Below, one piece after another: positions 1-64,000 of a stretch of DNA of 64,000 nucleotides. Within the stretch, counting starts at the first letter, position 1, and each line of letters begins with the position of its first letter. The stretch covers positions 1 through 64,000 of the forward strand of contig NZ_JAINVZ010000024.1 of assembly GCF_019890615.1 (NCBI RefSeq), read 5' to 3'. Source of the stretch: Streptantibioticus parmotrematis. GTDB taxonomy: Bacteria > Actinomycetota > Actinomycetes > Streptomycetales > Streptomycetaceae. The notes under the pieces are model-generated. The model did no database searches and was not told the origin of the DNA. It worked only from the letters and a program-made list of their open reading frames with translations. The position numbers and the translations under genes are program-made.

Positions 1-572
1 CCGAACGCGTGGCGCAGCGCCCAGGGAGAATTGACCCCCACTCCCCAGACCGGGCCGAACTCCTGGCCGATGATCGTGGTCACCCCGGAGGCGAGCGAGG
101 CCTCCATCACGCGGGGCGACAGCAGGTGGACGTGGGTGTCGACGGCGCCCGCGGTGGCGATCATGCCCTCGCCGGGGACGATGGTGGTGCCGGTGCCGAC
201 GACCACGTCGACGCCGTCGAGCGTGTCGGGGTTGCCGGCCCGGCCGATGGCGTGGATGCGGCCCTCGCGGATGCCGATGGAGACCTTGCGGATGCCTTGG
301 GCGGCGTCGATCACCAGGACGTTGCTGATGACCAGGTCGCAGGTGTCGCGGACGGCGGCGGCCTTCAGGTGCAGCCCGTCGCGGGCGGTCTTGCCGAAGC
401 CGGCCAGGAACTCCTCCCCCGGCTTCTGCGCGTCCGACTCCACGCGCACGACCAGGCCCGAGTCGCCGAGCCGCACCCGGTCGCCCGCGCGCGGGCCGTG
501 CACGGCGGCGTACTCGCGCGGGTCGATGGACGTGGCACGGTCCGCGTGCCGGTCGAGATGCCCGTACTTCAC
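1..572 (-). CDS. ureC: Urease alpha subunit, N-terminal part (cut by window edge)
   Basis: This is the first ~190 residues of the nickel urease catalytic subunit, which hydrolyses urea to ammonia and carbamate in the cytoplasm. The GTG start overlaps the TGA stop of ureAB (GTGA), so the two are translationally coupled. The fragment shows the alpha-subunit beginning, a DTHVHL motif supplying the first two nickel-binding histidines, and a following GVTT segment. After GVTT the sequence reads IGQEFGPVWG where classical ureases have a GGGTGP loop, so this is the divergent urease type that many Streptomyces carry beside a classical one. The carbamylated lysine and the flap lie outside the window. 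No accessory ureEFGD genes are visible here. Confidence 0.9.
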   Translation of the reverse strand, partial: MKYGHLDRHADRATSIDPREYAAVHGPRAGDRVRLGDSGLVVRVESDAQKPGEEFLAGFGKTARDGLHLKAAAVRDTCDLVISNVLVIDAAQGIRKVSIGIREGRIHAIGRAGNPDTLDGVDVVVGTGTTIVPGEGMIATAGAVDTHVHLLSPRVMEASLASGVTTIIGQEFGPVWGVGVNSPWALRHAF

Positions 573-1258
573 GAGGAGACCTCCGCTCCCAGGTAGCCGC
601 AGGCGGCCGCGCGGCGCAGCGCCTCGTCCTTCGCGCCGGGCGCGTCCAGCGGGCCGTCCACCAGTCCGGCGAAGCCGATCGCGATCCGGTCGCCGCCGAT
701 CGGCAGCAGTCCCACCTCGGCGCTCTCGCCGGGCCCGAACCGCACCGAGGACCCGGCGGGCACGGCGAGCCGCATCCCGTAGGCGGCGCGGCGGTCGAAC
801 TCCAGGCGGGGGTTGGCCTCGAAGAAGTGGAAGTGCGAGGTGACGCTCACCGGGACACCGGCGGTGTTGCGCACGGTCAGCCGCACCGCGGGCTCGACGG
901 GCGGGTCGGCCGGGCCCGGCAGCACCGCGCCGGGGGCGTCGTCGCCCGCGCCCGCGCCGCTGATCGGGTCGGTGACCACGGCGAGCCGGGAGCCGTCGTC
1001 GAAGACCGCCTCGACCATCACGTCGCCGATCACGTCGGCGACGCCGGGCAGCACGTCGTCCGGCCCGAGCACCCGGCTCGCCGCCTCGATCGCCTCGGCG
1101 AGCCGGGCGCCGTCCCGGGCGGCCTCGCAGACGGTGTCGGCGATCAGCGCGGTCGCCTCCGGCACGTTGAGCCGAAGGCCCCTGGCGCGGCGGGCGCGGG
1201 CCAGTTCGGCGGCGCCGAACAGCAGCAGGCGGTCACGTTCGGTCGGGGTCAGCCGCAT
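569..1258 (-). CDS. ureAB: Fused urease gamma-beta subunit
   Basis: This 229-residue protein joins the gamma subunit (about residues 1-100, starting MRLTPTERDRLL) to the beta subunit (about residues 125-225, with VRNTAGVPVSVTSHFHFFEANP and a GDRIAIGF-like end). Together they form the structural shell around the UreC active site. Separate UreA and UreB are each about 100 residues, so the length fits a true fusion; such fusions occur in actinomycetes and Helicobacter. The linker near residues 108-125 is Ala/Gly/Pro-rich. It is the first gene of a minus-strand operon with ureC, divergent from a nucleobase-type permease, which suggests a nitrogen-scavenging locus. Confidence 0.9.
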   Translation of the reverse strand: MRLTPTERDRLLLFGAAELARARRARGLRLNVPEATALIADTVCEAARDGARLAEAIEAASRVLGPDDVLPGVADVIGDVMVEAVFDDGSRLAVVTDPISGAGAGDDAPGAVLPGPADPPVEPAVRLTVRNTAGVPVSVTSHFHFFEANPRLEFDRRAAYGMRLAVPAGSSVRFGPGESAEVGLLPIGGDRIAIGFAGLVDGPLDAPGAKDEALRRAAACGYLGAEVSS

Positions 1259-1329
1259 CCCGCCACACCTCCACAGCTTCGCGGTCCGATCACTCGGCGC
1301 CCCGGCGGTCGACCCGGCGGGGCTGATTT

Positions 1330-1413
1330 GAACGCTACTCTAACAAGCAAAGCTTTTGACGAGAAGTATTGACCTGCACGCAATGTACGAGTCACATTGA
1401 ACGGCGTTCTAAC
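1330..1413. promoter_or_regulatory. Paired 15-bp direct repeats in the ureAB/permease divergent promoter region
   Basis: GAACGCTACTCTAAC (1330-1344) and GAACGGCGTTCTAAC (1399-1413) are direct repeats sharing GAACG-N4-TCTAAC with starts 69 bp apart. They lie in the 182-bp space between divergent ureAB and the permease gene. The surrounding DNA is visibly AT-richer than the genes and carries TTGAC-type hexamers (1356-1361 and 1369-1374). A shared operator is inferred from repetition and position; the regulator is unknown. The motif does not clearly match a GlnR box. Confidence 0.4.
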
Positions 1414-1440
1414 TAGTTCGGCGCTCAAGGAGTCAGGGCC

Positions 1441-2874
1441 ATGCGGATCGAACAGCGGGGAGTGGACACCGTCCCCGAACAGGAGCGGACCAGCGGGCCG
1501 CGTGACGTGATCAGCATCCTGCTGGGCTCCAACCTGGCCCTCGGTGTGATCGTCTTCGGCTGGCTGCCGGTCTCCTTCGGGCTCGGCTGGTGGGCGTCGT
1601 TCACCTCGCTGGCGGCCGGCACGCTGGTGGGCACCGTGCTGGTGGCCCCGCTCGCCCTGGTCTCGCTGCGCACCGCGACCAACCTGTCGACCTCCAGCGG
1701 CGCCCACTTCGGGGTGCGCGGGCGGCTGCTGGGCTCCACGATCGGCCTGCTGCTGTCGCTGGGCTACACCGCGCTGACGCTGTGGGTCGGCGGGGACGCG
1801 GTGGTGGGATGCCTGCACCGGATGCTCGCACTGCCCACCGGGCCCGCCAGCTACGCGGTGGTCTACGCGGTGCTGGCGGCGACCACCGCCTCCTCGGCCG
1901 TCTTCGGCTACCGGATGCTGCTGCGGCTCAGCCGGGTGCTGACCGTCGGCCTGACCGCGCTGCTGCTCGTGGGCGTGGTCGCGTACGCGGGCATGTTCCA
2001 CCTGCACGCGCCGCACGCCGCGCCGTACCTGCTGGGCTCCTTCTGGCCCACCTGGCTGCTGTCGGCGGTCTCCGCGGGACTGTCGGGGCCGATCGCGTTC
2101 ATCACGCTGCTCGGCGACTACACCCGCTACGTCTCACCGCACCGCTTCAGCCAGCCGAAGGTCTTCGTCGGCACCTGCTTCGGCCTCGTCGTCGGCCTGC
2201 TGCTGCCGCAGCTGTTCGGCACCTTCACCGCGCTGTGCGTGGGCGCCGGCAGCGACTACGCGACGTCGCTGGTGGCCGCCTGCCCGGTCTGGTACCTGCT
2301 GTTCCTGCTGCTCAACGCGTCCGCCGGGTCGGTGGGCAACGCGGGGCTGATGCTCTACAGCATGGGCCTGGACCTCGACGCGATCCTGCCGAAGGCCAGC
2401 CGCACCCAGGCCACCTACGTGGTCGCCGCCTTCTCCACCGCGCTGGTCTACCTCGGGCACTTCGCCTGGGCGGCGCAGGACGCCATGACGTCGTTCGTGC
2501 TGGTGCTCACCGCGATCGGCACCCCGTGGGCGGTGATCACGCTGCTGGGCTTCCGCCGGGTGCGCGGGCGCTACGACGCGGACGCCCTCCAGGTCTACAA
2601 CCGGCGCACCCGCGGCGGCATCTACTGGTACCGCGGCGGCTGGAACGTCTCCGCCGTGATCGCCTGGGCGTGCGGCTCGGTGATCGGCCTGCTGGAGGTC
2701 GACACCCCGCTCTACAGCGGCCCGCTGCTGCACTTCACCGGCGGCATCGACATCAGCTTCCTGCTGGCCGCGGCCGTGACCGCCGCGGTCTACCTGCTGC
2801 TCAGCGCCAAGCAGCCGCATCCCCTCCCGGCGCCGGACGCGGCAGTGCAGGACGCGGCGGCCGTGGTGGCCTGA
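1441..2874 (+). CDS. NCS1-family purine/cytosine-type permease
   Basis: This 477-residue integral membrane protein has about twelve hydrophobic segments. It begins with a short cytosolic stretch followed by SILLGSNLALGVIVFGWLPV, the type of first helix seen in cytosine/purine/hydantoin permeases. NCS1 carriers import nucleobases, allantoin or hydantoins with a cation. A good ribosome site (AAGGAG, nine bases upstream) supports the ATG. It is divergent from the urease genes, so uptake of a nucleobase or ureide as a nitrogen source is plausible, but the substrate cannot be read from sequence. The C-terminal ~20 residues are Ala/Pro-rich and probably cytosolic. Confidence 0.85.
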   Translation: MRIEQRGVDTVPEQERTSGPRDVISILLGSNLALGVIVFGWLPVSFGLGWWASFTSLAAGTLVGTVLVAPLALVSLRTATNLSTSSGAHFGVRGRLLGSTIGLLLSLGYTALTLWVGGDAVVGCLHRMLALPTGPASYAVVYAVLAATTASSAVFGYRMLLRLSRVLTVGLTALLLVGVVAYAGMFHLHAPHAAPYLLGSFWPTWLLSAVSAGLSGPIAFITLLGDYTRYVSPHRFSQPKVFVGTCFGLVVGLLLPQLFGTFTALCVGAGSDYATSLVAACPVWYLLFLLLNASAGSVGNAGLMLYSMGLDLDAILPKASRTQATYVVAAFSTALVYLGHFAWAAQDAMTSFVLVLTAIGTPWAVITLLGFRRVRGRYDADALQVYNRRTRGGIYWYRGGWNVSAVIAWACGSVIGLLEVDTPLYSGPLLHFTGGIDISFLLAAAVTAAVYLLLSAKQPHPLPAPDAAVQDAAAVVA

Positions 2875-2886
2875 GCCCGTACGCGC

Positions 2887-2920
2887 GAGGAGGGGGCCCG
2901 CGGCGGCGGGCCCCCTCCTC
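2887..2920. terminator. Bidirectional hairpin terminator between permease and ilvE
   Basis: A perfect 15-bp GC-rich stem with a 4-nt loop (2902-2905) sits between the convergent permease and ilvE genes, so it can serve both. There is no long U tract, as is common for Streptomyces terminators. Confidence 0.8.
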
Positions 2921-2936
2921 GTGTGCTCGCGGTCGC

Positions 2937-4031
2937 TCAGCCCAGCGGGTGCATCCAGCCGTGGGTGTCGGGGGACGCGCCGGTCTGGACGTCCAGCAGC
3001 GCGCGGCGCAGCCGCATGGTGACCTCGCCGGGCTCGCCGTCGGCGATCCGCCAGTCGGCGCGGGTGGACTTGACCGCGCCGACCGGGGTGATCACCGCGG
3101 CGGTGCCGCAGGCGAAGACCTCGGTGAGCGAGCCGTTCTCGGCGGCCTCGCGCCACTCGTCGACCGAGACGCGGCCCTCGGCGACCTCGTAGCCGAGGTC
3201 GGCGGCGATGCGCAGCAGCGAGGCGCGGGTGATGCCGGGCAGCAGCGAACCGGACAGCTCCGGGGTGACGATGCGGTCGCCGTACACGAAGTACAGGTTC
3301 ATCCCGCCCATCTCCTCGACCCAGCGGCGCTCGATCGCGTCCAGCCACACCACCTGCGGGCAGCCGTGCTCGACCGCCTGGGCCTGCGCGACCAGCGAAG
3401 CGGCGTAGTTGCCGCCCGCCTTCGCCGCGCCGGTGCCGCCGGGCGCGGCCCGGACGTACTCCTCGGAGACCCACACCGAGACCGGCTTGACGCCGCCGGG
3501 GAAGTAGGCGCCGGCCGGGGAGGCGATGACGACGAACAGGTACTCGTTGGACGGGCGCACCCCGAGGCCGACCTCGGTGGCGAACATGAAGGGCCGCAGG
3601 TACAGCGACGCCTCGCCCTCGCTGGGCACCCACGCCTTGTCCTGCCGGACCAGCGCGTCGCAGGCGGCCACGAACAGCTCCTGCGGCAGCTCCGGCATCG
3701 CCAGCCGCCGCGCGGAGGACTGGAAGCGCTCGGCGTTGGCGAACGGCCGGAAGGTGGCCACCGAGCCGTCCGGCTGCCGGTACGCCTTGAGCCCCTCGAA
3801 GATCGTCTGCGCGTAGTGCAGCGTCATGTTCGCGGGGTCGAGCGAGATCGGCGCGTACGGGACGAGCTGGGCGTCGTGCCAGCCACGGCCCTCGGTCCAC
3901 CGGATCGTCACCATGTGGTCGGTGAAGTGGCGGCCGAAGCCGGGGTCGGCGAGGATCGCCTGCCGCTCGGCGTCGGCCAGCGGGTGCGAGGAGGGCTTGA
4001 GTTCGATCGTGGGCGTCGTGGGCGTCGTCAT
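2937..4031 (-). CDS. ilvE: Branched-chain amino acid aminotransferase
   Basis: This 364-residue fold-type IV PLP enzyme transfers the amino group between glutamate and the keto acids of leucine, isoleucine and valine, the last step of their synthesis. The PLP lysine lies in [15 protein letters not shown]. The conserved [29 protein letters not shown] and [13 protein letters not shown] blocks are all present. The ATG at 4031 was chosen over the longer reading frame because it follows a GAAGGA ribosome site and matches the family N-terminus. It is a single gene downstream of leuB, separated by a terminator, with a palindrome at 4096-4111 about 65 bp before the start. Confidence 0.95.
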
Positions 4032-4095
4032 AGTCGCGTGTCCTTCACCGTGAGGTCGTGGTGGACCGCACCGGCGTCCGCACCGCCGCGGCGGT

Positions 4096-4111
4096 AGTAG
4101 GACGTCCGACT
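4096..4111. promoter_or_regulatory. Palindromic operator candidate upstream of ilvE
   Basis: The sequence AGTAGGACGTCCGACT is palindromic except for one base pair. Its reverse complement differs by one base from the motif at 5811-5826 upstream of the leuB unit. Sharing between two branched-chain amino acid promoters suggests a common regulator. An IclR-type regulator of the NdgR/LtbR kind is a reasonable guess from known leucine-gene control in actinobacteria, but this is inference. Confidence 0.5.
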
Positions 4112-4223
4112 TTCCCCTCACACGGCGGCCCTGCGTCCGATTATCCCGTAACCGGGTGTCCGGAGGGAATCAGGTGTGCCGGAGCGAGGTGTTCCGGTGA
4201 TGCGGCCCAGATGGATGGTCGCA

Positions 4224-4255
4224 CCCGGCCCCCGTGATCACCTACGGGGGCCGGG
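4224..4255 (-). terminator. Terminator after leuB
   Basis: A perfect 12-bp stem (CCCGGCCCCCGT paired with its complement) with an 8-nt loop lies 83 bp past the leuB stop and before the ilvE promoter region. It separates the two minus-strand units. The rest of the 307-bp gap between leuB and ilvE holds only the palindrome at 4096-4111. Confidence 0.75.
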
Positions 4256-4338
4256 CTCAGCCGTGATGTCGTCGCGCGCGTGGGCGCTGCGCTGGCTTTC
4301 TCTGACCTGCCGGGCCGGCTGAGGGCTCTCCGCGGAGG

Positions 4339-5379
4339 TCAGCTCGCTACTCGGGCGGCGAGCGCGTCGCCGATGGCCCCGGTGGAGCGCGGCGCGGTGC
4401 CGCGGGCGGCCACGTCGGCGGCGACGGCGGCCTCGATGCGGGCGGCCTCGTCCTGGTAGCCGAGGTGCTCCAGCAGCAGGGCGACGGAGCGCACGGTGGC
4501 GGTCGGGTCGGCCTTGCCCTGTCCGGCGATGTCCGGCGCCGAGCCGTGCACCGGCTCGAACATGGACGGGAACGCCCGGGAGGGGTTGATGTTGCCGCTG
4601 GCGGCCAGGCCGATGCCTCCGGTGACGGCGGCGGCCAGGTCGGTGATGATGTCGCCGAAGAGGTTGTCGGTGACGATCACGTCGAAGCGCTCGGGCTGGG
4701 TGACGAAGAAGATCGTCGCCGCGTCCACGTGCAGGTAGTCGGTGGTGACGTCCGGGTACTCGGTGCCGACGGCGTCGAAGATCCGCTTCCACAGGTGGCC
4801 GGCGTGGACCAGCACGTTGTTCTTGTGGACCAGCGTGAGCTTCCTGCGCGGGCGGGCCTGGGCGCGGGCGTAGGCGTCGCGCACCACGCGCTCGATGCCG
4901 TAGGCGGTGTTGAGGCTGACCTCGGTGGCGACCTCGTGCGGGGTACCGGTGCGGATGGCGCCGCCGTTGCCGGTGTACGGGCCCTCGGTGCCCTCGCGGA
5001 CCACCACGAAGTCGATCTCCGGGTCCCCGGCGAGCGGCGAGGCGACGCCGGGCAGCAGGGTGCTGGGCCGCAGGTTGACGTGGTGGTCGAAGGCGAACCG
5101 CAACTTGAGCAGGAAGCCGCGCTCCAGCACGCCGGACGGCACCGAGGGGTCGCCGATCGCGCCGAGCAGGATCGCGTCGTGGCGCTTGAGCGACTCCAGG
5201 TCGGCGTCGGTGAGGGTCTCGCCGGTGGCGTGGTACCGCCGGGCGCCGAAGTCGTAGGAGGTCGTCTCCAGCTTCACGTCGGACGGCAGGACGGCGCCGA
5301 GGACCTTGAGGCCTTCGGCTACCACTTCCTGGCCGATGCCGTCACCGGGGATCACTGCGAGGCTGATGCTGCGGGACAT
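4339..5379 (-). CDS. leuB: 3-isopropylmalate dehydrogenase
   Basis: This 346-residue enzyme oxidises and decarboxylates 3-isopropylmalate to 2-oxoisocaproate with NAD in leucine synthesis. It shows the [10 protein letters not shown] start, [14 protein letters not shown] with the substrate-binding arginine, the LVHKNNVL lysine region, [11 protein letters not shown], and the metal site [15 protein letters not shown]. The adenosine-binding [16 protein letters not shown] segment is intact. [14 protein letters not shown] at 5379 was chosen as the start because the longer frame adds 16 non-conserved residues. It lies downstream of a 31-codon ORF, and the promoter is probably near the palindrome at 5811-5826. 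Confidence 0.95.
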
Positions 5380-5540
5380 GCTCCGCACTGTACGCCCGCG
5401 TCCCACCCCATGACACGTGCGGTCCACATGCCGGACAGATCAGGAGTGGGCGGTGCGATGAACGACCTGGCGGGACGCGCGAGTTGGGCCCTCGCGGTGC
5501 GCGGGGGCCCGACTCGGCGGCGTTGTGCAGGGGGCGTAGG

Positions 5541-5636
5541 TCAGCGGCGCTCGTGGCCGGTGGATCCGCCGTTGTCACGGCGGTCGAGGGCGCGCTGGAG
5601 GGCTGCGGCGGCGTTCTTGCGGGTGGTCTCGTCCAT
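5541..5636 (-). CDS. Small 31-residue protein upstream of leuB
   Basis: The ORF encodes a very hydrophilic, Arg/Asn/Ala-rich peptide beginning MDETTRKNAAAALQRALDRR. A GGAG ribosome site lies about ten bases before the ATG. It runs in the same direction as leuB with a 161-bp gap. I recall similar short hypothetical proteins at this place in other Streptomyces, but cannot check that here. It has no run of Leu, Ile or Val codons, so it does not look like an attenuator leader. The TRKNAAAALQRALDRR stretch could form one amphipathic helix. Function unknown. Confidence 0.55.
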   Translation of the reverse strand: MDETTRKNAAAALQRALDRRDNGGSTGHERR

Positions 5637-5810
5637 GGGAGCACTTCTCCATCCGAAACGAAGGTGAGGGTGCGCCGGAAGGGGCGGGGAGCGGGCGCCG
5701 CAGGGGTGGCCTGCGTGGGGCACCGGCTCTACTCCGCCGATCGCTGGATCTAGCGAGACGTTCGGCTCCCTACAACGCTAGGACGAGATCGCCGTTCTGT
5801 CTCCACAGTT

Positions 5811-5826
5811 AGTCGGACTTCCTACT
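5811..5826. promoter_or_regulatory. Palindrome upstream of the small ORF-leuB unit
   Basis: AGTCGGACTTCCTACT matches the reverse complement of the ilvE-upstream palindrome (4096-4111) at 15 of 16 positions. It lies 175 bp before the 31-residue ORF and between that ORF and the pruA terminator, where the leuB promoter should be. A role as shared operator is inferred. Confidence 0.5.
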
Positions 5827-5872
5827 ATCTGAGACGGCACCCCCTCCGACCTGCGGTCCCCACCCATGGCCA

Positions 5873-5906
5873 GGGCCCGGCACCGCGTGTTCGCGGTGCC
5901 GGGCCC
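5873..5906 (-). terminator. Terminator of the proline catabolic operon
   Basis: A perfect 15-bp stem (GGGCCCGGCACCGCG and its complement) with a TGTT loop lies 46 bp past the pruA stop on the minus strand. With the palindrome at 5811-5826 it accounts for the 315-bp gene-free stretch 5637-5951. Confidence 0.85.
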
Positions 5907-5951
5907 CTACTTTCAGCCGCCTCGCCCGGTAGGGAGAGCCGCCTCGACCGC

Positions 5952-7583
<1,632 letters not shown>

Positions 7584-7683
7584 GGGAGGGGTCTCCTTCT
7601 GCGGGGGTGTGCTGCTGGGGTGTGCTGCGGGCGGGCGATGGGCCTTCGGGCGGCGGGCCTTCGGGCGGCGGGCCCGGTGCCGG

Positions 7684-8613
7684 TCAGGCTCCGGGGACGA
7701 ACGAGCGGAGGAAGAAGGCCAGGTTGGCCGGGCGCTCCGCCAGCCGCCGCATGAAGTACCCGTACCAGTCTGCGCCGTACGGCACGTAAATACGCATGCG
7801 CTCGCCCGCCTCGGCCAGCCGGCGCTGCTCGGCGACCCGGATGCCGAAGAGCATCTGGAACTCGTAGTCGCCCGCCTGGCGGCCGTGCTCCCGGGCCAGG
7901 TGCTGGCCGATGGCGATCATCCGCGGGTCGTGCGAGCCGATCATCGGGTAGCCGGCGCCCGCCATGAGGATCCCCAGGCAGCGCACGTACGCCTTGTCGA
8001 CCTCGCGCTTGTCCTGGTGCGCGACGGAGGCGGGCTCCTTGTACGCGCCCTTGACCAGTCGCACCCGGGAGCCGGGGGTGGCCAGGCGGCGGCAGTCGTC
8101 CTCGGTGCGGAACAGGTAGGACTGCACGACGGCGCCGGTGCCCGGGTGGTCCTGGCGCAGCTCGTCGAGGATGGCCAGCGTCGAGTCGACGGTGGTGTGG
8201 TCCTCCATGTCGAGGGTGACCGTGGTGCCCGCGGCGGTGGCGGCCTCGGCGACCTGGCGCACGTTTTCCAGCGCGATGTCGTGGCCGCCGGACGACAGCG
8301 CCTGGCCGAACGCCGACAGCTTCACGGAGACCTCGGCCTTGCCGGCCAGGCCCTCGGTGCCCAGCGCGTCCAGCAGCCGCAGGTAGGCATCGCGGGTGGC
8401 GGTGGCGGTGGCCTTGTCGGTGACGTCCTCACCCAGGTGGTCGAGGGTGACCTCGCGGCCGGAGTCGGTCAGGGCGCGGACGCTGTCCAGGGCGGGAGCC
8501 AGCTCGTCACCGGCGACGAAGCGGTCCACGACCGGCCGGGTGACGGGGGCGGCCGCGACCAGGCGGCGCATACGGTCGCTGCGCGAGGCGGCGAGCAACA
8601 CGGGACCCAGCAC
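7684..8613 (-). CDS. Proline dehydrogenase
   Basis: This 309-residue FAD-dependent TIM-barrel enzyme oxidises proline to 1-pyrroline-5-carboxylate and passes electrons to the respiratory chain. Recognisable blocks are VSVKLSAFGQ, VTLDMEDHTTVDSTL, VRLVKGAYKEPASVA with the flavin-contacting lysine, and the C-terminal YVPYGADWYGYFMRRLAERPAN motif with the two substrate-carboxylate arginines. The GTG at 8613 was chosen because a GGAGGA ribosome site lies just before it and the length then matches monofunctional enzymes. It is the first gene of an operon with pruA and is divergent from a PucR-type regulator. The 100-bp gap to pruA contains a 15-bp tandem repeat (about 7637-7676). Confidence 0.92.
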   Translation of the reverse strand: MLGPVLLAASRSDRMRRLVAAAPVTRPVVDRFVAGDELAPALDSVRALTDSGREVTLDHLGEDVTDKATATATRDAYLRLLDALGTEGLAGKAEVSVKLSAFGQALSSGGHDIALENVRQVAEAATAAGTTVTLDMEDHTTVDSTLAILDELRQDHPGTGAVVQSYLFRTEDDCRRLATPGSRVRLVKGAYKEPASVAHQDKREVDKAYVRCLGILMAGAGYPMIGSHDPRMIAIGQHLAREHGRQAGDYEFQMLFGIRVAEQRRLAEAGERMRIYVPYGADWYGYFMRRLAERPANLAFFLRSFVPGA

Positions 8614-8742
8614 GGGCTCCTCCAACAAGTGCGTGACGCAAGGTGCGTGGCCCTGCGGCGGGACGGCCGGACACCCCGCGGCGGGGCAGGTGGCTACGCG
8701 ATGAAATCTAGGTTTCGCCTCCACCGTGGGCCATCGACAGGT

Positions 8743-8782
8743 GTCACGCATCCGTGACCGGCCTCTCATACAGATGTATGAG
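8743..8782. promoter_or_regulatory. Two adjacent inverted repeats between proline dehydrogenase and PucR-type genes
   Basis: GTCACG-CATC-CGTGAC (8743-8758) and CTCATAC-AGAT-GTATGAG (8765-8782) are perfect inverted repeats, each with a 4-nt spacer and centres 23 bp apart. They sit in the divergent promoter region. The second overlaps the likely ATG of the regulator. They are good operator candidates for autoregulation and for control of the proline operon. Confidence 0.5.
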
Positions 8783-9923
8783 CGACAATGGGCCGGTGCG
8801 CGCTGACGGGGACTTCCAGGAACTGGTCGACGAGGTGTCGGCGCTGCTCGGCACGCCCGCGACACTGGAGGACCGCGACTTCCGGCTGATCGCCTTCGGC
8901 GCCCACGACAGCGACGACGAGGCCGCCATGGACCCGATCCGCACCCGGTCCATCCTCACCAGGCGCTCGACCGCGCAGGTGCGCGAGTGGTTCGAGGGGT
9001 TCGGCATCGCGCGGGCCCGCGAGCCGGTGCGCGTCCCGGCCGACCCGGCGGCGGGCATCCACGCCCGTATCTGCCTGCCGGTGCGCCACCGCGGCGTGGT
9101 GCACGGCTACGTGTGGCTGCTGGACGACGGCACCGACCGTCCGCTGGACGCGGCGATGGCGGTGGCGGCCCGGATCGGCACGCTGCTGGCCGCCGAGGCG
9201 CGGGCCGGGGCGGACACCGGGCGGGAACTGCTGGGGCTGCTGACCGGTCCCGGCTCCCGCCGCGAGGGCGCGCTCGCGGCCTTGCGGGCGGCGCTGGGGC
9301 GGGTGGCGGACGACGACTTCGCGATGGTGTGCGTGGCCCCGTGGGACGGCGGTGAGGACGAGGCGTCCGATCCGCTGCCCGGGCCGCGGGCCCTGCCGGG
9401 GGCGGCCGCGGTGTGCGCGGTGCCGTCCCCCGGGCCGGGCGGGCTCGCGGTGCTGGCCCGGGCCCGGGCGGCGGACACCGTGGCGGCGCGGCTGCTGGAG
9501 TCCGCCCGCGCCCGGGGGGCCACCGCCGGGGTGAGCGGACGCGGGGCCGGGCTCGAAGGGCTCCCGGAGGCGTGGCGCGAGGCGTCGGGCGCGGCCCGCG
9601 CGGCGCACGCCCAGCCACGGCTGGCCCCGGTGGCGCACTGGTCGGACATCGGCCCGTACCGCCTGCTGACCCGGCTGCCCACGACCGCCGACCCGGCGGT
9701 CGCCCCGCTGCTGGACGCCGCGCACACCGAACTCGCGCACACCGCCGAGGTGTTCCTCGACTGCGCGGGCCAGGCCGGGCGGGCGGCCGCCGCGCTGGCC
9801 ATCCACCGCCAGACGCTCTACTACCGGCTCTCCCGCGTCGAGCACCTCACCGGTCTCGACCTGGACGACGGCGAGGACCGCCTGCTGTTGCATCTGGCAC
9901 TCAAGGCGGCCCGGCTCGGGTAG
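8778..9923 (+). CDS. PucR-family transcriptional regulator, probably of proline use
   Basis: The 381-residue protein has a middle region of the GGDEF-like/CdaR type ([11 protein letters not shown]) and a C-terminal PucR helix-turn-helix around [26 protein letters not shown]. Regulators of this family often sense amino acids or purines. It is divergent from the proline dehydrogenase-pruA operon, which makes control of proline catabolism the best guess. The ATG at 8778 ([14 protein letters not shown]) is preferred over the GTG at 8754. No Shine-Dalgarno site is visible before it, so leaderless translation is possible. Confidence 0.85.
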
Positions 9924-9942
9924 CGACCCGGCTCGGGTAGTG

Positions 9943-9965
9943 CCCGGCTGGGGCAGCGCCGGGCG
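9943..9965. terminator. Hairpin between convergent PucR-type and acetyltransferase genes
   Basis: GCCCGGC pairs with GCCGGGC around a 9-nt loop in the 45-bp gap between convergent genes. The stem is short, so the call is moderate. Confidence 0.5.
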
Positions 9966-9968
9966 CCC

Positions 9969-10748
9969 TCAGCCGACGTCGTGGCGGTACGGCGTCGTGG
10001 TGCCGAGCGCCTCGAAGCCGAGGCGTTCCAGGATCGGGCGGCTGGCGTCGGAGGCGTCGACCTGGAGCCAGCGGTAGCCGCGGTCGGCGGCCAGCCGGAC
10101 CCGGTGGGCGACCAGCGCCCGGTAGATGCCGCGTCCGCGCCAGGCCGCCAGCGTGCCGCCGCCCCACAGCCCGGCGAACTCGGTGCCCGCGTGCAGTTCC
10201 ATGCGGGCCGCGGCGACCGGCACGTCCCCCGCCATCGCCACCACGGCGCTCACCGTGTCCGGGTGGTGGGCCAGTTGGGACAGCAGACGCTGGCGCAGGC
10301 GGGAGCGGCTGGAGCGGAAGACCTGCTCGTGGACGTCGGCCACCAGGTCCACCCCGGCCGCGTCGGTCACCGCGCGCAGCCGCACCCCCTCCGGCAGCAC
10401 GACCTGGTCGGACAGTTCGGCGACGGCGGCGACCATCAGGGACTCGGCGGCCTCCGGCACGAACCCCGCGGCGCGCAGCCGCGTCGCCAGGTCGGCGGGC
10501 CGGTCGTGGGAGTACAGCTTCCACTCGAAACCGTGGCCCAGCTCGCCGAAGTGCCGCAGCTGTTCGGCGATGGCCGCGTCCGCGGTCTCCTCGGTGAGGT
10601 CGGACCACAGCACACCGTTCCACGCGGCGGGCCCGCCGGCCTGCCGTACCACGTCGCCGACCCGCTCGACGCGGGCCGTGGGGTCGTCGGGCCGGGCGCC
10701 CCGGCGCATCTGACGGTCGAACAGGCTGAGCACGTGATCGCGGTCCAT
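9969..10748 (-). CDS. GNAT-family N-acetyltransferase
   Basis: This 259-residue protein has a poorly conserved N-terminal half and a C-terminal GNAT fold. The acetyl-CoA loop is in TLAAWRGRGIYRALVAHRV (R/Q-x-x-G-x-G/A type), followed by LAADRGYRWLQVDASDASRPILERLGFEALGTTTPY, the usual beta-6/beta-7 end. The substrate is unknown; the extended N-terminus is typical of Streptomyces acetyltransferases annotated only by fold. The ATG at 10748 was chosen because upstream residues are of non-coding character. It is convergent with the PucR-type gene and has no partner gene in an operon. Confidence 0.8.
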   Translation of the reverse strand: MDRDHVLSLFDRQMRRGARPDDPTARVERVGDVVRQAGGPAAWNGVLWSDLTEETADAAIAEQLRHFGELGHGFEWKLYSHDRPADLATRLRAAGFVPEAAESLMVAAVAELSDQVVLPEGVRLRAVTDAAGVDLVADVHEQVFRSSRSRLRQRLLSQLAHHPDTVSAVVAMAGDVPVAAARMELHAGTEFAGLWGGGTLAAWRGRGIYRALVAHRVRLAADRGYRWLQVDASDASRPILERLGFEALGTTTPYRHDVG

Positions 10749-10822
10749 TTGGCCATTCCAGCACCACGACCGCTCCGGGCCAACGGCATTCGTGCCGGGT
10801 CGGCCGCGCACGGCCGTACGGG

Positions 10823-12001
10823 TCAGGCCCGGGCGGGACGGCGCTTGCGGACGGCGGTGACCACGGCGGCGGTGCCGAGCGCCAGCAGGCCGCCGGCCAG
10901 GCCGAACCAGCCGCCGCCCACGCCCGCGTCCACACCCTTGGTCGGCGTCAACGACCGTGTGACGGCGAGGGATTCGCTCCTGCGCACCCGGCCGTGGTGG
11001 CTGACGACGGTGACCGGGTAGCTGCCGGGCGCCAGGTCGGCGCGGACGTCGGCGGTGCCGTAGAAGCGGGGCGCGTCGCCGTCGGCGCCCTTGCTGTCGT
11101 CCGGGGCGAGGCGCACCGGCGCGGCGAAGGCCGGGGAGGTGGCGGTGAGGCTGCCGGTCTCCCCCGGGTCGGGCGCCGCGTCGTGCCACATCACGTCGAC
11201 CTTGCCGCCCGCGTGGACCGTGAAGCCGTTGGTCGTGGCCCGACCGGGATCCCCGGAGGGCGTGAAGAACGCGGGCCCTGACACCTTGCCCAGGTAGTCG
11301 GGGTCACCGGGCCGCGCGGCGCGCACCGTCAGCGATCCGGAGGCGGCCCGCTCGCCGTGCGGTCCGGTCAGGCTGAAGGCGTAGGAGCCGTCCTTCGTCC
11401 CGGCCGGGACCTTGGCGGTGGCCGAGAAGGCGCGCGGGTCGTAGAAGTCGGTGGCGTCGTCGTGCTCGAGGCGGACCGAGCCAGGCAGCGCCCGCGAGGA
11501 GACGGTGAAGTCGGTGCCGGTCTGCCCGGGGTGGAGGTCGTCCCAGCGCAGCGAGATCCGCTGGCCCGGGCGGACGACCTGGCCGCCGGGGACCCCGGCG
11601 ACGGTGAAGCGCGGGGCCTGGCCCGGGGAGACCTCGATCCGGTCGTGGCCGACGACGCGGTCGCCGATCGAGACGGTCAGCGGGTACGAGCCGGGCTTGG
11701 CGGTGGGCGAGAGGGTGACCAGCGCGTCGTAGCCGGAGACCCACTGGGAGTGGTACCAGCGCAGGTGGACGCGGCCGGTGAAGGCGTGCGACGAGGCGGT
11801 GACGCCCGCCTTGCCCTGCGCCTCGTCCACACCCTGAAGGTTGACGTCGACGCGCTCACCGGGGCGGGCGTCGTAGTTGCCGTTGACCAGCAGCACGGGG
11901 TGCGGCGTGCCGGAGGAATCGGCCGTCGCGGTGCCGGCCGCCACAGCGCAGCACAGCACGCCGGCGCCCAGCGCCGCCGGTACCGCTCGCATCCACCGCA
12001 T
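10823..12001 (-). CDS. Secreted, C-terminally membrane-anchored Ig-like repeat protein
   Basis: The 392-residue product starts with a signal peptide (MRWMRAVPAALGAGVLCCAVAAGTATA, cut expected after ATA). Three or four repeats of about 85-100 residues follow, each with a GxRVDVNLQG/GQRISLRWDDL-like strand, a GTDFTVSS/GSLTATS strand and a PGSYPLTVSI ending. These look like bacterial Ig-type beta-sandwich repeats. A single membrane segment (WFGLAGGLLALGTAAVVTAV) and a basic tail (RKRRPARA) end the protein, so it is likely displayed on the cell surface. There is no LPXTG sortase motif. An AAGGGGG ribosome site precedes the ATG. Function unknown. Confidence 0.75.
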   Translation of the reverse strand: MRWMRAVPAALGAGVLCCAVAAGTATADSSGTPHPVLLVNGNYDARPGERVDVNLQGVDEAQGKAGVTASSHAFTGRVHLRWYHSQWVSGYDALVTLSPTAKPGSYPLTVSIGDRVVGHDRIEVSPGQAPRFTVAGVPGGQVVRPGQRISLRWDDLHPGQTGTDFTVSSRALPGSVRLEHDDATDFYDPRAFSATAKVPAGTKDGSYAFSLTGPHGERAASGSLTVRAARPGDPDYLGKVSGPAFFTPSGDPGRATTNGFTVHAGGKVDVMWHDAAPDPGETGSLTATSPAFAAPVRLAPDDSKGADGDAPRFYGTADVRADLAPGSYPVTVVSHHGRVRRSESLAVTRSLTPTKGVDAGVGGGWFGLAGGLLALGTAAVVTAVRKRRPARA

Positions 12002-12177
12002 GCCGTGCCCCCTTGTGGCCCATGTGCCGTGGCGTCTCGATGCCCTGGCGTCCTGAGAGACGGGAAATCCACCGGAACGGTTGCGCCCGGGCGGCCATTG
12101 TGCTGGGGGTCGCACGAGCGGAGGGAAAGCGGCGGCCCGCCGTCCGGGCCGGGCCACGGCCGCCGGATGCCGGCCTG

Positions 12178-12206
12178 GTCGGGCGCGCCCGGTGGACGCG
12201 CCCGAC
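12178..12206 (-). terminator. Terminator after serA
   Basis: A 10-bp stem GTCGGGCGCG paired with CGCGCCCGAC around a 9-nt loop lies 29 bp past the serA stop. A smaller palindrome (GACGGTCG-GT-CGACCGTC, 12219-12236) overlaps the serA stop codon. Confidence 0.65.
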
Positions 12207-12234
12207 GACGGGCCTGCCGACGGTCGGTCGACCG

Positions 12235-13839
12235 TCAGTCGACGAGGTTGACCGCGCGGGCCGAGGTGGCGCCGATCTCCTCGGCGATCTCGGCGAGCAC
12301 CGGGGCGGGGATGGAGTCGTCCACGGTCAGCGCGACCAGTGCCTCGCCGCCCTCGTTGGTGCGGGCGACCTGCATGCCCGCGATGTTGATGCCGGCCTCG
12401 CCGAGGATGCGGCCGACCGTGCCGACCACGCCGGGCCGGTCGCCGTAGCGCAGGAAGCCCATGTGGTCGGTGAGGACGAGGTCCACGTCGAACTCGCCGA
12501 CGCCGACGATCTTCTGGATGTGCTTGGGCCCGGCCAGGGTGCCGGAGACCGCGATCTCGTCGCCCCCGGAGAGGGTGCCGCGCACGGTGACCAGGTTGCG
12601 GTGCTCGGGCGACTCGCTGCTGGTGGTCAGCCGCACCTCGACGCCGCGCTCCTGGGCGAACAGGGGTGCGTTGACGTAGGAGACGGTCTCGGCGACGACG
12701 TCCTCGAACACGCCCTTGAGCGTGGACAGTTCGAGCACCTTCACATCATGCTGCGTGATCTCACCACGCACCTCGACATCCAGACGCACCGCCACCTCAC
12801 CCGCCAACGCCGTGAAGATCCGCCCCAACTTCTCCGCCAACGGCAACCCCGGCCGCACGTCCTCCGCGATCACACCACCCTGCACATTCACCGCATCCGG
12901 CACCAACTCACCCGCCAACGCCAACCGCACCGACTTCGCGACCGCGATACCCGCCTTCTCCTGCGCCTCACCGGTGGAAGCGCCCAGGTGGGGGGTGGCC
13001 ACCACGTTGTCGAACTCGAACAGCGGCGAGTCCGTGCACGGCTCGGACGAGAACACGTCCAGACCCGCACCCGCGACCCGACCCTCCTTCAACGCACTCG
13101 CCAACGCCGCCTCGTCCACGATCCCACCACGCGCCGCGTTGACGATCCGCACCGACGGCTTGACCTTGTGCAACGCCTCATCACCGATCAGGCCGAGAGT
13201 CTCGGGGGTCTTCGGCAGGTGCACCGTGATGAAGTCCGACACCTCCAGCAACTCATCCAGCGACAGCAGCTTCACCCCCATCTGCGCCGCCCGCGCCGGC
13301 TGCACGTAGGGGTCGTACGCCACGATCTTCATGCCGAACGCCGACATCCGCTGCGCGACGAGGACGCCGATCCGGCCGAGGCCGACCACACCGAGGGTCT
13401 TCTCCGCCAGCTCGACACCCGTGTACTTGCTGCGCTTCCACTCACCGTTCTTCAACGCCGCGTTCGCCTGCGGAATGTTGCGCGCCGACGCCACCAGCAG
13501 ACCACACGCCAACTCCGCCGCGGTCACGATGTTCGACGTCGGCGCATTGACGACCATCACACCGGCCTTCGTAGCGGCCGAGACATCCACATTGTCCAGA
13601 CCGACACCCGCACGAGCGACGACCCGAAGCTTGCGCGCGGCGGCGATCGCCTCCGCGTCCACCTTCGTGGCCGAACGCACCAAAACCGCGTCCACCTCCA
13701 CGATCGCACCCAGCAACTCGGCACGATCCGCCCCGTCGCAATGCCGGATCTCGAAATCCGGACCCAAGGCGTCCACCGTGGCGGGCGAGAGTTCTTCGGC
13801 GATGAGTACGACAGGCTTGCTGGCTGAAGCAGTGCTCAC
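12235..13839 (-). CDS. serA: D-3-phosphoglycerate dehydrogenase
   Basis: This 534-residue enzyme oxidises 3-phosphoglycerate to phosphohydroxypyruvate, the first step of serine synthesis. The substrate domain is followed by a Rossmann fold (TLGVVGLGRIGVLVAQR), the catalytic Arg in NAARGGIVDEAAL, and the Glu/His pair in DVFSSEP and TPHLGASTGEAQEKAG. A long intervening domain and a C-terminal ACT domain (DRPGVVGTVGRILGEAGINIAGMQVAR) complete the actinobacterial form, which binds serine as inhibitor. The GTG start at 13839 has a GAGGA site five bases upstream. Codon use is patchy: stretches between about 12740 and 13760 use TTG, GGT and GAT unlike the gene ends (see findings). It follows ilvC but a terminator separates them. 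Confidence 0.96.
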   Translation of the reverse strand: MSTASASKPVVLIAEELSPATVDALGPDFEIRHCDGADRAELLGAIVEVDAVLVRSATKVDAEAIAAARKLRVVARAGVGLDNVDVSAATKAGVMVVNAPTSNIVTAAELACGLLVASARNIPQANAALKNGEWKRSKYTGVELAEKTLGVVGLGRIGVLVAQRMSAFGMKIVAYDPYVQPARAAQMGVKLLSLDELLEVSDFITVHLPKTPETLGLIGDEALHKVKPSVRIVNAARGGIVDEAALASALKEGRVAGAGLDVFSSEPCTDSPLFEFDNVVATPHLGASTGEAQEKAGIAVAKSVRLALAGELVPDAVNVQGGVIAEDVRPGLPLAEKLGRIFTALAGEVAVRLDVEVRGEITQHDVKVLELSTLKGVFEDVVAETVSYVNAPLFAQERGVEVRLTTSSESPEHRNLVTVRGTLSGGDEIAVSGTLAGPKHIQKIVGVGEFDVDLVLTDHMGFLRYGDRPGVVGTVGRILGEAGINIAGMQVARTNEGGEALVALTVDDSIPAPVLAEIAEEIGATSARAVNLVD

Positions 13840-14053
13840 GTGATCCTCACTTGTCCTACGTGGGCGGCCGGTCCCTTTCGGCCGCTCCAGGGAGGGAGGG
13901 GCTGGCATGCCGCGTGGAAGACGCACGACGCTGTGAGCCTGACGCGCTTGTTACGGCAGTCTATCGGCGACGTGACCGGCTGCCTGTGCCGTTGCGGAAG
14001 GATCACCCGGACGTGGGTGTACGGCGTGGACAAACCTTCCGGTCACGACGCGA

Positions 14054-14088
14054 CGGGGGCCTCCAGGGCAGCGCCCCGGAGGCCCCCG
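14054..14088 (-). terminator. Terminator of the ilvBNC operon
   Basis: An 11-bp perfect outer stem (CGGGGGCCTCC and its complement) with an inner 4-bp stem (GGGC/GCCC, loop AGC) lies 18 bp past the ilvC stop, ahead of the serA promoter region. Confidence 0.85.
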
Positions 14089-14106
14089 TGCACCGCGGGT
14101 GAGGCC

Positions 14107-15201
<1,095 letters not shown>

Positions 15202-15729
15202 TCACGCGCTGCGGTCCAGTGCCCGCAGCGAGCGGTCGGTGATGGAGCGGGCGCCGCGGCCGATGGCGATCGTGCCGGACTGCACCAGCTCCTTGACGCC
15301 GAACGGCTCCAGCATCCGCAGCAGCGCCTCCAGCTTCTCGGCGCCGCCGGTCGCCTCGATCGTGACCGCCTCGGGCGAGACGTCCACGGTCTTGGCGCGG
15401 AAGAGCGAGACGATCTCGGTGATCTGCGAGCGCGTCTCGTTGTCGGCGCGCACCTTCACCAGGACGAGTTCCCGCTGTACGGCGGAGGACGGCTCCAGCT
15501 CGACGATCTTCAGGACGTTGACGAGCTTGTTGAGCTGCTTCGTCACCTGTTCCAGCGGCAGTTCGTCCACCACGTTGACGACGATGGTGATGCGGGAGAT
15601 GTCGGGGTGCTCGGTGGTGCCGACCGCCAGGGAGTCGATGTTGAAGCCGCGGCGGGAGAAGAGCGCGGTGATCCTCGCCAGGACACCGGGCTTGTTCTCG
15701 ACCAGGACGGAGAGCGTGTGCTTGGACAT
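15202..15729 (-). CDS. ilvN: Acetolactate synthase small (regulatory) subunit
   Basis: The 175-residue regulatory partner of IlvB has an N-terminal ACT domain (HTLSVLVENKPGVLARITALFSRRGFNIDSLAVG) that binds valine for feedback inhibition, and the usual C-terminal domain (ELVLVKVRADNETRSQI through LLRMLEPFGVKELVQSGTIAIGRG). It starts 36 bp after the ilvB stop, within the same transcript, consistent with matched production of the two subunits. Confidence 0.97.
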   Translation of the reverse strand: MSKHTLSVLVENKPGVLARITALFSRRGFNIDSLAVGTTEHPDISRITIVVNVVDELPLEQVTKQLNKLVNVLKIVELEPSSAVQRELVLVKVRADNETRSQITEIVSLFRAKTVDVSPEAVTIEATGGAEKLEALLRMLEPFGVKELVQSGTIAIGRGARSITDRSLRALDRSA

Positions 15730-15765
15730 GTTCCGTGATTCCTTCGCGTTGTCTTCCGGCCCGGC

Positions 15766-17613
15766 TCAGTCGTCCATGTCGCCGAAGTCGGGGCGCACCC
15801 CGCGGGCGGCCATGACCTCGTCGTTGGAGGTGCCTGCGGCGACCATCGGCCACACCATGGCGTCCTCGTGGCAGATGAAGTCCACGACCACCGGGCGGTC
15901 GTTGATCGCGTTGGCCTTCTCGATGACCGCGTCGAGGTCGGCCGGGTCCTCGCAGCGCAGCCCGACGCAGCCCATCGCCTCGGCGAGCTTGACGAAGTCG
16001 GGGGTGCGGGTGCCGTTGAGCGCGGGCTTGCCGTCCCCGCCCGGTCCCGAGTGCAGCACGGTGTTGGAGTAGCGCTCGTTGTAGAAGAGCGTCTGCCACT
16101 GGCGGACCATGCCCAGCGCGCCGTTGTTGATGATGCCGACCTTGATGGGGATGCCGTTGAGCGCGCAGGTGACCAGTTCCTGGTTGGTCATCTGGAAGCA
16201 GCCGTCGCCGTCGATCGCCCACACCGTGGTGTCGGGCTTGCCGGCCTTGGCGCCCATCGCGGCCGGGACCGCGTAGCCCATGGTCCCGGCGCCGCCGGAG
16301 TTGAGCCAGGTGTACGGCTTGTCGTAGCGGATGTACTGCGAGGCCCACATCTGGTGCTGGCCGACCCCGGCGGCGAACACGGTGTCCTTCGGGGCGAGTT
16401 GGCCGATGCGCTCGATGACCTGCTGCGGGGAGAGGCTGCCGTCCTCGGGCAGGTCGTAGCCGAGCGGGTAGGTCTCGCGCCAGGAGTCGATCTGCCGCCA
16501 CCAGTCGGCGTAGTCGCCGCGCCGGCCCGCCTCGTGCTCGGCCTGGACCGCGACGATCAGGTCGGCCAGCACCTCGCGGGCGTCGCCGACGATCGGCACG
16601 TCGGCGGCGCGGATCTTGCCGATCTCCGCCGGGTCGATGTCGGCGTGCACGATCTTGGCGTACGGGGCGAACGTGTCGGTCTTGCCGGTCACCCGGTCGT
16701 CGAACCGGGCGCCGAGCGCGACCAGCAGGTCGGCCTTCTGCAACGCGGTGACCGCGGAGACCGAACCGTGCATGCCGGGCATGCCGACGTGCTGGCGGTG
16801 GGTGTCGGGGAAGGCGCCCAGCGCCATCAGCGTGGTGGCGACCGGGGCGCCGGTCAGCTCGGCCAGGATGCGCAGTTCCTCGGTGGCCCGGGCCTTCAGC
16901 ACGCCGCCGCCGACGTACAGCACCGGGCGCCTGGCCTGGGTGAGCATCCGGGCGGCCTCGCGGATCTGCTTGGCGTGCGGCTTGGTCACCGGGCGGTAGC
17001 CGGGCAGGTCGGAGACGGGCGGCCAGGAGAAGGTGGTCCGCGCCTGGAGGGCGTCCTTGGCGATGTCGACCAGCACCGGGCCCGGGCGGCCGGTGGAGGC
17101 GATGTGGAAGGCCTCGGCGATGGTGCGCGGGATGTCGGCGGCGTCGGTGACCAGGAAGTTGTGCTTGGTGATCGGCATGGTGATGCCGACGATGTCCGCC
17201 TCCTGGAAGGCGTCGGTGCCGATGGACTTGGAGGCGACCTGGCCGGTGATGGCGACGATCGGCACCGAGTCCAGATGGGCGTCGGCGATGGGGGTGACGA
17301 GGTTGGTGGCACCCGGGCCCGAGGTGGCCATGCAGACGCCGACCTTGCCGGTGGCCTGCGCGTACCCGGTGGCGGCGTGACCGGCGCCCTGCTCGTGGCG
17401 GACCAGGATGTGGCGCACGCGCTGCGAGTCGAACATGGGGTCGTACGCGGGGAGGATCGCCCCGCCGGGAATGCCGAAGACGGTGTCGGCGCCGACTTCC
17501 TCCAGAGAACGGATGAGGGACTGGGCACCCGTCACCTGTTCGGTGATGGGCTGCTGTGCCGCGCTGCGGGCCCGCGGCTGCGGATGGTGGGCCCCAGTGG
17601 CCTGCTCGGTCAT
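15766..17613 (-). CDS. ilvB: Acetolactate synthase large (catalytic) subunit
   Basis: The 615-residue thiamine-diphosphate enzyme condenses pyruvate with pyruvate or 2-ketobutyrate. It shows the catalytic glutamate region in [14 protein letters not shown], the FAD-binding middle domain, and the ThDP/Mg2+ motif [14 protein letters not shown]...[13 protein letters not shown]. The first ~27 residues are an Ala/Gln/Pro-rich extension not needed for catalysis. The ATG at 17613 lies 68 bp after an attenuator hairpin and has only a weak AGAAGAG ribosome site. Transcription is expected to be controlled by the 13-codon leader peptide upstream. Confidence 0.97.
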
Positions 17614-17681
17614 CTGCGTGTCTCTTCTCGGAGAGGCCGCCCCGGTCGCGGTGTGGAGGGGGCGGTGGGTGCCAGTGCAAC

Positions 17682-17715
17682 AAAAAACCCCTCGTGCCAG
17701 AAGGCAAGCGAGGGG
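17682..17715 (-). terminator. Attenuator hairpin of ilvBNC
   Basis: On the minus strand a stem (CCCCTCG paired with CGAGGGG, extended by TGCC/GGCA after a 2-nt bulge, TTCT loop) is followed directly by six T residues (17687-17682). It is the only classical U-tract terminator noticed in the window and lies between the BCAA leader peptide and ilvB, the layout of transcription attenuation. Confidence 0.9.
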
Positions 17716-17757
17716 AAGCGCGCCGGTGCTTGTCGCGGGGCGATGATGAGGCCCCGG

Positions 17758-17799
17758 TCAGCCGACGCGCCGTCCAAGTACGAGAATTCGGGTGCGCAT
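17758..17799 (-). CDS. ilvB leader peptide
   Basis: A 13-codon ORF (MRTRILVLGRRVG, then TGA) begins after a strong AGGAGGG ribosome site. It contains consecutive Ile-Leu-Val-Leu codons (ATT CTC GTA CTT), including rare ATT, GTA and CTT codons for this genome. Ribosome stalling here when Ile-, Leu- or Val-tRNA is scarce should prevent the attenuator hairpin at 17682-17715. Leaders of this kind precede ilvB in other actinomycetes. It starts only 34 bp after the preceding cdgC stop, so the promoter must lie within the cdgC end. Confidence 0.9.
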   Translation of the reverse strand: MRTRILVLGRRVG

Positions 17800-17832
17800 G
17801 GCACCGACCCTCCTCCCGCCACAGCCCACGTG

Positions 17833-20800
17833 TCAAGTGGGTGGGACGGACGTCTCATTATGTGAGCGCAGCGGAGGGCTGGCGAGCGGGTCGGGTCCGG
17901 CCGCGCCACCGCGTCTGACCGGCAGCGCTCCGGCGCCCGCGGTGACGACGTCACGCTCGGGTCCGCCCGGGACGGGGAAGACCCCGCGCAACAGGCAGCC
18001 GTGCAGCCGCGGGGAATCCAGCGGCCCCGCGAACGCCATGCCCTGGCCGTGGGTGCAGCCCATCTCGCGCAAGGCCACCGCCTGGTCGGGCCGGTCGACG
18101 CCCTCGGCGACCGACCGCAGTCCCAGGTCGCGGGCGATCCGCAGCAGACCCGAGGTGATCTTGTGCAGCCGGGCGGACTCGACCAGGCCCTCGGTGAAGG
18201 CCCGGTCCAGCTTGAGCACGTCGACCGGCAGCCGCCGCAGCGCCACCATCCCGGCGTACCCGGTGCCGAGGCCGCCCAGCGCGATCCGCACGCCGAGCCT
18301 GCGCAGCGCGCCGAGCCTGCGTTCCAGCTCGTCCAGCGGGACGCGCGGATCGTGGCCCGAGACCTCCAGGATCAGCGCGTCGGGCGGCAGCTCATGGCGT
18401 TCCAGCAGCGCTTCCAGCCGCTTGACCGGCAGTTCGCGGCTGAGCAGCTTGCCGGCCGGCACCGGCACGCACACCGGGACCCGGTGGCCCAGCCGGTGGC
18501 GGGTCGCGGCCTGTTCGACGGCCTCCTCCAGCAGCCATCTGCCGACCTCGGCGCGTTCGGCGCCGTCGGCCGAACCGGCGTCCACGAACCGCAGGAACTC
18601 GGCGGGCGTGAACAGGATGCCCTGCGCGCTGCGCCACCGGGCCTGCGCCTGGACGGTGTCGACGTCACCGCTGTCGAGGTCGACCACCGGCTGGTGCAGC
18701 AACGTGAACTCGCCGTCGCGCAGCGCGCTGCGCAGCCGGGCGGCCAGCTCCGCGCGGTGCGCCACCTCGCTGTGCATCTGCGGCGCGTACAGCTCCACGC
18801 GGTTCTTCCCGGCCGACTTCGCGCGGTACATCGCGAGGTCCGCGTTGCGCATCAGCTCGGCGGAGGTGATGCCGGGGGTGGCGAAGGCGACGCCGATGCT
18901 GGCGGCGACCCGCACCTGCGTCCTGCCCTCCCGCCGCCCTTCGGGGGCGCCGTGCTCCATGGGCGCGTCGCCGCCGGGCTTGCGGCCGCCGACGGAGACC
19001 ACGTACGGCTCGGAGAGGGTCAGCCGCAGCCGTTCCGCGATCTCCACTATCTGCCGCTCGCGCACCTGGGGGTCGCCCTTGCCGCCACAGATGAGGGCGG
19101 CGAACTCGTCGCCGCCCAGCCGTGCCGCCGTGTCCCCGGCCCGGACCGAGTCCTGGAGCCGGCGCGCCGCCTGGATCAGCAGTTCGTCGCCGGCCTGGTG
19201 GCCGACGGTGTCGTTGACCGCCTTGAAGCCGTCGAGGTCGATGTAGAGCACGGCCGCCTCGCCGTCGTCGGCCCGGCGTCCGCCGAGGGCGTGCCCGACG
19301 CGTTCGGTGAACAGGGCGCGGTTGGGCAGGTCGGTGAGCGGGTCGTGGGAGGCGTTGTGCTGCAACTGGGCCTGCAGGCGCACCCGTTCGGTGACGTCGC
19401 GGCTGTTGAAGATCAGGCCGCCCTGGTAGCGGTTGACGGTGGACTCCACGTTGAGCCAGCCGCCGTCGCCGGAGCGCACCCGGCACTCGATGCGGGTGGC
19501 GGGCTCGGCGGACGGCTGCGCGGCGAGGAAGCGGCGCACCTCGTGCAGCATCCGGCCGAGGTCCTCGGGGTGGATGTGGGAGGCGAGTTCGGTGCCGACC
19601 ATGGAGTCGGGGTCGCGGCCCAGGACCCCCTTGGCGGCCGGGCTGACGTAGCGCAGCACACCGGAGGGGGCGGCGATCATGATGACGTCGCTGGAGCCCT
19701 GCACCAGGGAGCGGAAGTGGTTCTCCTTCTGGGCGAGTTCCTGGGTGAGCGCGATGTTGTCCAGGAGCATGATGCCCTGGCGGACCACCAGCACCAGCGC
19801 CACCGTGCAGCCGGTGATCAGCACCACCCGGTCGATCTTGTGGCCGCCCAGGACGTTGTAGAGCATGCCCAGGGTGCAGACCGCGGCGGCGAGGTACGGG
19901 GTGAGCGCGCCGAGCGATCCGGCGGCCTTGCGCTCGGGGCGCACCCGGCGTGGTGGTGGTGGCGGCGCGCCGCGGTGGCCGACCCAGGGCGCGTACGCCA
20001 TGAGCATGCTGGCGGCGAACCAGCCCGCGTCCAGGATCTGGCCGGAATGGTAGTCGCGACGCGGCAGCGGCGAGGTGTAGACGGCGTCGCACAGCACGGT
20101 CAGCGCGAGTGACGTGATGGCCGCGTTGACCGCGGGGCGGTCGGCGGCGGAGCGGCGGAAGTGCAGCGCCAGCACCAGGGAGACCAGCAGGATGTCGAAG
20201 ACCGGGTAGGCGAGCGCGAGCGCCACGTGCGCCTTGCCGCGGCCGTCGAGCCCGGCGTCGTGCGCGAGCGCGAGACTCCAGGTGAGGGTCAGCAGCGAGC
20301 CCGCGATCAGCCAGGCGTCCAGCGTGAGGCAGACCCATCCGGCCCTGGTCACCGGGCGCTTGGCGAGGACCAGCAGTCCCACTATGGCCGGTGGCGCGAA
20401 GAGCAGGAAGCAGAAGTCGGCGGGCGAGACGTGCGGCATGGATTTGACGCCGAGCACGACCTCGTACCAGCCCCACGTGCCGTTGCCCGCGGCGAGCATG
20501 GCGGAGGAGACGGCGAACAGCACCCACGCGGGGCGGTTGGGCCCCGGGACGGTGCGGGCGTACCACAGGCACGACAGGCAGGCGGCGAGCCCCGCGGCGG
20601 CCAGCCCGAAGTCGCCCATGAACGCGGCGAGCGGCGGGGTGCCCCAGTCCAGCGCGGCCCCGGCCGCGTACCCGCCGCAGACCATGGCGACCAGGAGTTG
20701 GGGCAGCAGGCCCGCCCGGTCGCCTCCCGCCGGGCCGGGCAGCAACGCCCCTGACGCACTCACGCCGTACCCCGCCCGCGCACCCGGTGGCCGCCGCGCA

Positions 20801-20925
20801 CCGCGTGGCGGAGGCGTCGGTTCCTGCGTACCGGTGTTGGTGTCCATAGGCCGTACATCGCCCGTCATCCCCCTCGTGCCCTGGGCCGGACCGGCCGTCC
20901 CGCCCGGACTCTCCAGACTCTTCAT
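17833..20925 (-). CDS. cdgC: Membrane PAS-GGDEF-EAL protein, probable diguanylate cyclase (CdgC-like)
   Basis: The protein has up to 1030 residues: a Pro/Gly-rich N-terminus, about nine membrane helices (residues ~70-370), a PAS domain (~405-515), a GGDEF domain (~525-700) and an EAL domain (~730-980). The cyclase half looks active: RLGGDEF is intact and an RAGD inhibitory site lies five residues upstream. The EAL half looks inactive: the EAL motif reads VQAQARW and the DDFGTGYS motif reads GGLGTGYAG, so metal-binding acids are missing. It probably makes c-di-GMP, which controls development in Streptomyces. The place next to ilvB matches cdgC of other species, from memory. The start is uncertain; an ATG at 20868 is an alternative. 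Confidence 0.85.
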   Translation of the reverse strand: MKSLESPGGTAGPAQGTRGMTGDVRPMDTNTGTQEPTPPPRGARRPPGARAGYGVSASGALLPGPAGGDRAGLLPQLLVAMVCGGYAAGAALDWGTPPLAAFMGDFGLAAAGLAACLSCLWYARTVPGPNRPAWVLFAVSSAMLAAGNGTWGWYEVVLGVKSMPHVSPADFCFLLFAPPAIVGLLVLAKRPVTRAGWVCLTLDAWLIAGSLLTLTWSLALAHDAGLDGRGKAHVALALAYPVFDILLVSLVLALHFRRSAADRPAVNAAITSLALTVLCDAVYTSPLPRRDYHSGQILDAGWFAASMLMAYAPWVGHRGAPPPPPRRVRPERKAAGSLGALTPYLAAAVCTLGMLYNVLGGHKIDRVVLITGCTVALVLVVRQGIMLLDNIALTQELAQKENHFRSLVQGSSDVIMIAAPSGVLRYVSPAAKGVLGRDPDSMVGTELASHIHPEDLGRMLHEVRRFLAAQPSAEPATRIECRVRSGDGGWLNVESTVNRYQGGLIFNSRDVTERVRLQAQLQHNASHDPLTDLPNRALFTERVGHALGGRRADDGEAAVLYIDLDGFKAVNDTVGHQAGDELLIQAARRLQDSVRAGDTAARLGGDEFAALICGGKGDPQVRERQIVEIAERLRLTLSEPYVVSVGGRKPGGDAPMEHGAPEGRREGRTQVRVAASIGVAFATPGITSAELMRNADLAMYRAKSAGKNRVELYAPQMHSEVAHRAELAARLRSALRDGEFTLLHQPVVDLDSGDVDTVQAQARWRSAQGILFTPAEFLRFVDAGSADGAERAEVGRWLLEEAVEQAATRHRLGHRVPVCVPVPAGKLLSRELPVKRLEALLERHELPPDALILEVSGHDPRVPLDELERRLGALRRLGVRIALGGLGTGYAGMVALRRLPVDVLKLDRAFTEGLVESARLHKITSGLLRIARDLGLRSVAEGVDRPDQAVALREMGCTHGQGMAFAGPLDSPRLHGCLLRGVFPVPGGPERDVVTAGAGALPVRRGGAAGPDPLASPPLRSHNETSVPPT

Positions 20926-21091
20926 CCGGTGGTCGACGGCCGTTAGCGGTCCGGTCGACGCACCCCCGCTCGGGACGATACACCAGAGCGGTCACACAGG
21001 GACATAGCAGTTGTACTGAGCGTAACCGGGCGGATGATGGCGGTTGCGGAGCGCGTTCGTTCGGCGCCTGTGGGTGAGTTCGAGGCGGCGC

Positions 21092-22048
21092 TCACCCGGT
21101 CGCGACGACGTTCTCCAGCGGCTCCCCGGTGGTGAATCGCCGCAGCTGGGCGCGGATGAGGCGCTCGGCGCGCGGCTGGAACGCGGAGGTGCTGCCGCCG
21201 ACGTGCGGGCTGATCAGCACGCCCGGCGCGTGCCAGAGCGGGTGGCCGGGCGGCAGCGGTTCGGGGTCCGTGACGTCCAGCGCGGCGCGCAGCCGGCCCG
21301 ACTCCAGCTCCGCCAGCAGGGACTTGGTCTCCACCACCGGTCCGCGGGCCACGTTGACCAGCAGGGCGCCGTCCTTCATCCGGGCGAGGAAGTCGGCGTC
21401 CACCAGATGGCGGGTGGCGTCGGTGAGCGGGGTCGTGAGGATCACCACATCGGCGCGCGGGAGCAGTTGGGGTAGCTCACTGATGGCGTGCACCACTCCC
21501 CCGGGCGTCTCGCGCGCCGTGCGCGCCACCCGTACGACGGCGCACTCGAACGGCGTGAGCCGGGCCTCGACCGCCGCGCCGATCGAGCCGTACCCGACGA
21601 TCAGCACCGTGCGGTCGGCGAGCGCGGGGTAGACGCCCGCGTACCAGCGCTCCGCGTCCTGGCCGCGCACGAAGCGCGGGATGGCGCGCAGCGAGGCCAG
21701 GGTGAGAGTGAGGGCGAGTTCCGCGGTGCTCGCCTCGTGCACGCCGCGGGCGTTGCACAGCACCGTGCCGGGCGGGATCGCGTCGAGGACGTTGTCCACG
21801 CCCGCGGTGAGCGTCTGGACCACGCGCGGGCGTGCGCCGTGGCGCAGCGGGCGCGTGACGACCTGCGGGGGCTTCATGTACGGCGGCACGTAGAAGTCGA
21901 CGCCGACGGGGTCGCTGGGGAAGTCCCCCTCGCCGTCCCAGTGGAGGTACTCGGGCCCTTCGGGCAGTCCCGGCAGGCGGTCGGGCGGGATGGGCAGCCA
22001 GACCGTCGGGTGCCGGTCGGGCGCGGTGTCAGCGGTGGAGTCGGCCAT
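21092..22048 (-). CDS. D-2-hydroxyacid dehydrogenase family protein
   Basis: The 318-residue NAD(P)-dependent enzyme has the Rossmann signature TVLIVGYGSIGAAVEARL and the family catalytic residues: Arg in VNVARGPVVETKSL, Glu in ALDVTDPEPLPPGHPLW and His in LISPHVGGSTSAFQPRAE. Such proteins reduce 2-keto acids to D-hydroxy acids; the exact substrate is not predictable. The ATG at 22048 (MADSTADTAP) is preferred because the longer frame adds low-complexity sequence. It is divergent from an aldo/keto reductase gene. Confidence 0.85.
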   Translation of the reverse strand: MADSTADTAPDRHPTVWLPIPPDRLPGLPEGPEYLHWDGEGDFPSDPVGVDFYVPPYMKPPQVVTRPLRHGARPRVVQTLTAGVDNVLDAIPPGTVLCNARGVHEASTAELALTLTLASLRAIPRFVRGQDAERWYAGVYPALADRTVLIVGYGSIGAAVEARLTPFECAVVRVARTARETPGGVVHAISELPQLLPRADVVILTTPLTDATRHLVDADFLARMKDGALLVNVARGPVVETKSLLAELESGRLRAALDVTDPEPLPPGHPLWHAPGVLISPHVGGSTSAFQPRAERLIRAQLRRFTTGEPLENVVATG

Positions 22049-22157
22049 GCGGTCGAGGCTAAGCCAGGGGTGGGGGTCGGCGCCGGGGACGGGGGTGTCG
22101 TGGCGGGGCGTTACCGTGGTCCGGCGGGTGCGGGGGGATGCGAGGAGGCAGGACCAG

Positions 22158-23159
22158 GTGGAGCGCAGGACGATCGGTGCGTCTGCCCTCGAAGTGGGCG
22201 CGGTGGGACTGGGCTGCATGCCGATGAGCTGGGCCTACACCACCTCGCAGCGGGACGGCGAGCGGTCGCTGCGCGCGGTGCACGCGGCGCTGGACGCGGG
22301 CGTGACGCTGCTGGACACCGCCGACATGTACGGGCCGTTCACGAACGAGCTGTTGCTCGGACGGGTGTTGAAGGAGCGGCGCGAGGAGGCGTTCGTCGCC
22401 ACCAAGTGCGGGCTGCTCGTCGGCGAGCAGCACCTCGTGGCCAATGGGCGTCCCGGCTACGTCAGGAGGGCGTGCGACGCGTCGCTGCGGCGGTTGCAGA
22501 CCGACGTGATCGACCTGTACCAGCTGCACCGCGTCGACCCGGAGGTGCCGGTCGAGGAGACGTGGGGCGCGATGGCCGAACTGGTCGCCGCGGGCAAGGT
22601 GCGGGCGCTCGGGCTGTGCGCCCTGGAGCCGGGCGGCACGGGACGGGGCCGCAGGACGGAGTCCGCTCCGTACGCGCAGGCGCTGCGTCAACTGGAGCGC
22701 GCGCAGCAGGTGTTCCCGGTCTCGTGCGTGCAGGCGGAGCTGTCGGTGTGGGCGCCCGGGGCCGCGGCGGCCCTGCTGCCGTGGTGCGCGGCGCGGGGCG
22801 TCGGCTTCCTGGCGGCGATGCCTCTGGGGAACGGTTTCCTCACCGGGACGTTGACGCCCGGGCAGGGCTTCGAGCCGGACGACGTACGGGCACGGCACCC
22901 ACGCTTCACGGCCGAGATGATGGCCGCGAACCAGTCGATCGTGGTCGGTCTGCGCCGCGTGGCGGAACGGCACGGGGTGACGCCGGCCCAGATCGCGCTG
23001 GCGTGGGTCCTCGCGCGGGGCCCCCACGTGATTCCCGTGCCGGGCGCGAAGCGGGAGCGGTGGGCGGTGGAGAACGCGGGGGCCGCGGGGGTGCGGTTGA
23101 CGGAGGGGGACGTGAGGGAGCTGGCGGGGTTGCCTTCGGCGCGGGGGTCGTGGGACTGA
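22158..23159 (+). CDS. Aldo/keto reductase
   Basis: The 333-residue NADPH-dependent TIM barrel has the family tetrad: Asp and Tyr in LLDTADMYGPFTNELLLGRVL, Lys in FVATKCG, and His in VIDLYQLHRVD. The cofactor-binding end appears in VIPVPGAKRERWAVENAGA. The GTG start at 22158 is preceded by AGGAGG. Its substrate is unknown; the MPMSW...DMYG pattern places it in the large group of bacterial oxidoreductases related to AKR13/pyridoxal reductases. It is followed by the large palindrome at 23186-23517. Confidence 0.87.
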   Translation: MERRTIGASALEVGAVGLGCMPMSWAYTTSQRDGERSLRAVHAALDAGVTLLDTADMYGPFTNELLLGRVLKERREEAFVATKCGLLVGEQHLVANGRPGYVRRACDASLRRLQTDVIDLYQLHRVDPEVPVEETWGAMAELVAAGKVRALGLCALEPGGTGRGRRTESAPYAQALRQLERAQQVFPVSCVQAELSVWAPGAAAALLPWCAARGVGFLAAMPLGNGFLTGTLTPGQGFEPDDVRARHPRFTAEMMAANQSIVVGLRRVAERHGVTPAQIALAWVLARGPHVIPVPGAKRERWAVENAGAAGVRLTEGDVRELAGLPSARGSWD

Positions 23160-23185
23160 GCTGTCGTTTGTGGCCGGCCTCGTGT

Positions 23186-23517
23186 GCGGAGTGTTACGTC
23201 TGCGCCGCTGCGCGGCTTGAGGGGGGCGGAGGCGGGGAGCCATGGTGCTGCGCACCAGCTTGGAGTCCGGCCGCTGCGCGCCCGGCAGGGCAGGCATGGT
23301 TCGCGAATCGCTTGCTTCGCCGTTGTCACCGACAAGCTTTTCGGGGCGCCAATTCCTTGCCGGTGACAACGAGGTGACAAGCGATCGGCGAAGGGTGCGA
23401 CCGCCCCAGCCCGGCACCCTCTGGCCGCGCAGCGGCCAGGTGTCGGCAGGTGCGCAGCACATAGCCTCCCGCCTCCGCCCCCTCAAGCCGCGCAGCGGCG
23501 CAGACGTAGCACTCCGC
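23186..23517. repeat. 332-bp imperfect palindrome, MITE-like or structural repeat
   Basis: The outer arms 23186-23255 and 23450-23517 are inverted copies of about 70 bp with only a few differences; both carry the GCGCCGCTGCGCGGCTTGAG core. Inside lie more inverted segments: GGCCGCTGCGCG-type blocks, and TTGTCACCG (23323-23331) against CGGTGACAA (23361-23369). Almost the whole gene-free stretch 23160-23529 is thus self-complementary. There is no ORF of real coding character and no obvious target duplication. It may be a non-autonomous mobile element or a very large termination/processing structure for the two convergent flanking genes. Confidence 0.7.
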
Positions 23518-23529
23518 GGAATCCCCCGA

Positions 23530-26500
23530 TCACCCAGCCGCCGCTCGTTCCTGGTCCGGGAAGAGGGACAACCGGTGCGCCAGTGCCGCTGCCTCGCCCC
23601 GGCCTGAAACGCCCAGCTTCGCGAGGATGTTGGAGACGTGGACACTCGCCGTCTTCGGGGAGATGAACAACTCCTCCGCTATCCGCCGGTTGCTGTGGCC
23701 CGCCGCGACCAGGCGCAGGACGTCGCGTTCGCGCGGGGTGAGGCCCAGATCCTGCGCCGGGGTCTGCGGGACCTCGCCCAGCGGCAGGCGGGCGCGCCGG
23801 GCGAGGAGTTCGACCGCCTCGCGCAACGGGCGGGCGCCCAGCCGTTCCGCGCTCTCGTGCGCCTGGGCCAGCAGCCGCCCGGCGAGGTCACGGGCCGTGC
23901 TGTCGTCGGCGAGCAGCGTCCGCGCCCAGTGGTGGCGGGCGGTCGCCAGCAGGTGGGGGCGCTCCAGCGGTTCGAACGCGGTGGCCGCCGCGGCCCAGTC
24001 CTCCACCCGGTCGCGGCCGTCGGCCCGGCGCAGTTCGGCCTCGACCAGCGTTCCGTACGCCCGCCACAGCGCGACCGGCTGCGGCAGCGCCCGCGCCGCC
24101 TCGGCGATCCGCCGCAGCACGGCGTCCCGCCCCTCCTCGGCCCCCGGCAGTCCGCGCGCGTCCGCCTCGGCGGTGGCGGCGGCCAGCAGCAGCGGCCAGG
24201 CATAGCGGTGCGCCCCGGGCGGGAAGCCCCGGTCCACCGCCCGGCTCAGCATCTCGCGCGCTTCCGCGATCCTGCCACGGGTGCCGGCGAGCGCGATGGC
24301 CAGGCGGAAGCACCACACGGCGTGCTCCGGCCGTGTCTCGTTCTTCTCCTCGTCCTCGCGCAGCGCCGCCAACGCGCTTTCCGCGCGGTCGAGTTCGCCG
24401 CGGCCGAGGGCGATGTCGGCGAGCAGGAAGTGGACGCTCGCCCGGGGCATCACGTTGGTGGCCAGGCGCATGGCCTTGGCGGCGAGCTCCTCCGCCTCGT
24501 CCCAGCGTCCCAGCGCGAACAGCGAATCGGCCTTGTTCGAGTAGGCCCACGCGAGGGACTCGACCAGCCCGAACCTCCGGTGCGCGGCGATGCCCTCGGT
24601 GGCCACCTCCACGGCCTGCGCCGATCTGCCCACCGACTCCAGCGCGGAGGCGTAGTTGACGTGGCAGCGGCCCAGCACGCTCACGTTGCCGAGTGCGACG
24701 ACCCGGGCGCACACGGCCGCCATCTCGGCGAGGCCGCCCTCGACGTCCCCGGAGTCGACCTTGAGCGTGCCGAGGGTGAGCCGGGCGTGCAGCTCGATGC
24801 CTTCGGCGCCGACGAGGCGGGCGAGTTCCACGGCGCGTTCGGCGGTCGCGTAGGCCTCGGGGCCCGGCTGGTGGATCATGCCCCAGCCGGCGACCAGCGC
24901 GAGCACCTCCGCGTGCACGGCGGACGGCGGCAGCCCGCGGACCAGTTCCTGCGCGCGGCTCAGCTCCGCCCAGCCGTCACCGCGGCCGAGCCCTTCCATC
25001 ACCCGGGACCGCTGCGTCCAGAACCACGCCGCCCGCAGCGGGTCGCGGCCGTCGTCCAGCAGGCGCAGGGCGCGCTTGCTGATGGCCAGGGAGCGTTCGC
25101 GGCGGCCGGACAGGTACGCGGCGACGACCGTCTCGGCGAGCAGGTCGGTGAAGCTGGGGCCCTCGTCGTCCCCGCCGCACGCGGGGTAGACGTCCACGCC
25201 GTAGTCGAACGGGTCCTGGGACTCGCGCAGTTCCCGCGGGGCGTCCTCCCACAGTTCCAACGCGCGTTCCAGCAGGCGCAGTTGCTCGGCGTACGCGTAC
25301 CGCCGCCGGGCCTCGACGGCGGCGGCGAGCACCGCGGGCAGCGCCTTGGCCGGGTCGTGGGCGTGGTACCAGTAGCTGGCCAGCCGGGCCGCGCGCTCGG
25401 CGGAGCGCACCAGCGTGGGGTCGGCCTCCAGGGCTTGCGCGTAGCGGCGGTTGAGGCGGGAGCGTTCGCCGAGGAGCAGGTCGTCGACGACCGCCTCGCG
25501 CACCAGCGCGTGCCGGAAGCGGTAGCCGTCGCCGTCCGCGGTGGGCAGCAGGATGTTGGCACCGACCGCGCCGCGCAGCGCCTCGATCAGGTCGTCCTCG
25601 CCGAGCCCGGTGACCTCGGCGAGCAGCGCGTACTCCACCTCGGAGCCGCCCTCGGCCAGGATGCGGGCGACGCGCTGGGCGTCGGACGGCAGCGCCTCCA
25701 CGCGTACCAGCAGCAGGTCGCGCAGCGATTCGCTCAGTCCGGTGCGGCAGCCCTGGGCGATGCTGCACGCGAGTTCCTCGACGAAGAACGCGTTGCCCTC
25801 GGAGCGGGCGAAGACCCGGTCGACCAGGGCGCTGTCCGGCGGCGCGCCCTGGATGCCGGCTATCTGCGCGTGCACCTCGTCGCGGTTGAAGCGGGCGAGT
25901 TCGACGCGCGGCACGGTGCGCATCCGGTCGAGTTCGGCGAGGAAGGGGCGCAGCGGGTGGCGGCGGTGGATGTCGTCGGAGCGGTAGGTGGCGACGATGA
26001 CCAGGCGGGCGGCGCCCAGTGAACGGAAGAGGTAGGCGAGCAGTTCGCGGGTGGAGCTGTCGGCCCAGTGCAGGTCCTCGATGGCGAGGATCAGGGTGCG
26101 CTCGGCGGCCAGCCGCTCCAGCAGGCGCGCGGTCAGCTCGAACAGCCGGGCCCTGCCCTCCTGGTCGTGCGCCTCGCGGGTGGTCTCCCCCAACTCCGGC
26201 AGCAGGCGGGCGAGTTCGCCCTCCTGACCGGCGGCGGCGCGGGCCAGCTCGTCGCCGAGCCTGCGGTGCAGGGCGCGCAGCGCGGTGGCGACGGGCGCGA
26301 ACGGCAGTCCGTCCGCGCCGACTTCGACGCAGCCGCCGACCGCGACGACCGCCCCGGACCGGCAGGCGCCGGACAGGAACTCCTCGACGAGCCGGGTCTT
26401 GCCGACCCCGGCCTCGCCGCCGACGAGCACGGCTTGCGGCTCGCCGGCGGCGGCACGGGTGAGCGCTGTCTGCAGCGCGGTCAGTTCGGCCGCGCGACCG

Positions 26501-26610
26501 ACGAACACCGGGGATACGGACTGGGTCTGCACGGGTCCGAGCATCCCACAGGGGTCGGACAACAGGGCAGGTCCAGGCGCGTCCGCAGCGATCACCGTCA
26601 CAGCGCTCAC
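23530..26610 (-). CDS. LuxR-family ATPase transcriptional regulator (LAL type)
   Basis: The 1026-residue regulator has an N-terminal AAA ATPase domain with Walker A GGEAGVGKTRL (about residue 65) and Walker B-like LILAIEDLHWAD. A long middle part of helical repeats (TPR-like, Ala/Leu/Arg-rich) follows. The C-terminal LuxR helix-turn-helix spans about LTPRERDVLRLVAAGHSNRRIAEELFISPKTASVHVSNILAKL. Such proteins act as ATP-dependent activators, often of secondary metabolism or sugar use, but no target cluster is evident here. The GTG start lies five bases after a small ORF, with GAGGCGG as ribosome site inside it, so the two are coupled. Confidence 0.9.
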   Translation of the reverse strand: MSAVTVIAADAPGPALLSDPCGMLGPVQTQSVSPVFVGRAAELTALQTALTRAAAGEPQAVLVGGEAGVGKTRLVEEFLSGACRSGAVVAVGGCVEVGADGLPFAPVATALRALHRRLGDELARAAAGQEGELARLLPELGETTREAHDQEGRARLFELTARLLERLAAERTLILAIEDLHWADSSTRELLAYLFRSLGAARLVIVATYRSDDIHRRHPLRPFLAELDRMRTVPRVELARFNRDEVHAQIAGIQGAPPDSALVDRVFARSEGNAFFVEELACSIAQGCRTGLSESLRDLLLVRVEALPSDAQRVARILAEGGSEVEYALLAEVTGLGEDDLIEALRGAVGANILLPTADGDGYRFRHALVREAVVDDLLLGERSRLNRRYAQALEADPTLVRSAERAARLASYWYHAHDPAKALPAVLAAAVEARRRYAYAEQLRLLERALELWEDAPRELRESQDPFDYGVDVYPACGGDDEGPSFTDLLAETVVAAYLSGRRERSLAISKRALRLLDDGRDPLRAAWFWTQRSRVMEGLGRGDGWAELSRAQELVRGLPPSAVHAEVLALVAGWGMIHQPGPEAYATAERAVELARLVGAEGIELHARLTLGTLKVDSGDVEGGLAEMAAVCARVVALGNVSVLGRCHVNYASALESVGRSAQAVEVATEGIAAHRRFGLVESLAWAYSNKADSLFALGRWDEAEELAAKAMRLATNVMPRASVHFLLADIALGRGELDRAESALAALREDEEKNETRPEHAVWCFRLAIALAGTRGRIAEAREMLSRAVDRGFPPGAHRYAWPLLLAAATAEADARGLPGAEEGRDAVLRRIAEAARALPQPVALWRAYGTLVEAELRRADGRDRVEDWAAAATAFEPLERPHLLATARHHWARTLLADDSTARDLAGRLLAQAHESAERLGARPLREAVELLARRARLPLGEVPQTPAQDLGLTPRERDVLRLVAAGHSNRRIAEELFISPKTASVHVSNILAKLGVSGRGEAAALAHRLSLFPDQERAAAG

Positions 26611-26615
26611 CCGCC

Positions 26616-26852
26616 TCAGGCGGCGGTCCGCAGTCGGGACCGCAACCGGGCCACGGCCGAGTCCCCCGACGCCCGGCCGTGGCGCTGTGAGCCGCCGCCT
26701 CGGCGGCGGGATCGGGCGGCTTGCACGCCTTGGGCGGAGTCGGCCTCCACCTCGTAGTCGGCGTTCACGGCCTCGTCCAGCATCCGGGCCCGTTCTGCGG
26801 CGGCGCGCAGCTCGGACTCGCGGTAGCGCAGCTGGGCCTCGTGGTAGTACAT
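26616..26852 (-). CDS. Small hydrophilic protein coupled to the LAL regulator
   Basis: The 78-residue protein begins MYYHEAQLRYRESELRAAAERARMLDEA, a strongly charged stretch likely to form one long helix, and ends in a basic Arg/Ser/Gly-rich tail. An AGGGGGA ribosome site supports the ATG at 26852. Its stop is five bases before the GTG of the LAL regulator. No domain is recognised. Its position suggests co-production with the regulator. Confidence 0.65.
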   Translation of the reverse strand: MYYHEAQLRYRESELRAAAERARMLDEAVNADYEVEADSAQGVQAARSRRRGGGSQRHGRASGDSAVARLRSRLRTAA

Positions 26853-26941
26853 GGTTCCCCCTGGCAAGAAGGTGCCTCGCGGCGGCCGGGGACCGGTGTC
26901 CCCGACTGCCTCAAGACTCGTCTCCCAGGGGGGTGCGCCGC

Positions 26942-26959
26942 ATCGGGCGACTGCCCGAT
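26942..26959. other. Inverted repeat between MMPL exporter and small ORF
   Basis: ATCGGGC-GACT-GCCCGAT is a perfect 7-bp inverted repeat in the 139-bp gap after the MMPL stop on the minus strand and before the small ORF. It could be a weak terminator or an operator for the small ORF-LAL unit. Confidence 0.35.
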
Positions 26960-26991
26960 CTCCGTTCGGTCGCCCGCCTTAGGCGGGGTGC

Positions 26992-29247
26992 CTATCGCGG
27001 GTCGGGGGCCTTAGGCAGTTCGCCGATCCGGGGTGCGGGCACCTCAGGCAGCGCCGGTACCGCCTCAGTTCTGGGCTCAGTACCGGGCTCAGTTCCGGGC
27101 GGTTCGATGCTCAGGCGCGGCAGTCTGCGCTCCAGCCAGCCCGGCAGCCACCAGTTGGCGCCGCCGAGCAGGTGCATCAGCGCCGGCACCAGCAGCGTGC
27201 GCAGTACGAACGCGTCCAGGGCGACGGCCGTGGCCAGCCCGATGCCGAACATCGCGATCACCCGGTCGCCGCTGAGCACGAAGGCGAGGAAGACGGAGAT
27301 CATGATGACGGCCGCCGAGTTGATGACCCGGCTGGTCTCCGCGAGGCCGACGCGTACCGCACGCCGGTTGTCGCGGGTCTCCAGCCACTCCTCGTACATC
27401 CGGGAGACCAGGAAGACCTGGTAGTCCATGGAGAGTCCGAAGAGCACCGAGACCATGATGACCGGCAGGAACGGCTCGATCGGCCCGGCGCGGCCCAGGC
27501 CCATCAGTTCGCTGCCCCAGCCCCACTGGAAGATCGCGACGACCACGCCGAACGAGGACGCCACGGCGGCGACGTTCATCACGGCGGCCTTCAGCGGGAT
27601 GCCGAGGCTGCGGAACGCGAGCAGCAGCAGGGTGCCGCCCAGGGCGATGACCACGCCGATGAACAGCGGCAGTTTGCCGAGGATGACGCCTGCGAAGTCG
27701 TCGTAGGCCGCGGTGACGCCGCCGACGTGGACGCGCAGCGAGGTGCCGTGCTCGGCGAGCGGGATGACGTCGCCGCGCAGGTGCGTGATGAGGCGGCTGG
27801 TGGCCTGCGACTGCGGTGAGGTGGTCGGCACGACGGTGAGCGACTCGATGCCGCCCGCGCCGGGGGTGGGCGTCGTGACGTCGGCGACGCCGGGGGTGTG
27901 GCGCAGGGTGTCGGTGAGGTGGGCGAGGGCCACCTTGCCCGCGGCGTCGTGGGTCTCGGCGACGACCTGGAGCGGCCCGTTGACGCCGGGGCCGAAGCCC
28001 TTGGCGACCAGGTCGTAGGCGGTGCGGGTGGTCGAGCCCGCCGGGTCGTTGCCCTGGTCGGAGGTGCCCAGGTGCAACGAGAGCGTGGGCAGCGCCAGCA
28101 CCAGCATCACGGCCGCCGCGACGCCCGCCAGCAGCTTGGGGTGGCGTTCGACGAACGCCGACCAGCGGGCGGCGAGGCCGGTCGGCACGTCGGGGGCCGG
28201 GCCGTGCTCGGCGAGCCGGGCGCGTTCGCGGCGGCTGAGCGCCCGCATCCCGATCACCCCGAGCAGCGCGGGCAGCAGCGTCACCGAGGCGGCGACGGTG
28301 AGCAGGACGGTGAGCGAGGAGGCGACGGCGACGCCGTTGAGGAAGCTCAGGCGCAGGATGAACATGCCCAGCACGGCGACGCAGACGGTGCCGCCCGCGA
28401 AGCACACCGCGCGCCCTGAGGTGGCGACGGCGTTCTCGGCGGCCTGCTGGACGCTCAGTCCTCGCCGCAGGCCGCGCCGGTGTCTGGTGACGATGAACAG
28501 CGCGTAGTCGATGCCGACGCCGAGGCCGATGAGGGTGCCGAGCATGGGGGCGAAGTCGGCGACCGTCATGACGTGGCTGAGCAGTTCGATGCCCATGACG
28601 GCGGTGCCGACGGCCATCACCGCGGAGGCGATCGGCAGGAACATCGCGGCGAGCGAGCCGAAGGCCAGGAAGAGCACGACGGCGGCGACCGCGACGCCGA
28701 CGATCTCGGACAGCTGCCCGCCGGTCTTCTGGGTCAGGCCGATGGCGTCGCCGCCCAGTTCGACCTGGAGGTCGTGGGTGCCGGCCGCCTTGGCGGTGTC
28801 GACCACGCGCTGGACCTGGGCGGCGCTGAGGTGTTCGGCGTCCGCGTCGAAGGTGATGGTCGCGTAGGCGGTGTGGCCGTCGCGGCTGATCTGGCCCGCG
28901 GCCGGGTCGGGGGTGGCGGCGTGGCCGTAGGGGCCGGTGACCTCGGTGACGCCCGGCAGGTGGGAGACCTGGTCGAGGGCTTCGGTCATGCGCTGCTCGA
29001 CGGCGGCGGCCCGCACGGTTTCGTGGCCGGTGTGCCAGACGATGGTGTCACTCGACCCGGCGCGGCCGGGGAACGCCTTGGCCATCAAGGTGGCGGCGGT
29101 GCCGGACTCGGTGCCGGGCACGTCGTAGGTGTCGGAGTACGCGGAGCCGGTGGCGACGGCCGCCGCGGTGAGGCCGCAGAACGTGGCGACCCACAGCGCG
29201 ATGACGACGAGACGGCGGCGCACACACCACCGAGCAAGTAGGGCCAT
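26992..29247 (-). CDS. MMPL-family RND transporter
   Basis: The 751-residue membrane protein has the MMPL layout: one N-terminal helix (VVIALWVATFCGLTAAAVATG), a large extracellular loop, helices 2-6, a central cytosolic loop, a second external loop and helices 8-12. The proton-relay type motif GIDYALFIVTRHR is in the first half and GLSMDYQVFLVSRMYEEW in the second. Actinomycete MMPL proteins export lipids or antibiotics by proton motive force. The C-terminal ~40 residues are Pro/Glu/Thr-rich. It lies upstream of the small ORF and LAL regulator on the same strand, so regulation by that pair is possible. The substrate is unknown. Confidence 0.9.
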   Translation of the reverse strand: MALLARWCVRRRLVVIALWVATFCGLTAAAVATGSAYSDTYDVPGTESGTAATLMAKAFPGRAGSSDTIVWHTGHETVRAAAVEQRMTEALDQVSHLPGVTEVTGPYGHAATPDPAAGQISRDGHTAYATITFDADAEHLSAAQVQRVVDTAKAAGTHDLQVELGGDAIGLTQKTGGQLSEIVGVAVAAVVLFLAFGSLAAMFLPIASAVMAVGTAVMGIELLSHVMTVADFAPMLGTLIGLGVGIDYALFIVTRHRRGLRRGLSVQQAAENAVATSGRAVCFAGGTVCVAVLGMFILRLSFLNGVAVASSLTVLLTVAASVTLLPALLGVIGMRALSRRERARLAEHGPAPDVPTGLAARWSAFVERHPKLLAGVAAAVMLVLALPTLSLHLGTSDQGNDPAGSTTRTAYDLVAKGFGPGVNGPLQVVAETHDAAGKVALAHLTDTLRHTPGVADVTTPTPGAGGIESLTVVPTTSPQSQATSRLITHLRGDVIPLAEHGTSLRVHVGGVTAAYDDFAGVILGKLPLFIGVVIALGGTLLLLAFRSLGIPLKAAVMNVAAVASSFGVVVAIFQWGWGSELMGLGRAGPIEPFLPVIMVSVLFGLSMDYQVFLVSRMYEEWLETRDNRRAVRVGLAETSRVINSAAVIMISVFLAFVLSGDRVIAMFGIGLATAVALDAFVLRTLLVPALMHLLGGANWWLPGWLERRLPRLSIEPPGTEPGTEPRTEAVPALPEVPAPRIGELPKAPDPR

Positions 29248-29433
29248 ACCCTGCTTTCCAGTCTTGAGCGGAGCTTTCGCCGGTGCGTCGGGGAGGTGAA
29301 CTCCGCGCGGCCTTCGGCGGGAAAGGCCCTCAAAGAACTTCGCGTACAGCGGACCACTCTGACAGGGCGGGGAGATCCTTTGCGCCTTTCGTGGGGTTCA
29401 TCACAGATCCGCAACGGTTCGTCATGAACACGA

Positions 29434-29468
29434 AAAAGCGGCCCTCTCGCACGGAGAGGACCGCTTTT
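29434..29468 (-). terminator. Terminator after gatB
   Basis: AAAAGCGG pairs with CCGCTTTT and CCTCTC with GAGAGG across one mismatch, with a 5-nt loop. The T-rich outer arm gives a U-tract-like end. It lies 65 bp past the gatB stop, within an otherwise empty 285-bp gap (29248-29532). Confidence 0.75.
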
Positions 29469-29532
29469 CGATCATTGTCGTGCTTATGGCGTTTTTACCC
29501 GCGCAGGTGACGGCGTGGGCAAGGCTGCGGCG

Positions 29533-31044
29533 TCAGCCCTGGACACCCAGCCTCTCCAGGATCAGCTCACGCACCCGGGCGGCGTCCGCCTGGCCGCGTG
29601 TGGCCTTCATCACGGCGCCGACCAGCGCACCGGCCGCCGCCACCTTGCCGTCGCGGATCTTGTCGGCGATGCCCGGGTTGCCCGCGATCGCCTCGTCCAC
29701 GGCCGCGCCGAGCGCGCCCTCGTCGGAGACCACGGCCAGACCCCGCTTGTCGACGACCTGGTCCGGGTCGCCCTCACCGGCGAGCACGCCCTCGATGACC
29801 TGGCGGGCCAGCTTGTCGTTGAGCTTGCCCTCGGCGACCAGCGCGCAGACCCGGGCGACCTGCGCCGGGGTGATCGGCAGTGCCGCGAGCTCCACGCCGT
29901 CCTCGTTGGAACGGCGGGCCAGCTCGCCCATCCACCACTTGCGGGCCTGGTCGGCCGGGGCACCGGCGTCCACCGTCGCCACGATCAGGTCGATCGCACC
30001 GGCGTTGAGCACCGACTGCATCTCGTGGTCGGAGATGCCCCACTCCTCGCGCAGCCGCTCGCGGCGCACCCGCGGCAGCTCCGGCAGCGTCGCGCGCAGT
30101 TCCTCGACCCACTCGCGGGACGGGGCGACCGGCACCAGGTCCGGCTCGGGGAAGTAGCGGTAGTCCTCCGCCTCCTCCTTGATCCGGCCGGAGGTGGTGG
30201 AGCCGTCCTCCTCGTGGAAGTGCCGGGTCTCCTGGATGATCGTGCCGCCGCCGGAGAGCACCGCGGCGTGCCGCTGGATCTCGAACCGCGCCGCCCGCTC
30301 CACGCTGCGCAGGGAGTTGACGTTCTTGGTCTCCGAACGGGTGCCGAACTTCTCGGTGCCGTGCGGGCGCAGCGACAGGTTGACGTCGCAACGCATCTGG
30401 CCCATCTCCATGCGGGCCTCGGACACGCCCAGCGCGCGGATCAGCTCACGCAGCTCCGCCACGTACGCGCGCGCCACCTCCGGAGCCCGCTCGCCCGCGC
30501 CCTCGATCGGCTTGGTGACGATCTCGATGAGCGGGATGCCGGCCCGGTTGTAGTCCAGCAGCGAGTGCGAGGCGCCGTGGATGCGGCCGGTCGCGCCACC
30601 GATGTGGGTGGACTTGCCGGTGTCCTCCTCCATGTGGGCGCGTTCGATCTCGACCCGGAAGACCTCCCCGTCCTCCAGCGCGACGTCCAGGTAGCCGTTG
30701 AAGGCGATCGGCTCGTCGTACTGCGAGGTCTGGAAGTTCTTCGGCATGTCCGGATAGAAGTAGTTCTTCCGGGCGAAACGGCACCACTGCGCGATCTCGC
30801 AGTTCAGCGCGAGACCGATCTTGATCGCCGACTCCACGCCGACCGCGTTGACCACCGGCAGCGAGCCGGGCAGCCCCAGACAGGTCGGGCAGACTTGCGA
30901 GTTGGGCTCGGCGCCCAGCTCGGTCGAGCACCCGCAGAACATCTTCGTCCTGGTGCCCAGCTCGACATGGACCTCAAGGCCCATGACGGGGTCGTACGAC
31001 GCGAGCGCGTCCTCGTACGACACCAGGTCGTCAGTGACAGTCAC
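29533..31044 (-). CDS. gatB: Asp-tRNA(Asn)/Glu-tRNA(Gln) amidotransferase subunit B
   Basis: The 503-residue subunit binds the misacylated tRNA and phosphorylates the Glu or Asp side chain in the GatCAB complex, which makes Gln-tRNA or Asn-tRNA. It shows [21 protein letters not shown] with metal-binding cysteines, [19 protein letters not shown] with the paired cysteines, and [13 protein letters not shown], followed by the C-terminal tRNA-binding YqeY-like domain. The start is GTG with a GAGAGGGA site. It is the last gene of the gat operon, 26 bp after a small membrane-protein gene. Confidence 0.97.
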
Positions 31045-31070
31045 GGAAATTTCCCTCTCAGCCCGCGTCG

Positions 31071-31313
31071 TCAGTCGGCGAGGACGTCGTCGCTGTTCAT
31101 GTTCCGCAGCTCGCGGACGAGGACGGCCACGCCGGTGACGATGACCGCGCCGCGCACGACCGCGTCGATCACCTTGAGCGTGTCGCTGTCGCCGCGCGCG
31201 GTGCGGAACTGCTTGATGACACCCACCGCGCCGAAGAGCGTGGTGCCGATGGACAGGTAGGTGCCAGGCCGTGACTTCTTGAATCCCTTGGCCTTGTCCA
31301 GCTTTCCGGTCAT
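31071..31313 (-). CDS. Small membrane protein between gatA and gatB
   Basis: The 80-residue product has a basic N-terminus ([20 protein letters not shown]), one clear hydrophobic segment ([19 protein letters not shown], residues ~49-67), a weaker one near [15 protein letters not shown], and an acidic tail (MNSDDVLAD). Its ATG overlaps the gatA stop (ATGA), so its translation is coupled to gatA. The same arrangement, with a small unknown gene between gatA and gatB, is known from S. coelicolor, so it looks conserved and expressed. Function unknown. Confidence 0.75.
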
Positions 31314-32803
31314 AGCGTCGGTGCCTCCTCCAGCAGCGGGTGCCCCCAGCGGGCGATGAACGCGGACTCGACCGCCGCGCCGACCCGGTAGAGCCGGTCG
31401 TCGGCCAGGGCGGGCGCGATGATCTGGAGGCCGACCGGCAGGCCGTCCTCCGGGGCCAGGCCGCACGGCAGCGACATCGCCGCGTTGCCGGCCAGGTTGG
31501 ACGGGATGGTGCACAGGTCGGCGAGGTACATCGCCATCGGGTCGTCGGCCCGCTCCCCGATCGGGAACGCGGTGGTCGGCGTGGTCGGCGAGACCAGCAC
31601 GTCCACGTCGCCGAAGGCCCGCTCGAAGTCCCGCGTGATCAGCGTGCGGACCTTCTGGGCACTGCCGTAGTACGCGTCGTAGTAGCCGGAGCTGAGCGCG
31701 TACGTGCCGAGCATGATGCGGCGCTTGACCTCGGCGCCGAAGCCCGCCTCACGGGTGAGCGCGGTGACCTCCTCGGCGCTGTGCGTGCCGTCGTCGCCGA
31801 CCCGCAGGCCGTAGCGCATCGCGTCGAACCGGGCGAGGTTCGAGGAGCACTCGGAGGGCGCGATCAGGTAGTACGCGGCCAGCGCGTAGGTGAACGACGG
31901 GCAGGAGACCTCGACGATCTCGGCGCCCAGCTCGCGCAGCAGCTCCACGGACTCGTGGAACCGCGTCATCACGCCGTCCTGGTACCCCTCGCCGCCGAAC
32001 TCCTTGACGACGCCGACCCGCAGGCCGCGCACGTCGCCGTTGCGGGCCGCCTCGACGACCGCCGGAACCGGCGCGTCGACGGACGTCGAGTCCAGCGGGT
32101 CGTGGCCCGCGATCGCCTCGTGCAGCAGCGCGGCGTCCAGCACCGTGCGCGCGCACGGGCCGCCCTGGTCCAGCGACGAGGAGAACGCCACCATGCCGTA
32201 ACGGGAGACCGCGCCGTAGGTCGGCTTGACGCCGACCGTGCCGGTGACGGCGGCGGGCTGGCGGATGGAGCCACCGGTGTCGGTGCCGATCGCCAGCGGC
32301 GCCTGGAACGAGGCGAGCGCCGCGGAGGAGCCGCCGCCGGAGCCGCCGGGGATGCGGGTGAGGTCCCACGGGTTGCCGGTCGGGCCGAACGCGCTGTTCT
32401 CGGTGGAGGACCCCATGGCGAACTCGTCCATGTTGGTCTTGCCGAGGATCACCACGCCGGCTTCCTTGAGCCTGCGGGTCAAGGTCGCGTCGTACGGCGG
32501 GATCCAGCCGTCGAGGATCTTCGAGCCGACGGTGGTCGGCACGCCCTCGGTGGTGAAGATGTCCTTGAGCGCGAGCGGGACGCCGGCCAGCGGGCCGAGT
32601 TCCTCGCCCTTGGCGCGCTTGGCGTCGACCGCGCGGGCGGCGGCGAGCGCCCCCTCGGTGTCGACGTGCAGGAACGCGTGCACCTTCTCGTCGATGGCGT
32701 CGATGCGGTCCAGGTGGGCCTGGGCGACGTCCACCGCGGAAGTCTCGCCGGAGGCGATCGCTTCCGCGGTCTGCGCCGCGGTGAGCCTGGTCAGGTCGGC
32801 CAT
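31310..32803 (-). CDS. gatA: Asp-tRNA(Asn)/Glu-tRNA(Gln) amidotransferase subunit A
   Basis: The 497-residue amidase subunit releases ammonia from glutamine for transfer to Glu-tRNA(Gln) or Asp-tRNA(Asn). The amidase signature with its Ser-cisSer-Lys triad is visible: the lysine in VPLALKDIF, and the serines in [14 protein letters not shown] and [14 protein letters not shown]. The start [16 protein letters not shown] at 32803 lies five bases after the gatC stop with GGGGGAGGA as ribosome site; longer readings would run through gatC. The end overlaps the start of the next small gene. Confidence 0.97.
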
Positions 32804-32808
32804 GGCGA

Positions 32809-33105
32809 TCAGTCCTCCCCCAGGATCTGCGGCACCTTGAAGCGCTGCTGCTCCTGCGCGGGGGCACCGGACAGCGCCTGCCGCGGGGTCAGCGACGGCC
32901 GGACGACGTCCGGGCGCATGACGTTGGTCAGCGGCAGGGGGTGCGAGGTCGGCGGGACGTCCTCGCCCGCGACCTCGGAGACGCGGGCCACCGCGCCGAT
33001 GATCTCGTCGAGCTGTCCGGCGAAGTGGTCGAGCTCTTCGTCCTTCAGCTCCAGACGCGACAGCCGGCCGAGGTGGGCGACCTCCTCGCGCGTGATGCCA
33101 GGCAT
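32809..33105 (-). CDS. gatC: Asp-tRNA(Asn)/Glu-tRNA(Gln) amidotransferase subunit C
   Basis: The 98-residue subunit stabilises GatA and joins it to GatB. It has the family start [33 protein letters not shown] and the C-terminal [32 protein letters not shown]. It is the first gene of gatC-gatA-small ORF-gatB, and its promoter should lie in the 33106-33250 region. Confidence 0.96.
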
Positions 33106-33260
33106 GTGGCGATCCTCTGGTGAGTTGTCGATGAGTTTCCGCCGCCAATCCTATGGCGGCACGGGGGCGCGCCGCGAAACGGTTCCACGAGCCTTCGGCT
33201 CGCGATGGATGACAGGAGGGGGGACGGCGGGGGGCGTGGGTGCGGGGTCGTGGTGCGGGC

Positions 33261-33305
33261 CGTAGTGCCCACCCGTCCCGCCCAGCGGGACGACTGCCCA
33301 CTACG
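33261..33305 (-). terminator. Large hairpin between rmdB and gatC
   Basis: CGTAGTG (33261-33267) pairs with CACTACG (33299-33305) and CGTCCCGC with GCGGGACG inside it, with a CCA loop and a mismatched middle part. It lies past the rmdB stop on the minus strand and is a plausible terminator or RNA 3' end structure. Confidence 0.5.
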
Positions 33306-33317
33306 GGGGAGTAAGGA

Positions 33318-33396
33318 CGGGGGCGGAGCCCCGGTGCAGGAGTCTGCGGGGTGCAGGGGGCGCAGCCCCCGCTGGGGTGCAGGGGGCGAAGCCCCG
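33318..33396. repeat. Short GC-hairpin repeats of the GGGGCGNAGCCCC kind
   Basis: Three neighbouring units share a GGGGGCG-N-AGCCCC hairpin: about 33319-33332, 33348-33370 and 33374-33396. The last two are 23-bp direct repeats (each begins GGGGTGCAGGGGGCG) differing at two positions. The same kind of unit occurs at about 45090-45220. Such GC-rich palindromic units are scattered through Streptomyces intergenic DNA. The stretch 33106-33450 otherwise holds only the hairpin at 33261-33305 and the gatC promoter. Confidence 0.6.
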
Positions 33397-33450
33397 CGGA
33401 CGGACGGGGGACGGCGGAAAGGTGGGCGGGTGGGTGGGTGGAGCGAGAGA

Positions 33451-35547
33451 TCAACCCCGCGCAGCGTCAACGCCCGCCCGCGCCTCCTCCCCCCGGTGCC
33501 AGCCGGATTTCGCCCGTACCCGCAGCCACGCCGTCGTCTCCTCCGCCGGCATCGCCGCCGCCACCAGCCAGCCCTGGATCGCGTCGCAGCCCAGGTCCCG
33601 CAGCCGTTCCCACGTCTCGTCGTCCTCGACGCCCTCCGCGACGACCAGCAGCCCCAGCGAGTGCGCGAGGTCGACCGTGCAGCGCACGATCTCCGCGTCC
33701 TCGGTGTCCACCACGAGCCGGGCCACGAACGACCGGTCGATCTTCAGCTCGCTCACCGGCAGCCGCCGCAGGTGCACCAGCGAGGAGTACCCGGTCCCGA
33801 AGTCGTCCAGCGACATCTTCACGCCGTGCCCGGTCAGCCCGGCGAGGGTGTCCGCCGCCCGCTGCGGCTCCTCCAGCAGCACGTGTTCCGTTATCTCCAG
33901 CTGGAGTGCCCCGGGCGGGACTCCGTGCCGCGCGAGCCGGGCGGCGACCGATCCGGCGAAGCCGGGGGTGTGCACGTCGCGCGGCGAGACGTTCACCGCT
34001 ACCGGCACCTCGATGCCCATCCCCCGCCACCGCGCGACCTGCGCCAGCGCGGTCTCCAGCACGTAGTCCGTCAGCTGCGGCATCAGCCCCGACGACTCGG
34101 CGATCGCGATGAACTCCTCGGGGCTGACCCGCCCGCGTTCCGGGTGTTCCCAGCGCAGCAGCGCCTCGAGACCCGCGACCTTGCCGTCGAAGCGCACCTT
34201 CGGCTGGTAGTGGAGTTCGACGTCGCCGTGGTCGATGGCGCGCCGCAGGTCGCCCAGGAGCCCGAGGCGGTCGGGCGTGTTGCCGTCGCGGGTGGCCTCG
34301 TAGACCTCGACGCCGCTGCGGTCCTGCTTGGCCTCGTACATCGCCACGTCCGCCCGCCGCAGCAGTCCTTCGGCGTCGCCGGCGTGGTCGGGGAAGACGG
34401 CGACCCCGGCGCTGGCCTCCAGGACGAGGGTGAGCCCGTCGAGGTTGAGCGGGGAGCCGAGCGCGGCGACCAGGCTGCGCGCGACGCGCTGGGCCCGGGT
34501 CGGGGAGTCGCAGGTGGGCAGCAGAACGGCGAACTCGTCGCCGCCGAGCCGGGCGGCCTCCGCGCCGCGCGGCAGGGCGAGCCGCAGCCGGTCCGCTATC
34601 TGCAACAGCAGCCGGTCGCCCGCGAGATGGCCGAGCGTGTCGTTGACCGAGCGGAACCGGTCGAGGTCGATCAGGACCAGCGCGGCCCGCACCCCGCCCC
34701 GGTCGGCGTGGTCCAGCGCGGTCCAGGTGCGTTCCAGCAGCCATTGGCGGTTGGGCAGGCCGGTCAGGGGGTCGCGCAGTTGTTCCTCGGCGCGGGCGCG
34801 GGCGATCCACAGCGTGGAGTCGAGCGCGATCAGCGGCACCGCGAACAGTGGCAGCAGCATCGGCATCTGCGCGGCGACGGCGACGACGAGCGGCGCGATG
34901 CCCAGCAGCGCGACCCCGACCAGGCCCTGGCGCACCAGGGCGGTCCTGGCGACGGTCGGCAGCCCGCCGCCGGCCGGGGCGACGGTGAACCACAGCAGGG
35001 TGCGGGTGGCGGCCAGGTAGCACAGCGAGGCCAGCACCACGGTCGGGATGGCGGAGTACGTCCAGGTGGCGGGCAGCCAGGGGCGCTCCACGGAGGGCGC
35101 GGTGCCGAACAGCCGCAGCACCAGCGCCGCCGCGCCGATGCCGAGGATGTCGACCGCGCCGTGCAGCAGCGCCTGCCGCCAGCGGTGCCTGCGGGCGGCG
35201 CCGACCAGCACGACCACGGCGAGGCTGATCAGCACCGAGGGCACCCAGCCGTACAGCAGCAGGACGGCCAGGGTCAGGGCGGCGCCGGATCCGGTGCCGC
35301 CCCACCAGCGGTCGCGGCCGAGCGCGACGAGGTGGCCGACGATGACACCGGTCAGCACGGCGAAGGCCCAGCCCGCCGCGTGGCCGGGGAAGAGCGCGTG
35401 GCCGTCGGTCACCACGCGGACCACGCCCACCACCAGCGCCAGCGCCGCGGCGGCGACCACCGCGGCCCGCAACACCGCCGGGGGCACCGGCGGCGCGGCG
35501 GACCGCCGCCGGCTCGACGCCGGTCCGGCCTTGTCCGTCGGTTTCAT
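33451..35547 (-). CDS. rmdB: Membrane GGDEF-EAL protein (RmdB-like)
   Basis: The 698-residue protein has about eight to ten membrane helices (residues ~25-255), a GGDEF domain (~260-425) and an EAL domain (~440-690). Both catalytic halves look intact: [11 protein letters not shown] in the first, and [26 protein letters not shown] and KIDRSF in the second. The usual RxxD inhibitory site before GGDEF reads RGAE, so product inhibition may be weak. Its place next to ligA matches RmdB of S. coelicolor (SCO5495, from memory), a c-di-GMP phosphodiesterase affecting development. The ATG at 35547 with a GAGAGGGA site was chosen because the longer frame starts in non-coding sequence. Confidence 0.9.
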
Positions 35548-35735
35548 GCCCGTCCCTCTCACAGCCGGGGTCGCGCTCAGGTCGGCCACGCCCGGCGATG
35601 AGACTGATGCCCGGCAGGGGCGCCCCTCAACAGTAGGCCGGGAAAGCCGGTCCGGGGCAGCGATCCCCCGGGGTTGCCCGAATGGAACCCTGCATCCCTC
35701 ATCCGTCTGGTATGCGCCGATCGGGTGAGCCGCCC

Positions 35736-37967
<2,232 letters not shown>

Positions 37968-39119
37968 CTACTCGGGGTCGTCGACGAGGGTCCTGGCCGC
38001 CTTGGCGCAGTGGGTCAGCGCCGCGCGGGCGTACCCCGGGGAGGCACCCGCGAGACCGCACGCCGGAGTGACCACCACGGACTCCGCGAGAGTCCCCGGT
38101 GACAGCCCCAGCCCGCGCCACAACGACCGGACACCACTGACGCTACCGGCAGGGTCTGACAACGCCGTCGAACCGGTGCCCGAGCCGCGGCCCGTGCCGG
38201 ACGCCGCTGCGCCGGACCCCCCGCCGGCCGCCGCGGAGCCTCCCGCGGCACCCGTCCCGGCGTCCGTTCCGGGCACGACTCCGGCCAGCAGAACCGTTCC
38301 GGCCTCGACCGCCTCGCCGATCGCGTCCCACTCACGCTCCGTGAGCAACGAGAAGTCGAACGACACGCCGGACACCCCGGCGCGCCGCAGCAGCGCGAAG
38401 GGCACGGCGGGGGCGCACGAGTGCGCGATCACCGCCGCGCCCGCCGCGCGCGCCGTCTCCACGACCTCGCGCAACGCGCCCTCCACCACGGCCCGGTCGA
38501 CCGCCCGGTGGGTGCGGTAGCCGCTGGCGGAGCGGATGCGGCCGAGCAGGACGGCGGTCAGGGACGGCTCGTCGAGCTGGAGCACCGGGCGCGCCCCGGG
38601 GACGCGGCGGGCGAGGTCGGCCAGGTGCAGCCGCAGGCCCTCGGTGAGCGAGGCGGTCAGGTCGCGGCAGGCGCCGGGGTCGGACAGCGCGGCCTCGCCG
38701 CCCCGCAGCTCGACCGAGGCGGCGAGCGTCCAGGGGCCGACGACCTGCACCTTCAGCGGGCCCTCGTAGCCTTGCGTGAACTCTTCCAACGTGTCGAGGT
38801 CCTGGGCGAGGAAGGCCCGGGCCCGCCGGGTGTCGCGCCCCGGGCGGTCGCCGAACCGCCAGCCGCTGGGCTCGACCCGCGCGTACAGCTCGACCAGCAT
38901 GCCGAGGGTGCGCCCGATCATGTCGGCGCCGGGGCCGCGGGCGGGCAGCTCCGGCAGGAACGGCAGCGTCGGGACGGCCTCCACCGCGACGCGGACCGCC
39001 TCGCGCACGTCGTCGCCGGGCATCGAGCCCACGCCGGTGGCCGATCCCGCGGCCGGACGCAGGAGGGCGTCGGCCGGGCCGCCGGGGGCACTGGTGTCGA
39101 AGGTGCTCTCGTCGTTCAC
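37968..39119 (-). CDS. Cobalamin-independent methionine synthase-like protein
   Basis: The 383-residue protein matches the C-terminal catalytic half of MetE in fold: an N-terminal SGSATGVGSMPG-like start, QLDEPSLTAVL, a zinc-type His-x-Cys in IAHSCAPAVPFALL, and a last Cys in VVTPACGLAGASPGYAR. It lacks the N-terminal MetE domain, as do the short archaeal and actinobacterial members that may use a methyl donor other than methyltetrahydrofolate-triglutamate. Residues ~275-315 form a Gly/Ala/Ser/Thr low-complexity insert unlike the rest. It lies 69 bp upstream of ligA on the same strand. The enzyme role is likely but not proven by sequence. Confidence 0.8.
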   Translation of the reverse strand: MNDESTFDTSAPGGPADALLRPAAGSATGVGSMPGDDVREAVRVAVEAVPTLPFLPELPARGPGADMIGRTLGMLVELYARVEPSGWRFGDRPGRDTRRARAFLAQDLDTLEEFTQGYEGPLKVQVVGPWTLAASVELRGGEAALSDPGACRDLTASLTEGLRLHLADLARRVPGARPVLQLDEPSLTAVLLGRIRSASGYRTHRAVDRAVVEGALREVVETARAAGAAVIAHSCAPAVPFALLRRAGVSGVSFDFSLLTEREWDAIGEAVEAGTVLLAGVVPGTDAGTGAAGGSAAAGGGSGAAASGTGRGSGTGSTALSDPAGSVSGVRSLWRGLGLSPGTLAESVVVTPACGLAGASPGYARAALTHCAKAARTLVDDPE

Positions 39120-39251
39120 GCGGGAAGCGTAGTCGCCGGTCAGGCGGTGTCCGGAATGCTCCGCCGGGCCGCCGGGCCGCCGGGCCCGCGGGCGACCGGA
39201 GGGCGGCCGTTCGCCGTCCGCCGGGCATTCGCCGTTCGCCCTTCGCCGGGC

Positions 39252-39863
39252 TCAGTGGTGGACGACCCTGGCCCGGGCCGCCATCGACTGCGAGCGCACG
39301 TACTGCGGGTACCAGTTGGTGAACTTGATGGCCAGCACCAGCAGGGCGATCGGGATGACCCAGTTGAGCCAGTCGGAGTCGGCGGTGTCGTGGATCGCCA
39401 CCAGCCCGAGCACCGCCGTGACCACGAAGACCAGGCCCCACATCAGCGTCAGCACGCGGTTGACGTGCTTGAAGCCGGGGGTGTCCCAGATCTCGCGCGG
39501 CGCGGACTCGCGCGCGTACTGCTCGGTGAACGGCACGAAGGCCAGCGAGCCCAGCGCGACGACGGCGACCACGGCGTTGGAGATCACCTGCGCGTAGGTC
39601 TCCAGCCAGACCAGGTCGTGGTGGGTGAGGGCCAGGGCCAGCACGGACACCACGGCGAAGAAGACCAGCGCGGCCGCGTTCAGCGCCTTCACGCTGCCCT
39701 GGCGCAGTTCCGGCAGGTTGAGCACCACCGAGGCGATCAGCGCGGCGAAGGCGGCGAACTTCCAGGTACTCGGTCCCGCCACCACGTCGAAGATGATCCA
39801 GGGGGCGAACGACCAGAGGACGCCGCCTGAGCCCAGCGCGCCTCGGGAACGGGGAGTGGTCAT
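39252..39863 (-). CDS. Multi-pass membrane protein of unknown function
   Basis: The 203-residue protein has about six hydrophobic segments (near residues 14-30, 35-52, 60-80, 88-112, 140-160, 168-185). A near-perfect GGAGGTGA ribosome site precedes the ATG at 39863, so it is surely translated well. The cytosolic-looking middle loop reads FTEQYARESAPREIWDTPGFKHVNR. It resembles many actinobacterial small membrane proteins without assigned function. There is no evident operon partner; the next gene on the strand is the MetE-like gene 132 bp away. Confidence 0.75.
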   Translation of the reverse strand: MTTPRSRGALGSGGVLWSFAPWIIFDVVAGPSTWKFAAFAALIASVVLNLPELRQGSVKALNAAALVFFAVVSVLALALTHHDLVWLETYAQVISNAVVAVVALGSLAFVPFTEQYARESAPREIWDTPGFKHVNRVLTLMWGLVFVVTAVLGLVAIHDTADSDWLNWVIPIALLVLAIKFTNWYPQYVRSQSMAARARVVHH

Positions 39864-39966
39864 CGGGTCACCTCCGGCACGGTACGGCCGTGTGGACTCT
39901 CCCTCTCCCTCCATGCTGCGACCGGCGCGCGCGGGGCGCACCCTCAGCGCGCGCCGGTCGCCCGGC

Positions 39967-40656
39967 TCAGCGGCCCGGCCGCACCGTCACGTCGTTGATC
40001 TCGGCGTCCCTGGGCAGGTCGAGGGCGAGCAGCACGGTGGAGGCCACCGACTCCGGGTCGATCCAGTCGGCCGGGTCGTACGCCTTGCCCTCGTACCGGT
40101 GGAGCTTCTCCTGCATCGGGGTTGCGGTGCGGCCCGGGTAGACGGAGGTGACGCGCACCCCGTTGCCGTGCTCCTCCTGCCGCAGGGAGTCCGCGAGCGC
40201 CTTGAGGCCGTGCTTGCTGGCGGCGTACGCGCTCCAGCCGGCGTTGGCGGACAGCCCGGCGCCGGAGTTGACGAAGACCACGTGACCGTTGGACAGGCGC
40301 AGTTGGGGCAGGACGAGGCGGGTCAGCTCGGCGGGCGCCATCAGGTTGACGGCGAGCGTGCGCTCCCAGACCTTGGGGGTCAGTTCGCCGACCTCGCCGA
40401 GGTCGGCGACGCCCGCGACGTGCAGCAGCGAGTCGAGCCGCTCGGGCAGCGTCTGGTGGCCGAACGCCCACGACAGCCGCTCCGGCTGGGCGAGGTCGCC
40501 GACGAGGGTGCGCGCGCCGGGGAAGACGTCGGCGAGTTCCTTGGCGCGTCCGGCGTCGCGGGCGAGCAGCCACAGGTCGTCGCCGCGTTCCAGCAGCCGC
40601 CGGGCGAGCGCCGCGCCGATGCCGGATCCGGCTCCGGTGATCAGATGAGAGGACAT
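39967..40656 (-). CDS. Short-chain dehydrogenase/reductase
   Basis: The 229-residue SDR has the cofactor motif HLITGAGSGIGAALARRL, the LLHVAGV motif in place of NNAG, the catalytic Ser in VVFVNSGAGLSANAG, and the YAASKHG motif (Tyr and Lys). LARDAGRAKEL after strand 2 suggests NADP(H) preference. The substrate is unknown. The ATG at 40656 gives the canonical N-terminus; an ATG at 40665 is equally possible. Confidence 0.88.
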   Translation of the reverse strand: MSSHLITGAGSGIGAALARRLLERGDDLWLLARDAGRAKELADVFPGARTLVGDLAQPERLSWAFGHQTLPERLDSLLHVAGVADLGEVGELTPKVWERTLAVNLMAPAELTRLVLPQLRLSNGHVVFVNSGAGLSANAGWSAYAASKHGLKALADSLRQEEHGNGVRVTSVYPGRTATPMQEKLHRYEGKAYDPADWIDPESVASTVLLALDLPRDAEINDVTVRPGR

Positions 40657-40816
40657 ACCGGCCATGCTCGCATCAGCCCCCGCGCGCACCCGGCACCGCC
40701 TCCGGCGCGCGTCAGCGGACCCCGAAGCCGCCGGGCGCGTCAGCGGACCCGAAGCCGCCGGGCGCGTCGGCCGACCCGGAGCCGCCGCAGGGCACGTCGG
40801 CGGGCCCGTGGCGGGG

Positions 40817-41356
40817 TCAGCGGATGCCGGCCGTCTCCTCCAGGTACGCGAGCGCGCCCGCGCCGTCCTCCGCGAAGAAGACCAGCTCGGTGAGCGGCAG
40901 GGGCAGGAAGCCCTCCGCGTCCATGCGCAGGAACTGCTCGCGCAGGCCGTCGTAGAAGCCCGCGGTGTTGAGCAGGACGACCGGCTTGGCGTGCAGGCCG
41001 TGCTTCTTCAGTTCCAGGATCTCGGTGGCCTCGTCCAGCGTGCCGGTGCCGCCCACCATGATGACGACGGCGTCGGAACGGGCCAGCAGTTGCGCCTTGC
41101 GCTCCGCGAGGTCGGCGGCGACGATCATCTCGTCGGCCCCGGCGCGGGCCTTGCCGCGCAGGAACTCCACCGAGACCCCGACGAGCCGTCCGCCCGCGGC
41201 CTGCACGCCGTCCGCGACGACCTTCATCAGGCCGACGTCCGATCCGCCCCACACGAGCGTGTGACCGCCCTTGCCGAGCAGCTCGGCGAACTCGCGGGCC
41301 GGGGTGGTGTACCGCTCGTCGAGGTCGGCGGCGGAGAGGAAGACGCAGATGTTCAT
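40817..41356 (-). CDS. LOG-family protein (TIGR00730-type nucleotide phosphoribohydrolase)
   Basis: The 179-residue Rossmann-like protein has the start NICVFLSAADLDERY, GHTLVWGGSDVGLMKVVADG, and the family motif in the form VGGTGTLDEATEIL (usually PGGxGTxxE). Members cleave nucleoside 5'-monophosphates such as cytokinin ribotides to the base and ribose phosphate. Replacement of the motif Pro by Val is a mild departure. The ATG at 41356 matches the family start. No operon partner is visible. Confidence 0.85.
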   Translation of the reverse strand: MNICVFLSAADLDERYTTPAREFAELLGKGGHTLVWGGSDVGLMKVVADGVQAAGGRLVGVSVEFLRGKARAGADEMIVAADLAERKAQLLARSDAVVIMVGGTGTLDEATEILELKKHGLHAKPVVLLNTAGFYDGLREQFLRMDAEGFLPLPLTELVFFAEDGAGALAYLEETAGIR

Positions 41357-41390
41357 GGCCTCCACGCTAACCGCCCGCGCCGCGCGGCCG

Positions 41391-41879
41391 TCAGGCGACG
41401 CCGACGACCGCGAAGCGCACGCCCTTGGTGGCGGTGAAGGTGAACGTCACGGGGGTCAGCGTGGTCCGCGTGACCTGGTCGACGGTCACCTGGCGCGCGG
41501 TGCAGCGGGTGTGCCAGGTGCCCGCGCCGGTCGCGGTGGCGGTCAGGGTGCCGTCACCGACGCAGGCGGTGCGGACGGTGTAGCCGCCGTAGAAGAAGCG
41601 GACGTCCGCGACCGACCAGTGGTCCTCACCGGGCTGGGTGGCGTGGTCGAACACCGGCGTGTGCGCCGTCTGGCGCGCGGCGGCCAGCAGGTCCGCCTGC
41701 ACCGACGAGAGCGGGGAGGCGTGCGCGGGGCGGAACGGCGGGTGGTCCTGGGGCGGCGGGTCCTGCCCCAGGCCGCCGAAGCCGCAGCCCGCCAGGCACG
41801 GCAGGGCGGCCAGCGCGACGGCCACCAGCCGGGGCCCGGCCTTCCGGCCGGGTCGGCGCACGCGGCGTAGCGGACGCAA
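41391..41879 (-). CDS. Putative lipoprotein
   Basis: The 162-residue protein starts with a twin-arginine-rich basic region and a hydrophobic stretch ending in the lipobox LAGC (Cys ~32), so it is probably exported and lipid-anchored. The mature part contains two cysteines (TACVGDG and HTRCTARQ), possibly a disulfide, and ends in a beta-rich VTFTFTATKGVRFAVVGVA. No known domain was recognised. It is divergent from another secreted protein at 42052. Confidence 0.65.
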   Translation of the reverse strand: MRPLRRVRRPGRKAGPRLVAVALAALPCLAGCGFGGLGQDPPPQDHPPFRPAHASPLSSVQADLLAAARQTAHTPVFDHATQPGEDHWSVADVRFFYGGYTVRTACVGDGTLTATATGAGTWHTRCTARQVTVDQVTRTTLTPVTFTFTATKGVRFAVVGVA

Positions 41880-42051
41880 GACGACGGACTCCCTTCGGCA
41901 CGACCCGCCGCTTTCCCGGCGGGGACTGACGCCGCGTCGGGTGCGCGCGGCGGTGATGCGGCGACGGCCCTCGCATCACCGGCAGTATGGGCTACGCTCC
42001 ACAGGAACTCCACAGCTTGTCCCGGATCGCCCGCCGTGAGGACCCGCGCCC

Positions 42052-42618
42052 GTGGCCCTGCCCCGTACCACCGTCGTGCTGGCCGTGACGGCCGCCGTCG
42101 CGTTTCCGCCGGGCGCCGTGCCCGCACCCCTGCCCGGGACGGCCTCGTCGTACACCCGGCCGCGGGACGACGCGGCGCGCGTCCCGCGGGTGCGGCCCCG
42201 CGAGGCGGTCGTGATCTCCACCGGCGGCGGTGCGCCGTGGGCGCGGATGACGCCGTCCCAGGAGGAGTTGTGGCCGCTGCTCGCGCCGGTGGCGCCGACG
42301 CGGCCCGGCGGGCGCGTGCGGGTGGCGCTGGGGCCGGACGCGGCGGGGCTGGTGGGCGACGAGATCACCTCGCCCGCGTTCGGCGGCCGGGTCGTGCTGC
42401 GGGAGACGGCGGCGCGCGCCCGGTGGCAGGCGCGCCGCCCGGCGTCCGCGCGGCCGCTCCACGTGTACGCCGCCGAGGTCACGGTGCGCTGCGGTACGGC
42501 GCCCGGGATGTACCCGGTGTACTTCTCCGGCGGCGCGGCAGACGCGCCGTATCGCTTCGAGACACAGCTGACGGTGGTGCCGGACGGGGCCGACTCGCCC
42601 TCGTCCTGCGGGAGTTGA
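42052..42618 (+). CDS. Putative secreted protein
   Basis: The 188-residue product begins at a GTG after GTGAGGA and has an N-terminal signal-like segment (TTVVLAVTAAVAFPPGAVPA). The mature part is beta-rich, with two cysteines near VTVRCGTAPGMYPVYF and SSCGS. No family was recognised. It ends three bases before the stop of convergent mnmA. Its cysteine-containing, secreted nature parallels the divergent lipoprotein at 41391-41879. Confidence 0.6.
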   Translation: MALPRTTVVLAVTAAVAFPPGAVPAPLPGTASSYTRPRDDAARVPRVRPREAVVISTGGGAPWARMTPSQEELWPLLAPVAPTRPGGRVRVALGPDAAGLVGDEITSPAFGGRVVLRETAARARWQARRPASARPLHVYAAEVTVRCGTAPGMYPVYFSGGAADAPYRFETQLTVVPDGADSPSSCGS

Positions 42619-42621
42619 CGC

Positions 42622-43779
42622 TCAGGCGTGCGCCGCGGCCGGGCGCTCGCGCCGCTCGGTCGTGGCGATGGTGGCGGAGCCGACCACCTGGGTGCCGTCG
42701 TAGAGCACGACCGCCTGGCCCGGCGCGACCCCGCGCACCGGCTGCGCGAAGCGCACCCGCAGCTCGCCGTCGACGACCTCGGCGCGTACGGGCACGTCCT
42801 CGCCGTGGGCGCGCAGTTGCGCGGTGTACGCGGCCTCACCGGCCGGGGGCACGTCGCCGCACCAGCGCGGGCGGATCGCGGTCAGCCCGGTGACGTCCAG
42901 CGCCTCGGCCGGGCCGACGGTGACGGTGTTGTCGACCGGCGAGATGTCCAGCACGTAGCGCGGCTTGCCGTCGGGGGCCGGGGTGCCGATGCGCAGGCCC
43001 TTGCGCTGGCCGATGGTGAAGCCGTACGCGCCCTCGTGGCTGCCGACGCGGGTGCCGTCCTCGTCCACGATGGCGCCTTCGGCGGTGCCGAGCCGCTTGG
43101 CCAGGAAGCCCTGGGTGTCGCCGTCGGCGATGAAGCAGATGTCGTGGCTGTCGGGCTTGCGGGCGACGGCCAGGCCGCGGCGCTCGGCCTCGGCGCGGAT
43201 CTCGTCCTTGGTGGTGAGGGTGTCGCCGAGCGGGAACATCGCGTGGGCGAGCTGCCGGTCGTCCAGCACGCCGAGCACGTAGCTCTGGTCCTTGGCGGCG
43301 TCGCTCGCCCGGTGCAGTTCGCGGCGGCCGTCGCCGTGGGTGACGACCGTCGCGTAGTGGCCGGTGCACACCGCGTCGAAGCCCAGCGCCAGCGCCTTGT
43401 CCAGCAGCGCGGCGAACTTGATCTTCTCGTTGCAGCGCAGGCACGGGTTGGGGGTGCGGCCGGCCGCGTACTCGCTGACGAAGTCCTCGACCACGTCCTC
43501 GCGGAACCGTTCCGCCAGGTCCCACACGTAGAACGGGATGCCGATCACGTCGGCGGCGCGGCGGGCGTCGCGGGAGTCCTCGATCGTGCAGCAGCCGCGC
43601 GCTCCGGTACGGAACGACTGCGGGTTGGCGGACAGCGCGAGGTGGACGCCGGTCACGTCGTGGCCCGCCTCGGCCGCGCGGGCGGCGGCGACGGCGGAGT
43701 CCACGCCGCCGGACATGGCGGCCAGCACGCGCAGCCGGGAGCCGTCGCGGGGGCCTGTGGGTGCACCTGGGAAAGTCAT
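42622..43779 (-). CDS. mnmA: tRNA-specific 2-thiouridylase
   Basis: The 385-residue enzyme adds sulfur to U34 of tRNAs for Lys, Glu and Gln. It has the PP-loop [15 protein letters not shown], the first catalytic Cys in [14 protein letters not shown], the second in [12 protein letters not shown], and the C-terminal tRNA-contacting barrel ([12 protein letters not shown]). The ATG at 43779 has a GGAGGGG ribosome site. It follows the cysteine desulfurase gene by 52 bp on the same strand, which supplies the persulfide sulfur. Confidence 0.96.
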
Positions 43780-43831
43780 AGCCCCTCCAGGGTACGGGGC
43801 CGCGGCACGCGCTCGTGTGGCTGTGGTGTGG

Positions 43832-45001
43832 CTAGAGCAGCCCGGCGCTGCGGGCTCGTTCCACGACGGGACCGATGGCCTTGGCGACCTCGGCGACGTC
43901 GCCCGCGGTCGAGGTGTGGCCGAGGGAGAAGCGCAGCGAGCCGCGGGCCCGGTCGGAGTCGGCGCCCATCGCCAGCAGCACGTGGCTGGGCTGGGCGACG
44001 CCCGCGGTGCAGGCCGAGCCGGTGGAGCACTCGATGCCCTGCGCGTCGAGCAGCAGCAGCAGGGAGTCGCCCTCGCAGCCGGGGAACGAGAAGTGGGCGT
44101 TGGCGGCGAGCCGCCCGGCCGGATCGGGGTCGCCGTTGAGCACCGCGTCGGGGACCGCCTCACGCACCGCGTCGACCAGCTGGTCGCGCAGCGCCCCCAC
44201 CTCGCGTACGAACTCCGTCCTGCGCCGCGCGGCCAGCGTCCCGGCGGTGGCGAAGGCGGCGATCGCGGGCACGTCGAGCGTCCCGGAGCGCACGTCGCGT
44301 TCCTGCCCGCCGCCGTGCAGCAGCGGCACCGGGGCGCACTCGCGGCGCAGCAGCAACGCGCCGATCCCGTACGGGCCGCCGACCTTGTGCGCGCTGACCG
44401 TCATCGCGTCGAGCCCGCTCGCGGCGAAGTCCACGTCCGCCTGGCCGAACGCCTGCACCGCGTCGGAGTGCAGGGGGACGTCGAACTCCCGCGCGACGGC
44501 GGCGAGTTCGGCGACCGGCATGATCGTGCCGACCTCGTTGTTGGCCCACATCACGGTGGCGAGCGCGACGTCGTGCGGGTCGCGCTCGATCGCCTCACGC
44601 AACGCTTCGGGCCGAACCCGGCCGCACCCGTCGACCGGCAGCCACTCGACGCGGGCGCCCTCGTGGTCGGCGAGCCAGTGCACGGCGTCGAGCACCGCGT
44701 GGTGCTCGACGGGGCTGGCCAGGACCCGGGCGCGGGCCGGGTCGGCGTCGCGCCTGGCCCAGTACAGGCCCTTGACGGCGAGGTTGTCGGCCTCGGTGCC
44801 GCCGCTGGTGAAGACCACTTCGCTGGGACGCCCTCCGAGGGCGGCGGCCAGCGCCTCCCGGGACTCCTCGACGGTCCGGCGGGCACGCCGCCCGGACGCG
44901 TGCAGCGAGGAGGCGTTCCCGGCAAGGCTGAGCTGCGCGCTCATCGCCTGAACCGCCTCCGGGAGCATCGGAGTGGTGGCGGCGTGGTCGAGGTAGGCCA
45001 T
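43832..45001 (-). CDS. Cysteine desulfurase
   Basis: The 389-residue fold-type I PLP enzyme takes sulfur from cysteine. It begins [15 protein letters not shown], binds PLP through the Lys in [15 protein letters not shown], and carries the active-site Cys in [20 protein letters not shown]. The long lobe with STGSACTAG is of the IscS/NifS class. Placement before mnmA points to a role in tRNA thiolation, with a possible wider role in Fe-S supply. Confidence 0.94.
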
Positions 45002-45044
45002 GATGCGGTGATTCTACGGGGCGGGGGGTGGTTGTGGTTGCGGT

Positions 45045-45266
45045 GCGTTTCCGCACCCACCCACCCGAGCCACGGCCGGTGGGTGGCCTGCTGCGGGGCT
45101 CCGCCCCGCGAGCCCCGGACGCGGGGGCTCCGCCCCCTGCACCCCGGTCGGCGACCGGCACGGGCCGGCTGCCCGAGCGGGGGCTGTCGGGGGGCGGGGC
45201 GGAGCCCTGCGGGGGGTCGGGGGGCCGCCCACCGGTCGTGGCTCGGGTGGGTGGGTGCGGAAACGC
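45045..45266. repeat. 222-bp intergenic palindrome with 43-bp arms
   Basis: Arms 45045-45087 and 45224-45266 are inverted copies matching at 41 of 43 positions (outermost bases GCGTTTCCGCACCCACCCAC). Weaker pairing extends some 15-20 bp further out on both sides. The interior carries GGGGCTCCGCCCC-type hairpin units on both sides and no ORF of coding character. It fills nearly all of the 281-bp gap between the thioesterase stop and the cysteine desulfurase start. Confidence 0.7.
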
Positions 45267-45282
45267 GCCGCAACCCCCACCC

Positions 45283-46134
45283 TCACCCCAAAAGAACCCG
45301 CGCCAACTGCCGTGACTGCGCGACCAGCCGGTCCTGCGCGTCCCAGACCTCCGCGTCCTCCTCCAGGAAGCCCCCGGCGAGGTTCCGCGTCACGATGCCG
45401 ACCCGCAGCGGGCCGGGGGCGGGCCTGCACCTGATGTGGGTGGTCAGTTCGACCGTCGGGACCCACCCCTGCAACCCCATCTCGAACGCCGTGGGCGGCA
45501 GCGCGTCCACCGTCAGCAGCAGCGACAGCGGATCCGCGTCGCGCCCGTCCGCCAGCCCGAACCACGCCCGCATCTCGCCCCGCCCGCTCGGCGTGCCCAG
45601 CGCCCACCCCGCGGTCGCCGGGTCGAGCCGCAGGTCGAGGCGTTTGGCGATCTCCGTGCTGCCGGAGATGACCGGCAGGCCGCCGGGGGCGTCCTCACCG
45701 CCGGGGCAGTGCTCGTAGGGCGGGATGGCGAACGGCTTGGCCGTCGTGCGCACGTCGTCCGGCAGCGCGGCCAGATCGCCGTACGAGGCGGTGACGCGCA
45801 GCCGTTCCACCTCGCGGCCCTCGGCGTCGGTCTGGAGCAGCCGGGCGGAGCCGGTGGACATCGTGCGGCCGGTGCGGATCACCTCGGTGCGCACGACCGC
45901 GGGGCCGGGCTCGGACGGCGTGAGGTAGTGCGCGGTGACGGTGAACGGATCGGGGTGCGGCAGCACGGCGCCGAGCGCGCGGGCGGTCAGCGCGAGGAGG
46001 TAGCCGCCGTTGACGGCGCGCAGGATCGTCCAGCCCTCCGACAGCCGCGCGTCGAACACGCCGGGCTCGCCGGCCCTGGCCGTGACCGCGGTGTCGCGGT
46101 CGAACTCGCTGTCCCCGATGGTTCCCTGTGCCAT
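45283..46134 (-). CDS. Acyl-CoA thioesterase family protein (double hotdog)
   Basis: The 283-residue protein fits the TesB-like double hotdog layout. The first fold covers SEGWTILRAVNGGYLLALTARALGAVLPHPDPFTVTAHYLTP and the second [42 protein letters not shown]. Such enzymes hydrolyse acyl-CoA thioesters in the cytoplasm; the chain-length preference is unknown. The ATG at 46134 is chosen. A 12-bp perfect palindrome lies about 25 bp upstream. Confidence 0.85.
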   Translation of the reverse strand: MAQGTIGDSEFDRDTAVTARAGEPGVFDARLSEGWTILRAVNGGYLLALTARALGAVLPHPDPFTVTAHYLTPSEPGPAVVRTEVIRTGRTMSTGSARLLQTDAEGREVERLRVTASYGDLAALPDDVRTTAKPFAIPPYEHCPGGEDAPGGLPVISGSTEIAKRLDLRLDPATAGWALGTPSGRGEMRAWFGLADGRDADPLSLLLTVDALPPTAFEMGLQGWVPTVELTTHIRCRPAPGPLRVGIVTRNLAGGFLEEDAEVWDAQDRLVAQSRQLARVLLG

Positions 46135-46158
46135 GCGGTGCACCGTACACCCAAAAGT

Positions 46159-46170
46159 TACCGGCCGGTA
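46159..46170. promoter_or_regulatory. 12-bp palindrome upstream of the thioesterase gene
   Basis: TACCGGCCGGTA is a perfect palindrome lying 25 bp before the thioesterase ATG. TetR-type regulators of fatty-acid metabolism in actinomycetes use operators of similar build. It is short enough to arise by chance in GC-rich DNA. Confidence 0.35.
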
Positions 46171-46201
46171 GCCCCGATAACTCCCGCTCCGGCGGCTCCG
46201 C

Positions 46202-46900
46202 TCACAGCTCGTCCACCGGCTCCGTCGCCGTGCTCCTACGGTGCCAGGCGCGCGGCGCCCGCCAGCCGAACCTCATCGCCAGCAGCCGCAGCACGAACGC
46301 GGTCGCCGCCGCCGCGCCGCTGCCGAACGCGGTGAGCGCGTGGAAGCGGATCAGCAGCGCCACGATGGTGGCCCCGACCAGCGCGGGCACCGCGTACAGG
46401 TCGCGGTCCCAGCGCAGCAGCGACGGCACCTCCTGCGCGAGCACGTCGCGGAAGACGCCGCCGCCGACCGCCGTCAGCAGTCCGAGCGCGGCGGACGCGG
46501 TCAGGCCGAGGCCGTAGGCGTGCGCCTTCGTCGTGCCGGTCACGCAGAACAGCCCGAGTCCCGCCGCGTCCGCGACCATCACGGCGCGGTTGATGCGTTC
46601 GACCTGCGGGTGCAGGAAGAAGACCAGCACGGTCGCGCCGAGCGGGGTCAGGAAGTAGCCGAGGTCGGTGAAGGCGGCGGGCGGGACCGCACCAATGATC
46701 AGGTCCCGCAGCACGCCGCCGCCGAGCGCGGTGACCTCGGCGAGCACGGCCATCCCGAAGACGTCGAGGTTCTTGCGCACGGCGAGCAGCGCGCCGGAGA
46801 TCGCGAAGACGAAGATGCCCGCCATGTCCAGGGAGTGCTGGACGGACGGCGTGAAGAAGCCGACGACGGGGACGGGCGGGACGGGCAGGCGCGGGGTCAC
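46202..46900 (-). CDS. TRIC-type (UPF0126) membrane channel protein
   Basis: The 232-residue protein has seven hydrophobic segments and two internal repeats with the family motif GGGxxRD (ALGGGVLRDLIIG and AVGGGVFRDVLA). Prokaryotic TRIC proteins form homotrimeric potassium-permeable channels. It begins at a GTG (VTPRLPVPP), though translation could also start later. The C-terminus is basic and cytosolic. It stands alone, divergent from a DUF885 gene. Confidence 0.88.
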   Translation of the reverse strand: MTPRLPVPPVPVVGFFTPSVQHSLDMAGIFVFAISGALLAVRKNLDVFGMAVLAEVTALGGGVLRDLIIGAVPPAAFTDLGYFLTPLGATVLVFFLHPQVERINRAVMVADAAGLGLFCVTGTTKAHAYGLGLTASAALGLLTAVGGGVFRDVLAQEVPSLLRWDRDLYAVPALVGATIVALLIRFHALTAFGSGAAAATAFVLRLLAMRFGWRAPRAWHRRSTATEPVDEL

Positions 46901-47004
46901 GCAGACAGTTCTACCTGGCCGGATCCCGTACGCCCCCATCCGGCGGCGGGGTGCCGTCGCCGAACCGCCCCCGCCGCCGCCCGCCGCTCGCTACCGTCGC
47001 CCCC

Positions 47005-48558
47005 ATGGACACCCGACTGCGCGCGGTCTGCGATCTGATGGTGCCCGTCGTCCGGGAGATGGCGGGGCGGCACGAGTACGACGGCGTACCGCAGGACCTG
47101 TCGCCGGAGGGGGTGCGGCGCGGCCTGGACGCGCTGGCCCGCGCCCGGCGCGACACCCCCGCGCGCCCGGACCCGCACGACGAGGCGCACCTCGGCGTCT
47201 TCGAGGAGGCGGTACGGGTGCAGTTCGCCGAGCTGGAACTGCACCGCCGCGACCCCTACCTGCACCTGTCCAACCTCGAACTGGCCGCCTACGACCGCGC
47301 CTACGCGCCCGAGCCGGAGCGGGCCGAGGCGCGGCGGCGGCACCTGGCGCAATGGCCGGACGTGGTGGACGCGGCGATCGCCTCGCTGGACCGGCTGAGC
47401 GCGCCGGTGGCGGGTGCGCTGCTGGCGGCGGTGCGGGGGCTCGCGGCCGGGGTCGACCCCGCGCGGGACGCCGCCGCCGACGCGCTCGTGGCACACGAGA
47501 GGCTGGTGGCGCACGTCGCCCGGGCCGCCGAGACCGGTGACCCCGATCCCCGCCTCGGCGGCGCGGCGCTGGCGCAACTGATGGGCAGTCAAGAGGGCGT
47601 GGTGGTCGACCTGTCGGAGCTGGCGGACGCCGCCGAAGCCGAACGCGGCCGGATGCAGGCGCTGTTGACCGAGTCGTGCGCCGCGCTCGATCCGCGCCGC
47701 AAGCCCGCCGAGCTGGTCCAGGAGCTGACCGCCGACCACCCGGACGCCTCGGGCGTGATCCCCGAGGCCGCCGAACTCACCCGTGAACTGGTCGAGTTCA
47801 CCCGCGAGCGGCGTCTCGTGCCGTACCTGGACGGCGAGTGCAGGGTCGGCCTCGCGCCCGCGTCGCGCCGCTGGTCGTCGGCGATGATGACCTGGGCCGC
47901 GCCCTACGAGCCGGACGCCCCGTCCTGGTACCACGTCACGCCGCCCGACCCCGCCTGGCCGCGCGAGCAGCGCGAGGAGTGGCTGACCCTCTTCAGCCGC
48001 ACCGGCCTGCCCGCGGTGACGGCGCACGAGGTCGCGCCGGGGCACTACTCGCACGGCCGCGCGCTGCGGCACGCCACCACCGACGTGCGGCGCACGCTGC
48101 ACTCCCTGGCGTTCTGCGAGGGCTGGGCGCACTACGCGGAGGAGATGTGCGTCGAGGAGGGTTTCCGTTCCGGCGACCCGCGCTTCGCCATCGGCGTCGC
48201 TCTGGAGGCACTGGTCCGCGTCACCCGGCTGACCTGCGCGATCGGCCTGCACACCGGGGCGATGGACGTGGCCGAGGCGACCGAGCGCTTCATCAGGGAC
48301 GCCCACCTGGCGCGGGCCGCCGCGGCCTCGGAGGCCCGCCGGGGCACCTTCGACGCGGCGTACGGGCGCTACACGTGGGGCAAGCTGGCGCTGCTGTCGC
48401 TGCGGGAGCGGGCCCGGGAGCGCTGGGGCGCGGACTTCACGCCGGCGCGCTTCCACGCGGCGCTGCTGGCGCTGGGCAGCCCGCCGCTGGGGCTGGTCGA
48501 CGCGGCGCTGGACGCGCGGGTACGCGACGCAGCGCCGCGGGCGGGCCGGACGCCGTAG
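47005..48558 (+). CDS. DUF885-family protein, putative metallopeptidase
   Basis: The 517-residue protein is of the DUF885 type, a mostly helical family related to zinc carboxypeptidases of the thermolysin-like clan. The likely metal motif is TAHEVAPGHYSHG (HExxPGH), and the conserved FCEGWAHYAEEM follows about 25 residues later, supplying a glutamate. The protein has no signal peptide, so it acts in the cytoplasm. The ATG at 47005 is used because upstream residues are basic non-coding type. Substrate unknown. Confidence 0.82.
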   Translation: MDTRLRAVCDLMVPVVREMAGRHEYDGVPQDLSPEGVRRGLDALARARRDTPARPDPHDEAHLGVFEEAVRVQFAELELHRRDPYLHLSNLELAAYDRAYAPEPERAEARRRHLAQWPDVVDAAIASLDRLSAPVAGALLAAVRGLAAGVDPARDAAADALVAHERLVAHVARAAETGDPDPRLGGAALAQLMGSQEGVVVDLSELADAAEAERGRMQALLTESCAALDPRRKPAELVQELTADHPDASGVIPEAAELTRELVEFTRERRLVPYLDGECRVGLAPASRRWSSAMMTWAAPYEPDAPSWYHVTPPDPAWPREQREEWLTLFSRTGLPAVTAHEVAPGHYSHGRALRHATTDVRRTLHSLAFCEGWAHYAEEMCVEEGFRSGDPRFAIGVALEALVRVTRLTCAIGLHTGAMDVAEATERFIRDAHLARAAAASEARRGTFDAAYGRYTWGKLALLSLRERARERWGADFTPARFHAALLALGSPPLGLVDAALDARVRDAAPRAGRTP

Positions 48559-48570
48559 GGCACAGGCGGG

Positions 48571-49479
48571 TCAGACGCCGTAGGGCGGGCCGTACGCCTG
48601 CGGGGGCTGCGGCGGGTACCGCGTGGGCGGATGCGGGTACGGCGCGGGGGCGCCGGGGTACTGGGTCGGCGCGTTCGGGCCCGGGTAGGCGGCCGTGGGG
48701 TACGTCGTCGGGTCGGCCCAGCCGCCGGGCGCCGCGGAGGGGCCGGGCGGGGCCATCGCGGCGGTGGCGCCGTAGGCCACGTCGCGGTCGTAGAACGGCC
48801 GGGCGCAGGCCCGCAGCCACATCGCGACCGGGTCGAACTCGTCGGAGAGCGCGACGGTGGCGACCCGTACCCCGTCCGGGGCGGCGCCCACCGACTGCCC
48901 CATCATCGCCCGTACCGCCTCCACAGCGGCCGGGCCCGAGTCGTACAGGTCGACGCCTATCGCGAGGTACGGCTCGCCGAGCGCGGGACGCACCCAGGCG
49001 CCGCGCAGCGCCCTGACCGGGGGCGTGCGCTGGGCGTGCTGGGTCAGCAGGCCGTAGAACCCGGTGACGGGCAGGGCCGGTTCGCCGATCTGGAGCGGGC
49101 CCGCCGGGGTGCGCTCCAGGCCGGTGGCGATGCGGCGCAGGTCGAGCCAGGGCACGCCGACGCCGCCACCGGGCGCGTGCGGGTTGAGCCACAGGCCGAA
49201 GCGCTCGCCGTACAGCTCGGTGGCGACCTCGTGGCCGGAGACCACCTCGTGCGAACGGTTCCAGCCACAGGTCAGCAGTTCCTGCGCGGAGGTGACGCAC
49301 GGCGCGTAGCCGTGGCCGTCGACCTCCATGTTCCCGTACTGGGCGTCCGGGGAGCCGGGCGTGCCGTGCCACAGCAGCATCCAGACCTGGCCGTCGGCCA
49401 GCGCGCGCAACAGCGCCTCGTACGTGTCGTACCGGCCGGGCGCCACCTGGCGCAGCGCGTCCTCCACGCCCGCGTTCAC
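48571..49479 (-). CDS. SseB C-terminal domain protein
   Basis: The 302-residue protein has an N-terminal conserved half with GQVWMLLWHGTPGSPDAQYGNMEVDGHGYAPCVTSAQEL, typical of SseB-type domains, and a second part (ALRGAWVRPALGEPYLAIGVDLYD through PVAMWLRACARPFYDR) matching the SseB C-terminal domain. The last ~60 residues are Pro/Tyr/Gly-rich (PTQYPGAPAPYPHPP). The exact role is unknown; E. coli SseB was named for enhanced serine sensitivity. It is interesting beside a second SseB protein and the glycine/serine genes. Confidence 0.75.
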   Translation of the reverse strand: MNAGVEDALRQVAPGRYDTYEALLRALADGQVWMLLWHGTPGSPDAQYGNMEVDGHGYAPCVTSAQELLTCGWNRSHEVVSGHEVATELYGERFGLWLNPHAPGGGVGVPWLDLRRIATGLERTPAGPLQIGEPALPVTGFYGLLTQHAQRTPPVRALRGAWVRPALGEPYLAIGVDLYDSGPAAVEAVRAMMGQSVGAAPDGVRVATVALSDEFDPVAMWLRACARPFYDRDVAYGATAAMAPPGPSAAPGGWADPTTYPTAAYPGPNAPTQYPGAPAPYPHPPTRYPPQPPQAYGPPYGV

Positions 49480-49625
49480 CGTCGGATCCGCCCCTTCTGC
49501 TCCATCGGTCCGTGTCCGCCCGTCATCCCCTCAGGTTAGGGGTGCGTCTCAGGTTAGAGGGACGCTCTGACACATCAGGACGCAGGGACGGGGTGGCCGG
49601 TTCACGCCCCCGCGCACCGCGCGGG

Positions 49626-50666
49626 TCAGTCGCGGGTGAAGAACGGGGGGACCCGCTCGTGGATCCAGTCCCCCAGTGGGTCCTGGGCGACGTCCAGCAG
49701 CAGCAGGTTCACCGGCCACGGCAGCGGCGCGGCGCCCAGGGCTCGGCCGATGGCGTCCATCGCGGCGGCCCGGTCCTCCTCCTGCCAGCGGTCGAGCTCG
49801 ACGCCGACGAAGAGCGTGGGCGGCTGGTCCTCGACCGCTCCCAGTGCCCGCCGCGCCGACAGCACGACCGGGGTGACCGCGAACTCGCCCGCGGCGGCGG
49901 CCAGGAAGTCCACCGGCTCGTCGCTCGGCGCCGGCTCCCACAGCCGTACGCGGGCGCCCGCGCCGGTGGAGTCGCGGCACAGGTCGCCGATCGCGGCCGC
50001 GGGCAGCGGGATGCCGACGGCGCCGCCGGGGTTGACCGCGATACCCACCCTGGGCGGCAGACCGCGGGCGAACTCCCGGCCGGGCAGCACGCCGAAGGCC
50101 ATGCCGGGCGCGGCGCGCCGCAGTTGTTCCTCCGAGCTGAAGACCGGCACGAACAGCCCGCCGTCCATGACGAACGTCGGAAGGCCCGCGTCCGGCGTGC
50201 CCTGCGGCAGCGGCACCCAGACCGCGGAGCGGCCCAGCACCTCGACGACCCGGGGGGTGGCGCCGGGCTCGCCGAGCGCGGCGGTCAGCACCTCCTCCAG
50301 CTCGTTGGACGGCCAGCCGGAGCCGTGCGGCAGCGCGGGCTCGGGGGTCAGGTAGGGGTCGGCGGGCTCCACGCCGCCGTAGGGGCCCGTGGGCATCGCG
50401 GCGAGCCCGCCACCGTGGGAGCCGGGCAGCCCGCCGTCGTGGGCACCGGGCAGCCCGCCGTCGTAGAACCCCTGGGGGACGCCGCCGTAGAGCCCAGGCG
50501 CGGTGCCGTCGTAGAGCCCGGGGGCGGCTCCGTCGTAGAGCCCCTGGGGGGTGCCGTCGTAGAAGCCCGGCGCGGCGCCGTCGTGCGCGCCCGGGGCCGC
50601 GTCTTCCCAGCCGCCGGTGCCTCCGGCTCCGGTGCCTCCGGTCGCGTCGCCTGCCGGAACGTTCAT
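49626..50666 (-). CDS. SseB-family protein with N-terminal octapeptide repeats
   Basis: The 346-residue protein has eight tandem 8-residue repeats (residues ~23-86, type AAPGLYDG) followed by an SseB domain (ELEEVLTAALGEPGATPRVVEVLGRSAVWVPLP, FVMDGGLFVPVFSSEEQLRR) and a second region ending in WPVNLLLLDVAQDPLGDWIHERVPPFF. The repeats are likely unstructured. An AGGTGGGG site precedes the ATG at 50666. It lies 146 bp downstream of the other SseB gene's start on the same strand and is divergent from the glycine riboswitch-gcvT unit, which fits a link to serine/glycine metabolism. Confidence 0.78.
   Translation of the reverse strand: MNVPAGDATGGTGAGGTGGWEDAAPGAHDGAAPGFYDGTPQGLYDGAAPGLYDGTAPGLYGGVPQGFYDGGLPGAHDGGLPGSHGGGLAAMPTGPYGGVEPADPYLTPEPALPHGSGWPSNELEEVLTAALGEPGATPRVVEVLGRSAVWVPLPQGTPDAGLPTFVMDGGLFVPVFSSEEQLRRAAPGMAFGVLPGREFARGLPPRVGIAVNPGGAVGIPLPAAAIGDLCRDSTGAGARVRLWEPAPSDEPVDFLAAAAGEFAVTPVVLSARRALGAVEDQPPTLFVGVELDRWQEEDRAAAMDAIGRALGAAPLPWPVNLLLLDVAQDPLGDWIHERVPPFFTRD
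50409..50600 (-). repeat. Eight 24-bp tandem repeats inside the SseB-family gene
   Basis: The units encode octapeptides of the form x-x-P-G-x-Y/H-D-G (AAPGAHDG, AAPGFYDG, TPQGLYDG, AAPGLYDG, TAPGLYGG, VPQGFYDG, GLPGAHDG, GLPGSHGG). They keep the frame at any copy number, so the number may vary between strains. Confidence 0.8.
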
Positions 50667-50777
50667 CTCCACCCCACCTGTCACCGCGCGTCCTGCCGCG
50701 CGAAACCTTACTGCCCTGGCCCGGCGCCGGAACCCGTGCAATGATGACGCCGCCAACTGCATACCGGCCGCTCGACT

Positions 50778-50982
50778 CCGTGCGGGAGAGTCCCCGGCAG
50801 CACTCCGCCGGGGCGCCGAAGGAGCAAGTCCTCCCTTGAATCTCTCAGGCCCCGATACCGCACGGTCTAGGCAGATCTGAAAAGCGGGCCGCCCGTCAGG
50901 GCCGCCCCACCCAAGGTGCAAGCCGCGCCCCCGCATGGGTGTCGTGGTGAACCTCTCAGGTTCCGATGACAGATGGGGAGGA
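50778..50982 (+). promoter_or_regulatory. Tandem glycine riboswitch
   Basis: Two glycine aptamers lie in series before gcvT. The first is closed by CCGTGCGG (50778-50785) with CCGCACGG (50858-50865) and contains GGGAGAG, AAGGAGCAA and AATCTCTCAGG followed by CCGATACCG. The second contains AAGCGGGC, AAGGTGCAAGC and ACCTCTCAGG followed by TTCCGATGACAGA. These are the conserved core elements of the class. It should switch on the glycine-cleavage genes when glycine is high. It explains most of the 360-bp gap 50667-51026. Confidence 0.93.
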
Positions 50983-51026
50983 CCGTCATCGCCATGCCCT
51001 CCGTCACCCTGGGAGCCTCCGTACCC

Positions 51027-52151
51027 ATGTCCACTCCCCCCGCGGCGTCCCGCCGTACCGCTCTGGACGCCGTGCACCGCGCGCTCGGCGCGACCATGAC
51101 CGACTTCGCCGGCTGGGACATGCCGTTGCGCTACGGCAGCGAGCGCGACGAGCACAACGCCGTGCGCACCACGGCCGGGCTGTTCGACCTGTCCCACATG
51201 GGGGAGATCACGGTCACCGGTCCGCAGGCCGGGCAGGCGCTGGACCACGCGCTGGTCGGCCACGTCTCGGCGCTCGCGGTCGGCCGCGCCCGCTACACCA
51301 TGATCTGCGCCGAGGACGGCGGCATCCTGGACGACCTGATCGTCTACCGGCTCGGCGACGAGGAGTTCATGGTCGTCGCCAACGCCTCCAACGCGCAGAC
51401 CGTGCTGGACGCGGTGACCGCGCGCGCCGGGGGCTTCGACGCCGCCGTGCGCGACGACCGCGACGCGTACGCGCTGCTGGCCGTGCAGGGCCCGAACTCC
51501 CCCGCGATCCTGAAGTCGCTGACCGACGCGGACCTGGACGGCCTGAAGTACTACGCGGGCCTGCCCGGCACCGTCGCGGGCGTCTCCGCGCTGATCGCCC
51601 GCACCGGTTACACCGGCGAGGACGGCTTCGAGCTGTTCGTGGCCCCGGCCGACGCCGAGAAGCTGTGGGCCGCGCTGACCGAGGCCGGCGCCGCCCACGA
51701 CCTCGTCCCCTGCGGGCTGTCCTGCCGCGACACGCTGCGCCTCGAGGCGGGCATGCCGCTGTACGGGCACGAGCTGACGACCGCGCTGACGCCGTTCGAC
51801 GCGGGGCTCGGGCGGGTCGTGAAGTTCGACAAGCCCGGCGACTTCGTGGGCCGCGAGGCGCTGGCCGCCGCCGCGGAGAGGGCCGCCGCGACCCCGCCGC
51901 GCAAGCTGGTCGGCCTGGTCGCCGAGGGCCGCCGGGTGCCGCGCGCGGGCTACCAGGTCGTGGCGGACGGCACGGTGATCGGCGAGGTCACCTCCGGCGC
52001 GCCCTCGCCGACGCTGGGCAAGCCGATCGCCATGGCCTACGTCGACGCCGCGCACGCCGAGCCCGGCACGGAGGGCGTCGCGGTGGACATCCGCGGTGCC
52101 CACGAGCCGTACGAGGTCGTGGCGCTGCCGTTCTACAAGCGCGCCCGCTGA
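51027..52151 (+). CDS. gcvT: Glycine cleavage system T protein (aminomethyltransferase)
   Basis: The 374-residue enzyme moves the aminomethyl carbon from lipoyl-GcvH to tetrahydrofolate and frees ammonia. It shows DFAGWDMPLRYGS, FDLSHMGEI, the catalytic Asp region MICAEDGGILDDLIVYR, and EGRRVPRAGYQV. The ATG at 51027 (MSTPPAASRRTALDAVHRALGA) matches other T proteins; the earlier ATGs at 50973 and 50994 overlap or crowd the riboswitch. It is the first gene of gcvT-gcvH-glyA. The gcvP gene is not in the window. Confidence 0.96.
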   Translation: MSTPPAASRRTALDAVHRALGATMTDFAGWDMPLRYGSERDEHNAVRTTAGLFDLSHMGEITVTGPQAGQALDHALVGHVSALAVGRARYTMICAEDGGILDDLIVYRLGDEEFMVVANASNAQTVLDAVTARAGGFDAAVRDDRDAYALLAVQGPNSPAILKSLTDADLDGLKYYAGLPGTVAGVSALIARTGYTGEDGFELFVAPADAEKLWAALTEAGAAHDLVPCGLSCRDTLRLEAGMPLYGHELTTALTPFDAGLGRVVKFDKPGDFVGREALAAAAERAAATPPRKLVGLVAEGRRVPRAGYQVVADGTVIGEVTSGAPSPTLGKPIAMAYVDAAHAEPGTEGVAVDIRGAHEPYEVVALPFYKRAR

Positions 52152-52271
52152 CCCCGCGGCACGTTCGTACCCGACCGGCCCCGGCACGCGTGCGCGCCCG
52201 CCGAGTCCGACGCGTTCGCGCCCCCGTCACCCCGTTCGCCACCACCCCACCGCATCCAGGAGAATTCCCCC

Positions 52272-52649
52272 ATGAGCAACCCTGAGCAGCTGCGTTACAG
52301 CAAGGAGCACGAGTGGCTCTCCGCCGTCGAGGACGGCGTGGCCACCGTGGGCATCACCCAGCACGCCGCCCACGCCCTCGGCGACGTGGTCTTCGTCCAG
52401 CTCCCCGAGGTGGGCCAGGACGTCACCGCGGGCGAGTCCTGCGGTGAGCTGGAGTCCACGAAGTCGGTCAGCGACCTGTACTCGCCGGTCTCCGGCACGG
52501 TCACCGAGTTCAACCAGGACGTGGTGGACGACCCGGCGCTGGTCAACACCGCGCCGTTCGAGGGCGGCTGGCTGTTCAAGGTGCGGGTCTCCGAGGAGCC
52601 GTCCGACCTGCTGACGGCCGACGAGTACACCGCCTTCGCGGGCGAGTGA
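52272..52649 (+). CDS. gcvH: Glycine cleavage system H protein
   Basis: The 125-residue carrier holds the lipoyl group on the Lys in [17 protein letters not shown]. The start [16 protein letters not shown] and the [15 protein letters not shown] block are standard. AGGAG lies before the ATG. It follows gcvT by 120 bp and is read from the riboswitch-controlled transcript. Confidence 0.97.
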
Positions 52650-52697
52650 CGTAACCCCGACCGCCACCTCACCCGTCACCGGAGCCAGGAGAGACCC

Positions 52698-53960
52698 ATG
52701 TCCCTGCTCAACAGCCCGCTGCACGACCTCGATCCCGAGATCGCCGCGGCGGTCGACGCCGAGCTGCACCGCCAGCAGTCCACCCTGGAGATGATCGCGT
52801 CGGAGAACTTCGCTCCGGTCGCGGTCATGGAGGCCCAGGGCTCGGTCCTGACCAACAAGTACGCCGAGGGCTACCCCGGCCGCCGCTACTACGGCGGCTG
52901 CGAGCACGTCGACGTGGCCGAGCAGATCGCCATCGACCGCGTCAAGGAGCTGTTCGGCGCCGAGGCCGCCAACGTCCAGCCGCACTCGGGCGCGCAGGCC
53001 AACGCGGCCGCGATGTTCGCGCTGCTCAAGCCGGGCGACACCATCCTGGGCCTGAACCTCGCGCACGGCGGGCACCTGACCCACGGCATGAAGATCAACT
53101 TCTCCGGCAAGCTCTACAACGTGGTGCCCTACCACGTGGACATCGAGACCAACCGGGTCGACATGGCCGAGGTCGAGCGGCTGGCCAAGGAGCACCGCCC
53201 GCAGCTGATCGTCGCGGGCTGGTCGGCGTACCCGCGGCAGCTGGACTTCGCCGCGTTCCGCCGGATCGCCGACGAGGTCGGCGCGTACCTGATGGTCGAC
53301 ATGGCGCACTTCGCCGGCCTGGTGGCGGCGGGGCTGCACCCGTCCCCGGTGCCGCACGCGCACGTGGTGACCACGACCACGCACAAGACCCTGGGCGGTC
53401 CGCGCGGCGGCGTGATCCTGTCGACGGCCGAGCTGGCCAAGAAGATCAACTCCGCGGTCTTCCCCGGTCAGCAGGGCGGTCCGCTGGAACACGTGATCGC
53501 GGCCAAGGCGGTGGCGTTCAAGGTCGCCGCGTCCGAGGAGTTCAAGGAGCGGCAGCGCCGCACCCTGGACGGCGCGCGGATCCTCGCCGAGCGCCTGACC
53601 GAGGACGACGTGCGCTCGGTCGGCGTCTCGGTGCTGTCCGGCGGCACGGACGTCCACCTGGTCCTGGTCGACCTGCGCGACAGCGACCTGGACGGCCAGC
53701 AGGCGGAGGACCGGCTGCACGAGATCGGCATCACGGTCAACCGCAACGCGATCCCGAACGACCCGCGTCCGCCGATGGTCACCTCCGGCCTGCGCATCGG
53801 CACCCCGGCGCTGGCCACCCGCGGCTTCGGCGACGAGGAGTTCCGCGAGGTCGCCGACGTGATCGCGCAGGCGCTGAAGCCCTCGTACGACGCGGCGGCG
53901 CTGCGCGGCCGGGTCACCGCGCTGGCGGAGAGGTTCCCGCTCTACCCGGGCCTGGGCTGA
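52698..53960 (+). CDS. glyA: Serine hydroxymethyltransferase
   Basis: The 420-residue PLP enzyme interconverts serine and glycine with tetrahydrofolate. The PLP lysine is in [16 protein letters not shown]. Other landmarks are [38 protein letters not shown] and the folate-binding [29 protein letters not shown]. The start follows CCAGGAGAG. It is the third gene of the glycine operon, 48 bp after gcvH, and ends at a perfect hairpin. Confidence 0.97.
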
Positions 53961-53982
53961 CCGTCCCCGGGACCCTCGGGTA

Positions 53983-54016
53983 CGGATCGCGCGGCACCTG
54001 CGCCGCGCGATCCGTG
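53983..54016 (+). terminator. Terminator after glyA
   Basis: A perfect 14-bp stem (ACGGATCGCGCGGC and its complement) with a 6-nt loop lies 22 bp after the glyA stop. It ends the gcvT-gcvH-glyA unit ahead of sdaA. Confidence 0.85.
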
Positions 54017-54222
54017 AGGGCCGCGGGCACCGCACTCGGCGAACCGGCCGGTTGCCTGCACACTGGAGGGTGCGCCGGTACCCGGCCGGTCCGCCCCTGG
54101 CGGACGTGACGGCCGGGGCGGCGCTGTCGTGTCCGCCCCGTGTCCGTCCGCTTTCCGCACCACCGCCGCACCACGCACGTACGCTCGCGCCCCCACGAGC
54201 CGCCGACAAGGGAGTCCGACCC

Positions 54223-55590
54223 GTGGCCATCTCCGTCTTCGATCTGTTCTCCATCGGTATAGGCCCGTCCAGCTCGCACACCGTGGGTCCGATGCGGGCG
54301 GCGCGGATGTTCGCGCTCCGGCTGAAGAACGAGGGCCTGCTCGCGCACACCGCCTCGGTGCGCGCCGAGCTGTTCGGCTCGCTGGGCGCCACCGGGCACG
54401 GCCACGGCACGCCGAAGGCGGTGCTGCTCGGCCTGGAGGGCGAGTCACCGCGCACGGTGGACGTCGAGCACGCCGACGACCGCGTGGAGCGCATCCGCAC
54501 GACCGGCAGGATCAGTCTGCTCGGGGCGCACGAGATCGCGTTCGACACCGACCGTGACCTGGTGCTGCACCGGCGGCGCTCCCTGCCGTACCACGCCAAC
54601 GGGATGACGCTGTTCGCGTACGACGGCTCGGGCGGGCCGCTGCTGGAGAAGACGTACTACTCGGTCGGCGGCGGCTTCGTGGTGGACGAGGACGCGGTGG
54701 GCGAGGACCGCATCAAGCTCGACGACACCGTGCTGAAGTACCCGTTCCGCACCGGTGACGAGCTGCTGCGGATGTCGCAGGAGACCGGCCTGTCGATCGC
54801 CGGGCTGATGCTGGAGAACGAGAAGGCCTGGCGCACCGAGGCGGAGATCCGATCGGGCCTGCTGGACATCTGGGGCGTGATGAAGGCCTGTGTGGAGCGC
54901 GGCATGTCGCGCGAGGGCATCCTGCCCGGCGGGCTGAAGGTGCGCCGCCGGGCCGCCAACTCCGCCCGCCAGCTGCGCGCCGAGGGCAACGCGGCGGCGC
55001 ACGCGATGGAGTGGGTGACGCTGTACGCGATGGCGGTCAACGAGGAGAACGCGGCGGGCGGCCGCGTGGTGACCGCCCCCACCAACGGCGCGGCGGGCAT
55101 CATCCCGGCTGTCCTCCACTACTACGTCAACTTCGTGCCGGGCGCGGACGAGGAGGGCGTGATCCGCTTCCTGCTGGCGGCCGGGGCGATCGGCATGCTG
55201 TTCAAGGAGAATGCGTCGATCTCGGGTGCCGAGGTCGGCTGCCAGGGCGAGGTCGGCTCGGCCTGCTCGATGGCGGCGGGCGGCCTGGCGGAGGTCCTGG
55301 GCGGCTCGCCCGAGCAGGTGGAGAACGCCGCGGAGATCGGCATGGAGCACAACCTGGGCCTGACCTGCGACCCGGTCGGCGGCCTGGTCCAGATCCCGTG
55401 CATCGAACGCAACGGCATGGCCTCGGCGAAGGCGGTGACCGCGGCGAGGATGTCCCTGCGCGGCGACGGCCGCCACCACGTCTCCCTCGACAAGGTCATC
55501 AAGACCATGAAGGAGACGGGGGCGGACATGAAGGTCAAGTACAAGGAGACCGCCCGAGGCGGCCTCGCGGTGAACGTCATCGAGTGCTGA
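54223..55590 (+). CDS. sdaA: L-serine ammonia-lyase (Fe-S serine dehydratase)
   Basis: The 455-residue one-chain enzyme turns serine into pyruvate and ammonia with a 4Fe-4S cluster. It begins [25 protein letters not shown]. The cluster cysteines are in [34 protein letters not shown]. The GTG at 54223 has a GGGAG site and yields the canonical N-terminus. It follows the gcv operon but has its own upstream region of 200 bp. Together the genes convert glycine to serine and on to pyruvate. Confidence 0.96.
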
Positions 55591-55690
55591 CGACGCACTC
55601 CTGACTGCGGCTTCGCCTCTTTCAGGGCTGTCAGAGGCCTCCTCGCTCGCACAGCGGAACGTCCCGTGGCTACCCGCTGAGGTGCCCGCT

Positions 55691-56413
55691 TCAGCAGGTC
55701 GCTGGCCGGGCACGCTCGATCTTCAGGGCGACCCCGTCGAGGAACGTCTCCAGCACGAGCCGGAAGACCTCCTCGTCGCTGCGGAACAACTCGGTCAGCC
55801 GGGGCGAGCTCTGGTGGAGCATCGGGAAGCGGTCCGCGGGCAGCAGTCCGTACTTGACGGCCCAGGCGGCGTCGTCCTTGGCCTGGGCCTCGGGGGCGAG
55901 GGTGAGGAAGGCCGCCGAGGACTGGACGAACGCCAAGGTCAGGTCGAGCAGCATCCGGTAGCACTCGGCCGCCTCGATCACCGGCAGGCCGGCGTGGTGC
56001 AGGACGCCGATGATCTCCTCGACGCTCCTGGTCTCGGCGGGACTGGCCGTGGTGCGGGTCGCACAGAGCACGGCCAGCGCGGGCCGGGCGAGGTGGACGG
56101 CCCGGATGGCGTGCGCGGTGGCGGTCAGCCAGTCGCGCCAGTGGTCGCGCTCCGGTGCCGAGCGGGCGGCGAGTGCCAGCGACTCCTCGATCAGCAGGTC
56201 CGTCAACGCCAGCACCAGTTCGTCCTTGTCGCGGAAGTGCCGGTAGACCGCTGTGGGATCCGCGCCGAGCTCCTTGCCCAGCCGGCTGAACGTCAGCACC
56301 CCACCGCCCTCGGGTGAACACAGGCGCATGGCCGCCTCCAGGATCGCCTCCCGGGTGAGCACGGCCCGCCGTTTGACCTTGGTACCGGCTGCCGTCCTGC
56401 CCTGCTCCACCAC
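55691..56413 (-). CDS. TetR-family transcriptional repressor
   Basis: The 240-residue protein has the TetR helix-turn-helix VLTREAILEAAMRLCSPEGGGVLTFSRLGKELGADPTAVYRHFRDKDELVLALTD and a ligand-binding part with the TetR_C-like pattern typical of actinomycete repressors. I chose the GTG at 56413, which has an AAGGAA site six bases upstream. The reading frame is open to 56533, but that would place the 21-bp operator inside the gene. It is divergent from an amidohydrolase-ABC importer unit and likely controls both. Confidence 0.85.
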   Translation of the reverse strand: MVEQGRTAAGTKVKRRAVLTREAILEAAMRLCSPEGGGVLTFSRLGKELGADPTAVYRHFRDKDELVLALTDLLIEESLALAARSAPERDHWRDWLTATAHAIRAVHLARPALAVLCATRTTASPAETRSVEEIIGVLHHAGLPVIEAAECYRMLLDLTLAFVQSSAAFLTLAPEAQAKDDAAWAVKYGLLPADRFPMLHQSSPRLTELFRSDEEVFRLVLETFLDGVALKIERARPATC

Positions 56414-56482
56414 GTGTGGTTCCTTCCGTTCCACGTCGGCGGCAAGCCTCCGCCCGAGTTGATCCGATCGTAACGGCAGATC

Positions 56483-56503
56483 ACTGTCAACGCCGTTGAC
56501 AGT
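56483..56503. promoter_or_regulatory. Perfect 21-bp palindromic operator with back-to-back -35 boxes
   Basis: Two 10-bp arms (ACTGTCAACG and its complement) flank one central base. Each arm contains TTGACA read outward, a consensus -35 hexamer for each divergent promoter. A possible -10 (TGTGAT, 56519-56524) lies 17 bp from the plus-strand TTGACA. A TetR dimer bound here would block both promoters. Confidence 0.7.
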
Positions 56504-56630
56504 ACCCATGTCATCGGGTGTGATGCTCGTCATCCGGCCAGGCGGCCGGCCGTGAGGCCATCGGCCGACGGCTTCACGGCACCCTCGCGCCCACAGCGGC
56601 TCCCCTTCCAGCTCCCCGCACGGAGGACCA

Positions 56631-58286
56631 GTGCCCCGCGACTACCATTTCGCCGATCTCGTCTTCACCGGCGGTCCCGTCTACACCGTCGACCCCGCCC
56701 GTTCCTGGGCCGACGCCGTCGCCGTCCGCGACGGGCGCATCGTCGTGGTCGGCGGCGAGCACGACGTCAGCCACCTCGTCGGCGCCGGTACCGAGGTCGT
56801 CGACCTCACCGGAAAGCTGCTGCTCCCCGGTTTCCAGGACGCCCACGTCCACCCCGTGCTGGCCGGGACGACCCGGCGCACCTGCGACCTGCACGACCTC
56901 GAGGAAGCCCAGGACTACGTCGCCGCCGTCGCCGCCTACGCCGCCGCCCACCCCGACCGCCCATGGATCACCGGGGGCGGCTGGAGCATGGAGGCGTTCC
57001 CCGGCGGCACCCCGCACCGCGCACTGCTCGACGGCGTCGTTCCCGACCGGCCCGTGGCCCTGCCCAACCGCGACGGCCACGGCGTCTGGGCCAACACCCG
57101 TGCCCTGGAGATCGCCGGAATCACTCACGACACCCCCGACCCGGCCGACGGGCGGATCGAGCGCGACGCCGACGGCGCCCCCACCGGGATGCTCCAGGAA
57201 GGCGCCGCGGAACTGGTGACCCGGCACATCCCGGCCACCTCGGAGCGGGACTTCTACGAGGGGCTCCTCGAAGGCCAGCGCTACCTGCACGGCTTCGGCA
57301 TCACCGGCTGGCAGGACGCCGCGGTCGGCCAGGCGTTCGCACCCGGCGACGTCTACGGCGCCTACCTCGCCGCCGCCGAGGACGGCTCTCTCACCGCCCG
57401 GGTCCGCGCGGCCCAGTGGTGGGACCGCGAGGGCGGCATGGAGCAGTTGCCGCAGTTCCTCGCCCGTCGCGAGGAGGCACGGGTGGGCCGCTTCAGCGCG
57501 GGCAGCGTCAAGATGATGCTGGACGGCGTCGCGGAGAACCACACCGCCGCCATGCTGGAGCCCTACCTCGACGGCTGCGGTTGCTCCAGCGGCACGTCCG
57601 GTCTGGACTTCATCGACCCCGAAAAGCTCCGCCGGTACGTCAGCACACTCGACGCGGAAGGCTTCCAGGTCCATTTCCACGCCCTCGGCGACCGCGCCGT
57701 GCGCGTCGCCCTCGACGCCGTCGAGGAGGCCCTGCGCCGCAACGGCCGTCGCGGCAACCGCCATCACCTGGCGCACCTCCAGGTCGTGCACCCCGACGAC
57801 ATCCCCCGCTTCCGCGCCCTCGGCGCGACCGCCAACATGCAGCCGCTGTGGGCCATGCACGAGCCGCAGATGGACGAGCTCACCATCCCCTTCCTCGGCG
57901 AGGACCGGGCCGCCTGGCAGTACCCCTTCGGTTCGCTCGCCCGCTCCGGCGCGATGCTCGCCGCCGGCAGCGACTGGTCCGTGAGCACCCCCGACGTGAT
58001 GCTCGGCGTCCACGTCGCCGTCAACCGTCGCGGTCCCGGCGGGGACGACGATCGTGTCCTCGGCCCGCAGGAGTGCCTCGACCTCGGCACCGCCCTCGCC
58101 GCCTACACGGCCGGTGCCGCGCGGGTGAACCACCTCGACGCCGACACCGGGTCCGTGCAGACCGGCAAGTACGCCGATCTGGTCGTGCTCGACCGCGATC
58201 CCTTCGCCGGGCCGAGCGGCGCCATCGGCGAGACGCGGGTGCTGCGTACCTACGTCGAGGGCGCACTCGTCCACGCCGCGCAGTAG
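56631..58286 (+). CDS. Metal-dependent amidohydrolase (YtcJ-like)
   Basis: The 551-residue protein of the amidohydrolase superfamily has the early beta-sandwich (ADLVFTGGPVYTVDPARSWADAVAVRDGRI), the metal HxH in GFQDAHVHPVLAG, a lysine-containing SVKMMLDGVAENHTAAM, histidines in VHFHALGDRAVR and HHLAHLQVVHPDD, and the metal Asp in LAAGSDWSVSTP. Members hydrolyse amides or formyl groups; the true substrate is unknown. The GTG follows GGAGGACCA. It is the first gene of a unit with a peptide-type ABC importer, suggesting uptake and hydrolysis of one nitrogen compound. Confidence 0.88.
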   Translation: MPRDYHFADLVFTGGPVYTVDPARSWADAVAVRDGRIVVVGGEHDVSHLVGAGTEVVDLTGKLLLPGFQDAHVHPVLAGTTRRTCDLHDLEEAQDYVAAVAAYAAAHPDRPWITGGGWSMEAFPGGTPHRALLDGVVPDRPVALPNRDGHGVWANTRALEIAGITHDTPDPADGRIERDADGAPTGMLQEGAAELVTRHIPATSERDFYEGLLEGQRYLHGFGITGWQDAAVGQAFAPGDVYGAYLAAAEDGSLTARVRAAQWWDREGGMEQLPQFLARREEARVGRFSAGSVKMMLDGVAENHTAAMLEPYLDGCGCSSGTSGLDFIDPEKLRRYVSTLDAEGFQVHFHALGDRAVRVALDAVEEALRRNGRRGNRHHLAHLQVVHPDDIPRFRALGATANMQPLWAMHEPQMDELTIPFLGEDRAAWQYPFGSLARSGAMLAAGSDWSVSTPDVMLGVHVAVNRRGPGGDDDRVLGPQECLDLGTALAAYTAGAARVNHLDADTGSVQTGKYADLVVLDRDPFAGPSGAIGETRVLRTYVEGALVHAAQ

Positions 58287-58335
58287 CCGGCGTGGAGCAG
58301 CCGGCTTCAAACCGCCCACTGTGAAGAGAGGCACC

Positions 58336-59991
58336 ATGGTGCACGCAAGAACCCTGCGCGCCGCACTCCCTTTCGCCGCCGTCGCCCTGCTCGCCGGCGC
58401 CTGCGACGCCTCCGGCAGCCCTGTCGCCGCGACCGGGGCCACGAGCAACTTCAGCGGCACCCAGGTCACCACCGCTCCCGGCAGGGGGCAGCTGTCCGGT
58501 CTCAACTGGTACGGCGACTACCGTGCCCCCTATTCCGAGGATCCGCTCAAGACCGCCGACTACCCGGAGGAGACCGTCCTCGGCAACGTCTGCGAGCCAC
58601 TGCTGCGCACCGGTGCCGACTACAGCCTCCACCCCGGGATCGCCGAAAGCTGGTCGCAGCGCGACGCGGAGCACTTGATCCTCGACCTCGACCCGCGTGC
58701 CACGTTCAGCGACGGGCATCCCGTCACCACCGCGGACGTCGTCTACAGCCTGCTGCGCAATCAGAACCCGGACGAGGCCAGCAACTACGCCGACTCCTAC
58801 AACGACGTCGTCTCCGTCAAGGCCACCGGTACCGAACAGGTCACCATCACCTTCAGCAAGCCCGACTACCTGTTCGTACGCAACCTCGGCATCCTCGCCG
58901 GGGCAGTCGTCGAGAAGGAGTTCGCGGTCAAGGCGGGCCAGCGTTTCGGCAACGCCGACACCGGCGTGGTCTGCTCCGGCCCGTACACCATCGCGTCGTT
59001 CGACGGCACCAACTCCATGGTGCTGAAACGTGATCCGGCCTACTGGGACCACAGCCACGCGGGCAAGGCCGCGACCATCACCTTCAAGTTCCTCTCCGAT
59101 CCCGCCGCGATAGCCAACGCGCTCACCTCCGGCAGTCTCAACGGCGCCTTCGACCTGCCTCCCTCCACCCTCTCCCGGCTCAGCAAAACCGCCGACGGCA
59201 AGCTCTACGTCGGAGCCGCGGGCTCCACCACCCAGAACATCGACCTGATCATCTCCCGGTTCACCGGCGCGTTCGCCGACGTCCGGGTCCGCCAGGCGCT
59301 GTCCCTGGCCATAGACCGCGACGGCATCGCACGGACCCTCTTCTACGGCGCGGCCGACCCGCTCTACTCCGTCGCGGGCCCCGGCTTCTGGGAGACCAGC
59401 CCCGCCAAGTCCGTCTACGCCGCCGCCTACCAGAAGCTGGTGCGGCCGCCCGACACCGGCGCCGCCACCAAGCTGGTCAAGGAAGCCGGCGCCACCGGGA
59501 AGCAGATCACCATCGGCTACGCGGCCGACAGCCCCACGCAGGCACAGATCGCCCAGGTGCTCCAGCAGACCGGCGACTCGATCGGCCTCAAGGTGAGGAT
59601 CGTCGGCCTGCCGGACCAGCAGTACGGCAACCTCTTCATCACCCCCAAGGCCCGCGCCGCCTACGACTCCTTCCTCACCATCAACTACCTGGAGTATCCC
59701 GAGGCCGCGAACATGTACCAGAGCTACGCCGCCAAGACCGGCGCGCAGAACTTCAACGGCTACACCGACCCCACCGTCGAGGCCGACCTGTCCAAGGCCC
59801 AAGGCGCCCAGGACCCGCGGCGGCGCGCCCAGTACGTGACCCAGGCCCAGGCGGTCCTCGCCCGTGCCCTGCCCTGGATCCCCATCGTGGCGCCCCGCGC
59901 CCTGCTGTTCCAGAACAACGACGTCACCGGCGCCCCCCTCACCTTCTCCTACATGGACAACGCGTGGGCCGCCGCCATGGGTGCGCCCTGA
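58336..59991 (+). CDS. ABC importer substrate-binding lipoprotein (peptide/nickel family)
   Basis: The 551-residue cluster C binding protein has a signal peptide ending LLAGAC, a slightly irregular lipobox, followed by a Ser/Thr/Gly linker. The mature part shows the SBP_bac_5 pattern: VLGNVCEPLLRTGADYSLHPGIAESW, DPRATFSDGHPVTTADVVYSLLR, CSGPYTIASFDGTNSMVLKRDPAYWD and DVRVRQALSLAIDRDGIARTLFYG. AGAGG lies before the ATG at 58336; an in-frame GTG at 58321 is less likely. Its stop overlaps the next gene's start (TGATG). Confidence 0.92.
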   Translation: MVHARTLRAALPFAAVALLAGACDASGSPVAATGATSNFSGTQVTTAPGRGQLSGLNWYGDYRAPYSEDPLKTADYPEETVLGNVCEPLLRTGADYSLHPGIAESWSQRDAEHLILDLDPRATFSDGHPVTTADVVYSLLRNQNPDEASNYADSYNDVVSVKATGTEQVTITFSKPDYLFVRNLGILAGAVVEKEFAVKAGQRFGNADTGVVCSGPYTIASFDGTNSMVLKRDPAYWDHSHAGKAATITFKFLSDPAAIANALTSGSLNGAFDLPPSTLSRLSKTADGKLYVGAAGSTTQNIDLIISRFTGAFADVRVRQALSLAIDRDGIARTLFYGAADPLYSVAGPGFWETSPAKSVYAAAYQKLVRPPDTGAATKLVKEAGATGKQITIGYAADSPTQAQIAQVLQQTGDSIGLKVRIVGLPDQQYGNLFITPKARAAYDSFLTINYLEYPEAANMYQSYAAKTGAQNFNGYTDPTVEADLSKAQGAQDPRRRAQYVTQAQAVLARALPWIPIVAPRALLFQNNDVTGAPLTFSYMDNAWAAAMGAP

Positions 59992-60938
59992 TGGGCCGCC
60001 TGCTGCTGCACCGCCTCGGCGGACTGGCCGTCACCCTGCTGCTGTCCAGCATGGCGATCTTCGGCAGCCTCTACCTCGCTCCCGGCAGCCCCGAGGACGT
60101 CCTGTTCGGCAGCCGCGCTCCCTCCGCCGCGGCCCGCGCCGCGGTGGCTCGCGAACTGCACCTCGACCGGCCCCTGCCGGTGCGCTACTGGGACTGGCTC
60201 ACCGGCGTGCTCCACGGCGACCTCGGCCGTTCCATGGTCACGGGCCAGCCCGTCACCAGCCGCCTCGGCCACGGACTCGGCGTCACGCTCGCCCTCGTCG
60301 CCCTCAGCATGATCCTGGTCCTGCTGTTCGGGCTCGGCCTCGGCACCGCCGCCGCACTCCGACCCGGCGCCGTGGACGCCGCGACCAACGCGCTCACCTC
60401 GGTGTCCGTCACCGTGCCCCCGTTCGTCGCCTCCACCCTGCTCATCTCGGTGTTCGCGGTGCGCCTCGACTGGTTCCCGGCCTCCGGCATCGGGACGGGC
60501 GCCGGCGGCGAGATCCGCGGCCTGCTCCTGCCCGCGTGCGCGCTCGCGATCACCAACTGCGCGTTCCTCGCCCGCGTCACCCGCAACGCACTGCGCGAAC
60601 AACTGGAGCGAGAACACGTCCAGACCGCACTCGTCCGCGGCCTGCCCCGGTGGGTGGTGCTCCGCGACCACGTGTTCCGCAACGCCCTGCCCCCCATCCT
60701 CACCGCGGTCTCGCTCCTCACCTCCGGGACGTTCGCCACCACCCTGGTCGTCGAGACCGCCTTCGCCGTCCCCGGCATCGGCCAGCTCACCATCACCTCC
60801 GTCGCGCAGAAGGACTTCCCGGTGGTGCAGGCCGTCTCGCTTCTCCTGGTCGCCGCCTTCGTCATCTGCAACGCCCTCAGCGACCTCGGCCACGCCCTGA
60901 TCGACCCGCGGCTGCGCACCGCCGGGAGGACCACATGA
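59991..60938 (+). CDS. ABC importer permease, DppB type
   Basis: The 315-residue permease has six membrane segments. It begins LLLHRLGGLAVTLLLSSMAIFGSLYLAPGSPEDVLFG and contains the ATPase-contacting EAA loop around EHVQTALVRGLPRWVVLRDHVFRNALPPILTA. It overlaps the binding-protein gene by one base and the next ORF by four (ATGA), so the genes are tightly coupled. It appears complete. Confidence 0.92.
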   Translation: MGRLLLHRLGGLAVTLLLSSMAIFGSLYLAPGSPEDVLFGSRAPSAAARAAVARELHLDRPLPVRYWDWLTGVLHGDLGRSMVTGQPVTSRLGHGLGVTLALVALSMILVLLFGLGLGTAAALRPGAVDAATNALTSVSVTVPPFVASTLLISVFAVRLDWFPASGIGTGAGGEIRGLLLPACALAITNCAFLARVTRNALREQLEREHVQTALVRGLPRWVVLRDHVFRNALPPILTAVSLLTSGTFATTLVVETAFAVPGIGQLTITSVAQKDFPVVQAVSLLLVAAFVICNALSDLGHALIDPRLRTAGRTT

Positions 60939-61327
60939 CCGCCACGCCCACCGACCTCTCCGCCACCGCCACCGCCTCCCCACCGCCCGTGCCGCCCACT
61001 CGCCGGGCCCGGCTGCTGACGGCACTCGGGCCGACCGGCATCGCGGCCGCGGTCTTCCTGACCGTGGTGCTGGCCGTCGCCGCGGCCGCACCGCTGCTCG
61101 CACCCAGCGCCCCCGACCTCCCGTCCCTGCTCGACGCCTACGCCGGACCCTCGGGCGCTCACCTGCTCGGCACCGACGGCATCGGCCGGGACATCCTGTC
61201 CCGGCTGCTCTACGGCCACGTCCGACCCGTGTGCCGCCAGGCCCGCCCCGAGCTGGAACCGGTCCGGGGCGGCCTGGTGCGCTGTCACCGAGCCATCGAG
61301 ATCGACGTTCAGGAGACGAAGGCATGA
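60935..61327 (+). pseudogene. Chimeric remnant: start of a DppC-type permease fused to the end of a DppD-type ATPase
   Basis: The 130-residue ORF starts like a second permease: a Pro/Thr-rich tail, one membrane helix (GIAAAVFLTVVLAVAAAAPLLAP) and GTDGIGRDILSRLLYG, the segment before helix 2. At about position 61213 this abruptly becomes HVRPVCRQARPELEPV...LVRCHRAIEI, which resembles the Cys-rich C-terminal tail of oligopeptide ATPases (C-x-PEL-x-VxCH). Normal DppC is about 290 residues and DppD about 330. The ORF therefore seems to have lost most of both genes, about 1.4 kb, in frame. The overlaps with both neighbours (ATGA) are kept. The importer is probably defective. Confidence 0.75.
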
Positions 61328-62130
61328 GCGTGGACGCCGTGTCAGTGTCCGGCCTCAGCAAGACCTTCAGGGTGCCGGACGGCAAGGGCGGCCACATCCG
61401 CCACATGGCCGTCGACCAGGTCACGTTCGCGGTCGAGGCGGGCGGCTCGCTGGGGATCGTCGGGGAGTCCGGCTCGGGCAAGACCACCATCGCCCGGATG
61501 CTCGTCGGCCTGGAACGCGCCAGTGGCGGCAGCATGACCGTCCTCGGCCGCGACCGCTCGACCCCGACCCGGCGCGCGGTGGAGCGCAATCGCAGGGCGC
61601 GAGAACTGCAGATCGTCTTCCAGGACCCCTACACCTCGCTCGACCCCAGCCAGAGCGCCCGCGCGGCGGTCGACGAAGTACTGCGGCACCATGCGAAGCT
61701 GACCGCTGGTCAACGCCCGACCCGTACAGCGGCCTTGATGGAACAGGTCGGCCTGACCGAGCGCCAGGCCGATGCCCGTCCGCGTGACCTGTCCGGCGGC
61801 CAGCGACAGCGTGTCGCCATCGCCCGTGCGCTCGCGGCCGAGCCCAGGGTGCTGATCCTGGACGAGGCCGTCTCGGCCCTCGACGTGTCCATCCAGGCGC
61901 AGATCGTCAATCTGCTGGCGGACATCCGGGCCGCGACGGGCATGGCCTACCTCCTGATCTCGCACGACCTCGCCGTGGTCAGGCAGTTGTGCGACGCCGT
62001 CCTGGTGCTGCGGCGCGGAAAGGTGGTCGAACAGGGGAGCTGTGGGCAGGTCCTTGACGCCCCGGTCGAGGACTACACGAGGAGGCTGCGTGCCGCCGTT
62101 CCGGTGCCGGGCTGGCGCCCCGGGTCCTGA
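61324..62130 (+). CDS. ABC importer ATP-binding protein, DppF/OppF type
   Basis: The 268-residue ATPase is complete: Walker A GESGSGKTT, Q-loop IVFQDPYTSLDP, signature LSGGQRQRV, Walker B VLILDEAVSALD and switch ISHDLAVV. It is of the OppF class, which normally works with an OppD ATPase. The start overlaps the chimeric ORF's stop (ATGA). It lacks the Cys-rich tail of many members, ending soon after YTRRLRAAVPVPG. Confidence 0.92.
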   Translation: MSVDAVSVSGLSKTFRVPDGKGGHIRHMAVDQVTFAVEAGGSLGIVGESGSGKTTIARMLVGLERASGGSMTVLGRDRSTPTRRAVERNRRARELQIVFQDPYTSLDPSQSARAAVDEVLRHHAKLTAGQRPTRTAALMEQVGLTERQADARPRDLSGGQRQRVAIARALAAEPRVLILDEAVSALDVSIQAQIVNLLADIRAATGMAYLLISHDLAVVRQLCDAVLVLRRGKVVEQGSCGQVLDAPVEDYTRRLRAAVPVPGWRPGS

Positions 62131-62194
62131 CGCCACCGTCAGCCTTGTGCCGCGAGTCCACGAAGCGCAGGGATGAGGCACGCCGGGCGGCGGG

Positions 62195-63136
62195 TCAGTC
62201 CAGGACGATGTCGCCGGTGCGGGACTCCACCGCGTCGAGGGAGCGGAGGGTCGCCGCGTCCAGGCGCAGGGAGCCGACGGCGACGTTGGCCTCCAGGTGG
62301 GCGGGGTCGGCGGTGCCGGGGATGAGGATCGTGTTCGGGGTGTGGTGGAGCAGCCACGCCAGGCCGATCTGCGCCGGGCTCACGTCCAGGGACTTCGCCG
62401 CTTCGAGCACCTCGGGGGTGTCGGTCACCTTGGGCAGGCCGGGGAACGAGCCGCCCAGCGGGAAGAACGGCACCCACGCGATGCCCTGTTCGACGCAGAG
62501 CCGCAGCAGTTCCTCGTCCTGCCGGGACACCAGGCTGTAGGAGTTCTGCACGCACACGACGCCGACCGGCAGGGCGCGGCGCACGGTCTCCAGCGAGACG
62601 GCGCTCAGGCCGATCGCGCCGATCTTGCCCTCGTCGCGCAGCGCGGTCATCACCGCGAGCTGGTCGTCGAGGCCGACGACCTGGTCGCCCTCGGCGCGCA
62701 GTCCGGGGCCGGAGTCGGCGCGGCGCAGGTTGACGACCGGAATGCGGTCGAGGCCGAGGCTGCGGAGGTTGTCCTCGACGCCCGCGCGCAGTTCCTCGGG
62801 GCGCTGGGCGAGGCGCAACGGGATACGGCCGCCGGGGTCGGGGGTGGCGCCGACCTTGCTGACGACGGTGACGCCGTCGTCGTCACCGAAGGCGTCGCGG
62901 ATGACCTCGTTGACGAAGCCGTTGCCGTAGAACTGGGCGGTGTCGACGTGGTTCACGCCCAGCTCGACGGCGCGCCGCAGCAGGGCCACGGCGGCGTCGC
63001 GGTCGCCTTCGAGGCGTTCGAGCTGCATCGCGCCGAAGCCGACGCGGGTCAGCGCGAGGCCGCCGACGTCCACGGTGCCGCCGACGCGGGCGGTGGAGGT
63101 CCCTTCGGGGGTCCCTGCGGGGGTTTCTTCGGGCAT
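62195..63136 (-). CDS. Aldo/keto reductase family oxidoreductase
   Basis: The 313-residue TIM-barrel protein shows the Asp/Tyr of NHVDTAQFYGNGFVNEVI and the Lys in TVVSKVGA. The usual His position after strand 4 reads VVNLRRAD, so the fourth tetrad residue is Arg, seen in some members of the family. The cofactor end is TILIPGTADPAHLEANVA. It is divergent from a TetR gene with two palindromes between them, a common repressor-reductase pair in Streptomyces. Confidence 0.87.
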   Translation of the reverse strand: MPEETPAGTPEGTSTARVGGTVDVGGLALTRVGFGAMQLERLEGDRDAAVALLRRAVELGVNHVDTAQFYGNGFVNEVIRDAFGDDDGVTVVSKVGATPDPGGRIPLRLAQRPEELRAGVEDNLRSLGLDRIPVVNLRRADSGPGLRAEGDQVVGLDDQLAVMTALRDEGKIGAIGLSAVSLETVRRALPVGVVCVQNSYSLVSRQDEELLRLCVEQGIAWVPFFPLGGSFPGLPKVTDTPEVLEAAKSLDVSPAQIGLAWLLHHTPNTILIPGTADPAHLEANVAVGSLRLDAATLRSLDAVESRTGDIVLD

Positions 63137-63179
63137 GACAGACGTCCTCCCTCATGAGAGTCATGAGACGATGAGGTAA

Positions 63180-63231
63180 GCGGAGAAGCCTCCGCATTTC
63201 GACTGTAGCAGCTTTACCGGAGGTTCCTCCG
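63180..63231. promoter_or_regulatory. Twin palindromic operators between reductase and TetR genes
   Basis: GCGGAG-AAGC-CTCCGC (63180-63195) and CGGAGG-TT-CCTCCG (63218-63231) share the motif AAGCGGAGRARCCTCCG when one is read in reverse. Their centres are about 37 bp apart. They lie in the 97-bp divergent region, the second directly before the TetR start. They are likely sites for the adjacent TetR repressor. Confidence 0.65.
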
Positions 63232-63233
63232 CT

Positions 63234-63947
63234 TTGACTGGCGCCGAATCCTCGTCCACCCCCGGCACCGGCCCCGCGCCGGGGGCGCGCAAGCGTGCCG
63301 CCCGGGCCGACGCCCTGCGCAACCGGGACAAGCTCGTCGCGGCCGCCCGCGCCGCCTTCACGGCCTCCGGCGACACGACCCCGCTGGAAGCCGTCGCGCG
63401 CGACGCCGGGGTGGGCATCGGCACCCTCTACCGCCACTTCCCCACCCGCGAGGCGCTGGTCGAGGCGGTCTACGCGGCCGAGCTGGACGACGTCACCGGC
63501 AGCGTCCCCCGCCTGATCGCCGAGCTGCCGCCGGTGGACGCGCTGCGCGCGTGGATGCGGCGGTACGCGGCGTTCGTCGCCACCAAGCGGGGCATGGCCG
63601 ACGTCCTGCGCGCGGGCTGGGCCTCCGGCCGCATCGCCACCCCCGACACCCGCCGCCGGATCGGCGAGGCCATCGGCACGCTGCTGGCCCGCGGCGCCGA
63701 GGAGGGCACGATCCGCGACGACGTCGCCGCGGACGACGTCACCGTGATGCTGCTGGGCATCTTCCTGACCGCGGCCACCACCGAGGCCCCCGAGCAGACC
63801 GAACGCCTGCTGGACCTGGTGATCGACGCACTGCGGCCGCCCCTCAGCGGTCCCCGTCCGGACCCAACGCCCCCCGCAGCAGACGGGGATGGGGCTGGGG
63901 GATCTCGCCGAAGTCGGGGTTGTCCTCCGCCACCGGCAGCTGGTTGA
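63234..63947 (+). CDS. TetR-family transcriptional repressor
   Basis: The protein has a helix-turn-helix of TetR type (LVAAARAAFTASGDTTPLEAVARDAGVGIGTLYRHFPTREALVEAVY) and a C-terminal ligand domain ending near LLDLVIDALRPPL. The only fitting start is a TTG at 63234 with GGAGG nine bases upstream. The last ~35 residues (Pro/Gly/Arg-rich) overlap, on the other strand, the end of a better-looking coding region, so this tail may be little conserved. It likely represses the divergent reductase gene and itself. Confidence 0.8.
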   Translation: MTGAESSSTPGTGPAPGARKRAARADALRNRDKLVAAARAAFTASGDTTPLEAVARDAGVGIGTLYRHFPTREALVEAVYAAELDDVTGSVPRLIAELPPVDALRAWMRRYAAFVATKRGMADVLRAGWASGRIATPDTRRRIGEAIGTLLARGAEEGTIRDDVAADDVTVMLLGIFLTAATTEAPEQTERLLDLVIDALRPPLSGPRPDPTPPAADGDGAGGSRRSRGCPPPPAAG

Positions 63948-64000
63948 TCACCACTTCCACCGCGGTCGGCAGCGCGGGGGCCAAGCCGTGGTGACAGCGG
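63844..64000 (-). CDS. C-terminal fragment of an unidentified protein
   Basis: The last 51 residues of a minus-strand gene enter the window. The sequence includes TAVEVVINQLPVAEDNPDFG and ends PHPRLLRGALGPDGDR. Codon use is typical of the genome. No family was recognised. It overlaps the tail of the TetR gene by about 100 bp in convergent orientation. Confidence 0.5.
   Translation of the reverse strand, partial: RCHHGLAPALPTAVEVVINQLPVAEDNPDFGEIPQPHPRLLRGALGPDGDR

Follow-up and report, generated by a model that had tools for sequence, protein, structure and literature searches.

What is the 332-bp palindrome that lies between an aldo/keto reductase gene and the gene for a LuxR-type regulator in Streptantibioticus parmotrematis, and how did it come to be there? 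The window (the whole stretch of 64,000 nucleotides that was analysed) holds the element at positions 23186-23517 of NZ_JAINVZ010000024.1, which is contig C17 of the genome labelled G000. The genomes compared include G001, Streptomyces sp. ICBB 8177, one other species of the same genus, and G017 and G022, genomes from two further Streptomycetaceae genera carrying the inner core. In locus pairs such as L016/L030 the first member is from G000 and the second from G001; U denotes the outer unit, S the stem arm and I the inner palindrome, with primes for the right side. The features of the locus are:

23186-23517, no strand: whole composite palindrome in the order U-S-I-S'-U' (inverted repeats, fold and copies)
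23186-23216, + strand: left outer unit U, 31 bp, with hairpin GCCGC-TGC-GCGGC (pattern search)
23217-23300, + strand: left stem arm S, with triloop hairpins, for example GGTGC-TGC-GCACC at 23244-23256
23301-23393, no strand: inner palindrome I, with a TTG/CAA core, also found alone elsewhere (covariance model; nine inner-only loci)
23394-23486, - strand: right stem arm S', with GCA-loop hairpins, for example at 23449-23460
23487-23517, - strand: right outer unit U' (inverted repeats and pattern search)
22158-23159, + strand: neighbouring aldo/keto reductase gene (PF00248, E 1e-63)
23530-26508, - strand: neighbouring gene for an AAA_16/GerE (LuxR) regulator (PF13191 and PF00196), whose ORF may start at 26610

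A long imperfect palindrome between convergent genes

The initial annotation described a near-complete palindrome with inner inverted blocks, free of coding content and lying between convergent genes, and this description is borne out. Complementarity between the outer arms (23186-23225 and 23478-23517) is 98% over 40 nt; between them, additional inverted blocks continue to the centre of the element. Since its identity to its own reverse complement is 73% over 332 bases, the palindrome is an imperfect one. The + strand folds at -260 kcal/mol, compared with -165.7 ± 5.7 kcal/mol in 100 shuffles (z = -16.6), and the - strand at -267.9 kcal/mol (z = -17.4); none of the 100 shuffles folded as well as the element on either strand. 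Open reading frames cross it, yet none received a gene score from a codon-usage caller written for the analysis. The aldo/keto reductase gene (+) and the gene for the LuxR-type ATPase regulator (-, stop at 23530) converge on the element, whose edges at 23186 and 23517 are blurred, weak similarity at the ends of copies extending about 11 bp past them. The covariance model matched the window at 23301-23393 (+) and 23299-23391 (-).

Dispersed copies with a narrow distribution

The outer-arm search of the genome itself, proposed in the initial annotation, returned dispersed copies beside unrelated genes and identifies the element as a dispersed repeat. That search found 40 matching pieces in G000, the nearest paralogue showing 81% identity. 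Nine composite palindromes were counted by reading the sequences (the window copy on C17, two on C12, one each on C56, C21, C15 and C6, and two on C10), and an inner-part query gave nine further loci with the inner part alone, three of them halves or shortened; weak matches on C42, C13, C10:89480, C45 and C11 were left out of this count. The genome holds about 18 scattered copies of the family. One locus on C6 (L021:3001-3851) holds a double composite whose two inner modules are separated by about 370 bp. A 20-base outer-unit pattern, allowing up to two mismatches, had 27 matches in G000 and 18 in G001, which also bears composite or partial copies; the reversed control had none.

Arms that are imperfect inverted copies of each other might be put down to chance or to a local inverted duplication at this locus alone. 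The dispersed copies refute this, as unlinked copies have a common sequence and module order, and no shuffle folded as well; it is virtually impossible. A single local structural RNA was also rejected, since copies are dispersed and the window element had no Rfam match up to E = 1.

The spread to other actinomycetes envisaged in the initial annotation is real but narrow, the outer arm occurring in one other species and the core in three genera. Among 84,980 species (one genome per species, in which records close to the window may be absent), the exact 21-base outer-arm pattern was found in ICBB 8177 only. BLAST detected the inner module in 2 of 297 Streptomycetaceae genomes (best three candidates scored per genome) and the covariance model in 4 of 394 (G000, G001, G017 and G022; three of 17 genera). 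A model extended with the new members returned the same 4 of 394; both covariance searches were run under Infernal's stricter filters, so that absences are not absolute, and eight other-genus genomes with one weak match each (E = 1.4e-4 to 7.4e-4) were left out of the counts. Neither the window element nor the G017 element matched plasmid or phage records, the inner module had no match in plasmid records, and three patterns found nothing in IMG/VR.

Modular anatomy, polar hairpins and a conserved core

The hairpin unit U measures 31 bp, or about 42 bp including its outward extension, and stands in tandem in places. Across 17 loci (nine in G000 and eight in G001; 7,110 bp), 88 hairpins have a 5-bp stem and a three-base loop and seven have a four-base loop, against a nearly flat window background (187 versus 150). 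The triloops are polar: in left halves 25 of 39 are TNC and one is GNA, and in right halves 37 of 49 are GNA and none is TNC, counts that are not independent events because the copies descend from one element and the hairpins from a few ancestral ones.

This polarity recalls Streptomyces telomeres, whose overhangs form hairpins with GCA loops, and the palindromes described in parts of PMC4513846 and PMC7205883 have packed hairpins and GCA-type loops on one strand in common with the present family. The copies might be integrated remnants of a hairpin-ended replicon, telomere-like or single-stranded, each strand bearing its GNA-capped hairpins in the 3' half. We consider this very unlikely: the family is chromosome-internal, two-armed and present at many loci, its likeness to telomeres lies in hairpins that descend from a few ancestral ones, and plasmids and phages gave no match. 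A fusion of two telomeres, their ends meeting at the centre, was rejected, as it needs the opposite hairpin polarity, if the overhangs carry GCA loops.

All 27 inner-palindrome cores compared, which come from three genera, carry the same TTG/CAA pairs, 10-11 bp apart, at columns 28-30 and 38-40. Other core pairs covary across genera (119 two-sided cells versus 68.8 shuffled; score 0.324 versus 0.185), although relatedness can inflate this score. Because TTG/CAA is kept across the three genera while other arm positions change in step, these putative contacts, one helical turn apart, look more like paired protein-binding ends than an RNA fold.

Loci common to two species

Each of the 18 G000 loci has a G001 counterpart that contains at least part of the element (partial synteny only for L021/L033, L027/L057 and L028/L060), and no clean empty site was seen among these locus pairs. 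Four G001 counterparts are short remnants. At the window locus in ICBB 8177 (L040) about 24 bp of the left arm are joined to the right flank between the same two genes; about 31 bp are kept at L037 (pair L023/L037), bits of both ends at L058 (L017/L058) and 12 nt at L063 (L053/L063). Of 1000 random window pieces, drawn with the element included, 4 and 2 reached the values of L058 and L040, respectively, and may stem from that copy. L030 and L031 in G001 are without the left outer arm, and at L054/L035 the outer units are missing from the G000 copy instead. The short alleles are most simply explained by deletion, L058 being the clearest case; in principle L040 and L037 could be ancestral short units, the element having grown in G000.

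One centre has flipped. At L016/L030 (L016:3127-3219 versus L030:3014-3106) the two species carry the inner module in opposite orientations, with 8 and 8 arm mismatches within species and 1 and 1 across. By eye, columns 31-40 of the inner-module alignment A1 also divide into two subfamilies with near reverse-complementary 13-mers (TTGTCTCCGGCAA versus TTGTCGGTGACAA), as would result from an ancestral inversion of the segment.

The case for age is built on the shared loci and the remnants; dating by the nearest paralogue (81%) was dropped, as orthologous elements themselves differ by 11-33%. The flanks of two G001 loci, L032 and L038, have no clear match in G000 and are uninformative on timing. 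A gene with a likeness to Lsr2, judged by eye, is followed about 0.9 kb downstream by the L032 copy (1789-2106, 3001-3337).

We favour, with a probability of about 0.6, the reading that the window palindrome is a copy of an old, non-coding family of nested palindromes which spread in an ancestor as a non-autonomous mobile element and is now a fossil. In the ancestor of this small Streptomycetaceae genus, before the two species split, the family would have spread across intergenic DNA, its inverted ends being recognized by a recombinase that has since been lost or escapes recognition. Copies would since have shrunk by internal deletion, the centre could flip, presumably via recombination between the arms, and substitutions would gather on each arm independently.

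Divergence, arm pairing and gene orientation

If pairing mattered, arms should match better within a species than between species. In 10 of 11 locus pairs (L054/L035 was left out for missing anchors), the inner arms had 7.5 mismatches of 33 in self and 7.25 in cross comparisons (p = 0.875), the low cross value arising because the L016/L030 module is inverted between the species; without that pair, self was 7.4 and cross 7.9, a small difference in the direction that selection would give. The inner arms have changed independently since the species split, and nothing in the inner module points to selection for pairing, a result that speaks against a conserved RNA or terminator. In nine locus pairs single stem changes broke 70 pairs and kept 37 (raw counts, taken without a neutral expectation), and double changes kept 14 and broke 12, 13 of the 14 falling in L020/L034 and L054/L035. 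Pairing was 0.797 with arms of other loci versus 0.853 with the own arm, and the own partner was best in 5 of 23 cases, the duplicate row L045 having been left out. A structural RNA is also at odds with the lack of any Rfam match and of within-lineage compensatory arm changes.

Elements diverge between the species by 11-25% in five pairs, in addition to indels, a range that leaves out L054/L035 (33%) and the inverted L016/L030 (25%); divergence at four-fold sites is 12.0% (1039/8683). The copies change at or above this neutral rate. L020/L034 (25%) and L054/L035 (33%) lie well above it.

A DNA site for a host nucleoid or regulatory protein, with the palindrome as a docking site via the TTG/CAA contacts, would account for the invariance of these pairs and for the inner module standing alone at nine loci. 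We consider this quite unlikely: only 4 of 394 family genomes carry the module, and copies diverge at least at the neutral rate and have been lost between sister species.

The 18 G000 loci comprise seven convergent, ten tandem and one divergent, and background gaps of at least 30 bp in the window comprise four, 27 and eight (n = 39), as called with a simple gene caller written for the analysis. The convergent excess (7/18 versus 4/39) has a Fisher p of 0.026 and the divergent deficit a p of 0.25; eight of the ten tandem copies are closer to the 3' end (p = 0.11). This placement fits insertion tolerated where it is least harmful, or a mild terminator role. The convergent excess, the 3' bias and the very stable fold of both strands lend weak support to the giant bidirectional terminator proposed in the initial annotation, or to an mRNA 3'-end stabilizer, with the hairpin kept by selection. 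Either is unlikely, as no T-tract (intrinsic) terminator was found in 23000-23700 (shuffles average 0.5), ICBB 8177 keeps about 24 bp between the same gene pair, 11 of the 18 loci are non-convergent, the inner arms are not co-evolving and single stem changes break more pairs than they keep (in raw counts). Any effect on transcription at the window locus may be a by-product of the element, putative terminator activity being a side effect. The between-genera covariation and the convergent excess could, counter to the fossil reading, also suit a function.

Mobility and likeness to known repeats

Counting against a fossil mobile element, no clean empty site, target duplication, parent transposon or Y1 transposase was found. 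Direct repeats at the exact edges were 0-2 bp in 16 copies, in keeping with the initial annotation, which saw no evident target-site duplication; the edges are blurred, and with a shift of ±3 two copies reached 6 bp, as random pairs do at 3.25%. Matches to the outer unit and inner module in G000 fall at the catalogued loci, and no parent transposon with the same ends was met there or among 20 neighbour proteins, which include enoyl-CoA hydratase, GGDEF, P450, Ppx/GppA, MFS, MurB, FtsX and TRCF-type domains and no transposase. The Y1 transposase (PF01797) has no match in G000 or G001 and was found in 5 of 14 control genomes, and a RAYT-driven REP was rejected on this ground. The transposition that we infer has left no gain demonstrable since the species split.

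The element is best read as a fossil MITE- or REPIN-like palindromic mobile element, which works like a MITE or a REPIN and is filed as neither. The likeness to a MITE noted in the initial annotation holds for its small size, non-coding sequence, terminal inverted repeats and many dispersed copies. MITEs and MITE-like repeats (Correia, ERIC and YPAL, as treated in parts of PMC10969869) are likewise short, non-coding, intergenic and clade-restricted, with inverted ends; the present family differs in having no detected target duplication or parent and in its build of three nested modules, of which the inner palindrome also stands alone. The same parts of that review describe pneumococcal repeats inserted into one another and inversion of Correia elements. 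REPINs and BIMEs, according to sections of PMC3116915, are doublets in which a short hairpin unit is repeated in inverse orientation; their ends are conserved and the folding spacer less so, singlets are probable remnants, and tandem clusters occur, all in common with the present family, which is far longer, has three-base loops and lacks a Y1 (RAYT-type) transposase. Compensatory changes are reported there for REPINs, whereas arm compensation was not seen here between the two species.

With CGTC-tagged REPs (parts of PMC3733652) the family has in common the lack of a dedicated transposase and, by eye, CGTC near the hairpin in 29 of 40 unit rows. Here CGTC is no end tag, three bases precede the stem, and hairpins have three-base loops on a 5-bp stem core, compared with loops of 4-5 bases on stems of 8-9 bp; with stem, loop and terminal CGTC all differing between our unit list and the account available in that paper, a CGTC-REP was rejected. 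No description of such a repeat in Streptomyces was found in titles and abstract openings, a search that largely excluded subscription journals, and word searches of the available text of PMC3733652 and PMC10969869 gave no mention of Streptomyces.

Should the fossil-element reading hold, high-GC actinomycetes gain a palindromic repeat family, with a two-species record of long palindromes shrinking and flipping and a conserved core that suggests an undescribed DNA-binding enzyme. A further caution is that a huge predicted hairpin beside genes is not necessarily a conserved terminator. More speculatively, and rather improbably, there may be a putative superfamily of nested palindromic elements in Streptomycetaceae that moved as folded single-stranded DNA, with GNA-capped end hairpins of one polarity like those of telomere overhangs and a bipartite TTG/CAA core site. 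Their arms would have been rewritten symmetrically in each lineage with the contacts kept, and their helper enzyme would belong to a class so far unconnected with repeats of this sort.

A related 153-bp family occurs in G017, with the terminal inverted repeat CGGCGTGTCG; five of seven copies read have both ends and measure exactly 153 bp. An apparent autonomous element in this genome, with half matches about 2.2 kb apart, was rejected as a parent; IS4/5-type transposase domains lie between the halves, and it is read as a target of those elements. At L083:1501-3779 about 2.1 kb with IS4/5-type transposase domains interrupts a 153-bp palindrome copy close to its loop.
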